Source: Luteolibacter luteus (GTDB taxonomy: Bacteria > Verrucomicrobiota > Verrucomicrobiia > Verrucomicrobiales > Akkermansiaceae). Taken from it: a DNA stretch of 64,000 bases. Location of the stretch: contig NZ_CP051774.1 of NCBI RefSeq assembly GCF_012913485.1, forward strand, positions 248,001 to 312,000, read 5' to 3'. A model generated the notes under the pieces. The model had not been told where the DNA came from. It saw only the letters and a list, made by a program, of their open reading frames with translations, and made no database searches. The position numbers and the translations under genes were made by a program. Positions 1-64,000 of this stretch are shown in pieces (the first letter of the stretch is position 1; each line of letters opens with the position of its first letter).

Positions 1-521
1 GCGGCCTTGCTGCACTCCGAGATCACGCCGAAGCCCCAGATCTTGTGATCGAATTCCGAACGATGCTTCTGCCATTCCTCCAGTGCCTTCCACGGATCCT
101 GCTCGGCGAGCTTCATCAGGAGCATCTCTCCCACGTGGTCACGCGCTTTTCCCGCTTCCATGCCCCGCGCACGTTCCCAAGCCCCCCAACCGAGCCGGTC
201 GATCAACTCGTCCTGCACGAGTCCCCATGCCTCGATCCGCACATTCGGCATGCTCGCCAGCCAGCGCCATAGTGCCTCGGTATCACTCGCAGCAATGCTG
301 CGCTTCAGAATGAGCTTTCGATCCGCTTCATCCTTTGCCGCGGAAATATCCGCCGGAGTCCATGAGCCCCCCGAAGCTTTTCCGCGCGAGCCGGACTTCG
401 CAACGACTCCCGGTGCTGCCGCGGCTGGTTCCCCACGGTGCCCGAGAGAGTATCCGGCGGCGAGGCACGCGACGCATGCCCCGAGATAAAGAAGCGGATG
501 AACCGTGATCTTTCCAGCCAC
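1..521 (-). CDS. W-DP repeat exported protein, partial (runs off the left edge)
   Basis: No recognised function. The reading frame is open from a GTG at 521 to the window edge, so about 173 residues of the N-terminal part are seen. GTG is chosen because AGGAGAGG lies 7 nt upstream, one of the best ribosome sites here. The N-terminus (HPLLYLGACVACLAAGYSLG) is a hydrophobic signal or anchor segment, followed by an Ala/Gly/Ser linker and a helical region with Trp-rich units such as LWRWLAS and LAEQDPWKALEEWQ. It shares these units with the four genes to its right and with the gene at 11282, so it belongs to a local paralogous family. It lies 56 bp downstream of the next gene on the same strand and is probably cotranscribed with it. 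Confidence 0.75.
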   Translation of the reverse strand, partial: MAGKITVHPLLYLGACVACLAAGYSLGHRGEPAAAAPGVVAKSGSRGKASGGSWTPADISAAKDEADRKLILKRSIAASDTEALWRWLASMPNVRIEAWGLVQDELIDRLGWGAWERARGMEAGKARDHVGEMLLMKLAEQDPWKALEEWQKHRSEFDHKIWGFGVISECSKA

Positions 522-577
522 GCCCTATCCTCTCCTAGGAATGCAGATGGAAGTCAATCCGCGCTCCGCTTCATCTA

Positions 578-1780
578 CTACTCCGGCCGTGGCAGGCGCT
601 CGAGCACGCGGGCCCGCGCTTCCTCATCCGGGATGCTCTCCGCCCATGCACGCGCCGATACCGGATCACCGGGCATGAGGTAGTTCACGTAGACATTCAC
701 GGATGCTCCGTAGCCAGGGCTGTTGACATTCCCCTTCAGCCATGTGGTGGCGGCATCCAGATCACGCTCGCACCAGCGGTCCATCGCCTGCTCCATGGCG
801 ATCCTGCTGCCGATGCGTCCGGCCCAGTCCATTGCAGCCTGCGGGTCCTGATCGGCCAGGCTGCGCGCGGTGTTTTTCACGACATCGCTCCGGTCCATCC
901 AATCGGACTTCATGTTCTCCTCGATCCATGCGGCGGTCTTGGCGGGCTCATCCTTGCTCTTCACGGCAGCGACCGCTTCCACCGCGGTGACGAGCCCATC
1001 CGGATTCGCATCCTTGTCCAGTGAAGCGAACCAAGCATCCACTCCCTCCTGTCCGCCGCGACGTCCGATCGCTTCCACCACGATCTGGTACTGAGCTGAC
1101 GAAAAATCATCCCGCGCCAGCATCCATCTGCCCGCGCCCTCCGGATCCGTCGAGCTCCAGCCGCGGACGAAGGCATCGCCAAGCTTGTTGCCGAGGTGGA
1201 GCGATTGGTGATTCTGCTCGATGAACTTCAGCGCCGCCGTGTGATCCTGCCCGGCCCATGCTGTGATGGAGCGGAACTCCGCCTCCGCCGGTGCCGCCTT
1301 GTCCCAGAGGTTCCAGTCCTGCTTGAGGATGAAATCAAGGGCACCCGCAGGATCCTTTTCACCCCACTGGGTCCAGAGCATCGTCCACTCCTCCGGGCTG
1401 CTGCTGCCCTTCAGGTCGTTCTCGCGGATCAGCTCAACCATCTCATGATAATGCTCCGCTCCGCCTTTTTCCAAAAGCGCACGAAAGCGATCCAGCCGGC
1501 GCTCCGATGAGGGATCCCGAAAGATGGCGCGCACCGACTCGGCGAAGTCCTTTGATTCACCCTCAACAGTGCTTCGCTTCGCTTGGCCGGCACCATTCGA
1601 CTTCGCGCCGAATGAGCTTCCCCCGCTCTTCTCACCTGCGCTCTTCGAGGAGGCCGAGTCCGTTTGAGCGGTCGCCGTAGTTGCCGCGGCACCCGAGCTT
1701 CCCCGTGCGATCCATCCCACGCAAGCCCCCACAGCCAAACCCGCCGTCACCAACAAAATCGATCGGAGATGCGTCGCCAT
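578..1780 (-). CDS. W-DP repeat exported/anchored protein
   Basis: 400-residue protein of unknown function. The start at 1780 gives MATHLRSILLVTAGLAVGAC, a clean hydrophobic N-terminal segment; the frame continues upstream but adds charged non-signal sequence. A Ser/Ala/Lys linker (to about residue 75) precedes a repeat region with units spaced 30-40 residues apart: WGEKDPAGALDFI, WAGQDHTAALKFI, WSSTDPEGAGRWM, LADQDPQAAMDWA and CERDLDAATTWL. Each matches a Trp/Leu-x3-Asp-Pro-x2-Ala pattern, suggesting a TPR/Sel1-like helical solenoid on the outer face of the membrane. It is transcribed toward the partial paralogue and divergently from the gene at 1932. Confidence 0.8.
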   Translation of the reverse strand: MATHLRSILLVTAGLAVGACVGWIARGSSGAAATTATAQTDSASSKSAGEKSGGSSFGAKSNGAGQAKRSTVEGESKDFAESVRAIFRDPSSERRLDRFRALLEKGGAEHYHEMVELIRENDLKGSSSPEEWTMLWTQWGEKDPAGALDFILKQDWNLWDKAAPAEAEFRSITAWAGQDHTAALKFIEQNHQSLHLGNKLGDAFVRGWSSTDPEGAGRWMLARDDFSSAQYQIVVEAIGRRGGQEGVDAWFASLDKDANPDGLVTAVEAVAAVKSKDEPAKTAAWIEENMKSDWMDRSDVVKNTARSLADQDPQAAMDWAGRIGSRIAMEQAMDRWCERDLDAATTWLKGNVNSPGYGASVNVYVNYLMPGDPVSARAWAESIPDEEARARVLERLPRPE

Positions 1781-1931
1781 GTTTTGTCTGCGGTCATTCA
1801 AGAGGGTCCGCACCGGATCACAAGGCGATACCGGGACATCTGCTCGCCCAGCTTTCGTTATGCCTCGGGGCTTGCGCCGCATGACCGGAAGATGAATAAA
1901 GTCGGAAACACTCTCACGCTCTTCTCCTTCC

Positions 1932-2960
1932 ATGCGTCCGTCCCCCATCTGGTTGCTCCCGCCGTTTCTGGCGGTGGCTGCCTATTTCGCGGGCCGGGCG
2001 AATTCAGCGGATCCATCCGGAAGCAACGCGGCCATGACCGCGGACGCACATCAGGACATGGCACGCGAGAAGCCGATCAAGGATTTCGCAGCGGAGTTAG
2101 AGCGCTTGAATCAGGAATGGCGGCTGGAGGACGAGATGCAGACCGTCAATCCTTCGACCACATTCACGAAGTTCAATGGAGAGCAGCTCCGCGCACGAAT
2201 CGAGGCCCTGATGAAAAGCCGGGAGGCAGGGGAAGACTCGCGCGACTGGGACCAGATGAGGGCCGATGAAGAGAACCTCGATAAGGCGATCCACGATCTC
2301 GCGATTCAGGAAAAGAAAGAAGCGCTGGATTGGATCAATGAGCATTTCCCTGCTTACCGGAAAGCGCTGATGCAGGCTTGGGCGGCTGCCGATCCCGATG
2401 GAGCCCTGCAAGCGGTCATTGGCAGCAAGCGCAAGCCGCCCTGCTCTTACGACACGCTCTCCGAGTTGCTCCAAGATCTCGCGACACAAAGCCCTGCTGC
2501 TCTTCGTGAAGCCTGCGATCAGGTGCCATGGGAACTCTTTTCCAACACCGATGCCGATGAAGATCCTTTCGGAGGCTTATCAGGCATCTCTATACCCCAC
2601 GGCACCGACCCTCGTCCATGGATCGAAACTGGAGTCGCGGAGGAATTGGCACGCAAGGGCGTATCGATCAACGGCCTTTTCTCCGAATGGGCACGGCTTG
2701 ATCCGGCCGGTGCCTTGGCCCGCGTTGAAGATTGGCCCGATCCTAATTTTCCGGCTAGCACACGGCTGGGCGATCTGCTTTGGACAGGGATCGGAGACAA
2801 ACAGCGCGCGGCGAAGATTTCCGAACTCTTGGAAAAACTGCCTGCTGAAAGCCTCGCCAAGATGGCAGTGATCGCCAGTGAGAACACGGTTCACGACGAG
2901 TTGGTGGAGGCCTACCCCATCCTGCGCATCAAAGATGCTGATGCTAGCAAAGAGAAGTGA
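1932..2960 (+). CDS. W-DP repeat exported protein
   Basis: 342-residue protein of unknown function. The N-terminus (MRPSPIWLLPPFLAVAAYFA) is a signal or anchor segment. The mature part contains WAAADPDGALQAV and WARLDPAGALARV, the same repeat unit as in the neighbouring genes, plus a charged central segment (about residues 45-120) that may be coiled. It is divergent from the gene ending at 578 with 151 bp between starts, so the two may share a promoter region. No Shine-Dalgarno is visible (pyrimidine-rich before ATG). It meets the next gene convergently with a 150-bp gap in which no hairpin was seen. Confidence 0.75.
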   Translation: MRPSPIWLLPPFLAVAAYFAGRANSADPSGSNAAMTADAHQDMAREKPIKDFAAELERLNQEWRLEDEMQTVNPSTTFTKFNGEQLRARIEALMKSREAGEDSRDWDQMRADEENLDKAIHDLAIQEKKEALDWINEHFPAYRKALMQAWAAADPDGALQAVIGSKRKPPCSYDTLSELLQDLATQSPAALREACDQVPWELFSNTDADEDPFGGLSGISIPHGTDPRPWIETGVAEELARKGVSINGLFSEWARLDPAGALARVEDWPDPNFPASTRLGDLLWTGIGDKQRAAKISELLEKLPAESLAKMAVIASENTVHDELVEAYPILRIKDADASKEK

Positions 2961-3110
2961 AGCCTGCGGACACCATTCATTCGCTACCGAACCGATTAGC
3001 CGAGGTCTGCAAGCACTGCCTTGCCTGCTCCTGAATCACCGATCCACGATCCGATCCACCGCCCAGCGGAGATTTTCCACGGACCCTGCATCCTAAGTGA
3101 AAACCATCCC

Positions 3111-4370
3111 TCAGTTCCCCTCCTCATACTTCTGGGTAATCTGCGACCTGGCTTCTTCCGGCAACTTCAATTCTTCCATCGCCGATTGAAAGAACCCCGT
3201 GATTTTCTCCCTTTGGAGCGGAGGCACATTTACAGACTGGAAGCTGTAGCTGCGAGCTACCTCCAGCAGGGCGTTGGCTCGCGACCCTTCATCAGGAAGA
3301 CACTTCAGCATCTCCAGCCCGCTATTCGACATCGGGAAAACACAGGTCGCCACGAGGGCCACTCGCTCCTCGTCATTTCTCAACAGCGGCAGCAACACCC
3401 TGGCACCTTCCGGCGTGAGCTGGCCTTGGCCACGCAGCCCCCGCACGGCCTGCATCCGCTTATCCTCGGGAATCTCATCAAGCTTCGGGATGATCCACTC
3501 CGCTGCTTTCCGATCCCCCTCCATCAGGGCTACCCCGGAGAATAGCACACCCATGTCATGAGGATTGTCCACTCCCTCAGCGGCGCTTTCCCTGATGCTG
3601 GCCCACGCGGCGTCCTTATCCTTCGCTGCCCAGTACTGCATCGCAGCATGCGAACGGTAATCACCTTTCATCCCTTTGGCAAAGAGCTTGAAATCAAAAT
3701 CCTCCGGGAACCTTCCACCGGGAAACGAGGCCCCTCTCAAGCGCTCACCGTAGAGTTGCCGCAACTTTAGCAGGGCTTCCGCACCGCGGGAGGTTGCGCC
3801 TCTCACCGCCTCGTTCGCGATGGTGCTCACCATCCCTTTGCCGAACTCCTTCTCGTAACCGTCCAACCAAGGGAGCGCCATGCCCGGATCGTCAAACGCC
3901 GCCGCGGAGATCATATTGAAGAGGACGACGCGCCTGCCTTCTCCGAGAGCGAAGGCCCAGCGGATCCCGTCCTCACCTTCCCGTCGGTAGAGCTCCTTCG
4001 CCGCCATCTCGATGGCTCGATTCATCGCGATCCGATCGTCGCCAGCTTCCTTCAACTGCCCGGCGAACTCCGCCATCAGATCCCTCAGCTCCACATCCGA
4101 CATGCGTTCCATTTCGCGTTGGAGCTCGGGGTCTCCGGAGTCCTGGCGCTGCCGCCACCGCAACAACGCCGCCAAATCATGCTTTCCCCGCACCTCCTTC
4201 GGTCCCGCGGCGCGGGAGCTCTCCGCCTCCATGCGTGCACCGGTCTGATGAGCTGCATCCGCCGATGCATCGTCCTGCACCACCTTCTTCCCGGCGAAGC
4301 TCCGCTGGCCACTCGCTCCCGCCAACAAGCCAGCCACGAGGGCCAGCATCCCGAGGACGCTCCCCTTCAT
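3111..4370 (-). CDS. W-DP repeat exported protein
   Basis: 419-residue protein of unknown function. The start at 4370 gives MKGSVLGMLALVAGLLAGASG, a good signal peptide; the extra upstream residues of the open frame are hydrophilic. The ATG overlaps the stop of the upstream gene by 4 bp (ATGA), suggesting translational coupling. The body carries the family units in diverged form (DDPGMALPWLDGY, WAAKDKDAAWASI) and a long helical N-terminal half with many Arg/Glu pairs. It is probably the last gene of an amidase-paralogue-paralogue transcript. Confidence 0.75.
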   Translation of the reverse strand: MKGSVLGMLALVAGLLAGASGQRSFAGKKVVQDDASADAAHQTGARMEAESSRAAGPKEVRGKHDLAALLRWRQRQDSGDPELQREMERMSDVELRDLMAEFAGQLKEAGDDRIAMNRAIEMAAKELYRREGEDGIRWAFALGEGRRVVLFNMISAAAFDDPGMALPWLDGYEKEFGKGMVSTIANEAVRGATSRGAEALLKLRQLYGERLRGASFPGGRFPEDFDFKLFAKGMKGDYRSHAAMQYWAAKDKDAAWASIRESAAEGVDNPHDMGVLFSGVALMEGDRKAAEWIIPKLDEIPEDKRMQAVRGLRGQGQLTPEGARVLLPLLRNDEERVALVATCVFPMSNSGLEMLKCLPDEGSRANALLEVARSYSFQSVNVPPLQREKITGFFQSAMEELKLPEEARSQITQKYEEGN

Positions 4371-5611
4371 GGTGCCAGGCCCTTCATGATGAATTCGATC
4401 TGCTCCGGCGTCGCCTGCCATTCTCCGAGCTTCCTGCGCAGGAACTCCCCGTGACTCTTCGCGTTAAGGTAAATCTTTCGTTCGATACCTTCTCCCTCCG
4501 CCGCGGAGAGAACTTGCTGGATGGCTGCGATCCGCTTCGAGGGTTCACTTACCTTTTCCAGCAGCGCCAGTGCATCAGGTACAGCTGGTCCGTTCAGAGC
4601 CGCCGCACCATAGCGCAGGAGAGTCTGTTCTTGGAGGGCGGGATCCTTCAGACCCTCGACAAGAAGGCCCGCGAATGAGGGGCTATACCGGAAAGCCGAA
4701 TCCACCGATCCGAAGAACACTTCCTGCTGATCCGCATTCATCGCCTCGACCTTGCCCCCCAGCCACTGCATGTCGGCACGCAGATTACCACCCACTCTGT
4801 ATGTCAGGTTAAACACACTTTCCAAGCCATGCTTCCGCTGCGTCCAAGCGTAAGCCGCTTCCCGATCCTGCGCGAACCACTGCCGGGCGAACTCTTCCCC
4901 GATTCCATTTTCCCAGATCAGATCGAGCTCGGGGGAATCCATCAGCGTTTGGAAATTGAAGTCCTCCGGAACCTTGAGTTCCTCTCCCAAATTGGCGAAC
5001 TCCAGTCCGGCATCCTGGATCTTCCGGATCATCACCTTCACCGCCTCAGGCCCCTCCCCGGTGCTATGCTGGATTGCCTTGTTCAGGATCAGCGAGCCCG
5101 AGACACCCGGAAAGGAATCGCGATGCGAAGCCAGATAGTCAACGCCCTCTGCCGCCCGCTCCAGCGGCCATCGGGAAGCCATGCCCTGCAGCAGCTTGCG
5201 CTTCATCGTGCCCGTCTCCAGTGCCTCCATCCATGCCAAGGCAGCATCCAGATCTCGCTTCATCCACACGCCCAAAAGCGATGCCGGAAGCTCTGACGCG
5301 GGGCCGTCGGACAAAAGGCAACCGGGGTGCTTCAGGCTGGCCTCCAGCGCCGCGCGGATCTCTGCGGTGGTCCAATCCGCCACGACTTCCTCATATGCAT
5401 TGAAGCCCGGCGAACTCACCTGCTCTGCCCGTTCCTTCGCGGAGCGGAGGACATCTTCACGCGTCCACTTCTGCTTCGGCACCGCTTTCTCAATTACTGC
5501 GACCGGCTTCGCTTTCTCAGGGACTGCCGTCTCCGGGGTCACCTTCACGAAGGAGCTGAGTCCCCATCCCGCAGCCGCTGCGATGACAAAGATCAGGCCG
5601 GACTTAAGCAT
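4367..5611 (-). CDS. W-DP repeat membrane-anchored protein
   Basis: 414-residue protein of unknown function. It starts with MLKSGLIFVIAAAAGWGLSS, a single hydrophobic anchor, then a Pro/Lys linker. Repeat units include WMKRDLDAALAWMEAL and WFAQDREAAYAWT, matching the paralogues on both sides. Its stop overlaps the next gene's ATG by 4 bp, and it starts 48 bp after the stop of the amidase gene, so the three probably form one transcript. The association with a peptidoglycan amidase is the only functional hint and is weak. Confidence 0.75.
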   Translation of the reverse strand: MLKSGLIFVIAAAAGWGLSSFVKVTPETAVPEKAKPVAVIEKAVPKQKWTREDVLRSAKERAEQVSSPGFNAYEEVVADWTTAEIRAALEASLKHPGCLLSDGPASELPASLLGVWMKRDLDAALAWMEALETGTMKRKLLQGMASRWPLERAAEGVDYLASHRDSFPGVSGSLILNKAIQHSTGEGPEAVKVMIRKIQDAGLEFANLGEELKVPEDFNFQTLMDSPELDLIWENGIGEEFARQWFAQDREAAYAWTQRKHGLESVFNLTYRVGGNLRADMQWLGGKVEAMNADQQEVFFGSVDSAFRYSPSFAGLLVEGLKDPALQEQTLLRYGAAALNGPAVPDALALLEKVSEPSKRIAAIQQVLSAAEGEGIERKIYLNAKSHGEFLRRKLGEWQATPEQIEFIMKGLAP

Positions 5612-5659
5612 GGGACGCGGTGGTGAATGTTCGTCAGGCCCCGGCGCTCGCCGTCCGCA

Positions 5660-6271
5660 CTACTGCGCCAGAACACCGGTGACCGCGCCGGACAGTGCCT
5701 TGATGAGTTCCCGCTGATATTCGGGGCTCCGGATGTTCTTCAGGTCATCCGAGTTCGAGAGGTAGCCGAGTTCCAGCAGCAGCGCGCCTTTGTTCCCCAG
5801 AAATGCTCTTCCCAAGTGGCCATTGCTGACCACGGGTTTCGCGCTAAGCTCGGCGCTGAAGGCTTTTCCGATTTGCTCCGCCAACTCGTTCTCCTTCGGG
5901 CTGAGATCGGCCAGTTCGGCCCGGGGGCAGCGGTAGATGCGGATGCCATGGTCGGAGCTGTTCTTGCTGGAGGAAAGATGGATGCCGAGCACGACGTCCG
6001 CCTTCGCTTGATGAACGAGTGCTTCGCGGTCCTTAAGCGGCAGAAATTGGTCCTCGGTGCGGGTGAGGATGACGATGTGGCCCTGTGCCTTCAGCTCGGT
6101 TTCCAGTGCCTTCGCGAAAGATATTGCCCACTCGGATTCCTTCAGCTGCTCCGCGCTGCCACCCGGATCCTTTCCGCCGTGACCGGGATCGATGAGGATG
6201 GTGCCGGCGAAGGCAGGCGCGGCCAAGGCCAGCAGGGCGGCTGCAGCACGGGCGAGAAGTGGATTGAGCAT
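5660..6271 (-). CDS. N-acetylmuramoyl-L-alanine amidase (Amidase_3 / AmiC type)
   Basis: 203-residue exported zinc amidase that would cleave the bond between muramic acid and the stem peptide of peptidoglycan. The start at 6271 has GGAG 9 nt upstream and yields a signal peptide (LLARAAAALLALAAPAFA); an ATG three codons earlier at 6280 is also possible. The mature protein is a bare catalytic domain: IDPGHGGKDPG holds the first zinc His, the Glu in KESEWA is a likely second ligand, GIHLSSS holds the third ligand, and LLELGYLSN holds the catalytic Glu. There is no AMIN or SPOR domain, so targeting must come from elsewhere. It is the first gene of a likely transcript with two W-DP repeat genes. 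Confidence 0.88.
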   Translation of the reverse strand: MLNPLLARAAAALLALAAPAFAGTILIDPGHGGKDPGGSAEQLKESEWAISFAKALETELKAQGHIVILTRTEDQFLPLKDREALVHQAKADVVLGIHLSSSKNSSDHGIRIYRCPRAELADLSPKENELAEQIGKAFSAELSAKPVVSNGHLGRAFLGNKGALLLELGYLSNSDDLKNIRSPEYQRELIKALSGAVTGVLAQ

Positions 6272-6419
6272 GGTCTTCATCTCCGGGGGAAAGGGGGCTT
6301 GGATGAGCGAAGGGACGCAGAATATCATAACTGCATAGACAGGCGGTCCCTCTGCTTCAAGCATGGTCTCGATCTTTCTTCCACTGCGGGGGCCTCTCAT
6401 GTCAGCCTGCCCCCGTCTC

Positions 6420-6899
6420 ATGAAACCCGGACTGATCCTTGTCTCCCTGGCATTGCTTTCCTGCGATGGCGCGAAGGATTCCACGCCTGCGCCTGCCGAC
6501 CCCGCGCAACGCGCTGCAAAGGCGGGTACTCCGACGACGCGCGCGCTGGAATCCAAGGCACGCACACGCGATGCAGTGGAGGCGGATACCGGTGCAATCG
6601 CGGTGCGCAAGATGGAGAAGGCGCTCAAGACCTCCGATCACGATGCCGCCTTGCAGGCCTTTCAGGAGTTGCTCGATGTGGGGCAAACGATGGCTGATGA
6701 TGCAGCCCGCCATCCACAGACGCCCGACAAGCACTCGCGCATCCAGAAGAGCAGAGTGGATGAAGCAAGGATCGCGCTGCGCAATCACGGCGTGGACCAG
6801 AGTGCGATCGACCAAGCGTGGCTGAGATACAGCAAGGAACTCTCGAGGGTCTCCGCAATCCGGGAGCTTGAGGTGCTCGACTCGGGCCGTACGCGATAA
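6420..6899 (+). CDS. Predicted small lipoprotein
   Basis: 159-residue protein. The start at 6420 gives MKPGLILVSLALLSC, a lipoprotein signal with lipobox L-L-S-C, so the mature protein would be lipid-anchored at Cys15. An ATG at 6399, just after a G-rich stretch, would only lengthen the n-region. The mature part has an Ala/Pro/Thr linker followed by a helical charged region (about residues 60-155) without a recognised domain. It is divergent from the amidase gene, with about 150 bp between starts. Function unknown. Confidence 0.65.
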   Translation: MKPGLILVSLALLSCDGAKDSTPAPADPAQRAAKAGTPTTRALESKARTRDAVEADTGAIAVRKMEKALKTSDHDAALQAFQELLDVGQTMADDAARHPQTPDKHSRIQKSRVDEARIALRNHGVDQSAIDQAWLRYSKELSRVSAIRELEVLDSGRTR

Positions 6900-6922
6900 C
6901 CCAGAACCGACCTCTCTCATCC

Positions 6923-7522
6923 ATGGGTCCCGGCTTTCTTCGATACCGCTCCTTCTGGCTAGGCGCGCCGATCTTCCTCTTTCTCGTCTGGAGCTGGGTG
7001 GACTCCGTGCGCTACGATACACGCGCAAACATCCCGAACGGGCCCACGATTACGCAACAAAGTAAGCTGCCGGCCCCCGTCTATTACGCGGCTCCCCAGA
7101 TCTTCGACTCGCAGCCGGATCTGGTCGTCCCATCCTTCGACCTCTCCACCATGCCTGAGGATCGCCCGCCGCTGCCGCTGATGCCTTACAAATACACGCC
7201 GCCCAAGATCGTCGATCCGCAGTTGGAGACCCGGCCGATCTCTCTGCAGCCTACCATCTCCATCGGCAACAAGGAGGGCGCGCTATGGATCAGCAAGTGG
7301 AATGCGCCCCTCTTTCCAAAGGAGCCATGGCGGCGCAACAAGATCGCGGGAAGGGCATCGTGGCTCGCGCACTTCCAGTATCAAGGGGGTGATAGCGCGC
7401 CGACGCTGTGGCTGCCCCACTGGCTGATCCTCACCGCCTACACGCTGCCATGGGCCGCGCTGGTCTATTGGCGCCACCTCCGCCGCCGCGTCACGTTGTT
7501 GCCAGCAGGTACTCCTGCCTGA
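6923..7522 (+). CDS. Membrane protein with WxWVDSV segment, paralogue of the convergent gene
   Basis: 199-residue protein with one hydrophobic helix at each end: about residues 10-26 (FWLGAPIFLFLVWSWVDSV) and about 170-187 (LILTAYTLPWAALVYW). The loop of about 140 residues between is Pro/Thr-rich and probably extracytoplasmic. The first helix and topology match the 154-residue protein on the opposite strand (WAWVDSV), so the two are paralogues. The 3' ends overlap by 32 bp. No family or function recognised. Confidence 0.7.
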   Translation: MGPGFLRYRSFWLGAPIFLFLVWSWVDSVRYDTRANIPNGPTITQQSKLPAPVYYAAPQIFDSQPDLVVPSFDLSTMPEDRPPLPLMPYKYTPPKIVDPQLETRPISLQPTISIGNKEGALWISKWNAPLFPKEPWRRNKIAGRASWLAHFQYQGGDSAPTLWLPHWLILTAYTLPWAALVYWRHLRRRVTLLPAGTPA

Positions 7523-7955
7523 GCCTTTGCCCACGCCGCGCACGACGCCATGAGATGCCGAGCCACAGCGCGAGATAGCCGGCAATGATCAGCCACATCG
7601 GAATGGTAGCCACGCGGTAGTCGAAGCCCTTGGGATACCATGGGCGGAGTTCATCATGCATGGGCATGGGAAATACAGGGACTGGCGTACCATCCGCGCG
7701 GGTCTGCATGGAACCGAAGCGATTGAAGTTCCCGTACCATGGCAAGTGATTGGGCAGTGGCGCGGTATTGTCCGGGGTCCGGGTGACCGATCGAAAAGCC
7801 AGCCGTGACTCAGAGAGCTCGAAGACCAACCCGTGATGCAGAGTCCGCTGGTATGCCCAATGGGTGTGCGACTTCACCGAGTCCACCCACGCCCAGATGA
7901 GCATGAGCAAGGGAAAGATCCCGAGATAGAAAAAGGTCGTCGGACGGAGAGGCAT
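7491..7955 (-). CDS. Membrane protein with WxWVDSV segment, end of the ABC operon
   Basis: 154-residue protein. ATG at 7955 is chosen over the in-frame GTG directly before it. It has an N-terminal helix (about residues 7-24, ending WAWVDSV) and a C-terminal helix (LIIAGYLALWLGISW) followed by an Arg-rich tail. It follows the permease gene by 35 bp on the same strand, so it is probably the fourth gene of the GntR-ATPase-permease operon and may be an accessory subunit. Its 3' end overlaps its convergent paralogue. Confidence 0.65.
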   Translation of the reverse strand: MPLRPTTFFYLGIFPLLMLIWAWVDSVKSHTHWAYQRTLHHGLVFELSESRLAFRSVTRTPDNTAPLPNHLPWYGNFNRFGSMQTRADGTPVPVFPMPMHDELRPWYPKGFDYRVATIPMWLIIAGYLALWLGISWRRARRGQRLRQEYLLATT

Positions 7956-7990
7956 CACCCGGATAAAAAACCACGGCGCGCGCCATTTGG

Positions 7991-9661
7991 CTATCGATCT
8001 TCAATTTCCTTCGGCACCGGGAGGAACTGCTTGGTCCAGGAGGCCTCGGAGGCATCGCAGAGGAAAACGAAAACCTTGGATTTCGGCACCCGTTCATTCC
8101 GCTCGTTGAAGTGCTCCGTGTCACGAGGTCCCATATCGTAGCGGTTCACCATCACCTGACCGAGCATGACCTCCTCCAAATTCAAGTCGGAGCGCCGTGC
8201 AGCGTCGACATGCTTCCCGCTTTCATCCAGGATGAGAACCCTCGGGAGAGAATAGCGCCATTCCTCCCGACCGCGCCAGCTTCCACCGGATTGCCACAAG
8301 CTCTCCCGATAGATTTTGATCAGGACTTGCCAGCTCCCGTCCTCCCCCATTCTCGCGGGTAGCACCTTCAATACGCCACCTTCGGGAAGACGTAAGGCAA
8401 CGCCCTTATCCGCCGGACAGCTTGTCAGAATCCGCCACTTCCCCGGCTCGCCCACCCATGCCTCCCACTCGCTGGAAAGGAACTCCGACCTCGTCATCTG
8501 CCGGGACTGATGCGGCTTCCGCGGCGTCTCCTGCAGCTCGCTGTCAGACGTAACCTCAGCCTCTGGCACCTTGAGGGCGATTTCCCCCTCGCGCAGCGAC
8601 TCATCCGACCTCCTCGCGTCGAAGCTCTCGTGCGGCGGCATCTGCTTCCGGATTTCTTCCCACACCGGTCGCTCACCCCACACGATCTTGCCGTCCTTCA
8701 TCGATGCAAATAGCGGGAAGTAGCCCACCTTCTTCGGGTCGGGCGGACGCCCGTCCATGACATAGCCACCACGGATGAAGACGCGATTTTCGAGCGGATC
8801 ATCTTGGCGCAGCTCCGGGATGAAGCTCGTGTGCTCGCCTTCCTTCAAGCCGGAGACCTCGAAGACATCGCCCGGCGGCAGCCAGCCGGTGGTGGTGCTT
8901 GGCAGCGGCTTCCGCGTCACGGTGACGTCCACGCTTCCCCTGGGCGTTCTCTGCTCCAGCTCCAGTGCTGGCTCCGGCACCGTGCCGTAGCCGCCGTATA
9001 TCGCCAGCCATGGTATCAGAATGCCGGTGGCCGCGCCAAAGGCGAGTGACAATCCACGCCGCCGCGCGACGGCAGCAAGCCACCAGCAGAGCGGATAGAG
9101 CAGCGAGCAAGCGAGCACGATGGTGTGCAGCGGCAAGATACGGAAGCGCTGGCGGGTATCCTCCGGGTCGATCCCTTGCCGGATCCAATACATGAACAGC
9201 CAGGAGAATGCGGGCGTGGCAAAGATCGCGATCCACGAGAGGGACTTCCAATGCTGGCCCGAGATCGCATTGCTCGCCGCAAGCCCCAAGGCAGAGCATA
9301 GCGCCCAGACGGGCAGCGTGAACATCAGGATGCCCCAGATCATCGCGCGCCACCCGAAATTCATCAGCAGGCAATAGGTCAACACCAGCAGCGCGATGCC
9401 CGCGGGCACCAACAGATGGATCCACACCACGCGGAAGAATGCATAGCCATCCCCTAGCGGCAGGCCGCGATGAAAGGAGCGGTCATCAAAGGGCGGCGCA
9501 CTGCGCACTGCACTCACGGTGAAGATGCCCAGCAGCACCGGCACCGCGCCGAGCGCGTAGAACATCCAGTGAACGGCGCGGTCGTCCGGCCACAGGAGAC
9601 CGACGCCACAGAGCACGACCAGGGCGATGGCTAGAAAGCGGGCAAAGGGTGTGTAGGGCAT
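7991..9661 (-). CDS. Putative ABC transporter membrane protein with large soluble C-terminal domain
   Basis: 556-residue protein. About seven hydrophobic helices occupy the first 240 residues (starting LAIALVVLCGVGLLW and ending ILIPWLAIYGGY). A soluble region of about 310 residues with no recognised motif follows, rich in charged residues and Trp. The stop of the ATPase gene is only 4 bp upstream, so this is the likely permease partner. Sequence similarity to a named permease family is not evident by eye; the assignment rests on topology and operon position. Substrate unknown. Confidence 0.65.
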   Translation of the reverse strand: MPYTPFARFLAIALVVLCGVGLLWPDDRAVHWMFYALGAVPVLLGIFTVSAVRSAPPFDDRSFHRGLPLGDGYAFFRVVWIHLLVPAGIALLVLTYCLLMNFGWRAMIWGILMFTLPVWALCSALGLAASNAISGQHWKSLSWIAIFATPAFSWLFMYWIRQGIDPEDTRQRFRILPLHTIVLACSLLYPLCWWLAAVARRRGLSLAFGAATGILIPWLAIYGGYGTVPEPALELEQRTPRGSVDVTVTRKPLPSTTTGWLPPGDVFEVSGLKEGEHTSFIPELRQDDPLENRVFIRGGYVMDGRPPDPKKVGYFPLFASMKDGKIVWGERPVWEEIRKQMPPHESFDARRSDESLREGEIALKVPEAEVTSDSELQETPRKPHQSRQMTRSEFLSSEWEAWVGEPGKWRILTSCPADKGVALRLPEGGVLKVLPARMGEDGSWQVLIKIYRESLWQSGGSWRGREEWRYSLPRVLILDESGKHVDAARRSDLNLEEVMLGQVMVNRYDMGPRDTEHFNERNERVPKSKVFVFLCDASEASWTKQFLPVPKEIEDR

Positions 9662-9665
9662 GGTC

Positions 9666-10568
9666 TCAGGCGGTTCTGCTACGGTAGCTGCGGGCCAGGG
9701 CCACGAAGACCTCGCGCAAGGTCATGCGGTCCACTTCCTGGCGGCGGCAGCCGGGGAAAATCCGGGGGTAAAGATCGCGGCTACTAGATTCATCGTAGCC
9801 TGCATCGCTGAAGGTGATCGTGCGCCCGGTGGTCTTCGCATTCAGCCAGCAGGAGGGCAGCTCGTCCGGCAAGGCGGTCTCTCCATCGAACCACAGCTCG
9901 ACATTGCGGAAGCGGCCCTGAAGGGAATCCACTTCCTCCTGCAAGTCCACACGCCCGTCATCGATGATCGCGACGCGATCGGCAAAGCGCTCCACCTCCT
10001 CGATGTCGTGGGAGGAGATCCAAACGGTCCATCCTTCCGCCTCCGTCATTTCCAGAAGTCCGGAGAGGAATTCATCCCGAACCAGCGGATCCAGTCCGGA
10101 GAAGGGCTCGTCCAGCACCACGAGCTGCGGGCGATAGGCCAGCGCGGCCAGCAGTGCGGCCTTCATCCGCTGCCCGCGAGACATTGCGCTCAGCCGTGTC
10201 TTGAGCGGCAGTTGGAAATCGCGGATCATCGTCTTCTCGAAATCGCGGTCCCAGCGGGATCCATACATCGGCCGCAGATAGTCCATGAGCTTCGGCACCG
10301 TGAGCCACTCCGGCAGGCGGCGGTTTTCGGAGACGTAGCCGATGCGCTGCCACTCGGGCTTCGCCAGCTTCCGCGCATCGCAGCCCATCACGCTCACATC
10401 CCCTTCATCGCGCTCCATGAAGTTCAGCGCGCACTTGATGGTGGTCGTCTTTCCCGCACCATTCGGGCCGAGGAAAGCGGTCACCTTTCCCTCGGGGATA
10501 TCGAGGTTCACGCCGCGCAGCGCCTCATGGCTGCGGAAACGTTTCCGGAGATTGCGGATCGTGATCAT
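9666..10568 (-). CDS. ABC transporter ATP-binding protein (GntR-linked, YtrB-like)
   Basis: 300-residue ATPase. Walker A is GPNGAGKTT (about residues 34-42), the signature is MSRGQRMKAALLAAL, and Walker B is LVVLDEPFSGLD followed by the SSHDIEEVERFAD switch region. The C-terminal ~80 residues are an extra domain of the kind seen in multidrug or antibiotic export ATPases. The ATG overlaps the stop of the upstream GntR gene by 4 bp. The order GntR-ATPase-membrane protein resembles the ytr-type operons of Firmicutes, which respond to cell-wall-active agents; the substrate here cannot be read from sequence. Confidence 0.88.
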   Translation of the reverse strand: MITIRNLRKRFRSHEALRGVNLDIPEGKVTAFLGPNGAGKTTTIKCALNFMERDEGDVSVMGCDARKLAKPEWQRIGYVSENRRLPEWLTVPKLMDYLRPMYGSRWDRDFEKTMIRDFQLPLKTRLSAMSRGQRMKAALLAALAYRPQLVVLDEPFSGLDPLVRDEFLSGLLEMTEAEGWTVWISSHDIEEVERFADRVAIIDDGRVDLQEEVDSLQGRFRNVELWFDGETALPDELPSCWLNAKTTGRTITFSDAGYDESSSRDLYPRIFPGCRRQEVDRMTLREVFVALARSYRSRTA

Positions 10569-10951
10569 GGCTGGGAATCATCGGGAGCTTCCAGGCTCCG
10601 GAGCAGGGTTTCGAAGTCGTCCACCTTCAAGTGCAGGGCTCGTGCTTCCTCCATGAAGCGCCGTGCAGCAGGCTCCAGCAGGGAAAGCCGCTGCCGGAGC
10701 TCCGGCAGATGCGGCGTCTGGATGACCATGCCGATCCCCGGCCGCGTGGCCAGGAAGCCGAGCTCGCGGAGCTGCTGGATCACCTTGTTCGCAGTGGTTG
10801 GGGAGATCTTCAGATGCTTCGCCAGCGCGCGGGTGGAGGGGAACAAATCCCCCTCCTTCAGCTCTCCGCTGGCGAGGGCATGGTGCGCCGCCCGGACGAT
10901 CTGATCCGAGACCGGCTCGCCTTCCCGAAGACGTAGAACAAACGGCAACAT
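10565..10951 (-). CDS. GntR-family transcriptional regulator (YtrA-like, short C-terminus)
   Basis: 128-residue regulator. The N-terminal winged helix (about residues 10-78) contains the typical PSTRALAKHLKISPTTANKVIQQL recognition region, written here as PSTRALAKHLKIS then PTTANKVIQQL. The C-terminal helical part is only about 45 residues, as in the YtrA subfamily, which lacks an effector domain. The start at 10951 is preferred over in-frame ATGs to 10993 because a perfect palindrome (10964-10988) lies immediately upstream, where an operator would be expected, and would otherwise fall inside the gene. First gene of the ABC operon and probably autoregulatory. Confidence 0.85.
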   Translation of the reverse strand: MLPFVLRLREGEPVSDQIVRAAHHALASGELKEGDLFPSTRALAKHLKISPTTANKVIQQLRELGFLATRPGIGMVIQTPHLPELRQRLSLLEPAARRFMEEARALHLKVDDFETLLRSLEAPDDSQP

Positions 10952-10963
10952 GCAGGTGAGACA

Positions 10964-10988
10964 GGTGATACACCCCATCTGTATCACC
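10964..10988 (-). promoter_or_regulatory. Candidate GntR operator
   Basis: A perfect 9-bp inverted repeat, GGTGATACA and TGTATCACC, with a 7-bp spacer ends 12 bp before the GntR start codon. On the minus strand a possible -10 (TACAGA) lies within it, 17 bp after a possible -35 (TTGCGG), so bound repressor would block the promoter. Its position is typical for autoregulation by a YtrA-type GntR protein. The palindrome is seen directly; the role is inferred. Confidence 0.65.
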
Positions 10989-11281
10989 ATCAAGAGATTT
11001 CCGCAAACGCCCCAAAAATCCCTCTCCCGCGCAATCGGGAGCAGCCCCTTCTAGCATTCGTTTGCGCCTTTATCCCGAAGCTTGACCTACCCCACAACTT
11101 CGTGCCGAGTTTACCCTATCATGGGTATGATTCCATCCTCACGCGCTTTCGCTGGTCCAGCCCGACAGTGGATCGAGCGCCGCGCCCTTGAGTCACTCCG
11201 GAGAGGATAAGGCGCCTTTCTGATCACCCATGCCCAAAGGCCAAGCAAGCCCCCCACCCTATCCCAAGCGACCCAAACCCA
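10989..11281. other. Intergenic region, no gene seen
   Basis: This spacer separates the divergent GntR and W-DP repeat genes. Apart from a short hairpin-like TACCC/GGGTA pair at 11112-11127, nothing is recognised. No good sigma-70 promoter is evident on the plus strand. Confidence 0.4.
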
Positions 11282-12526
11282 ATGAAGCTCGGACTTGACC
11301 GGAAATACACTGTGGCAGTGCTCAGCGTGCTATGCGTCGCGCTCGGGGTGGCTCTCTTCATGGAACGCCAGAAGCGTCCACAGCCGGGGGATCAACCGAG
11401 TGCCGAGGGCAGCAAACAGCCTGCGGCGGAATCAAGAGCACCGCGCCCTTCTCCGGAATCGCGGACGGCGCGACCGGACAAATCGAAGGACACAAAGATC
11501 GCTTCCGCGGAAGCCGCGGTCTCAGCTTTTTCCTTCAAGGGGGATTACAATGGGATGCTCGCCGAACTGGAGAAAATCCCACCGGATGAGCGATCCCTCG
11601 CACTCCTGACGATCGCATCGGATCTCTGCGGGATACGTGGAGATATCCGCGCGACGGAGAGGTGCCTCGCCTTGATCCTCGAATCGAACTTGCTGCCCGG
11701 AGAGCGCGACAATTGTGCCTCGAAGCTTCTGGGACAGTCCGCCCACCAGAGCCTGGCAGCATTTGAATCCGCCTACACGGCAATCCAGCAATTCGCCAAA
11801 GATGGCGTGATTCCCGATGTTTACCTCCGGTCCATTTTCAGCAGCAAACACATATCCCTGAGTGATGCGGTGGAGAGAATCCAATCCCTCGGGACCGCCG
11901 ATGAAAAAGCGGCTGCTTCGATGGGGCTAGCCGGAAGGATGTCTACCGCCACCAATCTGGCCGAGGCCGGCTGGGATGAAAACACGTTGAAGAACATCAA
12001 GGACCCCGTCATCCAGGAAGGGCTCCTGACCGGGCTGAACTGGAGAATGGCCCAAGTCCCCCGGAAAGCGCGCGAGGAAGCATTGACCCGGCTGACGCTG
12101 GACGTCGCCGCCCAGATTCAGGCAGGCAACATGGACGCGAGCCGCTTCCCGGCCTTCTCGAACGGGCTAGAGCGCTTTGCCCCGGACAAGGCGTGGAGCA
12201 AGATGCTCGCGGATCAGGAGACGCGGGCAAAGCTGCCGGAGGGTGTTTTACTCGATCTGGCGAAACAGTCCGCGGCATCGTGGGCAGATCGCGAACCGGC
12301 GGAAGCCGGAAAGTGGGCCGCCACCCTGTCGGCCAAGGAACAGGAAGCCGCCGTTCCGGGCGTGGTATCCCGCTGGCTAAATACCGATGCCCCTGCAGCC
12401 ACGGAGTGGGTGCAGACGCTTCCGGAAGGCCCGGTGCGCAATGCTGGGATCACCGAGATCATCCGCAAGGTGGAAGGCTCCGATCCGGAACTCGCCGCCC
12501 AATGGCGAGAACTGATGGCGAAGTAA
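11282..12526 (+). CDS. W-DP repeat anchored protein
   Basis: 414-residue protein of unknown function. Residues about 9-26 (YTVAVLSVLCVALGVALF) form an N-terminal anchor, followed by a Pro/Ser/Lys linker to about residue 75. The C-terminal half carries family units: WADREPAEAGKWAATL, WLNTDAPAATEWVQTL and GSDPELAAQWREL. It is separated from the paralogue cluster at 1-5.6 kb by the amidase and ABC genes. It ends 30 bp from the convergent AKR-like gene. No Shine-Dalgarno is visible. Confidence 0.75.
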   Translation: MKLGLDRKYTVAVLSVLCVALGVALFMERQKRPQPGDQPSAEGSKQPAAESRAPRPSPESRTARPDKSKDTKIASAEAAVSAFSFKGDYNGMLAELEKIPPDERSLALLTIASDLCGIRGDIRATERCLALILESNLLPGERDNCASKLLGQSAHQSLAAFESAYTAIQQFAKDGVIPDVYLRSIFSSKHISLSDAVERIQSLGTADEKAAASMGLAGRMSTATNLAEAGWDENTLKNIKDPVIQEGLLTGLNWRMAQVPRKAREEALTRLTLDVAAQIQAGNMDASRFPAFSNGLERFAPDKAWSKMLADQETRAKLPEGVLLDLAKQSAASWADREPAEAGKWAATLSAKEQEAAVPGVVSRWLNTDAPAATEWVQTLPEGPVRNAGITEIIRKVEGSDPELAAQWRELMAK

Positions 12527-12556
12527 TCCTTGTCCTCCCCTACGCCACACGCTCGG

Positions 12557-13459
12557 CTAAGAGCGAAAGAGGTCGAGGAGCTTGGTCCGGAGGCCTGCAT
12601 CTAGCATCGGCCCGTGCGCGGCCTCGGCGAGTTCCGCGAGCGACGAAGGACTGGGCATCGTAATCACTGATGATGTGATCGCGGGATGGGAGAGCGCAAA
12701 CTTGAGGAAGAGCTGGTGCCAAGACTTGCACCCTAGCTCGGCAGCCCATCCAGGCAGCTCCATGGTATCCGCCTTCACGGCAATTTCCCCGCCTCCCAAA
12801 GGACGCGCCGCGATCACCGCGATGCCCTTGTCAGAGGCGACTCCGAGCAGCCTCTTGTCCGCCATGGACCTGCTGATCGAATAGTCGATGTGAATGAAAT
12901 CAATGGGCACGGAGGCAGCCAACCGCGTCATCTCCTCAAAGTAACGATTGGAAGGAATCGAGTGCTCGAGTCCAATATATCGCACCAGCCCGTCCTTCTT
13001 CCATCCGCGCAGGGTATCGAGGTGCACTTTGGCGTCCACGAGATCTGCCACCAGCATCAGGTCCATCTTCTTCGTTCCGAGGCACTCCATTGTTTCCTTC
13101 ATGGAAGTCACTCCCGCCTCCTTGCCCTGCGCCCTTACCATCCCGGCGAGGAAAACCTTGTCCTTCACCCCAAGCTTGCCGAGCGCATTGCCGATGACTT
13201 CATCCGCGCCTTCATGACGCGGGGAGACCATCACCATCTTTCCTCCCATCTCAACAAAGGGCTTCAAGACTTCTTCGACCTCGGCGGGCCGCTTCTCCGG
13301 AGTATTCGGAGCCGAAACCACCCCGAACACCGGAATCTTTTCACCCGTAAAAGGAATCGCACGAAGCGGGATCGAAAGAGGAGCCGCTTGGTCCGCGGCC
13401 CTAATCGGAGACACCGCTGCGCATGCGGTGAGAAGACGGAGGCTTTCCCGGCGATTCAT
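12557..13459 (-). CDS. Aldo/keto reductase-like exported protein lacking the catalytic tetrad (copy 1)
   Basis: 300-residue protein. The N-terminus (NRRESLRLLTACAAVSP) looks like a Tat signal, so the protein is probably exported folded. The body follows the AKR barrel subfamily marked by GKEAG, the LVDAKVHLDTLRGWKKDG helix and RYIGLEHS. The active-site Asp and Tyr segment reads MVSPRHEG, the Lys strand reads FLAGMV, and the His strand reads LMLVADLVD, so Asp, Tyr, Lys and His all appear substituted. Reductase activity is therefore unlikely. It is a tandem duplicate of the next gene, 82 bp away. Confidence 0.8.
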   Translation of the reverse strand: MNRRESLRLLTACAAVSPIRAADQAAPLSIPLRAIPFTGEKIPVFGVVSAPNTPEKRPAEVEEVLKPFVEMGGKMVMVSPRHEGADEVIGNALGKLGVKDKVFLAGMVRAQGKEAGVTSMKETMECLGTKKMDLMLVADLVDAKVHLDTLRGWKKDGLVRYIGLEHSIPSNRYFEEMTRLAASVPIDFIHIDYSISRSMADKRLLGVASDKGIAVIAARPLGGGEIAVKADTMELPGWAAELGCKSWHQLFLKFALSHPAITSSVITMPSPSSLAELAEAAHGPMLDAGLRTKLLDLFRS

Positions 13460-13541
13460 AGCCCCTGAGGATGACAGGGTTGATCCACGGGTCGAGGAGA
13501 AAGCATTAACTTCCCTCTATCCCCCATCCAACGATGCTTGC

Positions 13542-14444
13542 CTAGGAGCTGAAGAGTTCGAGGAGTTTGGTCCGGAGCCCAGCATCCAGCATCGGACCCT
13601 GTGCAGCCTCCGCGATCTCCGCAAGCAGCGAAGGAGCTGCCATCGTCAGCACCGATGAAGTGACCGCCGGGTGAGAGATGGTAAACTTGAAGAAGAGCTG
13701 ATTCCAAGTCTTGCACCCCAACTCTGTCGCCCATCCAGGCAGCTTCATGGCCTGAGACTTGATGGCGATGTTCCCGCCCCCCAAAGGGTTGTTCGCGATT
13801 ACTGCGATGCCCCTGTCGGATGCGACTCCCAACAGCTTCTTGTCCGCTTGGGGCATGTTAGGCGAATAGCGGACCTGGATGAAATCAAGGGGTTCGGTAG
13901 CTGCCAGCCGTGTCGTCTCATCCAAGTATTGGGGAACAGGAAACGAGACTTCAAGTCCGAGGTAGCGTATCAGCCCGTCCTTCTTCCAACCACGGAGGGT
14001 ATTGAGGTGCGCTTTCACATCAATGAGGTCTGATATCAACATCAGGTCCATCTTCTTTGTGCCGAGATTCACCATAGTCTCCTTCATGGAGGTCACTCCT
14101 GCCTCCTTGCCCTGTACCCGGATCATCCCGGCGAGGAAAACCTCATCCTTCACGCCAAGCCTGCCGAGTGCATTACCGATGGCTTCGTCCGCGCCTTCAT
14201 GACGCGGGGAGACCATCACCATCTTTCCTCCCATCTCAACAAAGGGCTTCAAGAACTCCTCGACCTCGGCCGACCGCTTCTCCGGAGTATTGGCAGCCGA
14301 ATCCACCCCGAGCACCGGGATCTTTTCACCCGAAGAGGGAATTGCCCGCAGCGGGATTGAAGTAGCAGCCGCTTGATCCGCGGCCATGACCGGAGAAACC
14401 GCCGCACATGCGGTGAGAAGACGGAGGCTTTCCCGGCGATTCAT
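13542..14444 (-). CDS. Aldo/keto reductase-like exported protein lacking the catalytic tetrad (copy 2)
   Basis: 300-residue tandem paralogue of the gene at 12557, identical in length, with the same Tat-like N-terminus and the same substitutions (MVSPRHEG, FLAGMI, LMLISDLID). Both copies keep full length, so the losses predate the duplication and the proteins are evidently maintained. AAGGAG sits 2 nt before the ATG, a poor spacing. The leader upstream of both copies is also similar, so the duplication unit included about 60 bp before the start. Role unknown; a ligand-binding or scaffold function is possible. Confidence 0.8.
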   Translation of the reverse strand: MNRRESLRLLTACAAVSPVMAADQAAATSIPLRAIPSSGEKIPVLGVDSAANTPEKRSAEVEEFLKPFVEMGGKMVMVSPRHEGADEAIGNALGRLGVKDEVFLAGMIRVQGKEAGVTSMKETMVNLGTKKMDLMLISDLIDVKAHLNTLRGWKKDGLIRYLGLEVSFPVPQYLDETTRLAATEPLDFIQVRYSPNMPQADKKLLGVASDRGIAVIANNPLGGGNIAIKSQAMKLPGWATELGCKTWNQLFFKFTISHPAVTSSVLTMAAPSLLAEIAEAAQGPMLDAGLRTKLLELFSS

Positions 14445-14981
14445 AGCTCCTTAGGATGACAGGGGCAGCTCATCGGTCGAGGACAAACCTTAACTCTCTA
14501 CGTATCACCCTCCCACCCGCCGCTTCCAGCATCCAGCACATGCGGATCGGTGTTTTTCCTTCTTATAGACGGGTCCGGTGACCTCCTTGCGGGGCGGAAT
14601 TCCAGATCTCGCCGAGCGGCTGCCCTCCTGAGGAGTTTCTATTGATGAACGTGATAGGCATCCGAATAAGCACCGGACCCATCCTTCGCTTTCGAAAACA
14701 TGACACCCAGTCCGTTTCACCGCTCCCTCAACTTTTGATCCGGTATCCTGCTCATGGGATTCATCTGCTTGGCTTCCTTTTGCCAGCGGGAACAAACGAA
14801 TTGGTAGGGCGTCAGGCCCGCAGTTCTACGGTTGCATGGGAAGTGGTCTCCTCTTCCGCCTCACTCCTCCTCATCGCTGAGCCACCCCAAAGAGACTTTC
14901 CATTTCCCGCTCGAGCAAATCCACCCGCTCGGAAGGAACTACCTCCCGAAGAGCATCAAGAAATGCCAGTGCCGGAATAAT
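14445..14981. other. Intergenic region
   Basis: The first ~60 bp resemble the leader of the downstream AKR copy (13460-13530). The rest shows no credible gene on either strand; open frames here have atypical composition and no family resemblance. Confidence 0.4.
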
Positions 14982-15019
14982 AAAAGGGCACCCGAACAAT
15001 CACCGGGTGCCCTTTTTTT
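14982..15019. terminator. Bidirectional intrinsic terminator
   Basis: A 9-bp perfect stem GGGCACCCG/CGGGTGCCC with a 9-nt loop is flanked by four A on the left and seven T on the right. It lies 37 bp past the stop of the exported repeat protein on the minus strand and can act for that gene, although the longer U tract is on the plus strand. Confidence 0.75.
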
Positions 15020-15055
15020 CTGCCACCTGTGACTCGGCACAGGATGAAGGTTTAA

Positions 15056-17548
15056 TCAAATCTCGGTGACCACGAGACGAGCGAAATGCTTCGCCGATCC
15101 CACCGGGATCTCAGCTGAAATGGCCGTAGGGTCATTGATGAGATAGGTGGTGACCGGCGTCCAAGGATCCGGCTCCGCACCCAAGGTGGTTGATTCTTCA
15201 ATCACATAAGAGACGTCGCCATTGGCTACGGCAACATCGCGCTTTGCGAAGCTGATCACGCCATTCGCAAGTGTACCGGGCGACGCGTCAGGAGCTGTCG
15301 GATTCAAGCCTGCAATGGCATACTCGATCAGATTGCTGAGGCCATCCTGATCCGGGTCCGCGGTCGGGAGCTTGTCCGCCTCGCTGAGACCGGGGAATTG
15401 CTCCATAAACGCCATGTAGCCCCCGCCCACCGATTTCGTGAGCTTGATCTCCTTGGTGGAGACATCGTGCTGGAGTGCGTATCCTGCAGGGATGTTTGCG
15501 CTGGAGATCACGCCGGTTAGGCTGCCGGTGTACTTGGCAATGACGTAAGTCTCTTCGCTGGGCGCGGAGAGGACATTGAACGTGAAGCTGTCGGACGCGA
15601 GTTCCAGGTCGCCAGTAACGTCTACCCGGTCCGCAGAAGCACCGTCGATATCCACATGGAGTTTACCACCCGAGGAGAAGGACAGATTCCCCGTGAGACC
15701 GAGCACGCCGACCGTGGTGCTTAGACCGCCAGTAAGCGTTCCTTTCGCACCAATGCGGAAGCCGCTACCCGAGGAAATGGAGCCAGTTCCGCCGAGGAGA
15801 CCTGTGGCGTTGGTGTTGTCAACCCCGTCAGTGTTGCCATTACCAACACGTATCGGGCTCGTGCCACTGCTTTTGTCGAGCGTGCCGTTGACGATAAGCG
15901 TGCCACTGGATCCCTCGTTACGCCCCACAAAGAATTGCCCGTCGGCTATTGAAGTATCAGTGAGGCTAGCTCCCGCCCCGATGATGAGGCTGCCGGTGCC
16001 GGACTCGCCCACGCTGATGTCGGAGCCGATGTGCGATGCGGTGCCGCCACTGAGGTTATAAGTGCCGGTATGGTTGGCTGCAATGCCGACGACGAGAGCC
16101 CCGCCAACCTCGAGCGTTCCCCCGCTTTGATTCATGGTAGCGGTGCCGGTTCCTCCGCTTGTAGTGGAGTCTCCGCCTAGGTAGAGTCCGCCTCGGACCG
16201 TGAACGTGCCATTGCTGACCGTGACAAGACCGGTGCCGTTGTTCACGCCAGCCCGGATTCCGCTGACATTGGTGGTGCCGCTGTTGTGATTGAAAGTTCC
16301 GGTGCCGTCCGCACCCACGACGAGATTCGAGCCACTGGAGATCTGAAAGGAGCCGCCGTTCACATTCACGGTGCCGTTACCGGTGGTATTTTGACCGAGC
16401 CAATCCCAGTTTCCCGATGAGTTCTCGTAGACGCCGTCGGTTTGGACGTCCAACACACCGGTTCCACTGAAGCCGATGCGCAGGTCGCCAACATTCCCTC
16501 CGGCCTCGCGTCGGAACTGTCCGCCGGATGCGATGGTCAAGGTGCCGTTGCCGGTATCGTTTCGACCGACGTAGAGATCGGACCTGGCTTCGTTCGTGTT
16601 GGTGCGGGCAAATACAGCGGAGTTCTCTACCTTCATCGCGCCGGTGCCAGTAAAGCCGACGGTGAGCTCTCCGTCGGACATGTCCATCCGGGCTGCCGCA
16701 CCATTCAGATGCAGCAGGCCTTTCGCACCACCTCCGGCCCCGACCTCAACATTGCCGCGGGCGTTAAATTGCCCGCCCTCATTCACCGTGAGGGAGCTTT
16801 CGAGTTCGGAAGTCGACTGCCCGATCCGGATGTGGGGATTGAGGACAATTGTGGTTCCGTCCCAAGTCTTTTGGTCGCCCTCGAGAACCCCGTCAGAGTT
16901 GATGGTGACGACACCTACGGTCCCTGTGCCAGGTGCAAGATTCATGGTGAACGCCCCGCCGTTGGGGGACAGATCCACCCGGTCCCGAAGGTTGAGCACG
17001 GCGCTCCCGGCATCCCCAACGTTGTCGCCAACCTTGATGGTGCCGTTGCCATTGTCTTCAACGCCTACCTGGAGGTTGGTGCCGCCCCCGGTTGAATCCG
17101 TGACATGAAAACGCCCATCGTTGATGTTCAGGGTACCCGCACCCTTATGCCCGATGCGAACCCACCATCCGCCTTCCGCCTGGCTGAGGACACCGCCATT
17201 GATGTTTACGGAGTTGCCATTCCCCACTCCAAAATCGTTCGATCCATCCAAGCCTGCAAACGGGGCTCCATTTGTGTAGATGACTGTGTGGCCGGAGAGA
17301 ATAGCGGCAGTATCTGCCACCCCGGTTTGAGGGACGACTCCGCCGGACCAGGTTGTAGCCTCATTCCAATTTCCTGAATTGGCGGAATCGATGGTGGCCG
17401 CTGAGACTGTGCCCAGCGGGATTAGAATCAAAGCAAGGGAAGAGTGGCAGGGTAACAACCAATTAATCGGTTTCATGGGCTTTGTGAGGATCATGGGTTG
17501 ACTTAGTTGGAGGCGCCCTGCCGGTGCGTCAATGGGAAACAGGGTCAT
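15056..17548 (-). CDS. Large exported beta-repeat protein with verrucomicrobial C-terminal module
   Basis: 830-residue protein. The start at 17548 is supported by GGGAGAAGAG 2-7 nt upstream, although the ATGs at 17494 and 17476 give a more usual signal peptide (MKPINWLL...GTVSA). The region from about 60 to 680 consists of many Gly/Thr/Asn/Ser-rich units of the form GxGTLTIxxGGxF, as in autotransporter-associated beta-helix repeats, so a long right-handed beta-helix is likely. Residues about 700-830 hold the Asp-rich DPDQDGLSNLIEYA motif and a beta domain ending FARLVVTEI. The same tail occurs in the genes at 21575 and 26689. Surface or secreted adhesin-like protein; no catalytic motif seen. 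Confidence 0.75.
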   Translation of the reverse strand: MTLFPIDAPAGRLQLSQPMILTKPMKPINWLLPCHSSLALILIPLGTVSAATIDSANSGNWNEATTWSGGVVPQTGVADTAAILSGHTVIYTNGAPFAGLDGSNDFGVGNGNSVNINGGVLSQAEGGWWVRIGHKGAGTLNINDGRFHVTDSTGGGTNLQVGVEDNGNGTIKVGDNVGDAGSAVLNLRDRVDLSPNGGAFTMNLAPGTGTVGVVTINSDGVLEGDQKTWDGTTIVLNPHIRIGQSTSELESSLTVNEGGQFNARGNVEVGAGGGAKGLLHLNGAAARMDMSDGELTVGFTGTGAMKVENSAVFARTNTNEARSDLYVGRNDTGNGTLTIASGGQFRREAGGNVGDLRIGFSGTGVLDVQTDGVYENSSGNWDWLGQNTTGNGTVNVNGGSFQISSGSNLVVGADGTGTFNHNSGTTNVSGIRAGVNNGTGLVTVSNGTFTVRGGLYLGGDSTTSGGTGTATMNQSGGTLEVGGALVVGIAANHTGTYNLSGGTASHIGSDISVGESGTGSLIIGAGASLTDTSIADGQFFVGRNEGSSGTLIVNGTLDKSSGTSPIRVGNGNTDGVDNTNATGLLGGTGSISSGSGFRIGAKGTLTGGLSTTVGVLGLTGNLSFSSGGKLHVDIDGASADRVDVTGDLELASDSFTFNVLSAPSEETYVIAKYTGSLTGVISSANIPAGYALQHDVSTKEIKLTKSVGGGYMAFMEQFPGLSEADKLPTADPDQDGLSNLIEYAIAGLNPTAPDASPGTLANGVISFAKRDVAVANGDVSYVIEESTTLGAEPDPWTPVTTYLINDPTAISAEIPVGSAKHFARLVVTEI

Positions 17549-17690
17549 GGCTCTTCTCCCGTATCAAACTTGTTAATCCATCGTATCTCCCTTAGTTCTC
17601 GCTAAACATCTCTCGGAGGCTCAAGCCCACACCTCGATTGGCCCGCATCTCATTAATGGGAAAGTCAATTCGCCCCACTCGCTTCGATGC

Positions 17691-17813
17691 CGCCCAGATC
17701 CGTTTGAGCCAGCCGAATGAGATGGCGAGGCGGGGCAGCAACAGAAGGGCTCCGTCCCGGTCCTGGACGTCGGCGGGTGTGACTTTCAACACGAGGATGA
17801 ACCCGCAGGTGTC
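17691..17813 (-). pseudogene. IS5-family transposase remnant
   Basis: The minus strand translates to DTCGFILVLKVTPADVQDRD followed by GALLLLPRLAISFGWLKRIWA. This closely matches the conserved stretch of IS5-type DDE transposases around the ADVQDRDGA motif. A stop codon lies directly upstream in frame and similarity stops after IWA, where DGGYAG would be expected. Only about 41 codons remain, with no terminal inverted repeats recognised. It lies 270 bp from a tRNA gene. Confidence 0.7.
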
Positions 17814-18037
17814 TCAGCGCCGGCCAGATACGACTCAGGCGCAGCAGAGACGCGTTATCCTCGCCAGACCACGAGGAGGCTCGCTCGTGTTTTTCTCTCC
17901 ATGATCTTGGTTAACGGATGCTCCCGAGCATAATCGCAGTTCAAAGAAGGAGACGGACCAGAGCTAATTTCGCCGGTGCTAAATGCAGCCGGTAGCAAAA
18001 TTAAAGGCAGTCCGGGGGCAGCAGCAGCCCTACTCAA
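17814..18037. other. Intergenic region next to the IS remnant
   Basis: No gene or recognisable repeat was found. Local composition is more AT-rich than the flanking genes, consistent with leftover element or non-coding sequence. Confidence 0.35.
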
Positions 18038-18069
18038 CAAAAAATCCCGGAACTTTTCTGCTTCGGGAC
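18038..18069 (-). terminator. Intrinsic terminator of tRNA-Leu
   Basis: On the minus strand a hairpin (TCCCGAA...TTCCGGGA, one bulge) is followed by six T. It lies 17 bp past the tRNA 3' end. Confidence 0.6.
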
Positions 18070-18085
18070 TCGTTGATCAACAAGA

Positions 18086-18172
18086 TGGTGCGCGCGAGAG
18101 GACTCGAACCTCCACGGGGTTGCCCCCACTAGAACCTGAATCTAGCGCGTCTACCAATTCCGCCACGCGCGC
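18086..18172 (-). tRNA. tRNA-Leu (anticodon CAG), CCA encoded
   Basis: The minus strand folds as a class II tRNA. The acceptor stem is GCGCGCG/CGCGCGC with discriminator A and an encoded CCA. The anticodon stem CTAGA/TCTAG closes the loop TTCAGGT, giving anticodon CAG (codon CUG). A long variable arm (GGGG...CCCC) is typical of tRNA-Leu, and the T arm contains GGTTCGAGTCC. 87 nt including CCA. Confidence 0.96.
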
Positions 18173-18333
18173 ATCTGTTTTTTGCCCCGCCGGATCGGCG
18201 GGCCGCGAAAGCACCATGGCCCGCGGATTTTTGCAATACCGATTCTTCGGAAATCTTCGGAAAAAATCCGGGACCCCGGCAACGCTTTCACCGTTGCCAA
18301 TCCCGGCCCTGCCAATCCAGCCTTGTCCCCATC

Positions 18334-21300
18334 ATGCGGAACCCCGCGCCTATCATCCTGAGCCTCATTCTGGCCGCTGCGGCGGCCGCCCTCATCATCC
18401 GTAGCCCGAAGGCGCCTCCCCCGCCCGCGGCTCCGCCAGCGGAAGTCGCGGCGGAAACGGCATCCAAGGAGGAGGCTGCCAAGACGGGGGCAGCGGGCGA
18501 AAGCTCCAAGCCGCCGTCCGGCGACTCCGGAGTGGTCTTCGTGAAGACCGATGCCTCGGTGGCGGAAGCCCCGGCCAAGACATGGCCGCAGGAGCAGAGC
18601 GACATCCCGGCCGATCCGAAGGCGGTCTTTGGCAAGCTGCCGAATGGCATGCGCTATCTGATCTACCCGAACGCCGAGCCGCCGGGCCGGGTGTCCCTGC
18701 GCATGCACATCGCCGCGGGCTCGCTGATGGAGGCGGATGACCAGCGCGGACTGGCTCACTTCTTGGAGCACATGGTCTTCAATGGCTCGAAGAACTTCAC
18801 GCCGGACGAGCTGATCCCGCGCATGCAGCGCTTGGGCATCGCCTTCGGCGCACACGTCAATGCCTACACGTCCTTTGACGAGACCGTCTACATGCTGGAC
18901 CTCCCGGACCTCTCGAAGGAGACGATGGATCTGGGATTCACGGTGATGCGGGACTTCGGTGATGGCGCGAAACTGGACATCGAGGAGATCGACAAGGAAC
19001 GCGGCGTGATTCTCTCCGAGAAGACCAGCCGTGACTCCGTGGGCTACCGCCTGATGGAGCAGCAGTTCGAGGAGCTGCTCCCGAGCTCCCTGGTGACGAA
19101 GCGTTTCCCGATCGGCATCGAGGACGTGATTTCGAAGGCCCCGCGCGAGCGTTTCGTGGATTTCTACACCCGCTACTACACGCCGGAGCGCATGACCTTC
19201 GTGGTCGTCGGCGATATCAAGCCGGAGGAGATCGAGGCCAAGATCAAGGAAAGCTTCTCCAGCCTGATGAACCCGCAGGAGCCGGGGAAAAATCCCGCGC
19301 TGGGTGAGATCCCGAACGTGGAGGGCATCAAGCCTGCCGTCTTCTCCGACAAGGAGGTGCCCGCCACCGAGCTCTCGCTCGTGTCCGTGCGTCCCTTCAG
19401 CCCGGTGGCGGATACCCGCACGCGCCGTCTTTCCCTGCTGCCGCTGGGCATCGCCCACGCCGCGATCGGCCGCCGCTTCGAGCGGATCGCGAAGCAGGAT
19501 GGTTCCGCGATCGCGAAAGGCAGCGCCAGCCGCGATGAGCTTTTCAATTACGCCGAGCTCGGCTCCTTCGATGTAACGGTGACCGATGACCGCTGGCAGG
19601 AGGCGCTGCCGATCCTGGAGAAGGAATACCGCCGTGCGCTGGAATTCGGCTTCACGGATGCGGAGATCGCGGAAGCGAAAGCGAATATCCTGAATAGCTA
19701 CCAGCAGGCAGTGAAGACCGCGCCAAGCCGCAAGTCCGAAGGCCTCGCCACCGGCATCGCGCGCTCGATCAATGATGGCAGTGTTTTCTCCACCCCGGAG
19801 ACGAATCTGGAAATCATCGAGAAGGGCCTCGACACCATCACCCCGGAGACCTGCCACGCCGCATTCCGCGAATTCTGGGCGGACCGCGGCCTGCACTTGG
19901 TGCTGACGACAAAGGTGGAGCCGGAGAATGCCCGCGGCGTCCTGCAGTCGATCTACGAGGAATCTCGTAGCGAGAAGGTGGAGGCACCGGAGCAAAAGGG
20001 TGCGGCGGCCTTCGGTTATACCGAATTCGGCGCGGCCGGGACGGTGAAGTCGCAGAAAAACGTCGAGGATCTCGGCCTGACGCAGGCGGTGCTCTCGAAT
20101 GGCGTGCGCCTGAATTTCAAGCAGACGGACTTTGAAAAGGGCAGCATCCGCCTGCTCGCACGCATCGGCTCCGGCAAGCTGACCCAGCCGAAGGACACGC
20201 CCGGCCTGGATCTCTTCGCCAGCAGCGTCTTTGACGCCGGCGGACTCGGGAAACACTCCGTCGATGACCTCCAGCAGATCCTGGCGGGCAAGAATGTGGG
20301 CACCGGCTTCGCCATCTCCGACGATGTGTTCACGCTTTCCGGCCGCACCACGCCGGAGGATCTCGAGCTGCAGCTCCAGTTGATGTGCGCGCAGCTGACC
20401 GACCCGGGCTACCGCGATGAGGCGATGGCCCAGTTCAAGAAGGCGGTGCCGATGATTTTCCAACAGCTGAAGCACTCACCCGCGGGCGCTCAGGCCGGCA
20501 TGGATGCCTGGCTGCACGGTGGCGATAGCCGCTTCGGCGTGCCGGATGAGGCGAAGCTTTCCTCCTACACGCTGGAAGATGCGAAGAAGTGGCTCACTCC
20601 CGCCCTGACGAAGGATTACCTAGAGCTGAGCATCGTCGGGGATTTCGACGAGAGCACGCTGCTGCCGCTCGTCCTGAAGACCTTCGGTGCCCTCCCCGCC
20701 CGTGCCGAGGAGAAGCCCGCACTGGCCGCCGCGCGCAAGGTGACAGTGCCGAAGTCTCCGGCTGAGAAAACCTTCACCTATGAGAGCAAGATCCCGCAGG
20801 GCACCGCGATGGTGATCTGGAAGACCGATGGCCTGCGTGGCAACACCAAGCTCTTCCGCCGCCTCAACCTGCTCGGCGAAATCTTGACCGACCGCCTGCG
20901 CAAGGAGATCCGCGAGAAGCTGGGCGCCGCCTATAGCCCGAATGCCGGCGCCAATGGCTCGGAAGGCCTCGAAGGCTTCGGCTTCCTCGCCGCCGAGTGC
21001 GTCGGCAAGGCGGAAGACACCAAGCGACTCGCAGACATCGCCGCGGAACTCGGCGCCACGCTCGCGAAGGATGGTACCGATGACGACGAACTGGAGCGCG
21101 CGCGCAAGCCGCTGCAGGCTCAGCTCGAGAAGTCGAAGCGCGACAACACCTACTGGCTTGGCACCGTGATGGCCCAGTCCCAGGAGGACAAGGAGCGCCT
21201 CGATCTGATCCGCGGTCGCGATGCCGACTACGCCAGCATCACCACCAAGGATCTGGATGAAGTCGCAAAGAAGTATCTCACCGAGAAGAGCGTCCTGAAG

Positions 21301-21342
21301 GTGCTTATTCACCCCGACCCCGCCGCGAAGGAAGGCGAGTAG
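18334..21342 (+). CDS. M16 family zinc metallopeptidase (insulinase/pitrilysin-like)
   Basis: 1002-residue peptidase. An N-terminal anchor or signal (IILSLILAAAAAALII) is followed by a Pro/Ala/Glu linker of about 60 residues, so it should act in the periplasm. The catalytic inverted zinc motif HFLEH occurs in DQRGLAHFLEHMVFNGS (about residue 145); the downstream Glu ligand probably lies in EEIDKERGVILSE. Two M16 repeats follow each other, with the second half (from about 570) lacking HxxEH, as in other two-domain members. It probably degrades peptides released during envelope turnover. No Shine-Dalgarno is seen. It stands alone, with a strong terminator 60 bp downstream. Confidence 0.92.
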   Translation: MRNPAPIILSLILAAAAAALIIRSPKAPPPPAAPPAEVAAETASKEEAAKTGAAGESSKPPSGDSGVVFVKTDASVAEAPAKTWPQEQSDIPADPKAVFGKLPNGMRYLIYPNAEPPGRVSLRMHIAAGSLMEADDQRGLAHFLEHMVFNGSKNFTPDELIPRMQRLGIAFGAHVNAYTSFDETVYMLDLPDLSKETMDLGFTVMRDFGDGAKLDIEEIDKERGVILSEKTSRDSVGYRLMEQQFEELLPSSLVTKRFPIGIEDVISKAPRERFVDFYTRYYTPERMTFVVVGDIKPEEIEAKIKESFSSLMNPQEPGKNPALGEIPNVEGIKPAVFSDKEVPATELSLVSVRPFSPVADTRTRRLSLLPLGIAHAAIGRRFERIAKQDGSAIAKGSASRDELFNYAELGSFDVTVTDDRWQEALPILEKEYRRALEFGFTDAEIAEAKANILNSYQQAVKTAPSRKSEGLATGIARSINDGSVFSTPETNLEIIEKGLDTITPETCHAAFREFWADRGLHLVLTTKVEPENARGVLQSIYEESRSEKVEAPEQKGAAAFGYTEFGAAGTVKSQKNVEDLGLTQAVLSNGVRLNFKQTDFEKGSIRLLARIGSGKLTQPKDTPGLDLFASSVFDAGGLGKHSVDDLQQILAGKNVGTGFAISDDVFTLSGRTTPEDLELQLQLMCAQLTDPGYRDEAMAQFKKAVPMIFQQLKHSPAGAQAGMDAWLHGGDSRFGVPDEAKLSSYTLEDAKKWLTPALTKDYLELSIVGDFDESTLLPLVLKTFGALPARAEEKPALAAARKVTVPKSPAEKTFTYESKIPQGTAMVIWKTDGLRGNTKLFRRLNLLGEILTDRLRKEIREKLGAAYSPNAGANGSEGLEGFGFLAAECVGKAEDTKRLADIAAELGATLAKDGTDDDELERARKPLQAQLEKSKRDNTYWLGTVMAQSQEDKERLDLIRGRDADYASITTKDLDEVAKKYLTEKSVLKVLIHPDPAAKEGE

Positions 21343-21400
21343 AGAAAAGGATCACCGACCCCGGCCTATCGCGGCTAAGGCGTCAGCCAAGGCACTTCAA

Positions 21401-21434
21401 AGGGACAAGCGGAAACGCTTGTCCCTCATTTTTT
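21401..21434 (+). terminator. Intrinsic terminator of the M16 peptidase gene
   Basis: An 11-bp perfect stem AGGGACAAGCG/CGCTTGTCCCT with a GAAA tetraloop is followed by CA and a T-rich run. Confidence 0.85.
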
Positions 21435-21574
21435 CTACCCAAACCTCCAAAATCATCCATCAATTCCGCTCATGCCTGAGGCAGGAACATCGGGAGTCGT
21501 TTCGATCAACTTAAAGATCCCCCGCCCCGGCTGGCATGCCAGGTGCATAAAGGGAAGGCGAACAACTCCGTTCC

Positions 21575-22696
21575 ATGAGCCGAATCACCGAGACGTTCCG
21601 CCCAGCCCTTTTCACCCTGCTTGCCCTCTCTGCCAGCCAGCCATCGCAGGCGGCAGACCAGCCCTGGGCTGGCAGCGGCAGCCCTGATTTCTTTGCTACG
21701 GAGGATGCCGTACTTGCGAGGCACTGGTTCGCCCTTTCCGACCAAGCCTTCGATGGAGGACTGAGGGACGAAAATTCCGGCACCCTGAGCTTGAGAGGCG
21801 AGGACCCCTACCCCTGCTACACCACGGTGGATGCCGGCACCCTTCTTCCCAATGGCTCGCTGAATCGGGCAGCACTGCCTGCACCCCTTGGATTCTCCGG
21901 AACTCTCGGCGAGTTCACTTGCCTGGGCCTTTCCCTTTCACCTCTTACCCGGCTGAAGATCGAGATCGATAGCGCCAGCGGCAGCACCGATCGCATCGAT
22001 GCCCGCGGCCAGGTCGATCTGGGCAGTGCGGAGTTGCTGGTACAGGACGTCGCCGCCACCCGCTTGCCTCCGGGCACCAAGCTCACGCTGCTCACCTACG
22101 AGGGCGAGCTCAGCGGCAGCTTCGCGAATGCCCCGAATGGAGCCGAACTCAACGTCGGCGCGAATCGCTTCGTGGTAAACTACATGGACGACAACGCCGT
22201 AACCCTCACCATCCCTTCCCACGCGGGCCCGGGCTATCAGGAATGGGCAGCCTCGAAGGGACTCACGGGCAATCACGCGGCACCGAATGCGGATCCCGAT
22301 GACGACGGTCGCACGAACCTGATGGAGTATGCCTTGGATGGTGAACCCTTGCTTGGCATGGACGACGGGAAGGTGCTCACCGCCACCACGGCGATCCCGG
22401 ATCAGGGAGAAGGACTTGTCGTCACCCTTCCGGTCCGCAGCGGCACCGTCTTCGCAGGCAGCGGCTCCAAGGTTTCTCATGAAATCGATGGCATGGTCTA
22501 TGTGATCGATGCCGCCGAAGAGCTCGTGGATCTCCCTGCGATGAAACTCACCGAGGTGCAGGGCGTTTCCACCAACGGCTTGCCGATGCTTTCCACCGGC
22601 TGGGAATATCGCAGCTTCCGCGTCGAGGGAGCATCGGAGATTGCCGCAGAGTCCCTGCGCGTGAAGGTTGAGCCGGCGGTCTCCTTCGCGGGATGA
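21575..22696 (+). CDS. Exported protein with verrucomicrobial C-terminal module
   Basis: 373-residue protein with a signal peptide ending ASQPSQAAD. The first ~210 residues form an all-beta region without a named family. Residues about 217-255 contain WAASKGL and NADPDDDGRTNLMEYALDG, the Asp-rich module shared with the large proteins at 15056 and 26689. The last ~110 residues are a beta domain ending in alternating hydrophobics. This is the typical tail of verrucomicrobial secreted proteins. No catalytic motif recognised. It is followed by an AraC-type gene 51 bp away, but no functional link is evident. Confidence 0.7.
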   Translation: MSRITETFRPALFTLLALSASQPSQAADQPWAGSGSPDFFATEDAVLARHWFALSDQAFDGGLRDENSGTLSLRGEDPYPCYTTVDAGTLLPNGSLNRAALPAPLGFSGTLGEFTCLGLSLSPLTRLKIEIDSASGSTDRIDARGQVDLGSAELLVQDVAATRLPPGTKLTLLTYEGELSGSFANAPNGAELNVGANRFVVNYMDDNAVTLTIPSHAGPGYQEWAASKGLTGNHAAPNADPDDDGRTNLMEYALDGEPLLGMDDGKVLTATTAIPDQGEGLVVTLPVRSGTVFAGSGSKVSHEIDGMVYVIDAAEELVDLPAMKLTEVQGVSTNGLPMLSTGWEYRSFRVEGASEIAAESLRVKVEPAVSFAG

Positions 22697-22747
22697 GGCG
22701 GCTGGGCGAGGTTGCCACGGGCCCTCGGTGTGCGATCATCGCCTGCG

Positions 22748-23194
22748 ATGCTGCACGCTGAAGTCCTGCGCCGACTCTGCCTCGCCCGCGAAGCCTTGCG
22801 GACTGATGAGGAGCCGCATCCTTCGGTGAGCGAGATCGCACGCCGCGCAGGTTTCGCGCCACACCATTTCATCCGGCTCTTCCGGGCTGTCTTCGGAGGA
22901 ACACCTCATCAATATCGTTCGATTGCGCAGATTGACCGTGCCAAGCAACTGCTCATCCTCACGGACCTCTCCGTCACGGAGATTTGCCTGGAGCTCGGCT
23001 TTTCCAGCCTCGGCAGCTTCAGCACGCTTTTCACGAAACGCAGCGGCATGACACCTTCCGCATGGCGGCAACGCTATGCCAACCCCACTCCGGCCAAGGA
23101 AATGCCGGCAGCGCTAATTCCTGGCTGCCTCACGCTCATGGGCAGCCCCCCGGTCGAAAAGGCAATTTCCGAGAAGCGGCCCAGGCAAGCCTAG
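22748..23194 (+). CDS. AraC-family regulator, DNA-binding domain only
   Basis: 148-residue regulator when started at ATG 22748; an upstream TTG at 22712 in frame would add 12 residues. It contains both helix-turn-helix units of an AraC domain: SEIARRAGFAPHHFIRLFRAVFG, in part, then DLSVTEICLELGFSSLGSFSTLF with the conserved GFSSLGSFSTLFTKRSGMTPSAWR pattern (about residues 80-105). There is no N-terminal ligand domain, so it would not sense an effector by itself. It lies 23 bp upstream of a VOC gene on the same strand and probably controls it. Confidence 0.85.
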   Translation: MLHAEVLRRLCLAREALRTDEEPHPSVSEIARRAGFAPHHFIRLFRAVFGGTPHQYRSIAQIDRAKQLLILTDLSVTEICLELGFSSLGSFSTLFTKRSGMTPSAWRQRYANPTPAKEMPAALIPGCLTLMGSPPVEKAISEKRPRQA

Positions 23195-23217
23195 GTTAGA
23201 TTCGCCGCTTCCATCCG

Positions 23218-23610
23218 ATGAAAATCAAACTCAGCAGCATCCACGTCGACAATCAGGACCACGCGCTCGCCTTCTACACCGGAGTGCTCGGCTTTCAGAA
23301 GAGCAAGGATATCCCCATGGGCGAGTTCCGTTGGATCACAGTAACCTCCCCTGAAGGACACCCGGATGTCGAACTGGTGCTTGAGCCCAATGCGAATCCC
23401 ACTGCCAGAGCGTATCAGGAAGGGCTAATGGAACAAGGCATTCCCTGCACGGCTTTCGAGGTGGAGGATGTTGAAGCCGAATCGAAACGCCTGAAGGAAA
23501 GTGGAGTAAAATTCACGATGGATCCCACCGACGTGGGCATCGTGAAGATCGCGATCTTTGCAGATACCTGTGGGAACCTTCTGCAGATCTACGAGGTAAA
23601 AGGCGAATAG
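23218..23610 (+). CDS. VOC (glyoxalase/bleomycin-resistance fold) protein
   Basis: 130-residue single VOC domain: a beta-alpha-beta-beta-beta unit (IKLSSIHVDNQDHALAFYTGVLGF in part), the DVELVLEP strand, then the second unit ending FADTCGNLLQIYEV. His9 and the C-terminal Glu in LLQIYE sit where metal ligands occur in glyoxalase-like members. The HALAFYTGVLGF and FxDPxGN-like patterns put it near small lyase/antibiotic-resistance VOC proteins; the substrate is unknown. Cotranscribed with the AraC gene. Confidence 0.85.
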   Translation: MKIKLSSIHVDNQDHALAFYTGVLGFQKSKDIPMGEFRWITVTSPEGHPDVELVLEPNANPTARAYQEGLMEQGIPCTAFEVEDVEAESKRLKESGVKFTMDPTDVGIVKIAIFADTCGNLLQIYEVKGE

Positions 23611-23623
23611 TCTGCTTGTTTGC

Positions 23624-26600
23624 CTACAATCCCGTCACTTCGACGATGCCGAAGATCCGCGTGCCCGGAGTGGCATCCACCGGCTGCTCGCGGATCACCC
23701 GTTCGCGGAATTCATCTACGGGCTGGATGGTCTGGGTGCCACCCATCGGGGTGAAAGAACCGGGGGCAAGCGTGCTGGAGACCTTTGCCACGTAGTTCAG
23801 GCCACTGCCTTTCCGACGGAGGTACTCCACACGCAGTACTTTGTTCTCCCCGCTGCCCGCGATCCTCACCGATGGCAGGCCCTTTGTGCCGATGCCCGGA
23901 ACCATCGGGGTCACGTCGGAGCGGGAACCATCGAGGAAAAACGCATACTTCAGCAAGTTCGTCACGCCATCGTCATGCGGAGTGGCATCCTTGTCCGCAC
24001 GGGCTCCCTCCAGTCGCGAGGTTTGCCGCCAGGCTGTCCAAGCTTCCGGCGAGCTCAAGCTCACCTCCAAGGGCAGCCGATGGAATTCCAGGCCATAGGT
24101 ATCCGAGTCCAAGGGGAAAATCAGGTAATTCCCCACCGTCGAAAGTATCGTGCCGTATTTCCAAGGCGAGGGCATGTTGGCGATCGGCACCGGCCAAGTG
24201 CCCTCCCGGGTGCCATCGCTTCGCCACAGCGTGTAGCCGCTCTTCTCGTCACCACTCAAGAACCACAGCTTCCCTCCGGCCACGATCTGCTCGGTGATGT
24301 AGAATTGCACGGCAGGATCCAGTGCCGGCAAGTCGATGACCACGCGCGTGCCCTCCGCCGTACCATCACTGCGCCACAGGGAGTAGCCATTGACGGTCTT
24401 TAACCAGAACGTCACGCCGCCCCCAAAGGCCGCTAGACCTTGGCCATACTCATGGCGGATACCGCTATCCTGTAGAATCCGGAAGGTCCCGGCCTCCGTG
24501 CCATCGCTCCGCCACAATTCCGTGCCGGTGAGATTCGGCCCGCTCCCGAGCCAATAAAACAAACCGCCCGATCCCAGGACAGTGGTGTAGTAGGTCGGGT
24601 TCGAGGAAAAGAGGTATGAAGGCAGCAGCGCGATGCGGTAGGTGCCCGCCGTGCTTCCATCGCTGCGCCACAAGCCGGTGGATTGGAAATCGTATTCCGC
24701 CGTAAAGAAGGCCAACTGACCCGTCCCCGTGAGATTGGAGACCGATGAAATCGATACCCCAAGCGGGGAGGTTCCTCCGGTGGTGCCATCCGTACGCCAA
24801 GGATTACCGAAGTGAGTGAAAAACGCGAGATCACCGACCCGGGTCATCTGGCGGATCTCCGAGCTGTTGCTACCTGAAAAAACATCCTTCACCAGCGTGG
24901 TGCCGGCCTCCGTGCCATCGCTCCGCCAGAGCTCACGGCCATTCACGCCGTCATTGGCAGAGAAGAGCACATAGCCGTCCATGCCCAGGAAGCCCTGCGG
25001 AGAGGCATTTCCCGTAGGATAGATCTCCTTCACCTTGGTCGTGCCTTCCGTGGTCCCATCGGTCTTGTAGAGATCGTAGTGATCGTTCAGATCCTGGGAC
25101 CCGTAGATCATCAGGTTTCCCAAGGCCGCTCCACCGGAAAGATAAGCATTGTAGGGTGAACTCTGGCCGGTCAACTGCGTGCCGAACGAGGTACCATCCG
25201 TGACCATAAGCTGGCTCCAACCCGCGGGCTTCGCGGTGAAGAACAAGCGGGAGCCGACATTGAGGAAAGCTTTGGGATCGGAAGGACTGGTGCCCCGGAA
25301 ATTCCTCACCAGATAGGTCTGCTGGGCGTTTCCCTGGCTAGCCCACATCTCCTTCCCGTAGGAGGCATCCGTTCCGGAAAAGACCAGACGGTTCCCCGCT
25401 ACCGACATGGCGCTGATGCCCTCGGTGAACTCCTTCAGGAGGCTTGAGCCCGACGCGCTGCCATCCGTGATCCAGAGATGCCTCCCATCGTCGCCCCGAT
25501 CGGCGCGAAAATAAGCCTTTCCGCCGATCTGCGTGAAGAACCCCGGATAGGAATCGCCGGTTCCCGGATTGATTTCCAAAAGCTGTACCGTTCCTGCGGC
25601 GGTGCCGTTCGAAACCCAGGGTTCCACACCGGTTTCCGGAGTCGAATTGCTAAAGTAGAGAGCCTCTCCCGCCCTGCCGGATAGACCGGACATCCGGGTC
25701 AGCCCCCCCGCCCGGCCGAGAGCCTTGACCAAAATGGTCGTGGCAACCGTGCCGCTCGTCTTCCACAGCTCGGTCAATGCATAGTCGAGCGGCTTGGTGA
25801 AGTAGAGCACTCCGCCCATCACCTCCAGGGAGGCGTTGTAGGAATAGCTGGAGTTCCCAAGACTCCCCAGCTTCAGGATGGCAGGGCCGGCTGGATTCAC
25901 CTTCCAGAGACTCGGAGCGCCGCTTCCGGCATCGAACGCGGCGACGTAGAGGTTTCCGCCCAGAACTTCCATGGCACCGGGTCCGAAGAAGCTGCTATCA
26001 CCCACCAGCGAAGTACCGGCAGGAGTACCATCCGTTTTCCAAAGCTTGGCGAGCGCGCTGCCCGAGACCTTGGCAGAAAAATAGAGATAGCCACCGACCT
26101 CCTTGGCACTGAACAGCGAGGAATCGTAGTCGGTGGAGACGATCCCCGGCGAAAGGTCAGCCACCAGCTTGGTACCGGCTTCGGTGCCGTCGCTGATCCA
26201 GAGCTCCTTGCCATGGACGCCATCGTCCGCGGCGAAAACCACCCGGTTTCCCCACGCCGTGATGGTCGCAGGGCTCGAACTGCTGGTGGGATGGATGTCT
26301 TTCACCATCACGGTGCCTTCGGCGGTCCCATTGCTCCTCCAAAGCTCGGAGCTAGGCCCCGGGCTATTGCCGCCATTCCCGGAAAAGAAGCAGAGGTTCC
26401 CCGCCCGCACCATGTTCGATGAGGTGCCAGAGGAGGGCCCCGGCCAGACATCCTTCAGCAGAGTGGTCCCCTGCGGCGAGCCATCGCTGATCCATAGCTC
26501 GGACCCGTGGACGATATCGACGCCTTGAAAAAGCACGTAGTCGCCCATCGAGACATACGGCGAAATGTTGGTGCCCTGCTGGTTCGCGGCGACGTCCTTC

Positions 26601-26689
26601 ACCAGCACCGGCGTCACTGCGGCGGAAAGCGGCAGGGATAGCTTCAGGATGGCTGGTAACGCCAGAAGTGCAGGACGGAGGCAAGACAT
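23624..26689 (-). CDS. Exported ELWxSDGT-repeat protein with verrucomicrobial C-terminal module
   Basis: 1021-residue protein. The start at 26689 gives a signal peptide (MSCLRPALLALPAILKLSL); the open frame extends further upstream without a signal. Some 16 units of roughly 45-55 residues carry the core ELWRSDGTEAGT, followed by a strand such as LVKDVFSG and later by a FSANDG/FFxA strand. Such units probably build one or two beta-propellers. The final ~150 residues hold DATPHDDGVTNLLKYAF and a beta domain ending IFGIVEVTGL, matching the tail of the genes at 15056 and 21575. Probably secreted or surface-held; no enzyme motif seen. Confidence 0.78.
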   Translation of the reverse strand: MSCLRPALLALPAILKLSLPLSAAVTPVLVKDVAANQQGTNISPYVSMGDYVLFQGVDIVHGSELWISDGSPQGTTLLKDVWPGPSSGTSSNMVRAGNLCFFSGNGGNSPGPSSELWRSNGTAEGTVMVKDIHPTSSSSPATITAWGNRVVFAADDGVHGKELWISDGTEAGTKLVADLSPGIVSTDYDSSLFSAKEVGGYLYFSAKVSGSALAKLWKTDGTPAGTSLVGDSSFFGPGAMEVLGGNLYVAAFDAGSGAPSLWKVNPAGPAILKLGSLGNSSYSYNASLEVMGGVLYFTKPLDYALTELWKTSGTVATTILVKALGRAGGLTRMSGLSGRAGEALYFSNSTPETGVEPWVSNGTAAGTVQLLEINPGTGDSYPGFFTQIGGKAYFRADRGDDGRHLWITDGSASGSSLLKEFTEGISAMSVAGNRLVFSGTDASYGKEMWASQGNAQQTYLVRNFRGTSPSDPKAFLNVGSRLFFTAKPAGWSQLMVTDGTSFGTQLTGQSSPYNAYLSGGAALGNLMIYGSQDLNDHYDLYKTDGTTEGTTKVKEIYPTGNASPQGFLGMDGYVLFSANDGVNGRELWRSDGTEAGTTLVKDVFSGSNSSEIRQMTRVGDLAFFTHFGNPWRTDGTTGGTSPLGVSISSVSNLTGTGQLAFFTAEYDFQSTGLWRSDGSTAGTYRIALLPSYLFSSNPTYYTTVLGSGGLFYWLGSGPNLTGTELWRSDGTEAGTFRILQDSGIRHEYGQGLAAFGGGVTFWLKTVNGYSLWRSDGTAEGTRVVIDLPALDPAVQFYITEQIVAGGKLWFLSGDEKSGYTLWRSDGTREGTWPVPIANMPSPWKYGTILSTVGNYLIFPLDSDTYGLEFHRLPLEVSLSSPEAWTAWRQTSRLEGARADKDATPHDDGVTNLLKYAFFLDGSRSDVTPMVPGIGTKGLPSVRIAGSGENKVLRVEYLRRKGSGLNYVAKVSSTLAPGSFTPMGGTQTIQPVDEFRERVIREQPVDATPGTRIFGIVEVTGL

Positions 26690-26863
26690 GCGACGAGGGG
26701 GACCGGCGGACCCTAGATATGTCATCCGGGTGAAGCAAGCACCCCAGGCCGATTCACCTTCTCTTCGCGGAAGATTCACAGTCCGGCCTGGTAAAACGCC
26801 CATTCCGTCACTTGCCAAAGCGTTTCCGGCACCAAGAGCGAGCGATTCCGGCAGCTTCCGGAA

Positions 26864-26897
26864 AAACAAAAAACGCCCGGAGTTTCCTCCGGACGTC
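26864..26897 (-). terminator. Intrinsic terminator after rpsD
   Basis: On the minus strand ACGTCCGGAG/CTCCGGGCGT forms a 10-bp stem (one G-T pair) with a GAAA loop followed by a T-rich run. It lies 28 bp past the rpsD stop and closes the ribosomal operon. Confidence 0.85.
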
Positions 26898-26924
26898 TTT
26901 TGAAATCGTTCGATCCTTGTCGGA

Positions 26925-27536
26925 TTAGCGCGAGTAAAGTTCGACGATCAGCTGCTCGTTGACGAGCGGGTCGATGTCGGCGCGGTCCGGGATGCGGGAA
27001 ACGGTGCCTTCGAGGCCTTCCTTGTCGAGGGTGAGCCAATCCACCAGCGGAGCGGACTGGGTCAGGTCGATCATACGCAGCGCGAGCTGCTGGGAAGACG
27101 GCTTGGCACCGACCTTGATCTTGTCACCCGGCTTCACGGAGTAGGAGGCGATGTCCACGCGCTTGCCATTCACGAGCACGTGGCCGTGGTTGACGAGCTG
27201 GCGGGCAGCCTGACGGCTGTTGCCGAACCCGAGGCGGTAGCAGACGTTGTCGAGACGCAGCTCCAGAAGCTGGAGGAGGATCTCGCCGGTCACGCCACGG
27301 CGACGGGCGGCTTCCTCGTAGTAGCCGCGGAATTGCTTTTCAAGGACGCCGTATTGGAAACGGAGCTTCTGCTTTTCGCCAAGGGCGACGGAGTAATCGC
27401 TCTTCTTTTTGCGGCCGGCGCGCAGGCCATGCTGGCCCGGCGGGAAGTTGCGGCGCTCAAGAGCTTTGGAGGAACCAAAGAGAGCGACACCGAAGCGGCG
27501 GCTGATCTTGGTGGTAGGACCGGTGTAACGAGCCAT
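26925..27536 (-). CDS. rpsD: 30S ribosomal protein S4
   Basis: 203-residue primary 16S rRNA-binding protein of the small subunit. It starts MARYTGPTTKISRRFGV and contains the S4 RNA-binding core LELRLDNVCYRLGF and QARQLVNHGHVLVNGK, written in part. It has no N-terminal zinc-finger cysteines, so it is the zinc-free form. Length is normal. It is last in rpsM-rpsK-rpsD, 18 bp after rpsK, with a terminator after it; rpoA and rplQ, which often follow, are absent here. No Shine-Dalgarno precedes the ATG. Confidence 0.97.
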   Translation of the reverse strand: MARYTGPTTKISRRFGVALFGSSKALERRNFPPGQHGLRAGRKKKSDYSVALGEKQKLRFQYGVLEKQFRGYYEEAARRRGVTGEILLQLLELRLDNVCYRLGFGNSRQAARQLVNHGHVLVNGKRVDIASYSVKPGDKIKVGAKPSSQQLALRMIDLTQSAPLVDWLTLDKEGLEGTVSRIPDRADIDPLVNEQLIVELYSR

Positions 27537-27554
27537 GATCGGTAGAAAAATGAA

Positions 27555-28103
27555 TTAGACGCGGCGCGCCTTCTTCGGACGGCAACCGTTGTGCGGGATA
27601 GGAGTGACGTCCTTGATCGCAAGCAGCTCGATTCCGAGAGCCTGGACGGCACGGACGGCGGACTCGCGGCCGGAACCCGGGCCCTTCACGCGGACTTCGG
27701 CTTCCTTCAGGCCGTGACCCATGGCTTGGCGGCAGGCATCTTGGGACACCACCTGAGCAGCATAAGCCGTGCTCTTGCGGGAACCCTTGAAGCCCATCTT
27801 GCCGGCGCTCGACCAGCCGAGCGTGTTGCCGTTGGAGTCAGTGACGCTGACGATGGTGTTGTTGAAGGTGGCGGTCACGTGGACGATGCCACGGGAAATG
27901 TTCTTGGAACCCTTGGCCTTGTGGACCTTGATCTGGGTTTCCTCAGCGCCGGCGATCTCGGCGAAAATGTCGCGCTTCTTGTCGTCCTTCTTAGGAGCGA
28001 CGGCCTCTTCGGCCTGGGGCGCGGCAGGAGCAGCCGGGGTCGCGGGAGCGGCAGCAGGAGCTGCGGCTTCCGGTGCCGGGGTGTTGGTTTCTTCGTCAGC
28101 CAT
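27555..28103 (-). CDS. rpsK: 30S ribosomal protein S11 with N-terminal extension
   Basis: 182-residue S11, part of the platform near the mRNA exit site. The conserved core (from about residue 62, [19 protein letters not shown], to [11 protein letters not shown]) is normal. It is preceded by about 55 extra residues, first Ala/Pro/Glu-rich ([19 protein letters not shown]) and then [10 protein letters not shown]. Ordinary bacterial S11 is about 125-130 residues. No internal ATG would give a core-only form, so the extension should be translated. Lies between rpsM and rpsD. Confidence 0.96.
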
Positions 28104-28138
28104 TTCGGAAAAAGGTTCGGTATTCAGTCAGGCGCGGC

Positions 28139-28507
28139 TTACTTCTTCACGCCGACGGTGCGGCGCTTGCCCTTGCGGGTGCGGGCGTTGGTGCGGGTGC
28201 GCTGGCCGCGGACCGGGAGACCGCGCTTGTGGCGGATGCCGCGGTAGCAGTTGATGGAGGTAAGGCGCTTGAGCTGGGCCTGCTTCTCACGGCGAAGGTC
28301 ACCTTCAATGATGATGCCCTGGCTCTGGATCACGGTAGCGATCTTGACGAGCTGGTCTTCCGTGAGCTGACCGGTGCGGATGTCCGGGTCGATGCCCGCT
28401 TGCTCGAGAATACGGCCGGCGGTGGTGTTACCGATGCCGTACATGTATTGCAGCGACGCCTCGATGCGCTTCTCGTTTGGGATTTCGATACCGAAAATAC
28501 GTGCCAT
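28139..28507 (-). CDS. rpsM: 30S ribosomal protein S13
   Basis: 122-residue head protein that contacts tRNA and forms intersubunit bridges. ATG 28507 gives MARIFGIEIPNEKRIEASL, the standard S13 start; the frame is open further upstream but that sequence is non-coding in character. The C-terminal RGLPVRGQRTRTNARTRKGK motif is intact. First gene of rpsM-rpsK-rpsD; no rpmJ or infA precedes it. Confidence 0.97.
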   Translation of the reverse strand: MARIFGIEIPNEKRIEASLQYMYGIGNTTAGRILEQAGIDPDIRTGQLTEDQLVKIATVIQSQGIIIEGDLRREKQAQLKRLTSINCYRGIRHKRGLPVRGQRTRTNARTRKGKRRTVGVKK

Positions 28508-28583
28508 GTGATGCTTTGGTGAGCGGGAATACGCCGAGGGGTGACCTACTGTAAAGTGACCGGCCTGCCCGAAGCGGGCGGGC

Positions 28584-28611
28584 TGTTTAGCAGACGACCC
28601 CCCTCTGGCAA
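28584..28611 (-). promoter_or_regulatory. Candidate sigma-70 promoter of rpsM-rpsK-rpsD
   Basis: On the minus strand TTGCCA and TAAACA are separated by 16 bp, 77 nt upstream of the rpsM start. The leader between contains a GC-rich hairpin (GCCCGC...GCGGGC type). Prediction only. Confidence 0.4.
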
Positions 28612-28640
28612 GTGGGAAATCGAATTTTTTCCGGAGATTG

Positions 28641-29288
28641 TCACTGCTTTTCAATCCGAATGGCGCGGAACCACACCTCATCCCCGTGGTCCTGAAGCAG
28701 AATCCGGCCCTTGGCTGGCCCCGCAAAGTCCTTAACTTTGCTAAACTTGCTAGCTTCCTTAAGTTCCGGCCACTCGGGGCCAGCGATGTCAATTTCGACC
28801 ACTTTCTGGTCGTTCAAAAAGTGGGTGAGCTTGGTGCCGTTGGCGATGATCCGGGATTTGTTCCAATGTCCGGCGGGAGCGACGACCTTGTTCGCGGAAG
28901 GCGCCACGATTTCGTAAATGGAACCCGCGGAGGTATCCGGCACCTTGCCGTTGGGATGCTTGGCGTCATCCAGCACTTGATACTCCGGCCCCAGCCAGCC
29001 GCCTGGGGATTTGAGGACGCGGTATTTCACGCCGCTATTCCCGCCCGGAGCGATCTTCCATTCGAATTCCAAGGTGAAGTCTCCGTATTCCTCCTTGCTG
29101 AGGAGATCCCCGGCCTTCCCGACACGGTGGATCGCCCCGTCTTCCACTTTCCAACCATCCCCGGGCTTGCCGCCGTCCGCGGATTCCCAGCCGCTCAGGG
29201 TCTTCCCGTCAAAGAGATCCACGAAACCATCGCTCTCCCCGCTCGCGGCAGCGACCATCAATCCGGTAAATGCCAGTACCTTTAGCAT
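28641..29288 (-). CDS. DUF1080 (3-keto-disaccharide hydrolase-type) exported protein
   Basis: 215-residue protein with a short signal peptide (LKVLAFTGLMVAAASG). The rest is a single concanavalin-like jelly-roll domain of the DUF1080 family: FVDLFDGKTLSGWES near the start, then DGAIHRVGKAGDLLSKEEYGDF in part, NSGVKYR, GPEYQVLDD, and the final GRILLQDHGDEVWFRAIRI. Family members act on carbohydrates, and several cleave 3-keto-glycosides; they are abundant in Verrucomicrobiota and Planctomycetota. It is a single gene upstream of the ribosomal operon on the same strand with about 130 bp between, likely independent. Confidence 0.92.
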   Translation of the reverse strand: MLKVLAFTGLMVAAASGESDGFVDLFDGKTLSGWESADGGKPGDGWKVEDGAIHRVGKAGDLLSKEEYGDFTLEFEWKIAPGGNSGVKYRVLKSPGGWLGPEYQVLDDAKHPNGKVPDTSAGSIYEIVAPSANKVVAPAGHWNKSRIIANGTKLTHFLNDQKVVEIDIAGPEWPELKEASKFSKVKDFAGPAKGRILLQDHGDEVWFRAIRIEKQ

Positions 29289-29621
29289 GGTGTCAGCCTG
29301 ACGGGTTCATCAGAGGGTGCAAGCAGGATTCCATGAGGTGTATGACAACATTTCACCCACAGGAGCCTCTACTAGGAGCCAGTGCCCGCCAGCTTCAATT
29401 CTACGCCGCCGCTCACCGTTTCCTCACGGCAAAAAGACCTCAAACACCCGCGAAAATCCCCAACGGGGTTTAAAAACCAGTGCTTGGGAATTAATAATTC
29501 CTGTCTTTTCTCCAGCCCCCCGGAAACGGGGTCAAAGTTGGCAGCCGTATTGCATCCTGATCCTCGACAAAACGAAGCTCCTCTTTAGTTTCGCTGAAAT
29601 TCTGCAATCTGCCTTAGCCCC
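29289..29621. other. Regulatory spacer between DUF1080 and moxR genes
   Basis: 333 bp between divergent genes, with no gene seen. It holds a perfect 7-bp inverted repeat with a single central base (GGAATTA-A-TAATTCC, 29487-29501) in an AT-rich patch 120 bp before the MoxR start, a possible operator or promoter region for the MoxR/Bat operon. Confidence 0.45.
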
Positions 29622-30671
29622 ATGGAAGATACCATCCCCGCCCCGGCGCTCCCGACCAGCGATCACACCGATCATCAGCTCCCGCCGGACGACGTGGCGG
29701 CCATCGACCAACTGGGGAAAACCTACGCCGCGCTGAAGGCGGAACTCGGCAAGGCGATCATCGGCCAGGACAAGGTGATCGAGCAACTGGCGATCTGCCT
29801 TTTCGCCCGCGGCCACGCCCTGCTGATGGGTGTCCCAGGCTTGGCGAAGACTCTGCTGGTCTCCTCCGTCGCCCGCACCTTCGATCTCTCTTTCAACCGC
29901 ATCCAGTTCACCCCGGACCTCATGCCGGCGGACATCACCGGCACGGACATCATCCAGGAGTCCGGCGTCGGAGGTCGCCGCGAGTTTGAATTCGTCCGCG
30001 GCCCGGTATTTGCGAACATCGTGCTGGCGGACGAAATCAACCGTGCTCCGGCCAAGACCCAGTCCGCGATGCTGGAGGCCATGCAGGAGTTGAAGGTGAC
30101 GGTGCTGGGCCGAAGCTATGACCTGCACCCGCCCTTCTTCGTGCTGGCGACCCAGAACCCGGTGGAGCAGGAAGGCACCTATCCCCTGCCAGAAGCCCAG
30201 CTAGACCGCTTCATGTTCCTCATCGAAGTCGACTACCCGACGGCGGACGAGGAAAAGCGGATCGCCCGCGAAACCACTGGAACCGCTCGTGCCGCGCTGA
30301 ATCACCTCCTTGATGGCCCCGCGGTGATGGCCTACCAGCAACTCGTCCGCCGCGTTCCCGTGCCGGAGCATCTCTATGAGTATGCCGTGTCGATCGTCCG
30401 CAAGACCCGCCCCGGCACTCCCGAGGCTCCGGGTTGGATCAAGGACTACGTCGCTTGGGGTGCCGGCCCGCGTGCCGTGCAGTATTTGATTCTAGGAGCA
30501 AAGGCCCGTGCTGCCCTCCGCGGCGGCTACATGGCCAGCATCGAGGACATTGAGGCGGTGGCGGTCCCGGTCCTGGGTCACCGCGTCATAACGAACTTCG
30601 CGGCCGAGTCCCAAGGCATGACTTCGAAGAAGGTGGTTGAGCGCCTGATCAACGAGATGCGCGAGGACTAA
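29622..30671 (+). CDS. MoxR-family AAA+ ATPase
   Basis: 349-residue AAA+ chaperone-type ATPase. Walker A is GVPGLAKT (about residues 70-77), Walker B is VLADEINRAPAKTQ, sensor 1 is LATQNP, and the C-terminal lid domain follows. MoxR proteins work with VWA-domain partners to mature or remodel protein complexes at the envelope. It is the first gene of the operon that continues with DUF58, BatA-like and VWA proteins, all of which fit that partnership. No Shine-Dalgarno is visible. Confidence 0.94.
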   Translation: MEDTIPAPALPTSDHTDHQLPPDDVAAIDQLGKTYAALKAELGKAIIGQDKVIEQLAICLFARGHALLMGVPGLAKTLLVSSVARTFDLSFNRIQFTPDLMPADITGTDIIQESGVGGRREFEFVRGPVFANIVLADEINRAPAKTQSAMLEAMQELKVTVLGRSYDLHPPFFVLATQNPVEQEGTYPLPEAQLDRFMFLIEVDYPTADEEKRIARETTGTARAALNHLLDGPAVMAYQQLVRRVPVPEHLYEYAVSIVRKTRPGTPEAPGWIKDYVAWGAGPRAVQYLILGAKARAALRGGYMASIEDIEAVAVPVLGHRVITNFAAESQGMTSKKVVERLINEMRED

Positions 30672-30683
30672 TTTAACGCCGGC

Positions 30684-30884
30684 ATGCTGAAAACCATCAG
30701 ACGCTACGATTCGCATGAGGCTCTTCGGGAGGATCAATTGCGCTACTGGCAATCGATAAGCTCCTCCGAGCGGATCAATGCAACATGGCAATTGGTAGTG
30801 GACTACCGAAGACACCACAATCTCCAACCTCATGAACCAAGACTTCAAAGACTTGTTACGCCTGTTCGCAGAGCATGGCGTTGA
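30684..30884 (+). CDS. Small partner protein of a nucleotidyltransferase module
   Basis: 66-residue basic protein (MLKTIRRYDSHEALREDQLR start, RYWQS core, PRLQRLVTPVRRAWR end). It resembles short proteins often encoded immediately upstream of MNT/AbiEii-like nucleotidyltransferase-fold proteins, with RRY...YWQS...ER and a terminal PRLQR. The following gene overlaps it by 53 bp. Possibly the small component of a toxin-antitoxin-like pair, but this is a recalled pattern rather than a tested match. Inserted between moxR and the DUF58 gene. Confidence 0.55.
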   Translation: MLKTIRRYDSHEALREDQLRYWQSISSSERINATWQLVVDYRRHHNLQPHEPRLQRLVTPVRRAWR

Positions 30885-31293
30885 GTATTTGATCGTCGGG
30901 TGATACGCCGTCATGCACCACGCACAGGCACGCTACACGAAGGACTTGGACCTCTGGATACGGCCGGAAACCGAGAATTCCAAGAAGGTCGCGAAGGCAT
31001 TGACCGCTTTCGGCGTCCCTCTAAGAGAAGTGACGACCGAAGACTTCGCCCAAGAGGGCCTTCAATTCGTGGTTGGCGTACCTCCTTGCGCCGTCGATTT
31101 TCTTACCACGGTCGAAGGCATCGATTTCGAATCGGCGTGGAATTCCCGCGTCCAGCATCAAGTCGACGATGTGCCGGTCCTCTACCTTTCGCTTCGTGAT
31201 CTAATGACCACGAAACGGACAGTCGGCCGAGCGCAGGATCTAGCCGACATTGAGGAGCCCAACCGACCCCCTCGACCAGGTGGAGACACATGA
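30832..31293 (+). pseudogene. Nucleotidyltransferase-fold protein broken by an in-frame stop
   Basis: The frame starts MNQDFKDLLRLFAEHGVEYL, continues IVG, then meets TGA at 30901 where family members have a second Gly, and continues YAVMHHAQARYTKDLDLWIR to a natural end QDLADIEEPN. It therefore has the G-G...D-x-D nucleotidyltransferase signature with the second Gly codon (GGA) changed to TGA. An internal ATG at 30913 could make a 126-residue product, but without the Gly-Gly loop. The end overlaps the DUF58 start by 4 bp. The enzyme is probably inactive, unless the stop is a sequencing error or is read through. Confidence 0.8.
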
Positions 31294-32186
31294 AATACGA
31301 GTTTCTCGATAGCGGCCTTCTCGCGCGCCTGGGAGCGATTCCCTTGGAGACGCGGGTTCCGATGCTCGGCAACGTAGCAGGCAAGCACCGATCGCCCCAC
31401 CGTGGCTCATCCGTTGAGTTCGCGGAATATCGGAAGTATGTGGCAGGCGATGATACGCGCCGCCTCGATTGGAAGGCCTTCGCGAGATCCGATCGTTTCT
31501 ACATCAAGGAATTCGAAGCGGACACGAACCTCCGTGCTTACTTCGTGGTCGATGCCTCGGGCTCGATGAAATTCCACGGCCAAGGCGAGACCAAGATCGC
31601 GTATGCCAACAAGATCGCCGCTTCCCTCGCCTACCTGTTAGTGAATCAGGGAGATGCCGCCGGCCTCTCGGTCTGCACGGACAAGCTGCACCTCGAAGTG
31701 CCGCCGAGCCGCCGCCCCGCGCACCTACAGCACATCTTCGATACGCTCGGGAAACTGGAGCCGTCCGGCGATACCGGCCTGGTCCCCGCGCTGCACACCA
31801 TCGCGGAGAAGATCGGCCAACGTGCCTTCGTCGTCATCCTCTCGGATCTCTTCACGGACACGCAGGCATTCTCCGATGCGCTCCAGCATCTGCGCTATCG
31901 CAAGCACGACATCTGCGTCTTCCACCTCATGGACCCGCAGGAACTCGGCTTCGAGTTCGAGCGCCCTCACCGCTTCGTCGATATGGAAGACGGCACCGCT
32001 CTGGTAGTGGAGCCGAACCTGATCGCGGACGAGTATCACGCAGCCCTGAAGGAGTTCCTCATCACCGTGAAAGCCAAGTGCCACGATGCCGCTGCGGACT
32101 ACCAGCTCGTGCCGACGGACACGCCCTTGGAACCGCTGCTGCGGGACTTCCTGACGGCCCGACTTCCCAAGAAAGGACACTCTTAA
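31290..32186 (+). CDS. DUF58 domain protein (VWA-like), MoxR partner
   Basis: 298-residue protein. The N-terminal DUF58 region contains HRSPHRGSSVEFAEYRKYVAG, in part, and DDTRRLDWKAFARSDRFYIKEF in part. It is followed by a VWA-like fold with the metal-site motif VVDASGSM (about residue 88) and ILSDLFTD. Such proteins pair with MoxR ATPases. No membrane segment is seen. ATG is supported by GGTGGAG 4-8 nt upstream and overlaps the preceding pseudogene by 4 bp. Confidence 0.92.
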   Translation: MKYEFLDSGLLARLGAIPLETRVPMLGNVAGKHRSPHRGSSVEFAEYRKYVAGDDTRRLDWKAFARSDRFYIKEFEADTNLRAYFVVDASGSMKFHGQGETKIAYANKIAASLAYLLVNQGDAAGLSVCTDKLHLEVPPSRRPAHLQHIFDTLGKLEPSGDTGLVPALHTIAEKIGQRAFVVILSDLFTDTQAFSDALQHLRYRKHDICVFHLMDPQELGFEFERPHRFVDMEDGTALVVEPNLIADEYHAALKEFLITVKAKCHDAAADYQLVPTDTPLEPLLRDFLTARLPKKGHS

Positions 32187-32244
32187 GAAAACAAACCACC
32201 CGGCTCCCGGCATCTACCGTTCCTGCTGAAAAATTTTCTCCTCC

Positions 32245-34242
32245 GTGTCTTTCCTCCAACCACTTCTCCTCTGGGGCCTCATCGCTGCCAGCATCCCGAT
32301 CATCATCCACCTGCTGAACCGCAGGCGGCACAAGACGGTGATGTGGGCTGCCATGCAGTTCCTGCTGAAGGCGACGCGCGAGTCGCGGGGGAAGAAGAAG
32401 CTGCGCCACATCCTGATCCTCACTTGCCGGACGCTGGGTATCGCGGCGCTGGCCGCGGCGGCGGCACGACCCGTCTTGAGCGGGATCATGGGTTGGGGCG
32501 GCGGGAAGCCAGACGTGGTAGTTCTGGTGCTCGATCGATCCGCGAGCATGGAGGCCACGCCGAAGAGCGGCACCGTGCCGCGCCGGGAGCTCGCCCTGCA
32601 ACGGGTGCGCGACGTGCTGGCGGATTTGGACGGCACCCGGCTGGTCTTGATCGATAGCGCATCGGAAACGCCGCAGGACGTGCCAACCCCGGATGTGCTG
32701 GATCGCATCTCTTCCACCTCCCCCACCGATACCGCAGCAGATCTTCCCTCAATGCTTTCCCGCGCGGCGGAGTTTCTCACGGAAACGCCGGGCCGCGCGG
32801 AGGTATGGATCGCCTCCGACCTGCAGGCCTCGAACTGGGAGCCGCAGAACGAGCGCTGGACCTCCGTCCGTGCGGCACTGGCATCCCTGCCTCAGCCGCC
32901 GAAGCTGCGGGTGCTCTCGATGGGTGGCGACTCTTCGCCGAATCAATCGGTCCGCATCCTGTCCTCGCGTCGTGCCGGAGCCCAGCTCTCGCTCGATATT
33001 GAGATCGTCCGTAGCGACGACGCCTCGGCTCCGATGAACTTGCCGCTGACTGTCACGCTCAATGGCGTGCGCAGCACCAGCAATGTCACCCTGGCAGGAC
33101 AAAACTTCCGCTTCCGCAAAACGCTGCCGATCCCGCCGAAGGAAGAGTCCGGCTACGGCTGGCTCTCCATCCCTGGCGATGGCAACCTGCGCGACAATGC
33201 CGCCTTCTTCGCCTATGGCCCGTCCCGCCCGGTGAAGAGCATCCTGGTAGCGCCTCCGGGTGAAGCTGCCAACTACCTTGCCATCGCCGCCGCACCGAAT
33301 GGCCACGCGGCGCAATCGGTGGAGCGCATCGATCCCGCCCAGCTTTCCCGCCTCGAGACCGCCGATGTTGCCACGATCTTCTGGGCCGCACCGCTGCCCA
33401 CCGGCACCACGGCGGAGACGATCAACCGCTTCCTCATTGATGGCGGCGAAGTCGTTTTCTTCGCACCGCAGGGCGAGAGTAATCTGGAGTTCCTCGGCGT
33501 GCGCTGGTCGGCCATCAGCACTTCCGAGAAAGACAAGTTCTTCATCCTCGACTCATGGGATCACGACGACGGCCTGTTACGTGATGGCCTCGACAGCACG
33601 CCTATCCCCGCGGATCGCATGAAGGCGCTGAAGCGCCGCATCCCCGAAGGCGAAGCCGCAATCCTAGCACGCTGGGACGACGGAAAGCCCTTCTTGGTCC
33701 GCCGCGTGGTCGAGCGCGGGACGGCATGGTTCGCGGGATCGCTGCCGGATTACACATGGTCGAACCTCGGCGATGCCGACGTGCTGCTTCCGGTCACGCA
33801 ACGAGCAATCGCGGAAGGAGCGGAGCGCTTCGATGCCGGCTATCTGGCGACACTCGGCACCCGGGCCGCCATGCCGCGCCCGGGAGAAACCCGCGCCCGT
33901 CTGGATGACTACGGCGCGCCGGTGCCTTCGAACGAAAGCTTCGAAGCTGGCATCCATCGCTTCGGCGACCGGATCCTGGCAATCAATCGCCCCGCTCGCG
34001 AAGACGACCTCGCGATCATCCCGCGCAATACGCTCAATGACCTGCTGAAGGAAACCGGCTTCACTTTCCTCGATGACCGGGGCACCTCGTCGAAGGAAAA
34101 CGTCTCCCAGGACGTCTGGCGCGGTTTCCTCGCTGCGATGCTCTTCTTCCTGATCTCGGAAGCGCTGCTGTGCCTGCCACGTCGATCTGCCGCCGATCAT
34201 CTGCCGGGTAGCAATCGACCCGGCCAACCCAAGAAGGCATGA
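32245..34242 (+). CDS. BatA-like membrane protein with VWA domain
   Basis: 665-residue protein with GTG start. The N-terminal BatA-type region (FLQPLLLWGLIAASIPIIIHLLNRRR in part) holds two membrane helices (about 5-22 and 55-75). A VWA domain follows with VLVLDRSASMEATP (about residue 95) as metal site, then a long beta-rich region. A C-terminal helix (FLAAMLFFLISEALLCL) returns to the membrane. The VWA and following domains should face the periplasm. It is cotranscribed with the DUF58 gene (58-bp gap) and overlaps the next gene by 4 bp. Confidence 0.88.
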   Translation: MSFLQPLLLWGLIAASIPIIIHLLNRRRHKTVMWAAMQFLLKATRESRGKKKLRHILILTCRTLGIAALAAAAARPVLSGIMGWGGGKPDVVVLVLDRSASMEATPKSGTVPRRELALQRVRDVLADLDGTRLVLIDSASETPQDVPTPDVLDRISSTSPTDTAADLPSMLSRAAEFLTETPGRAEVWIASDLQASNWEPQNERWTSVRAALASLPQPPKLRVLSMGGDSSPNQSVRILSSRRAGAQLSLDIEIVRSDDASAPMNLPLTVTLNGVRSTSNVTLAGQNFRFRKTLPIPPKEESGYGWLSIPGDGNLRDNAAFFAYGPSRPVKSILVAPPGEAANYLAIAAAPNGHAAQSVERIDPAQLSRLETADVATIFWAAPLPTGTTAETINRFLIDGGEVVFFAPQGESNLEFLGVRWSAISTSEKDKFFILDSWDHDDGLLRDGLDSTPIPADRMKALKRRIPEGEAAILARWDDGKPFLVRRVVERGTAWFAGSLPDYTWSNLGDADVLLPVTQRAIAEGAERFDAGYLATLGTRAAMPRPGETRARLDDYGAPVPSNESFEAGIHRFGDRILAINRPAREDDLAIIPRNTLNDLLKETGFTFLDDRGTSSKENVSQDVWRGFLAAMLFFLISEALLCLPRRSAADHLPGSNRPGQPKKA

Positions 34243-34943
34243 GCTGCGTGACGGACATGCCCTTCCATAGCATTCAAAAGCTCCCGCGGTTCTTCCCGTG
34301 GCGAGGACATGCTGCGCTCTCGGCCTTGTTCATCACCGGAGCTTTGGCGATACGCATCCAGAATTACTTCGACGGCCGTCGCTTCGAAAGTCTGAACGCT
34401 TTCTCGTCACAGACATTCGTGATCTTGTTCCTTTTTATCTCCGGAGTCGCACTCCTCTTCGCTGCGCTTGGCGGTTTGATCGAGATATTGCGGCGGCGCG
34501 AACCGTGGCGGAAAAGCGGGCGCCTCGCCCTGCCCTTCGCGACGGTTTACGGGATCGCATGGCTTCCGATCCCGGATTTCATCGAAGCCGCCGGAGCCTC
34601 CATCCGCGACAAAGCAAGCAGCGCGGAACTGACATCTCTGGCCCGCTCCGTCGTAGACTCGCCTCCGGACTGGTTGAAAGACGGATCTGCGGGCGGCTCC
34701 CAAATCGACAAGGTCAAATGGATGGGCGGCACTTCACCCTTGGATCGTCTCGGCCTCGGCAAATACGCCTTCCTCACGACCCAAAAAGAAACGCTGCAAT
34801 TCAGTTGGGGCAGCTCTCTCTCCAACCGCTGGGGCCTGGCGATTTCCGCGGCCCCGGGCATCAAGCCGGAATTGCCGAACGACGTCGTGAAAGCCGTCCC
34901 CGTCTACCCGGATGTCTGGGTCTACACCCTCATCGATTACTAA
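34239..34943 (+). CDS. Unknown membrane protein inside the MoxR/Bat operon (copy 1)
   Basis: 234-residue protein with helices at about 27-43 (ALSALFITGALAI), 63-85 (FVILFLFISGVALLFAALGGLI) and 100-118. The C-terminal ~120 residues are soluble and contain APLDRLG-like and RWGLAISAAPGIKPELP motifs shared with the next gene. ATG overlaps the BatA-like stop (ATGA). No known family was recognised. Its tight coupling suggests a structural role in the MoxR-VWA complex. Confidence 0.75.
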   Translation: MSCVTDMPFHSIQKLPRFFPWRGHAALSALFITGALAIRIQNYFDGRRFESLNAFSSQTFVILFLFISGVALLFAALGGLIEILRRREPWRKSGRLALPFATVYGIAWLPIPDFIEAAGASIRDKASSAELTSLARSVVDSPPDWLKDGSAGGSQIDKVKWMGGTSPLDRLGLGKYAFLTTQKETLQFSWGSSLSNRWGLAISAAPGIKPELPNDVVKAVPVYPDVWVYTLIDY

Positions 34944-34952
34944 GCCAAGCTC

Positions 34953-35648
34953 ATGCCGTCCGCCGCCACTGCCGGTCATGACAAGCCGAAGTCCCGTTGG
35001 ACTTGGGGTTGGGCGAGCTATCTCTTTCTTTCAGCAGGAGCCGTGGGGCTGCTTCTTGTGGGACGCTTGCTCAATTACTTCGAAGGCCTCGCCCTGGGGG
35101 ATAGCGACGTTCTGATCAAGATGGCGATCATGGCGATGCTGCTCCTGTGCCTACTGATGCTCGGCACCTTGGGACTTGTCGCGCTCTACCGGATCATCCG
35201 GAGAAGGGATCACTGGCTGAAGCTCGGCATCCTGGCGCTACCCGCGGTGGCGATGGTAGCCATGGATTTCGTGCCGCTTCCCAGCTTCAACGACGGCGTG
35301 ATCGAAGCACTGCGGAGCAAGACCACCGGCGCCGAGTTCGTCGCGCTGGCGAAGGCGACCTCTGCAAAACCTCCGGAGTGGCTGAAGGAATCCGAGGAAC
35401 CGGGCCTGCTTGAGAAGAAGGAGAAGTGGCTGAAGACCGCGGCACCCCTTGATCGTCTCGGCGTCGAACCCTATCCGAAGGTTTCCCTGCAAGGAGAGAC
35501 CCTGCTTGTAGAGTGGGGCGGCCCGCTTTCCCGCCGCTGGGGTCTGGCCATCTCCTCGACTCCCGGCGTGAAGCCGGAGATCCCCTCCCACGCGGCCCAT
35601 TCGGAAGAAATTCATCCCGAAGTCCGTCTGTTTAATATCTACCTGTAG
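34953..35648 (+). CDS. Unknown membrane protein inside the MoxR/Bat operon (copy 2)
   Basis: 231-residue tandem paralogue of the previous gene. Three helices (about 22-40, 53-78, 90-105) precede a soluble tail with APLDRLGVEPYP, then ETLLVEWGGPLSRRWGLAIS and TPGVKPEIP. It is 9 bp from both neighbours. The two copies have diverged strongly in the N-terminal half but keep the LDRLG and RWGLAIS motifs, so those residues are probably functional. Function unknown. Confidence 0.75.
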   Translation: MPSAATAGHDKPKSRWTWGWASYLFLSAGAVGLLLVGRLLNYFEGLALGDSDVLIKMAIMAMLLLCLLMLGTLGLVALYRIIRRRDHWLKLGILALPAVAMVAMDFVPLPSFNDGVIEALRSKTTGAEFVALAKATSAKPPEWLKESEEPGLLEKKEKWLKTAAPLDRLGVEPYPKVSLQGETLLVEWGGPLSRRWGLAISSTPGVKPEIPSHAAHSEEIHPEVRLFNIYL

Positions 35649-35657
35649 CGCATCCCC

Positions 35658-37886
35658 TTGTCCTTCAATCTCCATAACCTGCACTTCTCCCCCACCCCGG
35701 TCACCCTGGCGATCGGCCTCGTGGCAATCGTGGTGGTAGGTGTGCTCTGCTTCCTCTCATGGCGTCGTAGCCCGCACCCGGCACGCACGGGATTGCTGGA
35801 AGGTCTGCGTTTCTTTTGTACGCTACTCGTCGTACTACTGCTCTGGAAGCCGGAGTGGCTGACGGTCATCCATCCGGTGACGAAGCCGCGGATCGCGATC
35901 CTCTGGGATCAATCGAAGTCGATGGAAACCCTCGATGCCGAGCTTCCCCAGCTCTTCTCGCCAAGCCGGGAGGTCGTCTCGCGCGCCGCTTGGACGAAGG
36001 CTGCGATGGAGAGTCCGCTGTGGGTGCCGCTGAAAGAGGATGGAAAGAACGAGGTGGTGGATCGCCCCTTCGGCACTCCGCCGACCGATCCCGCGGAGTC
36101 GTCGCTCGCCGGCACCGATCTTTCCACGCCGATCGAGGATCTGTTGGAAAATGAGACGAATCTCCGCGCCGTGGTGATGCTTTCCGATGGCGACTACAAT
36201 ACCGGCCAGCCGCCGGTGGTGGCCGCTCAGAAGATGCTGCAGCGCGGCGTCCCGCTCTTCACGATCCCCGTGGGCAGCAAGAAGCGCCTCCCGGACATCG
36301 ACCTGCTAACCGTGACTGCGCCCGCCTACGGCATCGTGGGTGAAAACGTGCAGATACCTTTCACCGTGCGCTCCTCGCTTGACCGAGAGATCCGCACGAT
36401 CGTCCGGCTGAAGGACGACAACGGGAAGGAAAAGACGAAGGAGATCACCTTGGCTCCGGGCACCGAGACCTACGATGCGATCCTCTGGCGCTTGGAGAAG
36501 GAAGGCTCATCGACGCTCGAGCTATCCATCCCGATGGCGGAGGGAGAGCGGATCGAGGCGAACAATTCCCGCAAGTTCACCCTCTCCGGCAAGCCGGAGT
36601 CGATCAAGGTGCTGGTGATCGAGACCCTGCCGCGCTGGGAATACCGCTACCTGCGCAATGCCCTGTCCCGCGATCCGGGTGTGGATCTCTCCTGCCTGCT
36701 CTTCCATCCCCAGCTCGGCAAGGGTGATGGGCCGGACTACATCCAGGAATTCCCGGAAAAGCCAGAGGAGCTCTCGAAGTATGATGTGATCTTCCTCGGC
36801 GATGTCGGCGTGGCACCGGACCAGCTGACGAAGGATCAATGCGAGCTACTGCGCGGGCTGGTGGAGAACCAAGCGAGCGGCATCGTCTTCATGCCCGGTC
36901 CGCAGGGGAATCAATTCTCCCTGCTGGATACCGCCCTGCGCGACCTGATGCCGGTGGATCTGGATCCGGAGAACAAGCAAGGCTTCAACGATCCGGTGGC
37001 TTCCCCGATGACCCTCACCGGTGAAGGCCGCGGCTCGCTGCTGACGATGCTGGCGGATACCGAGGACGCGAACCCGGACGTGTGGCGTAGCTTGCCCGGC
37101 TTCCACTGGCATGCACCCGTGATCAAGTCGAAGGGCGGCACGGAAGTGCTGGCCGTCCATGCGAACCGCCGCGGGCGCTACGGCCAGATCCCGCTGATCG
37201 TCACGAAGCTCGCTGGCAATGGAAAGGTGCTCTTCATGGGCATCGACTCCGCATGGCGCTGGCGGCGCGGTGTGGAGGACAAGTATCACTACCGCTTCTG
37301 GGGACAGGTCGCGCGCTGGATGTCCTACCAGCGGAACATGGCTTCCGGCGAACGCGTGCGGCTCTACTTCACCCCCGAGCGCCCTGTACCCGGTGACTCG
37401 GTGACCTTCAATGCGAACGCCTTCGACAAGAACGGCGCCCCGCTGAAGGAAGGAAAGGTCTATGTGGATGCGATCGCTCCCGATGGCACCTCGGAGCGGA
37501 TCGAATTGGAAAAAAACGACTCCGCTTGGGGTGCCTACGCCGGGCGCCTGCGGATCGGCCTGCCGGGTGAGTGGAAGTTGCGTGCGTCCATCGACGAAGC
37601 CGGTGCCGAAGCGGTGGAGACCAAGCTTCTCGCGCAGGGCGTGGAGTTGGAGCAGACCGGTCAGCCGGCACGTCCCAGCGTGCTGGAAGAAATGGCGCGG
37701 ATCGCACGAGGGCGCATGATTTCACCCGATGAGCTTCCCGCCCTCGTGAAGGAGATCGAGGCCCTCCCCGAACCAAGGCCCATCGAAAACCGCATCGCCC
37801 TGTGGTCCCACTGGGCCAGCGTCCTGCTCCTGGTATCCCTCCTCTCCATCTTCTGGGTAGGCCGGAAGCTAAACGGTACCTTCTAA
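35658..37886 (+). CDS. VWA / glutamine-amidotransferase-like membrane protein
   Basis: 742-residue protein. TTG at 35658 is the only sensible start, preserving a 9-bp gap to the previous gene. Two N-terminal helices (about 15-33 and 48-65) precede a VWA-like region (AILWDQSKSMETLD, then VVMLSDGDYNTGQP), a beta domain (about 210-310), a glutamine-amidotransferase-like domain (VLVIETLPRWEYRYLRNAL in part, DVIFLGDVG, GGIVFMPGP-like) and a C-terminal helix (WASVLLLVSLLSIFWVG). Proteins of this architecture follow BatA-like genes in Planctomycetota and Verrucomicrobiota. Last gene of the operon. Confidence 0.85.
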   Translation: MSFNLHNLHFSPTPVTLAIGLVAIVVVGVLCFLSWRRSPHPARTGLLEGLRFFCTLLVVLLLWKPEWLTVIHPVTKPRIAILWDQSKSMETLDAELPQLFSPSREVVSRAAWTKAAMESPLWVPLKEDGKNEVVDRPFGTPPTDPAESSLAGTDLSTPIEDLLENETNLRAVVMLSDGDYNTGQPPVVAAQKMLQRGVPLFTIPVGSKKRLPDIDLLTVTAPAYGIVGENVQIPFTVRSSLDREIRTIVRLKDDNGKEKTKEITLAPGTETYDAILWRLEKEGSSTLELSIPMAEGERIEANNSRKFTLSGKPESIKVLVIETLPRWEYRYLRNALSRDPGVDLSCLLFHPQLGKGDGPDYIQEFPEKPEELSKYDVIFLGDVGVAPDQLTKDQCELLRGLVENQASGIVFMPGPQGNQFSLLDTALRDLMPVDLDPENKQGFNDPVASPMTLTGEGRGSLLTMLADTEDANPDVWRSLPGFHWHAPVIKSKGGTEVLAVHANRRGRYGQIPLIVTKLAGNGKVLFMGIDSAWRWRRGVEDKYHYRFWGQVARWMSYQRNMASGERVRLYFTPERPVPGDSVTFNANAFDKNGAPLKEGKVYVDAIAPDGTSERIELEKNDSAWGAYAGRLRIGLPGEWKLRASIDEAGAEAVETKLLAQGVELEQTGQPARPSVLEEMARIARGRMISPDELPALVKEIEALPEPRPIENRIALWSHWASVLLLVSLLSIFWVGRKLNGTF

Positions 37887-38003
37887 GGCAGTCCGCAAGC
37901 GCAGTGCTTTCCTTCCAACAGAAGTGGCGCTTCGAAGCGCCATCACGCGGACGGGCTTCTTCCGGGACATACCATCCGAAACGCCCCTCTCCCGCCTCCA
38001 AAT

Positions 38004-38050
38004 AAAAACCCCAATCATCCCGCGAAGCGCACTTCGCTTGATGATTGGGG
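38004..38050 (-). terminator. Intrinsic terminator after rho
   Basis: A long hairpin pairs CCCCAATCAT with ATGATTGGGG and contains an inner GCGAAG/CTTCGC stem. On the minus strand it is followed by a T run. It lies 35 bp past the rho stop. Confidence 0.8.
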
Positions 38051-38084
38051 ATTGAAAAGCCGGTGGTTCAGCCGATGACTACCC

Positions 38085-40019
38085 TCACCCCTTGATCTCA
38101 AGGAGCATCTGCGGATTGTTCGGGAACTTCTTCAGGAAGTAGAGCAAGCGCTCCATCGCCTCCACCGGGCGATGCCCGGAGAGACCGCGGCGGATCAGGT
38201 GGATCTTGTGAAGCATGTGCTCCGGAAGCAGCAGTTCCTCACGGCGCGTGCCGGATTTGAAGATATCCACCGCAGGGTAGATGTAATTCTCCGCGATCTT
38301 GCGATCGAGCACGAGCTCCATGTTACCGGTGCCCTTGAACTCCTGGAAGATTGCCTCATCCGCACGGCTGTTCGTCTGGATCAGCGCAGTGGCGAGGATG
38401 GTCAGCGAGCCAGCCTCACGCGTATTGCGCGCGGCGGCGAAGAGACGGCGCGGGACTTCTAGTGCACCCACGGTGATCCCGCCGGTACCGATGCCCCTGC
38501 CCTGCTGGCGCATGCCGCCATTGTAGGCGCGGGCCAGACGGGTGATGGAGTCCATCAGCAGGAAGACGTGCTTGCCGCCTTCCACCAGGCGCTTCGCGCG
38601 CTCGATACAGAGTTCGGCGATGCGACAGTGGCTGCGTGCGCCCTCGTCATTCGAGCTCGCATAAATCTCCGCCCCGGGAAGCGTGCGGCGGAACTCCGTG
38701 ACTTCTTCCGGACGCTCATCGACCAGCAGGATCATGAGATGAATGCTCTCATCATGCAGCTCGCGCACCGCTTCCGCGATGTGCAGCAACAGCGTCGTCT
38801 TGCCCGAACGCGGCGGGGAAACAATGAGACCGCGCTGGCCGCGTCCCACCGGTGCCATGATGTCCAGCACGCGCGTGGTAAAACGCTGCTGTGTGGTCTC
38901 AAGGGCGATGCGCTTGTTCGGATTGATCGCCTTCAATTCTTCGAAGGCCGGAAGCTTCTTCGCTTCATCCGGGGAAATATCATTGATGGTCGTCAGTTCC
39001 ACCAGTTGCTGACCGCGTGATCCTTCTTGGGCGAGACCATGGATCCACACGCCCGGACGCAAGCCATAGCGGCGAACCATCTCGGGAGAAACAAAGACGT
39101 CATCGCGCGCCTGCTCGAAATTTTTCGAAGGCACACGGAGGAAACCGAAGCCCTTCGGCGCGAGTTCCAGCATGCCATTCACTTCGACCTTCGGGCCGGT
39201 GAAAGATCCCGGGCGCTCGGCTGGCTCGCGGTCGCCGCTATCCTGACGGTTCTCACGGGGCTGCCTGCCCTGCTGACGCTCGCCACCGCCACCACCTTGC
39301 GGCTCACCGCCTTGGCGTGCCTCGCGATCACGTTCACGGCGGCGCTTGCGGCGGCGCTTGCGGCGCTCGCGGTTGGCATCGGTGCGATCACCACCCCCTT
39401 GGCCCTGACCCTCGGAGCGCTGCTGCTGATGACCTTGCTTCCGATTCTCGTCACGGCCTTCGCGTGGCTCACGACCCTCACGTGGTTCACGTGGTTCGCG
39501 ACCTTCACGAGGCTCACGGCCCTCGCGCGGTTCGCGGCCCTCGCGGATCACGCGACCACCACCGGGCACCCGGCCGAAAGTCTGCTTCGCCTCGCCTCCT
39601 AGTGCAGAAGCTTCGTTCCGCGGCGCAGGTGCCGCTTCAGCGACCGCTGCAGCCACAGGCGCGGCTTCTTTCACCGGCTTCGGTGCAGGTGACGCGGCTT
39701 CTGCGGAAAGGGAAAAGGATTCTTCAACTGCGGCTGCTTTCTTGGCAGCCTTCTTCGCCGCTTTCTTGGCGGCGGGCTTCTCAGCCGGAACATCCAGTGG
39801 CAGGACAGCCTGCGCGGGAGACTCTTCGGCCTTTGGCTTGGACGCCGCCTTCTTCGCTGCCTTTTTGGCTACCGTCTTCTTCGCAGCCACCTTCTTGGTC
39901 GCAGCTACTTTCTTGGCAGCCTTCTTCGCCGCCTTCTTGGCTGCGGGCTTCGTTTCGGAGGACGAGATGTCCGCAGCGGGCTCATAGCCGGCGGTGTCCT
40001 GGGGCGTATTATGGCTCAT
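38085..40019 (-). CDS. rho: Transcription termination factor Rho with long disordered N-terminus
   Basis: 644-residue hexameric RNA-dependent helicase that ends transcription. The conserved core begins at about residue 273 (VEVNGMLELAPKGFGFLR, cold-shock-like RNA-binding domain). It continues through Walker A SPPRSGKTT (about 400-408), Walker B VFLLMDSITRLARA, the Q loop and the final LEIKG. The first ~270 residues are non-globular: Lys/Ala repeats of the AAKKAAKK type (24-97), an Ala/Pro stretch, RE(G/P) repeats (about 158-191) and an Arg/Lys cluster (about 216-234). E. coli Rho is 419 residues. The extension probably binds nucleic acid or promotes condensation. Confidence 0.96.
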   Translation of the reverse strand: MSHNTPQDTAGYEPAADISSSETKPAAKKAAKKAAKKVAATKKVAAKKTVAKKAAKKAASKPKAEESPAQAVLPLDVPAEKPAAKKAAKKAAKKAAAVEESFSLSAEAASPAPKPVKEAAPVAAAVAEAAPAPRNEASALGGEAKQTFGRVPGGGRVIREGREPREGREPREGREPREPREGREPREGRDENRKQGHQQQRSEGQGQGGGDRTDANRERRKRRRKRRRERDREARQGGEPQGGGGGERQQGRQPRENRQDSGDREPAERPGSFTGPKVEVNGMLELAPKGFGFLRVPSKNFEQARDDVFVSPEMVRRYGLRPGVWIHGLAQEGSRGQQLVELTTINDISPDEAKKLPAFEELKAINPNKRIALETTQQRFTTRVLDIMAPVGRGQRGLIVSPPRSGKTTLLLHIAEAVRELHDESIHLMILLVDERPEEVTEFRRTLPGAEIYASSNDEGARSHCRIAELCIERAKRLVEGGKHVFLLMDSITRLARAYNGGMRQQGRGIGTGGITVGALEVPRRLFAAARNTREAGSLTILATALIQTNSRADEAIFQEFKGTGNMELVLDRKIAENYIYPAVDIFKSGTRREELLLPEHMLHKIHLIRRGLSGHRPVEAMERLLYFLKKFPNNPQMLLEIKG

Positions 40020-40054
40020 TCAAAAAAAGGGTCGGGGCCGGGGGATCCAGCCGA

Positions 40055-40807
40055 TCATGCTTCGAGGGCCTCGAGGATTTCGTCGGCCACTTCGAAATTG
40101 GTGAAAACATTCAGGGTATCATCGTAGCCATCAAGCAGGTCGTAGAGTTTCATCACCTGCCGGGCGATTTCCGGGTCAGCGACCACGGAGGGGTTTTGGG
40201 GAACGGAAACGAGTTTTTCCGATGCGATGGTAAAGCCAGCCGCGCGCAATTCTGTCGCCACGGCCGCAAGTTCGATGGGAGAAGTAAAGACGATGTGTTC
40301 GGACTCGTCGCTCTGGACATCATCCGCACCGGCGAGGATCGCGGCTTCCATCATGCGGTCGTCATCGATGCCAGCCGCCGCGACGCGGATCTCGCCCTTG
40401 CGGTCGAACTGATAGGCGACGCTGCCCGGGGTGGCGACGCTGCCGCCGTTCTTCGAAAAGATCGTGCGGAAATCCGCCGCGGCTCGGTTGAGATTGTCGG
40501 TGGCGGCCTCGATGATGAAGGCGATGCCGGAGGGGCCGTAGCCCTCATAAGTCACTTCCTGGATGGCTTCACCTCCCAGCTCGCCAAGGCCCTTCTTGAT
40601 CGCGCGATCAATGTTATCCTTTGGCATCGAGACGGCCTTGGCGTTGTCCACGGCAGCACGCAACCGGGCATTCATGTTGATATCACCACCGCCGGAGCGG
40701 GCTGCGAGGGCGATTTCATGGGCGCATTTACTGAACACCCTGCCCTTGATGACATCGACGCGTGCCTTGATGTGCTTGACCTTGGACCACTTGTTGTGAC
40801 CAGCCAT
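40055..40807 (-). CDS. YebC/PmpR-family protein
   Basis: 250-residue protein. ATG 40807 gives MAGHNKWSKVKHIKARVDVI, the standard family start; the frame stays open upstream without homology. All three family domains are present at normal length. YebC proteins act as DNA-binding regulators or, in recent work, as translation factors that relieve stalling at proline-rich sequences; which role applies here cannot be told. It is 35 bp upstream of rho on the same strand. Confidence 0.95.
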   Translation of the reverse strand: MAGHNKWSKVKHIKARVDVIKGRVFSKCAHEIALAARSGGGDINMNARLRAAVDNAKAVSMPKDNIDRAIKKGLGELGGEAIQEVTYEGYGPSGIAFIIEAATDNLNRAAADFRTIFSKNGGSVATPGSVAYQFDRKGEIRVAAAGIDDDRMMEAAILAGADDVQSDESEHIVFTSPIELAAVATELRAAGFTIASEKLVSVPQNPSVVADPEIARQVMKLYDLLDGYDDTLNVFTNFEVADEILEALEA

Positions 40808-41177
40808 GATCGCTTGAATGGAGGAAACGAAGGGAAAGAGTCGGCACGAAGGCACGGTTCCATTCCCTGTTAGGAAATGCTTGAAGGGATTCTGAACAAC
40901 GGAGTGACCGGGTATGGGGAACTCCTGCCAAAGTGCGAATTCAAACGCGGCAAGGTTTTCGAACCCGGAGGCGACTGCAACACCCGCAATCGCCATCGTC
41001 CATCGGACTGACGTAAGTTTGCCCCTCCTCGGGCGTTTGGCAAAGCAAAAAATTCACCCCGGAATCCGGCGCGGGAGCCCTTCGGGAGAGACGGGTTTCT
41101 TTTTGAAAATCAAAGTCCCGGGCGAGACCGCTCAAAAAAATTTAGTCCGCGTTATGGGATTGCGGAGATACCCGGGA
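40808..41177. other. Intergenic region upstream of yebC
   Basis: 370 bp with no gene seen. It contains two A-rich tracts (near 41043 and 41133) and a small GC hairpin (GAGCCCTTCGGGAG). It would carry the yebC-rho promoter, but no confident -35/-10 pair was found. Confidence 0.35.
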
Positions 41178-42119
41178 TCACTCGCCGGCCTTCGCCACCG
41201 GCTTTTCCCCGGTAATGGCGAGTCGGCAATGGACGTGTTCCCACATCGGCCCGGACCCATGATCAAGGCCTTCCGCCTCGACGCGCTTCCAAGCAAAACT
41301 CCAGTCTTGGGACTTCGCGAATTGCCCGCCCGCCCGATAAAAATTCCTCCCCCGCTCGATGCGGGTCGCGCCTTGCTTCATCGCCTCTTTCCCTGTGGAG
41401 AGATTCTTCCGGCCGGTATCGGCAGTGCCGAGATAGAGGGTCAGCGGCGCGGCGAGATATTCTTTGATCGCCTCGTCCGAAGCCATTGCCTCCGGAAGCC
41501 CGCCGAAGCCATAAGGGTAGTCCTGAGCGCGATCCGGAAACATCAGCGAGCCCGGATTCGCCAGGATCATCCGCTGCGCTTCATTCGGATAAAGCGCGGC
41601 CATGCGCCCGAGGAACTGCGCGCCTGCCGAGTGTCCTACGAGATAATACGGAAGCTTGTGGCCCTCGCGTTCGAAGACTTGTCCAAGCAAGGGACGCAGA
41701 TAGTTGAAGGTCCACTCTTCCTCCGGCAGCACCTTGCCATCCCTCATCACCCCGCCCTCTTGGTAGGCCGCCACATCGAAGCGCGCGCGGTCGAACTCCG
41801 GCACCACAAGCAGCATCCCGAGCTTCTCCGCCAGCTTCCGCGCACCATCGCGATACCCCTTGGCATTGCGGCTCGCCCCATGGAAAAGGATCAGCAAGGG
41901 GCCGTCCTGATAGCTTGCGGGACGATGGGCGAAAACCTTGATCGCGCGATCGCGATAGCTGCATTCAAAAGTGAAATCCCCTGCGTGCTCATGCGGTTGG
42001 GGCGCAACCACGGCATTTCCCACCGGCTCGTTGGCGAGCACCTGCGCGAAGGGGCACAGCAGGAGTGAACCGGCGATCATGAGGGTAGTCCGAAGCGGGA
42101 GCCTAGGCATGGGGATCAT
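41178..42119 (-). CDS. Exported alpha/beta hydrolase
   Basis: 313-residue protein with a signal peptide (TTLMIAGSLLLCPFAQVLA). ATGs at 42119 and 42110 are both possible. The hydrolase fold shows the oxyanion region LILFHGASRNAKGY (about residue 85), the nucleophile elbow GHSAGAQF (about 176) and LYLGTADTG, which may hold the acid; a late His (EHVHCRL) could complete the triad. It resembles exported polyhydroxybutyrate-depolymerase or feruloyl-esterase-like proteins; the substrate is uncertain. Single gene between yebC and trpS. Confidence 0.82.
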   Translation of the reverse strand: MIPMPRLPLRTTLMIAGSLLLCPFAQVLANEPVGNAVVAPQPHEHAGDFTFECSYRDRAIKVFAHRPASYQDGPLLILFHGASRNAKGYRDGARKLAEKLGMLLVVPEFDRARFDVAAYQEGGVMRDGKVLPEEEWTFNYLRPLLGQVFEREGHKLPYYLVGHSAGAQFLGRMAALYPNEAQRMILANPGSLMFPDRAQDYPYGFGGLPEAMASDEAIKEYLAAPLTLYLGTADTGRKNLSTGKEAMKQGATRIERGRNFYRAGGQFAKSQDWSFAWKRVEAEGLDHGSGPMWEHVHCRLAITGEKPVAKAGE

Positions 42120-42283
42120 ACCCACGCCCGACCGCCATCTATCATACGACTTCCCGCAAAGGCCGTAAATTCGGGAAGCCCGGGAGGCAGGAAAGCGCTC
42201 CGCACTTCTCACCCTCTGAATTTTGGGCTCCTTTTTGCGACTCTTCTCGGCAGGCCCCCTCAGGGGATCACCCCCCACTCGGC

Positions 42284-43252
42284 TCAGGCCAAGCCCACCG
42301 CCTTGCGGACGCGGTCGATCACCGGTGCCGCCGCAGCGCGTGCCTTCTCCGCGCCTTTCGCCAGCACTTGATCCACATAGCCGGGATCCGCCAGCAGCTC
42401 CTCGCGCCGCAAACGCATCGGCTCGAAGCGCTCGAGATAAGCCTCCAGCAGGCGCTTCTTGAAATCACCGTAGCCGATGCCGCCGCGATCGTAGTCCGCT
42501 TCCATCGCTGCCACGTCCTCATCCTTCGCCATCAGGCGATAGAGCGCGAGCAAGGTGGAGCCTTCCTTCGGCTTCGGATCTTCCAGCGGCGTGGCATCAG
42601 TCACCAGCTTCTTCATGATGAGCTTCTTCACTTCCGCCGGATCGGCGAAAAGCGGGAGCGTGTTGTTGTAGCTCTTGCTCATCTTCTGGCCATCCAGCCC
42701 CGGCACCACACCGGTGGCCTCGCGGATCATCGGCTCGGGAATCACCAGGGTGCCTTCCCCGTAAGCTTCGTTGATCTTGCCCGCGAGATCGCGGGTGATC
42801 TCAAGGTGCTGCTTCTGGTCCTTCCCCACCGGCACGCAATTCGTGTCGTAGAGCAGGATATCCGCTGCCATCAGCACCGGATAGGCGAAGAGGCCGTGTT
42901 GCGGGGAGAAGCCATGGGCGATCTTGTCCTTGTACGAATGCGCCTTCTCCAGCTGGCTCACCGGGCAGACATTCGAAAGGATCCAGGCGAGTTCATTGAC
43001 TTCGGGAACGGAGCTCTGAAGGAAGAAGGTGGAGCGCTCCGGATCCAGACCGGCGGCCAAGAAATCGATGGCCAGTTCGCGGGTGTATGCCCGTAGTTCA
43101 TCCGGATTTTTCACCGTGGTCATCGCGTGATAGTTCGCGATGAAATAGAAGGCCTCGCCTTCATCCTGCAAACGCACGGCAGGCTCCATGGCCCCGAAAT
43201 AGTTGCCCACATGGAGTTTCCCGCTGGGTTGCAGCCCGGTCAAAATACGCAT
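42284..43252 (-). CDS. trpS: Tryptophanyl-tRNA synthetase
   Basis: 322-residue class I synthetase. ATG 43252 gives MRILTGLQPSGKLHVGNYFG, with the HIGH-like motif HVGN; sequence upstream in the frame is not protein-like. The KMSKS loop is GQKMSKSYNN (about residues 190-199). QLEKAHSYKDK and the anticodon-binding C-terminus are complete. Length is normal. It starts 138 bp from the divergent SDR gene. No T-box or trp leader was recognised upstream. Confidence 0.96.
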   Translation of the reverse strand: MRILTGLQPSGKLHVGNYFGAMEPAVRLQDEGEAFYFIANYHAMTTVKNPDELRAYTRELAIDFLAAGLDPERSTFFLQSSVPEVNELAWILSNVCPVSQLEKAHSYKDKIAHGFSPQHGLFAYPVLMAADILLYDTNCVPVGKDQKQHLEITRDLAGKINEAYGEGTLVIPEPMIREATGVVPGLDGQKMSKSYNNTLPLFADPAEVKKLIMKKLVTDATPLEDPKPKEGSTLLALYRLMAKDEDVAAMEADYDRGGIGYGDFKKRLLEAYLERFEPMRLRREELLADPGYVDQVLAKGAEKARAAAAPVIDRVRKAVGLA

Positions 43253-43390
43253 GCGCGGAAGATGGACAGGAGCCCCCGGGGCGGTCAAGGGAGAGGAGAA
43301 CGGCCGGATAAGGAATGACCCGGCCTTAATTTCTAAACGGAGGCGGCCTTTTGGAGTGCACCCCGCCCCGCGGGCTGGAAAACTCCGCCC

Positions 43391-44095
43391 ATGAGCAACC
43401 TGACCGGAATCACCATCCTCGTCACCGGAGCGTCCAGTGGGATCGGTCAGGCCCTGTCCAGAATGTTGCTGGACCGCGGCGCGACGGTGCTCGGCGTGAC
43501 CCGCCGGCCCGCGCAGCTGGTCGCCGGGGTGATCCCCCTCCAAGCGGATCTAACCAAGCGCGAGGAAATCCAGGCGATGTTCCAGCAGCTCGGCCAGATT
43601 GCCGCGCTCGTGAATTGCGCGGGCGTCGCCTATCTCTCGCGGATCATCGATGGCAATCCGGCGGATTGGGAAGAGATGTGGCGCGTCAACGTCTTCGCCC
43701 TCACGCTTTGCTGCCAGCTCTCGCTGCGCCACTTCCCGCGCGAGGGCGGCCGCATCGTGAACATCTCCTCCATGAGCGGGCATCGCGTCCCACCGACCGG
43801 CGGCTTCTATTCGCCCACCAAGTTCGCCGTGCGCGCGATCTCGGATGCCCTGCGCCTCGAACTGAAGGCTGCGAACAGCCCTGTGCAGGTCTCCTGCGTC
43901 TCGCCCGGCTTCGTCGATACCCCGCTCCTGGAACTGTACTTCCGCGGCCGCGAAGACGTGCTGCGAAAGACCAAGGAAACCATGGCCATGCTCGCGCCGG
44001 AAGACGTCGCACGCGCCATCATGACCATCCTCGAAGCGCCTCCTCACGTGGAGATCGGGGATATCCTGATGCGCAGTGCGGACCAGCGGATGTGA
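43391..44095 (+). CDS. Short-chain dehydrogenase/reductase
   Basis: 234-residue NAD(P)-dependent oxidoreductase. Cofactor site TGASSGIG (residues about 12-19), NCAG strand motif (NCAGVAYLS), catalytic Ser in NISSMSG and the YSPTK catalytic pair are all in place, so it should be active. The C-terminus has the PGFVDTPLL pattern of classical SDRs. Arg residues following the second strand (TRRPAQL) favour NADP. Substrate unknown; single gene. Confidence 0.93.
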   Translation: MSNLTGITILVTGASSGIGQALSRMLLDRGATVLGVTRRPAQLVAGVIPLQADLTKREEIQAMFQQLGQIAALVNCAGVAYLSRIIDGNPADWEEMWRVNVFALTLCCQLSLRHFPREGGRIVNISSMSGHRVPPTGGFYSPTKFAVRAISDALRLELKAANSPVQVSCVSPGFVDTPLLELYFRGREDVLRKTKETMAMLAPEDVARAIMTILEAPPHVEIGDILMRSADQRM

Positions 44096-44115
44096 GGAGC
44101 TTCATCATCCATCAC

Positions 44116-44841
44116 TCACTTCCTGGGGGGATGTTCGGCTAGATACTTCTCCAGCTTCAGCACCCTCGCCTTCAGCTCCTTTGTCAGGGCTTCACGCTCG
44201 CCAGGCTTCGCTGCGGCATACTCCCGAAGCACCGTCCCGACCTGCACCAACATTCCCGGGCTAACGTCCTCACCAGGACTCCAGGTTTCACCGACTTTTC
44301 CCGGAACAGAGAACTCAAAGGTCACGCCATCCAAGCCAGCTGTGCCTTCATCGGGCTTTCGTGTCCGCTCCAGCATCTGGTTCCACACCTTGACCAGCCG
44401 CACCGCCAGCGCCTTCTCAAGCGGAGCCGTCGAAGTGGAGATCGTCACCTCCTTGTCCTTCTTCTCCTCGTTGTGATCCGGCAGTGAATACCAGATACTC
44501 TCGTGAGCGATGCGTGCGGTGACTTGGAATTTCTCCGTCTTCTCCAGCTCCCGGTCTTTCTCACCACCATGGATGAAAACCAGCGACTCCCCTTCGAAAG
44601 ACGGCCTGCACATCATCCTCGCAAAAGCAAAGTCCTCCGGCTTCAGCTTAGCATTCAGCTTCGCCACATAGGGCCTGCGCCATTCGGGATCATCATTGTC
44701 CAAGGGCAAAAGATGGTCAGGCCCGGACATACGCGCCTGTGACTTCGGATCGGCAATGGAAGGATCCCGCTCTTGCTCCGCCATCGCGATGAAGGCGGGC
44801 AGGAAACAGAAGATTGTTAGACCCAGAATTCTCCCCAGCAT
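44116..44841 (-). CDS. Exported protein of unknown function
   Basis: 241-residue protein with a signal peptide (GLTIFCFLPAFIAMAEQ). The mature region is charged, with mixed alpha/beta character and a helical Lys/Glu-rich C-terminus (ELKARVLKLEKYLAEH). No family recognised. It ends 20 bp from the convergent SDR gene and starts about 160 bp from the divergent mfd gene. Confidence 0.65.
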   Translation of the reverse strand: MLGRILGLTIFCFLPAFIAMAEQERDPSIADPKSQARMSGPDHLLPLDNDDPEWRRPYVAKLNAKLKPEDFAFARMMCRPSFEGESLVFIHGGEKDRELEKTEKFQVTARIAHESIWYSLPDHNEEKKDKEVTISTSTAPLEKALAVRLVKVWNQMLERTRKPDEGTAGLDGVTFEFSVPGKVGETWSPGEDVSPGMLVQVGTVLREYAAAKPGEREALTKELKARVLKLEKYLAEHPPRK

Positions 44842-45000
44842 CCGCCGACTACAGGAAATCCCCCGGCAAATGGCGAGGTCCGCTTTATGAAAAAGCCATG
44901 GAGTGCGTGTGATGGAACCCCTTTATTTGCCCTACTTTCCGGATAAGCGCTCACCCTTTTCGTTTGCCGATTCCCGATCACCCGCCAAGGTCTCCCCCGT

Positions 45001-48000
45001 GCCCCGCAAGGCGGATGCCCAGGACGACTGGCTGTTGCGGGCAATCGGGCAGCCGGATTTCGAGCAGCGCCTGGCCCTCGCGGCCTCGGGTGCGGGGAGC
45101 GTCTTGTTTGAGCACGTCGATGAGGCCGCCCATGCCTGGCTGGCTGCCGTGCTCTGCCGGCACCTGAACGAATCGGGGAAACACCGCCTCTGGCTGGTCT
45201 GCCAAGGCCCGCGCCAACGCGAGCGGCTCTCCGCGGAACTCGAGCTCTGGGGCGTCCAGGCCGATGACCTGCCGGAGATGCCCGTGGAGCTCGAAGGCGG
45301 GCAGCTCGCCGATCCGGAAGCCGCCGCCGCACGCTTGGAGGTGCTGGATACCGCCGCGCAGAAAAAGACCTGCGTGATCCTCTGCGGGCCGGATGCCTTT
45401 TCCCAAGCGGCTCCCTCGCCCGCCGAACTCGCAGGCAGCCGCATCACCGTGCGCCAAGGCACGGAGGCGGATCCGCTCGATCTCGCGGCGAAGCTTTCCG
45501 CACATGGCTACGACCGCGTGACCACGGTGCAGGGCCGCGGCCAATTCGCGGTGCGCGGCGGCATCCTCGATGTCTTCCCTTGGCAAGGCGGCCACCCGCT
45601 CCGCATCGAGTTCTTCGATACCGAGGTAGATTCGCTACGGGAGTTCGATGTCGATACCCAGGCATCCATCGCGAAGCTCGATCAAGCCGAGCTGCTACTC
45701 GCCGAGCCGGAGCTGGAAGCCACCGTCGCGGACTACGTGCGCCCGGATGACGTGCTCATCGCCTTCGAGGAAGCGGAGGTGGACGCCAAACTCCGCATCA
45801 CATCCGGAGCCGCTCCGGGCGAGGGTGAGGAAGACTTCACCACCGCCTGCTTCGGCAGCCCGCTAGGCACCTTTGAAGCGGGAGACTTCGTGCTGGAGCA
45901 ATCCCGCCGCCAACGTTTCTTTGATCAGCTCGACGAATGGCGAGCACAGGATTGGAAGATCGGCATGGTCTTCTCGAACAAGGGCGAGGAAGACCGCTTC
46001 GTCGAGCTTGCCGGGCAAGACACCATCGGTGATGTGGTCCGCCTGCGCGGTGAGTTGGTGCAGGGCTTCACCGTGCCCGCCGCGCGCATGGCGGTGCTCT
46101 CCTCCAGCGAGCTCTTCGGCCGCTACCGCACGCCCGGCACGCTGAAGCGCTCGCGGCATGAGGGACACCGCGTACTCACTGCGCGTGCCTCGCTCGATGA
46201 CATCGAGGAAGGCGATCTCGTGGTGCACCATGAGTATGGCATCGGCCGCTTCCGGGGCATCGCCCCCGGCGAGACCGGTGAGGAAATCTCGATCGAATAC
46301 AAGGACGGCGGCTTGCTCTCGGTGCCGATCGATCAGGCGCATCTCGTCGCCAAGTATGTCGGTCTCGGCGGGAAGACGCCGGACCTGAACAAGCTCGGCG
46401 GCGCAGCATGGAAGAACATCCGCAAGAGCGCCGAGAAATCGATCCTCGATTACGCCGCCCAGCTCCTCCGCGTGCAGGCGGAGCGCCAGGCAGAGCCCGG
46501 CATCCCCCACCCGCCCGATTCGCGCTGGATGTGGGAGTTCGAGAACTCCTTCCACTTCACGGAGACGCCCGACCAACGCCGCGCGATCGAGCAATCGAAA
46601 CGCGACATGGAATCGACGAAGCCGATGGACCGCCTGATCTGCGGAGATGTCGGCTTTGGCAAGACCGAGGTCGCCATCCGTGCGGCCTTCAAGGCGGCGA
46701 CCGGTGGCATGCAGGTGGCCATTCTCGTGCCCACCACGGTGCTCGCAGAGCAGCACTGGCGGACCTTCCGCGAGCGGATGAGCGATTACCCGATCCGTGT
46801 GGATCTCTTGAACCGCTTCCGCACGCCCGCCCAGGTGCGGGATACCATTCAAGGCCTCGCCGATGGTTCGGTGGACATCGTCATCGGCACCCACCGCCTG
46901 ATCTCCGGGGATGTGGAGTTCAAGAACCTCGGCCTCGCGGTGGTCGATGAAGAGCAGCGCTTCGGCGTGAAGCATAAGGAGAAGTTCAAGGAACTCTTCA
47001 GCCGCATCGACGTGATGACCCTCTCCGCCACGCCGATTCCCCGCACGCTCTACATGGCGCTGATGGGTGCGCGGGACATGTCCACCATCGACACCCCGCC
47101 GCCGAACCGCCTCCCGGTGCACACCAGCGTGGTGCAATATGACGAGCGGATCATCCGCGAGGCGATCCAACGCGAGATGAAGCGTGGCGGCCAGGTCTTC
47201 TTCCTGCACAACCGCGTGAAGAGCATCGAGATGATGCGCAAGAAGCTCGAAGAGCTGGTGCCAGAAGCTCGCATCCTCGTCGGCCACGGCCAGATGGAGA
47301 AAGACGAGCTGGAAGTGGTGATGCGGAAATTCGTCCACGGCGAAGCCGATATCCTGCTGGCCACCACCATCATCGAGACGGGCATCGATATCCCGAACGC
47401 GAACACCATTCTCATCGATCGTGCCGACCGATTCGGACTGGCAGACCTCTATCAGCTCCGCGGCCGCGTGGGCCGTGCGGGGGAAAAGGCCTACGCGATC
47501 CTGCTGCTGCCGCGCGATTTCATCACCGCGGGCGATGCCCGGAAACGCATCCACGCCATCAAGCAGTACACCGCGCTCGGCTCCGGCTTCAAGATCGCCA
47601 TGCGCGACCTGGAGATCCGCGGCGCCGGCAATCTGTTAGGCACGAAGCAGAGCGGCCACATCGCAGCGGTGGGCTTCGATCTCTACTGCCAGCTCTTGCG
47701 GCAATCGGTGGACCGATTGCAAGGCAAGGTCCCGAAGGCACGCGTCGAGGCGAGCTTCCGCAGCGACTTCGTGGCCTTTTCCGAGAACGAATTCGCCCGG
47801 GGTTCCGGCGATGGTCCGCTGCTTCCCGCCTACCTGCCGAACTCGTGGCTCGGTGAAACGCAGCTGCGCGTCGGTGCCTATCGCGAGCTCGCGGAAGCGA
47901 TGAGCCTGAAGGAGCTCGATGCCGTGGAAGCACGCTGGAAAGACCGCTTCGGCCGTCTTCCGGAACCTGCGGAAAACCTCATCACGGTGGGCCGCTTGCG

Positions 48001-48172
48001 ACTTCTGGCGGCGAACAAGGGCGTAGCCTCCGTTGAGATCAAAGGCCAGCGCCTCATGCTTCAGCGCGGCGGCGATTACATCATGCTCGAAGGACGCCGC
48101 TTCCCGCGCCTCACCTCGGAGAAGCCAAAGCAGAAGCTGCTGGAAGCCGTGGAAATGCTGAAGGTGCTGTAG
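45001..48172 (+). CDS. mfd: Transcription-repair coupling factor Mfd
   Basis: About 1056 residues. The protein releases RNA polymerase stalled at DNA lesions and recruits UvrA. A GTG at 45001 is preferred (AAGG upstream); the frame continues to 44903/44912 with non-conserved sequence, so the start is uncertain. In order: UvrB-like N-terminal domains (to about 360), the RNA polymerase interaction domain (DIEEGDLVVHHEYGIGRF), then the RecG-like motor with Walker A GDVGFGKT, DEEQ box, SATPIPRTL, TTIIETGIDIPN and RGRVGRAG. The TRCF C-terminal domain closes the protein. Somewhat shorter than the E. coli protein (1148). Confidence 0.94.
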
Positions 48173-48785
48173 CCGCTTCCCCAAAAGCTTGAATGCACCG
48201 GAGCGGCTTCAGCTTCGATTGGCAATATCGCCTCTCCATCCATCGGGAAACTCGCGCCAAGGCGAACAAACCCAAGGAGTCACACGGCCACCCCATTGCC
48301 GGACTCCGCATTTCCACGGAATACCTCCGTCCACGTCCCTCTTCACGATCCGGACTAACCCGCCACGCCCACGTCCGTGATGCGTCAATTCTATCACTTC
48401 ATGGATAAAAATCGCAGCGATCAAAAACCCGATTTCATAAGTATATACATGCCAACGAGCGTTGCACCAGCCCTTCACTGTCCCCATTTCCGGGGACAAA
48501 TACGGCGAAAAAAACACAGAAAAACACAGCATAACAAACTTATTCCCAGAAGAATACAATACCCCACCTGCCTCACACCCCCTACAACCACCACATCAAG
48601 CCGTGCTTGGCTTTCTCTTTTCCCGGAATAGGAGAAGAGGTGTCACATCGCAACGTTTGCATCATCTCTCCTCCATGACGCAAACCCCTCATGCATAAGG
48701 ATTTCTTTGAATCGGCTTATGTAGATCCAAAAACCACAAATACGGACCAAATACCCAAAATTGGCCCTCTGACAAAACCCAAGGA
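48173..48785. other. AT-rich intergenic region
   Basis: 613 bp with no convincing gene. From about 48400 the base composition drops well below the window average, with A-tracts (near 48510-48540) and an AT-rich patch (near 48440). It probably holds the promoter of the giant exported protein gene downstream, but no clear -35/-10 pair was found. Confidence 0.4.
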
Positions 48786-51700
48786 ATGAAAAACCCTCGA
48801 TACCCCATATGGGGAGCACTATGCTCCCTCATCACGGCCGCGCACTGCGCACCCGTGACTTGGACCACTGGTCCGACGTCGATCGACGCCCAGAACGAAA
48901 ATTCGATCAGCCTGAACGGCACCCTCTTCCATGCAGGGTCCTGGGGCCCCGGTGGCACCACCGCTCCCATCACGCTGACGCTTCCTTCCGAGACGATCAC
49001 GTTCGAAAATCTCACCGCAGGTGCCACCCTTGGCACTCTGAACGCGATTGCGACCGGCGGTGAGTTCACGAACAACGATCTGTGGATCCCCACCACCACG
49101 CCGGATGCGAATTTCCTCTCGGTCATGCGCGGCATGAACCCGGACGGTCCGAACCCGAAGGTCGTGACGGTCGGCCGTCTGGTGGTAGGCAAGCAATATC
49201 AGGTCCAGCTCTTCACTTCCGATGACCGCGCCTGCTGCAGTGGTCGCACGCAGGAATGGAGCGACAACTCCACCGATGGCCTCGGCTCGGAGACCTCCAC
49301 CTTCACGATGGGCTCCAGCAGCTACGTGATCGGCACCTTCACCGCAAATGCCACCACGCAGAATTTCTATGTCCGTGGCGTGGCCCAAGGTCAGACCGGC
49401 GTCACCGCCTACATCCTGCGCGATCTCTCGCCGGATACCGACGGTGACGGCATTCCCGACCATGTCGAGATCCCCTCGCCCATTCTGAACGAGAACGACC
49501 CGGCTGATGCCGAGGCCGATCCGGACAATGACGAGGTGACCAATCTTGTCGAGTACCAGAAGGGACTCGATATGAACGACAACGACACCGACAACGACGG
49601 CCTGCTAGATGGCGAAGAGGTGAATATCTACTTCACCAATCCCAAGGTGGTCGACACCGACGGTGACAGCATCGGCGATGCGGAAGAGTTCGACCTCAAC
49701 GGCAATCCTCTGCTGACGGATACCGATGCCGACTTCTTCCCGGACGGCTACGAGAAACTGGCGGGCACCCAGCTCGACAACTCCTCGAGCACGCCGGGCA
49801 GCCTGCATATCACGAACGCCGGCGCCCTGCTCGGCAGTGACCTGACGGATCCGGAAAACGACATCAATGACTCCACCCCCGCGGGTGCGAATTTCAACTG
49901 GGTCAGTGCCACCGCCAGCTCGAAGGCGAGCTTCGGTGCCGATGAGTCCGCCTTCAACGTCTTCGACAACAAGGTCGGCGGCGGCGAAATGAAGTGGTGC
50001 TGCGACGGGGCCAACCCGAGCCAGAACGTGACCGTGCAATTCGCGCAATACACGCGACTCTCGCACTTCACCATCACGTCTCAGAATGACGGTGCCGACT
50101 TCGATCCACGGGTCTGGGAGATCCAGGGATCGAACGACGGGACCAACTTCGCCACGATCGCCCGCATCGATTACCCGAACGTATCGATTTGGACCGGTCG
50201 CAACCAGACCCTGCGCGTCGACCTGCCCACGCCATCCCTGCCCTACAAGTACTTCCGCTACATCTTCTTCCGCACCGGTGGAGGACAGCACGCTCTCAAT
50301 GAGCTCGAGTACTTCGGCACGCAAAGCAATACCGACGGCGATACCGACGGGCTGCCATTGCTCTACGAGCAAGTCTACAGCAGCTTCCTCAATGACGCGA
50401 ACGCGGCCGACGCCGCCGCGGACCAGGATGGCGATACACTGAGCAACCTCACGGAATTCAACATGGGCACCAAGCCCGATGTGAAGGACTCCGATGGCGA
50501 CGGTCTTGATGACAACCTCGAAGGCCCTGTCGGCGCGAATCCACTGGTGGCCGATACCGATGGCGACGGCCTGCCTGACGGACAGGAAGTCACGCTCGGC
50601 ACATCCCCGACCAACGGCGACAGCGATGGCGACCATTTCCGCGATGCCTACGAAGTGACGGCCGGTAGCGATCCGACCGACTTCGACAGCACCCCGGGAG
50701 ACGTCGTCATTACCGCCCGCGGCAATGGTGCGGGTGCCCTGATCGGCGGTGACATCACCGACCCGGACAACAACGGCAACGACTCCACTGATCTCGGCTC
50801 CGGCTTTGATTGGGCAAGCATCACCGCTACCTCGAAGGCGAGCTTCAGCCCGAGCGAAGGTGCCTTCAATATCTTCGACAACAAGCTCGGCGGTGGTGAG
50901 GCAAAGTGGTGCTGCGATCCAGCGCCTCAAAGCGTGACCATACAGATGCCGGCCAGCGTGGCACTCACCCACTTCACCATCGCTTCGTCGAACGACGCAC
51001 CGGAGCGCGATCCGCGTGTCTTCGCGATCCAAGGATCGAATGACGGTGTAACCTTCACGAATATCTTCAGCCTCAATGATCCGGGCGCGTCCCTTTGGAC
51101 CAGCCGCGATCAGGTGGTGGAGTTCACCCTGCCCGCACCGGCAGCGAACTACACCTACCTTCGTTACTCGGTCACCGCGACAGCGGGTACCATGCACGCA
51201 CTGGGTGAGATCGAATTCTTCGGCAACCAAGGCACCGTCTCGGACACCGATGGCGATGGCATGCCGAACTTCTGGGAAGTCCAGTACGGACTGAATCCGA
51301 ACAGCAATGCCGACAAGACGACCGACCTCGACAACGACGGACTGAACAACTTCGACGAATACACGGTCGGCACGATCCCGAACGACAATGACACCGACGA
51401 CGACCAGCTGCTCGATGGCGCTGAAGCCCCGGCTGGTGGCAATCCGCTCGATCCGGATACGGACGACGACACCCTGCCGGACGGCCCTGAAGTGAACACT
51501 TACGGTTCGCGCCCCGACTTGCGAGACACCGACAGCGACAACTTCGGCGACGCCTACGAGGTCGCACGTGGCACGAATCCCGCAAACGCTTCGAGCACGC
51601 CCTTCGGTGCGACCTTGCAATTCCTCGGCACCGGAACCGGCGCCTTGCTCGGCCGCGACGTCACCGACCGCGACAACGACGGCAGCGATGCCACACCGGC

Positions 51701-53201
51701 CGGCAGCGGCTTCGACTGGACCAGCATCACCGCCACCACCAAGGCGGACTTCGGCGGCAATGAAGGCACCTTCAACGTCTTCGACAACAAGGTCGGCGGC
51801 GGCGAAGCCAAGATGTGCTGCGATCCTCCTCCGATGGATATCACCGTGAATCTGCCCTACGCCGTACGGCTCACGCACTTCACCGTGACCTCCTCGAACG
51901 ACTCCCCGGCCCGCGATCCACGCGTGTGGTCCGTCCAGGGATCGAATGACGGCGTGACCTTCACGGACATCTACACCCACCTGGATACCAGCGCCGAGGT
52001 GTGGACCGCCCGCGATCAGGTCGCCCGTTTCAACCTCGCCTCCGCAGCCCCGGCTTACACATGGATCCGCTTCCATGTGGCCAGCACCGGCGGTAACCAG
52101 GTGGCGCTCGGAGAGATCGAATACTTCGGCATCGAACAGGATACCGATGGCGACGGGCTGCCGGACTTCTATGAGGTCAAGAACAGCAGCTTCCTCTCGC
52201 CGACCAATCCGAACGATGCGGCACTGGACCAGGATGGTGACGGACTCAGCAACCTGCTCGAATACCAGAACCACACCAATCCGCAGATCGGTGACAGCGA
52301 TCAGGACGGTCTCACCGACCTGGCCGAAGTGAATGGCGACACCGACCCGCTGCTTGCGGACACCGATGGCGACCAGATCATCGACGGTGCCGAGGTCCAT
52401 TGGGGCAGCGATCCGACAGCGGTGGACAGCCTGCCGAACTTCCCGGCAGTCGATTGGGGCACGGCCACCAATATCACGGGCAACCTCAGCGACTTCATCA
52501 CCACCGGCACCCTGGTCCACGCATGGACCGGCGGCGGCACGGAAGTGAATGTCCCCGGAGTGGCCACCTTCTCGCCGGGCCCCTCACTGGGTGGCCGGGA
52601 AACGGGAGTGGATCCCTTCGCCCGCGCCAATGCGGACTACGATGCGCTCCTTGATGCGGCCAGCACTGCCGGACAAGCACGCTTCCTCGAAGTCCGCGGG
52701 CTGATCCCCGGTCAGAGCTATCGCATCCAAGTCTGGGTCGCAGACACCCGCACGGGCAACGAAGGCCGCAGCTGGAATGTCGGCACCTACGACCTCGACG
52801 ACGAGAGCGTGACGCTGGAATCCGGCGAAGCGGGCAATGAAGCGGCCAAGCCTGGCCAATTCGTGACCGGCACCTTCGTCGCCAGCTACGAGACCCACTA
52901 CATCTACATCGAGGGTCTTACCACAGGGGGAGCCCAGTACAATGCGGTGACCGTCCACATGACTTCGGTGCCTCCGCAACCGGCGAAGGTTACCAGCATC
53001 ACCCGCGTGGGCAACAGCGTCCAGATCACGGTGACCAACCTTGATACCACGAAGAGCTACAAGCTGCGCCGTAGCTCGCCCACCCTCACTGGCTTCGCCG
53101 ATCTGCAAGGCCCCTTCACCCCGAGCGGAACCACGCAGGTCCTGACGGACAATGCGCCGCCCGCGGGCAAGGCCTTCTACATCATTCAAGACGTTCCGTA
53201 A
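48786..53201 (+). CDS. Giant exported mosaic protein with three discoidin-like/TSP3 repeats
   Basis: 1471 residues. Signal peptide to about residue 21 (ITAAHCAPV). An N-terminal beta domain (about 22-220) is followed by Asp-rich TSP3-like calcium motifs (DTDGDGIPDHVE, DNDGLLDGEE). Three repeats of about 303 residues then begin near 340, 640 and 940. Each has a discoidin/F5-8C-like beta domain with FNVFDNKVGGGE, a Cys-Cys pair (405-406, 709-710, 1011-1012) and IQGSNDGTNF, followed by TSP3 motifs. The region from about 1215 to 1400 resembles the N-terminal domain again, and a final beta module ends YIIQDVP. Likely a calcium-stabilised surface or secreted glycan-binding protein. Confidence 0.82.
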   Translation: MKNPRYPIWGALCSLITAAHCAPVTWTTGPTSIDAQNENSISLNGTLFHAGSWGPGGTTAPITLTLPSETITFENLTAGATLGTLNAIATGGEFTNNDLWIPTTTPDANFLSVMRGMNPDGPNPKVVTVGRLVVGKQYQVQLFTSDDRACCSGRTQEWSDNSTDGLGSETSTFTMGSSSYVIGTFTANATTQNFYVRGVAQGQTGVTAYILRDLSPDTDGDGIPDHVEIPSPILNENDPADAEADPDNDEVTNLVEYQKGLDMNDNDTDNDGLLDGEEVNIYFTNPKVVDTDGDSIGDAEEFDLNGNPLLTDTDADFFPDGYEKLAGTQLDNSSSTPGSLHITNAGALLGSDLTDPENDINDSTPAGANFNWVSATASSKASFGADESAFNVFDNKVGGGEMKWCCDGANPSQNVTVQFAQYTRLSHFTITSQNDGADFDPRVWEIQGSNDGTNFATIARIDYPNVSIWTGRNQTLRVDLPTPSLPYKYFRYIFFRTGGGQHALNELEYFGTQSNTDGDTDGLPLLYEQVYSSFLNDANAADAAADQDGDTLSNLTEFNMGTKPDVKDSDGDGLDDNLEGPVGANPLVADTDGDGLPDGQEVTLGTSPTNGDSDGDHFRDAYEVTAGSDPTDFDSTPGDVVITARGNGAGALIGGDITDPDNNGNDSTDLGSGFDWASITATSKASFSPSEGAFNIFDNKLGGGEAKWCCDPAPQSVTIQMPASVALTHFTIASSNDAPERDPRVFAIQGSNDGVTFTNIFSLNDPGASLWTSRDQVVEFTLPAPAANYTYLRYSVTATAGTMHALGEIEFFGNQGTVSDTDGDGMPNFWEVQYGLNPNSNADKTTDLDNDGLNNFDEYTVGTIPNDNDTDDDQLLDGAEAPAGGNPLDPDTDDDTLPDGPEVNTYGSRPDLRDTDSDNFGDAYEVARGTNPANASSTPFGATLQFLGTGTGALLGRDVTDRDNDGSDATPAGSGFDWTSITATTKADFGGNEGTFNVFDNKVGGGEAKMCCDPPPMDITVNLPYAVRLTHFTVTSSNDSPARDPRVWSVQGSNDGVTFTDIYTHLDTSAEVWTARDQVARFNLASAAPAYTWIRFHVASTGGNQVALGEIEYFGIEQDTDGDGLPDFYEVKNSSFLSPTNPNDAALDQDGDGLSNLLEYQNHTNPQIGDSDQDGLTDLAEVNGDTDPLLADTDGDQIIDGAEVHWGSDPTAVDSLPNFPAVDWGTATNITGNLSDFITTGTLVHAWTGGGTEVNVPGVATFSPGPSLGGRETGVDPFARANADYDALLDAASTAGQARFLEVRGLIPGQSYRIQVWVADTRTGNEGRSWNVGTYDLDDESVTLESGEAGNEAAKPGQFVTGTFVASYETHYIYIEGLTTGGAQYNAVTVHMTSVPPQPAKVTSITRVGNSVQITVTNLDTTKSYKLRRSSPTLTGFADLQGPFTPSGTTQVLTDNAPPAGKAFYIIQDVP

Positions 53202-53230
53202 GTCCAGGTCCGGAACGCGCTTGTGCCATG

Positions 53231-53268
53231 CAGGTCCCCGGAGACCCGTTGCTCCGGGGGCCTGTTTT
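53231..53268 (+). terminator. Intrinsic terminator after the giant protein gene
   Basis: A 13-bp stem (CAGGTCCCCGGAG with CTCCGGGGGCCTG, one G-T pair) with an 8-nt loop is followed by TTTT, 29 bp past the stop codon. Confidence 0.8.
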
Positions 53269-53428
53269 GGCTGCGGCCAATGACAAATTCCAACCCTTCA
53301 TTTCAAACGAATGCCTCTGCTTCACGAATGACTTCAGGTGACGGGGCGGATCGGACTTGATCCGCCTCAAGCCACCCCGGGAACCTCATTCGGAAAAGCC
53401 TTTCGATTGCTTCAAACCATGGATCGGG

Positions 53429-53531
53429 ATTTCACGGATTAGACGGATTTACGGATGGGTTTTTGGGTTAGGATGGGACAGAACATCCTTCAGTTGGTTC
53501 AAGATCCGTAAATCCGACTGATCCGTGAAAT
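53429..53531. repeat. Long imperfect inverted repeat (MITE/REP-like)
   Basis: Two 28-bp arms (53429-53456 and 53504-53531), complementary except at two positions, flank a 47-bp spacer that itself contains an AGGATG/CATCCT stem. The arms are built from the word ATCCGT/ACGGAT repeated, a pattern seen as dispersed intergenic repeats in several bacterial phyla. No protein is encoded inside. It lies between the terminator and the GMC gene. Confidence 0.8.
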
Positions 53532-53716
53532 TTGTCGTTTCAGCCCGAAGCGTTGAAAAAATCCAGGCCTCGGCATCGATTTCACCTTTTAGCAACCACG
53601 CTCAATCCGGACGGGCAGCACACCCGCCTGACTGCCGTTATAATCTGCACCGCTAAGCTACCGGTCCCCTTCAGACGTTAGATTCGAAACAGCTTTCCCA
53701 CGTCCTCCTCTTTCTC
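53532..53716. other. Leader of the GMC dehydrogenase gene
   Basis: No gene is seen in this stretch. It would carry the promoter of the GMC operon; no convincing -35/-10 pair was identified. Confidence 0.35.
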
Positions 53717-55477
53717 ATGCCTATTATCACGCCTCGAAAGACCCTCCCTTCCTATGACGTCCTGATCGTCGGCTCCGGTGCCGCTGGCGGGATGTCCGCC
53801 TACACCCTCTGCAAGCAAGGATTGAAGGTCCTGATGCTGGAGGCCGGACGAAACTACGATCCGGAGAAAGAAACGCCGATGTTCCAGCGGAACGACCAGG
53901 CTCCGCTGCGCGGCATCGCCACGCCGGAGAAGCCCTTCGGCTTCTTCGATGCCACGGTGGGCGGCGGCTGGACCGTGCCGGATGAACCCTACCGGGTACG
54001 GCGCGAGGGCGAAGAAGGATGGCACGATGCGCGTGATTGGAATGCGAAGTCCACCAAACAGAGCTTCACCTGGTGGCGGCCTCGCATGCTCGGCGGCCGC
54101 ACCAATCACTGGGGCCGCATTTCGCTGCGCATGGGCCCCTACGACTTCAAGCCGAAGTCCCGCGATGGCCTCGGCCTCGATTGGCCGATGGAATACAAGG
54201 ACCTCGAGCCATGGTATGACAAGACGGAGGCTCTCGTCGGTGTCTTCGGTTCGAATGAGGGCCTCGAGAACACCCCCGACTCCCTCAATGGCTCCCTGCA
54301 ACCGGCACCAAAGCCACGCGGCTTCGAGCTACTGATCCAGAAGCATTGCAAGAACCTGAAGATCCCCGTGGTGCCCGCACACATGGCGATCCTTACCAAG
54401 CCGCTCAATGGGCGCGCGGCGTGCTTCTACGCGACGGATTGCGGCCGCGGCTGCTCGATCCGTGCGAATTTCCAGAGCACCACCGTGCTCCTGCCCCCGG
54501 CGATCGAAACCGGAAATCTCGACATCATCACCGAAGCGATGGTGCGCGAGGTGATTGTGAACGATGAGGGCAAGGCCACCGGCGTGCTCTACATCGACAA
54601 GCAGACCGGCAAGGAAGAGCGAGCTACCGCAAAGGTCGTCGTTCTCGCCGCCAGCGGCTGCGAAAGCGCGCGCATCCTGCTCAATTCGAAGTCGTCGAAA
54701 TTCCCGAACGGCCTCGCGAATGGCTCCGGCAAGGTCGGCCGCTATCTCATGGATACTGTCGGCAGCGACGTCGTCGGCCAGATCCCCGCGTTGGAAAACA
54801 CGCCGGTTCACAATGAGGACGGCATCTCCGGCATGCACGTCTATACCCCATGGTGGCTCTACAAGGAACAGCTCGCCGGGAAGCTCGACTTCGCCCGCGG
54901 CTACCACATCGAGCTGGGCGGCGGACGCCGCGCACCCGGCATGGGCACCTACCTGCCGGATGGCAATAGCTTCGGCAAGAAGCTGAAGGAGGACGCCCGC
55001 CGTTACTTCGGCTCCATCGTCGGCTTCGCCGGCCGCGGCGAGATGATCCCGAATGAGGACAGCTACTGCGAGATCGACCCGGAGCGGAAGGACAAGTGGG
55101 GCATCCCCGTGCTACGCTTCCACTGGAAGTGGAGCGATCACGAGAAAAAGCAGGCCGTCCACATGCAGAAGACCTTCGCCGGTATCATCGAAAACATGGG
55201 CGGCAAGGTGCTCGGCAAAATCGAGACCGATCCTGAAAAGGCGATCATGGGTGGCGGCACCATCATTCATGAAGTGGGCACCACCTGTATGGGCAGTGAT
55301 CCGGAGAAGTCCGTGCTGAACCAATACTGCCAGGCATGGGAAGTGCCGAATCTCTTCGTGACCGACGGCGGACCCTTCGCCAGCAATGCGGACAAGAACC
55401 CGACCCTCAGCATCATGGCCATCGCCATGCGGAGCTGCTCCTGGCTTGCCGAGGAAATGCGCAAGGGCAACATCTGA
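53717..55477 (+). CDS. GMC-family FAD dehydrogenase, catalytic subunit
   Basis: 586-residue flavoprotein. FAD-binding Rossmann motif VLIVGSGAAGGMSAYTL (about residues 14-30) ends in the Glu of LMLEAG. GRTNHWGR (about 130) and RANFQS are further FAD contacts, and the C-terminus has GTTCMGSDP and the final NPTLSIMAIAMRS typical of gluconate-dehydrogenase-like GMC proteins. No signal peptide is present; the next gene encodes a small Tat-exported subunit, so this subunit is probably carried across with it. It would oxidise a sugar or alcohol and pass electrons to a cytochrome; none is encoded nearby. Confidence 0.9.
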   Translation: MPIITPRKTLPSYDVLIVGSGAAGGMSAYTLCKQGLKVLMLEAGRNYDPEKETPMFQRNDQAPLRGIATPEKPFGFFDATVGGGWTVPDEPYRVRREGEEGWHDARDWNAKSTKQSFTWWRPRMLGGRTNHWGRISLRMGPYDFKPKSRDGLGLDWPMEYKDLEPWYDKTEALVGVFGSNEGLENTPDSLNGSLQPAPKPRGFELLIQKHCKNLKIPVVPAHMAILTKPLNGRAACFYATDCGRGCSIRANFQSTTVLLPPAIETGNLDIITEAMVREVIVNDEGKATGVLYIDKQTGKEERATAKVVVLAASGCESARILLNSKSSKFPNGLANGSGKVGRYLMDTVGSDVVGQIPALENTPVHNEDGISGMHVYTPWWLYKEQLAGKLDFARGYHIELGGGRRAPGMGTYLPDGNSFGKKLKEDARRYFGSIVGFAGRGEMIPNEDSYCEIDPERKDKWGIPVLRFHWKWSDHEKKQAVHMQKTFAGIIENMGGKVLGKIETDPEKAIMGGGTIIHEVGTTCMGSDPEKSVLNQYCQAWEVPNLFVTDGGPFASNADKNPTLSIMAIAMRSCSWLAEEMRKGNI

Positions 55478-55497
55478 GAACCACCACGCACCTAGAC

Positions 55498-56127
55498 ATG
55501 GAAACTCCATCCTTTTTCAATGCCAGCTTCACCCGCCGCGTGGCGCTGAAGCGCGTGGCCGCTCTTTCCGCTGCTCTTGCCACCGTGAACATGCCCGCCT
55601 TCGGCCAAGCCGCCGGCGCAGGCAAGGGCATCGGCCATGATCCGAATCTGCTCGCCAAGGACATCCCGTGGAAACTCCAGCTCGTGGAACGGGAAATGAT
55701 GATCGTGACCCTGCTCTGCGATGTGATCATTCCCGCCGATGAGCACGGCCCCGCCGCCAGCAAGGTCGGCGTGCCGGAATTCATCAACGAATGGGTGAGC
55801 GCCCCCTACGATGCCCAGATCGCCGACCTCGAGGTCGTCCGCAAGGGGCTCGAGTGGTTTGACGCGGAAGCAAACCGCCGCTTCGGCCGGGATTTCCCGA
55901 ATGCCTCGCCCGAGCAGCACCTGGAAATTGTCACGGACCTCGTCAAGGAAGGCACCCCGGCTCGCGAACAAGGCTTCGGCTACTTCGAGAAGATCCGCTT
56001 CCTCACCATCGGCGGCTATTTCTCCACTCCCGAAGGCTGGAAGGCCATCGGCTACGTCGGAAACGTTCCGATGGCCGAATTCCCCGGCCCGCCTCCCGAG
56101 GTGCTGAAGCATCTGGGGCTAGCATAA
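55498..56127 (+). CDS. Gluconate 2-dehydrogenase subunit 3-like protein, Tat-exported
   Basis: 209-residue partner of the GMC dehydrogenase, 20 bp downstream. The N-terminus FTRRVALKRVAALSAALATV is a twin-arginine signal ending near AFGQA. The mature part contains the family pattern LLCDVIIPADEHGPAASKVG (in part) and a helical C-terminus. The start at 55498 is chosen to place the RR motif correctly; the frame is open upstream through the GMC gene. Probably escorts the folded flavoprotein through the Tat system. Confidence 0.88.
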   Translation: METPSFFNASFTRRVALKRVAALSAALATVNMPAFGQAAGAGKGIGHDPNLLAKDIPWKLQLVEREMMIVTLLCDVIIPADEHGPAASKVGVPEFINEWVSAPYDAQIADLEVVRKGLEWFDAEANRRFGRDFPNASPEQHLEIVTDLVKEGTPAREQGFGYFEKIRFLTIGGYFSTPEGWKAIGYVGNVPMAEFPGPPPEVLKHLGLA

Positions 56128-56140
56128 GCTTCATCGACCA

Positions 56141-56166
56141 GGGCGGACCGGAAGGTCCGCCCTTTT
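56141..56166 (+). terminator. Intrinsic terminator of the GMC operon
   Basis: A perfect 9-bp stem GGGCGGACC/GGTCCGCCC with GGAA loop is followed by TTTT, 13 bp after the stop codon. Confidence 0.85.
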
Positions 56167-56251
56167 CGTTTCCCCTTCCAAATCCGGGACAATTGCGAAC
56201 TCGCCAAGAGTCCCCTCGCCCGCTATGGGTCGGGATTGTTCAAAGATCGCC

Positions 56252-56542
56252 ATGAACGCCCGAACCGAAAATGCCTGCCTCAAGGGGTCCGAGTTTTCGA
56301 ACGTGAATCTCAGCGAGGCCCGTTTCGAGAACGTCAATCTCGCGAACTCGCGTTTTGAGGATGTCAGCCTCGCCGGCGTGAACTTCGAGGACATCTCCTT
56401 CTCGGGAGCACGGATTCACAATGCGAACTGCTGCGGCCTCTCGATCACGGAAGCTTGCTACGAGCACATGACCATCGAGGGAATCGAGGTCACCGAGCTG
56501 CTCAGGGTCTACCGGGAGAGCCAGGCAAGCGCCTTGGACTGA
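56252..56542 (+). CDS. Small pentapeptide-repeat-like protein
   Basis: 96-residue protein (start 56252; an in-frame ATG at 56225 would add 9 residues). About ten successive A/F-x-x-x-x units are visible, for example SEFSNVNLSEARFENVNLAN then SRFEDVSLAGVNFEDISFSG, forming a short right-handed quadrilateral beta-helix. The end (IEGIEVTELLRVYRESQ) is a helical cap. Role unknown; no partner gene is adjacent on the same strand closer than 115 bp. Confidence 0.75.
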   Translation: MNARTENACLKGSEFSNVNLSEARFENVNLANSRFEDVSLAGVNFEDISFSGARIHNANCCGLSITEACYEHMTIEGIEVTELLRVYRESQASALD

Positions 56543-56657
56543 GCGGCTTTACTTTGAGATCCCGATCGAGCAAAGGATTGATGTCCGGACAGCGGAGGTG
56601 ATAGTGGGCCATCGCAAACTCCCCGCATCAGGGCGGCCCGCCGCTGTTCCTTCTTCT

Positions 56658-57830
56658 ATGACCACCGCAGCACTCCCCTCATGGCGGGATCTCGCCGCAC
56701 AGCGCGTGCCGCCGGTGGATGGTGAGGACCTTGCTTGGAAAAGACGCTGGCTGGGCCATCCGGCTTACTGGCGTTGGCAGGCGGGCGGATGGTGCTTCCT
56801 GTGGCTCTCCCAGGCCTCGATGACCCTCGTCCTGCCGCGCGGCGAGGATGCCCACACGGGCTTGCTCATGATGGGTGCGATGTGCGCTTCCGGCGTGCTC
56901 TGGACCCACGTGCTACGCGGCGTGATTCTGGGGCTGCGCGGAGGCCAGCCGACTTGGGCGGGCTTGTTGCTACGGCTGCTCCCATGGATGCTGCTGCTCG
57001 CCGTCGTCTGGGGTGCCTCTCTGACCGGGCTGGGAATGCTGCTGGCGGGGGAAGACTTCGTGCTCACAGGCCCACGAGGCGCGCACCAATCGCTCACCCC
57101 GGAGCGAGCCTTGGCCGTCGCGATCTTCAGCATCGCGAATGCCGCCATGCTGATCCAGATCATCTGGATCGCGGGCTATTTCATGCACCATCTCTTTAGC
57201 GCCTACCAGCACTCGCAGTTGGAGCGCCTGCGAATCGAGGCCAGCAGCCGCGAGGCGGAGGTGCGGAACCTGCGCCGGCAAATGGACCCGCATTTCCTCT
57301 TCAATAGCCTCAATACCGTGCGTGCCCTGATTCCTCGGGAGAATGCGGAGGCGCGCGATGCCGTCACCCATCTCTCCGACCTGCTGCGCGGGTCGCTGCG
57401 CCAGAGCGATAAGAACCTCATCCCGCTGCGCGAGGAACTCGCCGCCATCGATAGCCATCTCGCGATCGAGCAGTTACGCTTCGGTTCGCGGCTGCTGTTT
57501 CACCGCCACGTGGGTCGCGGGCTCGATCACTGGCTGGTGCCGCCTTTCCTTATCCAGACCTTGGTGGAGAATGCCATCAAGCATGGCGTGGCGAAGAGCG
57601 AGCAAGGTGGCACGATCGTCCTGCATCTCCGCGCCTGTCGTGGTACGCTTTGCTGCATGGTGTGGAATCCCGGCACCCTCGAAGAAAGGAGCGAGGGAGG
57701 GCTTGGCCTGAAAAACATCCGCACCCGCTTGCAGCTGCTCTATCAGGGGAACGCCAGCTTCCGCCTCCAGCAGCGCCGTCCGGGCCGCGTGCGCGCTGCG
57801 GTATGCTTGCCGCAGGCCGCGGTGCTGTGA
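56658..57830 (+). CDS. LytS-type sensor histidine kinase
   Basis: 390-residue membrane kinase. Four hydrophobic helices (between about 35 and 195, including LLLRLLPWMLLLAVVWGASL and ALAVAIFSIANAAMLIQII) have little extracytoplasmic sequence. The His_kinase region follows with LRRQMDPHFLFNSLNTVRAL (phospho-acceptor His about 216), and an HATPase domain with LVENAIKHGV and GLGLKNIRTRL. ATG at 56658 is chosen; the frame is open further upstream. The response regulator follows 24 bp downstream, so the two form one system. Confidence 0.92.
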   Translation: MTTAALPSWRDLAAQRVPPVDGEDLAWKRRWLGHPAYWRWQAGGWCFLWLSQASMTLVLPRGEDAHTGLLMMGAMCASGVLWTHVLRGVILGLRGGQPTWAGLLLRLLPWMLLLAVVWGASLTGLGMLLAGEDFVLTGPRGAHQSLTPERALAVAIFSIANAAMLIQIIWIAGYFMHHLFSAYQHSQLERLRIEASSREAEVRNLRRQMDPHFLFNSLNTVRALIPRENAEARDAVTHLSDLLRGSLRQSDKNLIPLREELAAIDSHLAIEQLRFGSRLLFHRHVGRGLDHWLVPPFLIQTLVENAIKHGVAKSEQGGTIVLHLRACRGTLCCMVWNPGTLEERSEGGLGLKNIRTRLQLLYQGNASFRLQQRRPGRVRAAVCLPQAAVL

Positions 57831-57854
57831 GATGAAACCCATCCCTCCTTTCCC

Positions 57855-58586
57855 ATGAAAGCCTTGATCATCGATGACGAAGCGCTCGCCCGCCGCGAGT
57901 TGCGAACCTTGCTGCGGGCGCATCCGGAGATCGAGATCGTGGGCGAGGCGGGCAACGTGACGGAGGCACTGCAACTGCTGGAAGCCGAGCCCGCCGACCT
58001 GATCTTTCTCGATATCCAAATGCCGGGCCGCAGCGGCTTCGATCTCATCGGCCTGCTACCCTCGCCCCAGCCTCAGGTCATCTTTGTCACTGCCTACGAT
58101 GAGTTCGCGCTCCGCGCCTTCGAGGTGAATGCGCTCGATTATCTGATGAAGCCGGTGCACCCGGAACGCCTCGCCGCCGCCCTGCGCAAGCTGCAAGCGG
58201 GCACCGCTTCCGATGAGGCCTTGCCCGCGGCTGCCGCTGCGGAGATCCCGCTGAACCCCGAAGATCGTGTCTTCCTGCGCGAGGGCGAACGCTGCTGGTT
58301 CGTGCCCGTGAAGGAAATCCGCCTGCTGGAGTCCGCAGGAAATCACACGATGCTCCATTTCGGCACGGACAAGGCGATGATCTATCGCACGCTGAACTCA
58401 ATGGAAGCGCGGCTGCCCTCGAGCCTGTTTTTCCGCGCGAATCGCTCCCAGATGCTCAATCTTCACCAGATCGCGGGTGTGGAGCCCTGGTTCAGCGGCT
58501 GCCTGAAGGTGCGCCTGCAAAGCGGTGAGGAAATCGAGCTTTCACGCCGCCAGTCCCAGCTTTTCCGGGACCGCACCGGCCTCTGA
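57855..58586 (+). CDS. LytT-type response regulator (REC-LytTR)
   Basis: 243-residue regulator. The receiver domain (residues 1-120) holds the acidic pocket DDE (7-9), phospho-acceptor Asp in FLDIQMPG (about 54), the conserved Thr in FVTAYDE and Lys in LMKPV. The LytTR DNA-binding domain (about 140-240) contains IRLLESAGNHTMLHF, RANRSQMLNLHQI and the terminal LSRRQSQLFRD. It should be phosphorylated by the adjacent LytS-type kinase and bind short direct repeats; candidate sites lie just downstream. Confidence 0.94.
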   Translation: MKALIIDDEALARRELRTLLRAHPEIEIVGEAGNVTEALQLLEAEPADLIFLDIQMPGRSGFDLIGLLPSPQPQVIFVTAYDEFALRAFEVNALDYLMKPVHPERLAAALRKLQAGTASDEALPAAAAAEIPLNPEDRVFLREGERCWFVPVKEIRLLESAGNHTMLHFGTDKAMIYRTLNSMEARLPSSLFFRANRSQMLNLHQIAGVEPWFSGCLKVRLQSGEEIELSRRQSQLFRDRTGL

Positions 58587-58591
58587 GGCGA

Positions 58592-58602
58592 ACCGTTCAT
58601 CC
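58592..58602 (+). promoter_or_regulatory. Candidate LytTR-binding half-site
   Basis: ACCGTTCATCC; its first nine bases fit the published LytTR consensus (T/A)(A/C)(C/A)GTTN(A/G)(T/G) exactly. It lies 5 bp after the response regulator stop and is a single copy here. Confidence 0.4.
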
Positions 58603-58820
58603 TGCGAAACTTCCGCTTATCCGGCGGACCTAGGCGATGCCATTTCCCTGCGGGATACATGGCGTCATGCGCTCGCCTCTGCCTTATCAGGAGAATCGGC
58701 AGACCGGTCGTTAGGATTTGGAGATCCGTCTGTCCCGTGGCGCCGTGCGTCACGGGGGAGGAGCGGGCGGATCTCCACTTCCGCCCGCGGTCTTCCCGGC
58801 CGCGGAGGGCTCCGCTGCCG
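58603..58820. other. Intergenic region upstream of the efflux genes
   Basis: No gene is seen between the single half-site and the paired site. GC-rich short palindromes occur but no clear terminator with a T run. Confidence 0.35.
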
Positions 58821-58851
58821 ACCGTTCATCCGGTCAAGGGACCGCTCGTCC
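58821..58851 (+). promoter_or_regulatory. Candidate paired LytTR-binding site upstream of macA-like gene
   Basis: ACCGTTCATCC at 58821 and ACCGCTCGTCC at 58841 are direct repeats 20 bp start to start, about two helical turns. The first nonamer fits the LytTR consensus exactly and the second has one mismatch. Their position 84-114 bp before the start codon suits transcription activation of the efflux operon. Confidence 0.55.
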
Positions 58852-58934
58852 TGCCAGCGTGGCGGGATCGGAAAACCGGGAGAAGCTGGGGGCATGAGAC
58901 GGCCTTCCCAATCCAGGCCCCATCCCCAGATGGC

Positions 58935-60062
58935 ATGAAATCCTATCCCGTCATCCTTTTCACCGCAGTCTTGCTCACGGCGTGCAAGCCCGGCGGCGGC
59001 CATTCCCCCCGCTACGAGACGGTCTCGATCAGCCGCGGCTCGCTGACCTCCTACGTCACCGCCACCGGCACCCTGAGTGCCGTGGTGAGCGTGGATGTCG
59101 GCAGCCAGGTTTCCGGCCGCATCGTCACGCTGAATGCCGACTACAATTCGCCGGTGAAAAAAGGCGAGCTGGTCGCCGAGATCGACCCCTCCGTCTACCA
59201 GGCCAAGGTGAAGGAGGCGGAAGGCGATCTTGCCAGCGCTGAGGCAAATGTCGTGCTGAAGGAAAAGCAGCTCGCCCGCACGAAGATGCTGGTCCCGATC
59301 AAGGCCGCTGCTGAGATCGACCTGGAGCAAGTCGTCGCGGAACTCGCCCAGGCGAAGGCCACGGTGACGATGAAGGAAGCGGTGTTGGACCGCGCCCGCG
59401 CGGATTTGAGCTTCTGCAAGATCCTCGCCCCCGTCGATGGCATCGTGATCTCGCGAAAGGTCGATATCGGCCAGACGGTGACCGCGGCGATGACCACGCC
59501 CGTGCTCTACACCATCGCCCAGGACATCCGCGAAATGCAGATCGTGGCATCCGTTTCCGAAGCCGACATCGGCCAGGTGAAGCCCGGGCAGAGCGTCGAC
59601 TTCAAGGTGGATGCCTATCCGGACGAGGCCTTCCACGGCACCCTGACCCAGATCCGCAAGGCACCGGTCACCAAGGAAAATGTGGTGACCTACGAGACGA
59701 TCATCACCGTGAACAACGAGGAGCAAAAACTGCTGCCGGGCATGACTGCGGAAGTTTCCGTCCTCGTGGCCGAGCGTGCGGACGTGGCGAAGATCCCGAA
59801 TTCCGCGCTACGCTTCAGCCCGCCGGAAGGAACCCCGGTGAACTCCAGTGGCGACATGAAACTCGAGCGCCGCCAGCAGCTGGTCTACGTGGCCGGAGAT
59901 GACGGGAAAAGCCTCCAGGCCGCGATCGTGACCACCGGCATCACCGATGGAACCGATACCGAAGTGCTGGGCGGAATCGATCACGGGACAAAGGTCGTCA
60001 TCTCTGCCACCGGCACCGGCCGGAAGGGCATGATGCCCGAAGGCGGACCACCACCCACCTAA
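58935..60062 (+). CDS. MacA-like periplasmic adaptor (membrane fusion) lipoprotein
   Basis: 375-residue adaptor of an ABC-driven efflux pump. MKSYPVILFTAVLLTAC is a lipoprotein signal with lipobox L-T-A-C, so ATG 58935 is chosen over the long open frame upstream. Lipoyl-like halves (SGRIVTLNADYNSPVKKGEL, in part, and CKILAPVDGIVISRKVDIGQ) flank a helical hairpin (about 85-150) with Ala/Lys/Glu heptads; beta-barrel and membrane-proximal domains follow. Next come the ATPase and permease genes. A TolC-like outer membrane channel is not encoded here. Confidence 0.92.
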   Translation: MKSYPVILFTAVLLTACKPGGGHSPRYETVSISRGSLTSYVTATGTLSAVVSVDVGSQVSGRIVTLNADYNSPVKKGELVAEIDPSVYQAKVKEAEGDLASAEANVVLKEKQLARTKMLVPIKAAAEIDLEQVVAELAQAKATVTMKEAVLDRARADLSFCKILAPVDGIVISRKVDIGQTVTAAMTTPVLYTIAQDIREMQIVASVSEADIGQVKPGQSVDFKVDAYPDEAFHGTLTQIRKAPVTKENVVTYETIITVNNEEQKLLPGMTAEVSVLVAERADVAKIPNSALRFSPPEGTPVNSSGDMKLERRQQLVYVAGDDGKSLQAAIVTTGITDGTDTEVLGGIDHGTKVVISATGTGRKGMMPEGGPPPT

Positions 60063-60085
60063 CCAAGCAAGCCGTATCAAGCGCC

Positions 60086-60847
60086 ATGAATCCCGCCACC
60101 ATCCAACTCTCCGACGTGAGCAAGGTCTACCGCTCCGGCGACATGGAGCTGCGTGCCGTGAAGAACCTTTCGCTGGAAGTCCGGCGCGGCGAATTCGTCG
60201 CCATCATGGGTCCCAGTGGCTCGGGAAAGTCCACACTCATGAACATGCTCGGCTGCCTGGACCGGCCGACGGAAGGCACCTATTTGTTAGACGGCGTGTC
60301 GCTCGCGAACTCCAGCCGCAAGGAGCTGTCCCGCGTGCGGAATGGGAAAATCGGCTTTGTCTTTCAGAACTTTAATCTGCTTTCCCGCACCACCGCATGT
60401 GAAAACGTGGAACTGCCGATGTGCTACAGCAGTCCCGGCGTGTCCGCTGGCGAACGCCGCAAGCGCGCGCTGGAGTCCCTGGAGAAAGTGGGCCTTGGCG
60501 CACGCACCGATCACCGCCCGAATCAACTCTCCGGGGGCCAGCAGCAACGTGTCGCCATCGCACGCGCGCTGGTAAATCGCCCCGAGCTGCTGCTCGCTGA
60601 CGAGCCGACGGGCAATTTGGATACACGCACCAGCATCGAGATCATGGGCCTTTTTCAGGAGCTCAATGACGCGGGCATCACCATCGTGATGGTCACCCAC
60701 GAGCTCGACATCGCGGCCTACTGCAAGCGCAACGTGGTGATGCGCGATGGCCGGATCGTCCGCGACACGATCGTGGAAAACAGGACCTTCGCCCGCGATC
60801 AGCGCGCCGAGCTCGATGCTTCCGAACTGCAGGCGGACCTCGTCTGA
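60086..60847 (+). CDS. ABC transporter ATPase (MacB/LolD type)
   Basis: 253-residue ATPase. Walker [10 protein letters not shown] (about residues 40-48), Q loop QNFNLL, signature [15 protein letters not shown], Walker [13 protein letters not shown] and switch His in VTHELD are complete. In E. coli MacB the ATPase is fused to the permease; here they are separate genes. It follows the adaptor by 23 bp and precedes the permease by 12 bp. Confidence 0.95.
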
Positions 60848-60859
60848 ACTCCTACCGCC

Positions 60860-62092
60860 ATGGGAACCTTGCTCCAACGTTTCGTCCTCACCCTCGGCAT
60901 CGCCCTGCGTGCGCTGCGGAGGAACAAGATGCGGTCCACGTTGACCGCCATCGGCATCATCATCGGCGTGGCCTCCGTGGTGCTGATGGTTTCGATCGGC
61001 AAGGGCGCTCAGGTGAAGATCGAAAACCAGGTATCCGCGCTGGGTTCGAACCTCATCCTCGTCTTCCCGGGTAGCAAGAGTTCACAGGGAGTGAACTCAG
61101 GGATGGGCAGTGCCAGCACGCTGACACTCGCGGATGCTGCGGCGATCCGGAAGGAAGTGACCGGCGTGGTAGCGGGCAGCCCCGAAGTCAGCGTCACCAC
61201 GCAGGCCATTGCGAACGGGCGAAACTGGTCGACCAGCGTGATGGGTTCCTCGCCAGAATATGTGAAGATCCGCGATTGGCCGGTGGAGCGTGGATCCATG
61301 TTCACGGATCGCGAGGTGGACGGAAATGCGAAGGTCGCGGTGATCGGCAGCAAGGTGGCGCACGAATTGTTCGGCCCCATCGATCCCATCGGCCAGACCG
61401 TTCGCATCAAGAACATTCCTTTCACGATCATCGGCCAGTTGGCGGCGAAGGGCGCAGGCATGGGCGGGCAGAATCAGGATGACCGCATCCTCGTCCCCTA
61501 CACCACCGCGATGCGTCGCCTAACAGGCGATACCTACCTGCGGTCGATAAATCTCCAGATCAAGGGCAGCGATCACATGGAGTCCGCCCAGCAACAGATC
61601 ACGGCTCTGCTCCGCCAGCGTCACCGGCTGGGCGAGGGACCGGACGATGACTTCAATATCTTCAACCAGAAGGATATTGCGGACACGCTCGGAACGATCA
61701 CTACGATGCTGACCTATTTCCTCGGTGCCGTCGCGGGGCTGTCCCTGCTCGTCGGTGGCATCGGCATCATGAATATCATGCTGGTGAGCGTGACCGAGCG
61801 CACACGGGAGATCGGCATCCGCATCGCCATCGGTGCGCAACCGGGCGATATCCTGCTGCAATTCCTTATCGAATCCGTGACCCTAAGCTTGCTCGGCGGC
61901 GCGATCGGCGTCGGACTGGGAATCGCCGGTTCGTGGGTCGCGAGCATGGTGCCGGATTTCAAGGCGATCGTCACCGCGAATAGCATCTTGCTGGCCTTCA
62001 GCGTCAGCTTCGTGATCGGAGTCTTCTTCGGCTTCTATCCTGCACGGAAGGCCGCGGTGATGGATCCCATCGACGCGCTGCGGTTCGAGTGA
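60860..62092 (+). CDS. MacB-like FtsX-type ABC permease
   Basis: 410-residue permease. The first helix (STLTAIGIIIGVASVVLMVS, about residues 33-52) is followed by a large periplasmic MacB_PCD domain (about 55-260), then three helices of the FtsX domain (around 285-305, 335-360 and 370-395) with VTERTREIGIRIAIGA between them. This is the mechanotransmission-type topology. With the adaptor and ATPase it forms an efflux set for peptides, lipids or antibiotics; the LytS/LytT genes immediately upstream probably control it. Confidence 0.93.
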   Translation: MGTLLQRFVLTLGIALRALRRNKMRSTLTAIGIIIGVASVVLMVSIGKGAQVKIENQVSALGSNLILVFPGSKSSQGVNSGMGSASTLTLADAAAIRKEVTGVVAGSPEVSVTTQAIANGRNWSTSVMGSSPEYVKIRDWPVERGSMFTDREVDGNAKVAVIGSKVAHELFGPIDPIGQTVRIKNIPFTIIGQLAAKGAGMGGQNQDDRILVPYTTAMRRLTGDTYLRSINLQIKGSDHMESAQQQITALLRQRHRLGEGPDDDFNIFNQKDIADTLGTITTMLTYFLGAVAGLSLLVGGIGIMNIMLVSVTERTREIGIRIAIGAQPGDILLQFLIESVTLSLLGGAIGVGLGIAGSWVASMVPDFKAIVTANSILLAFSVSFVIGVFFGFYPARKAAVMDPIDALRFE

Positions 62093-62525
62093 AGCGGGAA
62101 GCAGGCGACCTGCCGGCAACCTGCCGGGAAACATGACCTAACAACGCTCCCTCTTCGGGAGAAGAGGGCGCGCCTTGCAAGATCGCGGTGGTATCGATGG
62201 CCACCCGACCTCCGGCATTCCCGCCGCCCCTGGCGATCTCTGTTTCCTCGAGCGCAAGATTCCTGCCCTGGCTCAGACCAAATACCCTTTTATCGGTAGA
62301 GATTTAATCTTTACAAAGCGGAGCTATTTACGAAGCTTTCCCCCGCCTCGCTCCCGCAAGGGAAGCTGCCGACTTCATCATGGAGAGGACAGGCCCGTCG
62401 CCACGACCGCGACTGAATGCCAAGGATCCATCACCACCTAGAGGATCCGCCCACCGGCAAAATCCGGCGCAGGCACGCACAACCACGCCGGTCCGCTGAT
62501 GTTTCCAAATCCTACTTTCGATTCC
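62093..62525. other. Intergenic region before the sulfatase gene
   Basis: 433 bp with no gene seen. It contains a perfect 8-bp hairpin CCCTCTTC/GAAGAGGG (62149-62168) with no T run, and an AT-rich patch (about 62279-62335) that may hold the sulfatase promoter. ACCTGCCGG appears twice in tandem near 62108-62128. Confidence 0.4.
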
Positions 62526-63962
62526 ATGAACCCGATCCGCGTGGCTCTGCCCACCTTCCTGTTGTCCCTCGCCGCCCTCGCCCATGCCGCGGACCGTCCG
62601 AACATCGTCTTCATCCTCGCCGATGACCTCGGCTACACGGACGTCTCCACCTATGGCAGCAAGTACTACGAGACCCCGAACATCGACCGCCTCGCCCAGG
62701 AAGGAGTAAAGTTCACCAATGGCTACACGAATGGTCCCAACTGCCAGCCCACGCGCGCCGCGCTGATCAGCGGCCAGTACGGACCGCGCACCGGAATCTA
62801 CACGGTAGGAAATATCGATCGCTTCGATTGGAAAAGCCAGGCACTGCGCCCCGCGGACAACGTCGTCACCCTCCCCGCCGACAAGATCACCATCGCGCAG
62901 TCGCTGAAGAACGCAGGCTACGCCACCGGCCTCTTCGGCAAGTGGCACCTCGGCGGCCAACCCGCGGCTCATCCCTCGAAGCGCGGCTTCGATGAAGCCA
63001 TCGTCTCGAACGGCAAGCACTTCAACTTCGTCACCGATCCCAAGGTCTCCTATCCGGAAGGCACCTACCTCGCCGACTTCCTCACGGACAAGGCTGTCGA
63101 TTTCATCGAGCGCCACAAGGACGGCCCCTTCTTCCTCTACGTCCCGCACTTCGGCGTGCACTCGCCTTATGAAGCGAAGAAGGAGCTGATCGAGAAGTTC
63201 AAGGCGAAGCCGGCGGTCGGCGGCCACAAGGATCCGGTCTATGCCGCCATGCTCGCGAGCGTGGACGAGAGCGTGGGCCGCATCACCGCGAAGCTCGATG
63301 AACTCGGCCTTGCGGAGAACACGCTGGTGATCTTCTCCAGCGACAATGGCGGCGTGGGCGGCTACCAGCGCGAGGGTATCCAGGCAAAGGACACCACCGA
63401 CAATGCACCGCTGAAGGCTGGCAAGGGCAGCCTTCACGAAGGTGGCATCCGCGTCCCCTACGTCTTCCGTTGGAAGGGCACCATCCCCGCAGGCACCGTG
63501 TCGAAGCAGCCCATCGCCTCGATCGATCTTTACCCCTCCACCTTGGAACTCGCAAAGGCCCAAAAGCCCGAAGGCTACACGCTCGATGGCGTGAGCTATG
63601 CCGCGCTCCTGAAGGATCCCGAACACGGGAAGGTAGAGCGTGACGCGATCTTCTGGCACTTCCCCGGCTACCTCGGCGCGGGCAATAACACCTGGCGCAC
63701 GAAGCCCGCCAGCGCCGTGCGCAGCGGCCCGTGGAAGCTCATTCAAAGCCTCGAAGACCGCTCCGTGCAGCTCTATGATCTGGACGCGGACATCGGCGAG
63801 AAGAACAACCTCGCGGAATCCCAACCGGAGAAAGCGAAGGAACTCCTCGCGAAGCTCGATGCATGGCGCGAGTCGATCAAGGCCCCGCTGCCAACCAAGA
63901 ACGAGGCACAGGCCAATGGCGCGCCGAAGGGCGGCAAGAAGAAGCGGAAGCGCAACCAGTGA
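62526..63962 (+). CDS. Exported type I sulfatase
   Basis: 478-residue enzyme hydrolysing sulfate esters. ATG 62526 gives a signal peptide (VALPTFLLSLAALAHAAD). The metal-binding start NIVFILADDLGYTDVSTYG and the formylglycine motif in GPNCQPTRAAL (C-x-P-x-R, about residue 71) are intact, as is GKWHLGG. A later FSSDNGG completes the metal site. The C-terminus ends in a basic tail (GGKKKRKRNQ). A formylglycine-generating enzyme must be supplied elsewhere. Such sulfatases are numerous in polysaccharide-degrading Verrucomicrobiota. Substrate unknown. Confidence 0.95.
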   Translation: MNPIRVALPTFLLSLAALAHAADRPNIVFILADDLGYTDVSTYGSKYYETPNIDRLAQEGVKFTNGYTNGPNCQPTRAALISGQYGPRTGIYTVGNIDRFDWKSQALRPADNVVTLPADKITIAQSLKNAGYATGLFGKWHLGGQPAAHPSKRGFDEAIVSNGKHFNFVTDPKVSYPEGTYLADFLTDKAVDFIERHKDGPFFLYVPHFGVHSPYEAKKELIEKFKAKPAVGGHKDPVYAAMLASVDESVGRITAKLDELGLAENTLVIFSSDNGGVGGYQREGIQAKDTTDNAPLKAGKGSLHEGGIRVPYVFRWKGTIPAGTVSKQPIASIDLYPSTLELAKAQKPEGYTLDGVSYAALLKDPEHGKVERDAIFWHFPGYLGAGNNTWRTKPASAVRSGPWKLIQSLEDRSVQLYDLDADIGEKNNLAESQPEKAKELLAKLDAWRESIKAPLPTKNEAQANGAPKGGKKKRKRNQ

Positions 63963-64000
63963 TCGCCCTGATTAACGCTACCCACATCGAATTGTTAGAT

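Follow-up and report, generated by a model that had tools for sequence, protein, structure and literature searches.

Paired, membrane-anchored W-DP repeat proteins of Luteolibacter luteus and the occurrence of their repeat domain on ECF sigma factors

Analysis of a 64,000-nucleotide stretch of the L. luteus genome (the window) showed that six of its genes belong to a large family of anchored repeat proteins (W-DP proteins), members of which are often arranged as couplets, in which two anchored genes usually overlap by 4 bp. The same domain was found to form the C-terminal part of membrane-tethered ECF sigma factors elsewhere in the genome, outside the window genes, and a cognate anchored solenoid gene follows 15 of 16 such sigma genes among six genomes of two genera. 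The best reading of these data, which we give an even chance of being correct, is that the two products of a couplet are translated together and form paired solenoid receptors facing the envelope, some of them hard-wired to an ECF sigma factor. This layout points to a little-known mechanism by which a bacterium could monitor its own surface. The preliminary description of the window had overlooked the couplets, the full extent of the cluster and the presence of the domain on sigma factors.

Genes A to F (Table 1) were all found where they had been described, including the detached gene F, and the proposed paralogy was upheld, with the six genes forming one family. Gene D is assigned to it because of its homology to gene E (BLASTP, 5.8e-5) and the conserved E-D couplet rather than its repeats. 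The count of five neighbouring genes proved to be too low, however, as the cluster continues upstream to comprise 18 family genes over 26.6 kb (G000:C1:227050-253611), with the window genes at its edge. Gene A in full encodes 389 aa and extends beyond the window to G000:C1:247352, while the ORF of gene B opens at 1948. The N-terminal anchors were likewise confirmed as hydrophobic segments in all six proteins, that of gene C being weak (best 19-residue Kyte-Doolittle mean of 1.22).

Table 1. Family genes of the window and the adjacent amidase gene (positions are those of the window).
Feature	Position	Strand	Description
Gene A (5' part)	3..521	-	Anchored W-DP repeat protein; continues outside the window
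Gene B, 400 aa	578..1780	-	Anchored W-DP repeat protein
Gene C, 342 aa	1932..2960	+	Anchored W-DP repeat protein
Gene D	3111..4370	-	Second gene of the E-D couplet; its repeats are too degenerate to be picked up by the unit profile
Gene E, 414 aa	4367..5611	-	First gene of the E-D couplet; all-helical model
Amidase_3 gene	5660..6481 (stretch scanned)	-	Not a family member; 48 bp upstream of gene E, co-directional
Gene F, 414 aa	11282..12526	+	Detached family member; weak units at the C-terminus

The repeat W-x3-D-P-x2-A, previously ascribed to all six proteins, does occur above chance (five strict copies compared to 0.03 expected from residue shuffles of the six proteins, with none of 2000 shuffles reaching five), but the strict form is limited to A (one copy), B (two) and C (two). 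The looser pattern [WL]-x3-D-x3-A was observed 19 times compared to 2.37 expected (0/2000 shuffles), both counts leaving out the first 45 residues of each protein. A profile built from 30 seed units, none of them taken from D, E or F, identified E at 1.6e-5, with D and F missing 1e-2. An iterated profile, trained on family members including the window genes, gave E-values of 8e-14 (A), 5e-25 (B), 2e-12 (C), 9e-8 (E), 5e-3 (F) and 0.11 (D). The unit consensus is LLSAW-AERDP-EAALAWLESLP, derived from 155 units picked by the profile itself.

Approximately 79 family genes were identified in this 6.41-Mb genome (over 1% of its genes by rough estimate), a number that is a lower bound, since scoring in the unit search covered 150 of 379 candidates. 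Sixty-seven ORFs of the genome were found at E < 1e-3 and 80 at E < 1e-2 or through BLAST links; from the latter, a spurious overlapping ORF (1403220) and the short EF-hand-like 3833191 were subtracted, and sigma gene 2600975 was added. ORF 3833191, whose short product looks exported, begins in an EF-hand-like manner and contains W-DP units, was counted apart.

As had been supposed, the family matches no named motif. Fifty-nine of the approximately 79 members were scanned, and Pfam gave nothing better than E 0.005 and no repeat family better than 0.007, the best TPR and Sel1 matches being TPR_19 (0.0076, two members), TPR_6 (0.0073, one) and Sel1 (0.007, one). The best HEAT_2 match among these members was 0.055, with no PPR or ARM match listed, and NCBIfam gave only two unrelated single-member matches (0.0008 and 0.0014). 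Window proteins had no TPR or Sel1 match in Pfam at E <= 1, and gene B scored 13.3 bits against HEAT_2, short of the cut-off of 27.7. Assignment to a known family was therefore rejected, as Pfam, NCBIfam and PADLOC gave no repeat-family match better than E 0.007 for the repeat proteins; this is rather a dedicated, expanded family. A PDB sequence search with the unit profile gave mostly antibody heavy chains and a few unrelated proteins, which were taken as chance matches. Titles and abstract beginnings in the open-licence PMC literature gave no paper on a W-DP family or on such sigma factors, which is a weak negative.

An alpha-solenoid fold is predicted for the family. AlphaFold2 models of B and E were found to be all-helical and solenoid-like, with helix pairs in both and the conserved D at the inter-helix turn, in agreement with the helical units supposed earlier. 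The model of B consists of a transmembrane helix (residues 6-24), a disordered linker to residue 62 and 20 predicted helices, with six D/DP helix-turn sites. One unit would thus comprise two helices, the first ending in W/L-A-x-x and the second capped at its start by D-P and bearing the A and W packing residues. Chains of PPR, importin and HEAT proteins were among the best structural neighbours listed for the two models, although no listed Foldseek match had E <= 0.001 and TM-scores were about 0.1-0.33. A VIA structure comparison gave Z up to 11.4 with an rmsd of mostly 12-20 A, which is under the tool's safe level for helical repeats.

Genes E and D form a couplet with a 4-bp ATGA overlap that is conserved in four relatives. 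Furthermore, the G015 relative of gene A (45% identical) is the second gene of a couplet, and the best G015 relative of gene C (32%) is the first gene of one. Across all 55 same-strand neighbour pairs, the second gene starts exactly at -4 in 32 when the in-frame start nearest to -4 is taken, the longest-ORF start itself lying at -4 in 18. Among sigma-less couplets, best matches keep their couplet position in 79 of 86 cases (0/5000 permutations). Couplets were here pairs with a start offset between -20 and +10; with five junctions around X-Y couplets also excluded manually, 43 of the 55 pairs remained. The identity matrices of X and Y in sigma-less couplets also mirror each other (50/56, 35/35, 33/32 and 28/29). 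GxxxG motifs, considered as a possible pairing signal in the anchors, are only modestly enriched (32 observed compared to 22 expected, 13 of 1000 shuffles reaching this; 72 rows, a few of them with wrong starts). A search for a shared ECF-type promoter found no motif upstream of 56 heads compared with 314 controls, the gene starts used being those of the longest ORF and hence partly misplaced.

In this genome, nine tethered ECF genes were identified, each encoding a sigma domain, a hydrophobic segment near residues 225-265 (weak in 6043567, at 1.60, and 5414456, at 1.41) and a C-terminal part of roughly 300-450 aa. Sigma70_r2 was above cut-off in all nine, and TIGR02937, which spans sigma regions 2 and 4, in all eight proteins scanned (seven of the nine and 230991). 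Six of the nine C-terminal parts matched the unit profile at E < 1e-3 and that of 5011325 at 0.028; that of 5007923 (profile 21) is linked through homology to 5115780 (132 bits) and that of 2600975 (profile 5.0) only through one unit seen by eye. Two of the nine C-terminal parts, scanned against Pfam, had no match at E <= 0.1, and thus no TPR domain.

A partner gene follows on the same strand in all nine cases, starting at -4 in eight and at -1 in one. Hydropathy indicated an N-terminal transmembrane segment in eight of the partners, and the ninth appeared lipoprotein-like by eye. Seven of the nine were among the 59 members scanned, in which the only anti-sigma match was FlgM at 0.067 in one member. 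Four other tethered ECF proteins, with C-terminal parts that do not match the profile, have no profile-matching ORF directly downstream. Among relatives, the partner is present for six of seven such sigma genes, all starting at -4; two of these six belong to a different genus within the family. The one without a partner is G015 541925, whose C-terminal part shows homology to 234874, a stand-alone protein of the cluster (1.7e-34). Long frames were also observed in some relatives (e.g. G014:C5 and G010:C154, both 693 aa).

In 15 couplets, the classes formed by the sigma C-terminal parts match those of their partners (Spearman 0.70; Mantel 0/5000). The sigma domain itself tracks the partner nearly as well (0.65), so that simple joint inheritance may account for this co-divergence. 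Of 141 genomes of the order, only 4 contained the best-conserved class of tethered sigma C-terminal part, and the flanks (roughly 1.5 kb) of 21 repeat loci in other genera showed no sigma-like ORF. Some 61 of the 79 family genes belong to neither the tethered sigmas nor their partners. Best matches between sigma and sigma-less couplets keep their position in only 39 of 86 cases, which is not above chance; positional homology of the two kinds is therefore not supported, and equating them rests on layout rather than shown homology.

The peptidoglycan amidase link proposed earlier was found to be weak, though not nil, and bears on the alternative that the proteins are envelope scaffolds of cell-wall remodelling, which hold or regulate amidases and other periplasmic enzymes with the sigma fusions as a side use. 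In addition to the Amidase_3 gene next to E, a second (with a lipoprotein-like start by eye) follows the couplet 3256313-3254583 on the same strand, so that two of the seven in the genome adjoin family genes compared to about 0.1 expected (a rough estimate that assumes about 5,300 genes and 70 or so flanking positions), and in G007 the cluster has an amidase homologue (1e-48) nearby. Nevertheless, an amidase is the upstream gene in none of nine E/D couplets of relatives, and no further amidase was found in the stretches searched. A fixed operon partnership is not conserved, and we regard the scaffold explanation as unlikely.

Slightly less credible is that a general envelope module for protein binding has simply been multiplied by paralogy, its copies sharing no pathway and co-translation only serving to keep unstable partners together. 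The unit does occur outside couplets (B, F and others), in the short EF-hand-like protein and in an anchored-looking 600-aa protein from a Pseudomonadales MAG, but sigma and partner classes are inherited together in two genera, which argues against this. A diversifying recognition array (for kin or partner recognition, or phage or toxin exclusion), with each pair binding a different surface ligand, would fit the four tandem X-Y couplets that are mutually only 23-35% identical, the clusters that differ between relatives and the match counts of 3 to 66 per genome in 18 congeneric genomes (some incomplete, each with no more than 150 scored candidates), but is improbable, PADLOC giving only a weak OloA match in 2 of the 59 members (best 4e-5, 21 bits).

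Under the preferred reading of paired receptors, the products of genes A to F would be alpha-solenoid proteins of a single fast-diverging family, each held by one N-terminal transmembrane segment, and their functional unit would often be the couplet, co-translated through its ATGA overlap. The two proteins may associate into a two-solenoid receptor at the outer face of the inner membrane. In the subset where the first gene carries an ECF sigma domain ahead of its transmembrane segment, we propose that receptor and transcription factor are one protein: when a ligand or an envelope protein binds to the paired solenoids or leaves them, RNA polymerase would have altered access to the tethered sigma, and the partner would fill the role played elsewhere by an anti-sigma factor. 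The window genes would be the sigma-less version, most likely sensing or scaffold pairs of the same system on the envelope side. More tentatively, and with a doubtful prospect of being right in full, these may be transmembrane transcription switches, in which a membrane-spanning ECF sigma bears an alpha-solenoid on the outside and is translated together with an anchored solenoid partner that replaces the anti-sigma factor. Such switches would be set among no fewer than 27 related solenoid pairs across the genome, which would compete with them for ligands or present ligands to them.

The W-DP family resembles the TPR, PPR and ARM/HEAT alpha-solenoids in its (predicted) stacked helix pairs, but differs in its own W-DP-A signature and membrane anchor, with no TPR, Sel1 or HEAT profile match better than E 0.007. 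WD40 repeats, by comparison, form beta-propellers. Planctomycete ECF sigma factors with WD40 repeats likewise join a sigma domain to a repeat domain and have many young paralogues, but the repeat is not an alpha-solenoid and the available part of that source mentions no paired partner gene (PMC8567305). ECF41 (SnoaL) and ECF42 (TPR) sigma factors have regulatory C-terminal extensions, and ECF42 shares with the tethered sigmas a sigma domain and a C-terminal helical repeat (PMC8103513); compared to these groups, the proteins here have a hydrophobic, probably transmembrane segment in between, a different repeat family and a second solenoid gene overlapping the sigma gene. Pairs of an ECF sigma and a membrane-bound anti-sigma factor have the same gene order, sigma followed by a membrane-bound protein in one unit, whereas here the sigma itself seems to span the membrane, and partners with about ten residues or fewer before the transmembrane segment leave no room for an anti-sigma domain. 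The control of ECF sigmas with no apparent anti-sigma factor nearby is described as an open question in the literature (PMC8103513), to which W-DP couplets would be one answer. An abundant family with no name would thereby gain a testable place, as paired envelope solenoids of which some are joined directly to a sigma factor.

Six genes of the window (A-F) encode N-terminally anchored proteins of a family with predicted helical W-DP repeats (unit W-x3-D-P-x2-A), as listed in the preliminary description, with the boundaries of A, B and D now corrected (see table). The strict motif occurs five times in A-F together against 0.03 expected from shuffling, which is far above chance. It had been considered common to all six proteins; it is real and carried by A, B and C, but units are weaker in E and F, and none was accepted by the unit profile in D. 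Two adjoining ORFs of the window (12557-13459 and 13542-14444, 300 aa each) are clearly paralogous, with a nearly identical start (MNRRESLRLLTACAAVSP).

Genes of the window and of the cluster upstream of it
Feature	Position	Length	Remark
Gene A			389 aa	cut by window edge; full length given
Gene B	window, most likely start 1780		
Gene D	window, start 4370		4-bp overlap with E
Gene E	window 4367-5611		overlaps D by 4 bp
X-Y gene couplet, tandem	genome 236240-237379		
X-Y gene couplet, tandem	genome 238508-240022		
X-Y gene couplet, tandem	genome 241261-242412		
X-Y gene couplet, tandem	genome 243777-244816		
Tethered ECF sigma gene inside cluster	genome 230991-232475	494 aa	
Anchored gene of another family, cluster edge	G000:C1:225646-226989 (L027:11646-12989)	447 aa	

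On the genome, a single contig of 6,412,079 bases in which the window is G000:C1:248001-312000, the cluster continues upstream of the window, with 18 family genes within 227050-253611. The protein of the gene at its edge shares 58-64% identity with genes near the clusters of relatives G007 and G015, where repeat genes are mostly near 30%, and 10 of the 18 genomes of the genus contain a match to it. A profile of 30 seed units gave at least 92 genome matches at E ≤ 0.01 (150 of 379 candidates scored). Its iterated form comprises 155 units picked by the profile itself (consensus PDGEARDELLEGLLSAWAERDPEAALAWLESLPEGAARAR), with core positions conserved at 77% (W), 90% (D), 95% (P) and 89% (A). After iteration 67 ORFs of the genome matched at E < 1e-3, and inclusion of weaker and BLAST-linked genes brings the family to about 79 genes as a lower bound, present in 34 of the 41 genome stretches examined. 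One member (L069:6441-8504) has a weak PADLOC match to OloA (21 bits, 4e-5), as has one other of the 59 members scanned. A short exported-looking protein (L077:7192-7884) combines two W-DP units with an N-terminal EF-hand-like stretch (24.5 bits against a cut-off of 25.4).

AlphaFold2 models were obtained for B and E from thin alignments (5 and 2 sequences). The model of B (mean pLDDT 75.9, pTM 0.60) has a TM helix at 6-24 and disorder to about residue 62, followed by 20 helices whose block pLDDT is mostly 77-94; that of E (69.8, 0.58) is all helical beyond residue 50, with no helix at the anchor. In B the next helix starts immediately after each of D143, D179, D212, D312, D340 and D372, five of these six breaks being one residue long, and in E likewise after D120 and D249. 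Of the core residues, W (or L) lies close to the end of the preceding helix and A within the following one. Structure searches with both models gave no match at E ≤ 0.001; PPR, importin, SF3B and further HEAT/ARM chains are among the closest solved structures, at low TM-scores. We read the all-helical models of B and E as alpha-solenoids of some kind, in line with the solenoid fold proposed earlier.

Family genes commonly form couplets. In 32 of all 55 same-strand neighbour pairs formed by family or ECF genes within the examined stretches, the second gene has an in-frame start at precisely -4. This ATGA overlap argues for joint translation and nothing exotic, as such overlaps are common in bacterial operons. 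E-D recurs as nine adjacent couplets across four relatives (six at -4), X-Y in two relatives and C-A in one. The genome itself holds 27 couplets, nine with a sigma factor; couplets duplicate and diverge as units, with position preserved in 79 of 86 cases.

The genome has 51 Sigma70_r2 matches, including nine long ECF genes (named by position) in which the sigma domain is followed by a hydrophobic segment and then by some 300-450 aa of C-part. The segment is weak in 6043567 (1.60) and 5414456 (1.41). Directly downstream of all nine, on the same strand, lies a partner gene, predicted to encode an anchored solenoid, starting at -4 in eight cases and at -1 in one. For six C-parts the unit profile gives E below 1e-3; that of 5011325 reaches 0.028, that of 5007923 (21) is linked through 132 bits to 5115780, and for that of 2600975 (5.0) the only links are a single unit recognised by eye and its partner. 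Eight partners match at 1.1e-3 or better; the ninth, 5006667, does not (72), yet is 58% identical to a partner from relative G003 that does (9.8e-6). For tethered ECF genes 230991, 1441552, 1846141 and 4219269, neither the C-part nor an ORF directly downstream matched the profile. Three tethered ECF factors (L124:7553-9094, L128:7142-8827 and L127, G000:C1:4219269-4221806) have a C-part of another type, two of which were scanned and had nothing in Pfam better than E 0.09; a DEQQ-like stretch is common to at least two of the three by eye.

Searches led to seven tethered ECF-solenoid genes in relatives. The partner stands at -4 in G003 (three), G007, G121 and G115, the last two being of another genus, and the gene at 541925 of G015 has no partner. 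Across 15 couplets, classes of sigma C-part and partner agree (Spearman 0.70, Mantel 0/5000); for the sigma domain itself the agreement with the partner is almost as close (0.65). The sigma regions are ordinary ECF regions, with TIGR02937 above cut-off in all eight scanned. The sigma link to the repeat family is not general: among 141 genomes of the order, one C-part class was found in four, and no sigma-like ORF was seen in the short flanks examined for 21 repeat loci of other genera. In G003, an ORF of 146 aa (L199, G003:C5:130595-131035) resembles the C-part of a tethered sigma, but no sigma domain was found in it; a partner-like gene (129345-130598) follows, and this is perhaps a couplet that has lost its sigma.

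With the sigma domain in the cytoplasm and one TM segment, the C-part would lie outside. As the partner has almost nothing inside, its action would be confined to the outer solenoid or the membrane, on which ground we propose a receptor of paired solenoids, whose pairing or ligand state may control how active the tethered sigma is or whether it is released. The window's own pairs, which lack a sigma, might be such a receptor with no output attached; this is the weakest step of the proposal, because a cross-kind best-match test between sigma and sigma-less couplets kept position in 39 of 86 cases, giving no sequence support for equating subunits. Alternatively, the family could be tied to a neighbouring peptidoglycan amidase, as first suggested: the gene upstream of E encodes an Amidase_3 protein (1.3e-32), and another of the genome's seven Amidase_3 genes lies about 50 bp beyond a family couplet ending at 3254583, but none of the nine E-D couplets of relatives has an amidase as its upstream gene. 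We retain the amidase link as a rival to the main, paired-solenoid reading.

In the sample of relatives, matches at E ≤ 1e-3 occur in 26 of 38 genomes, namely the own genome, each of the 17 others sampled from the genus, with 3 to 58 matches apiece, and 8 of 20 from beyond the genus; across the phylum 27 of 288 match at E ≤ 1e-5, with no more than 26 candidates per genome scored. Two loci came from a scan of named genomes, one in an Akkermansiaceae MAG, where the protein seems by starts and length to be the same as the one in G005, a genome of the genus, and the other in a Pseudomonadales MAG (L148:5092-6894; 600 aa, anchored-looking W-DP repeat protein, nothing in Pfam at E ≤ 0.1). A short-chain dehydrogenase-like and two ABC-transporter-like ORFs neighbour the latter by eye. 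From these counts, the expansion inside the genus is real and the repeat itself is more widely distributed.

Solenoids and extended ECF factors are kinds already known. In keeping with the earlier statement that the units match no named motif, searches of Pfam, NCBIfam and the open-licence PMC literature (judged by titles and abstract starts) did not find this repeat family, an ECF of the TM-solenoid type or the solenoid partner of such an ECF.
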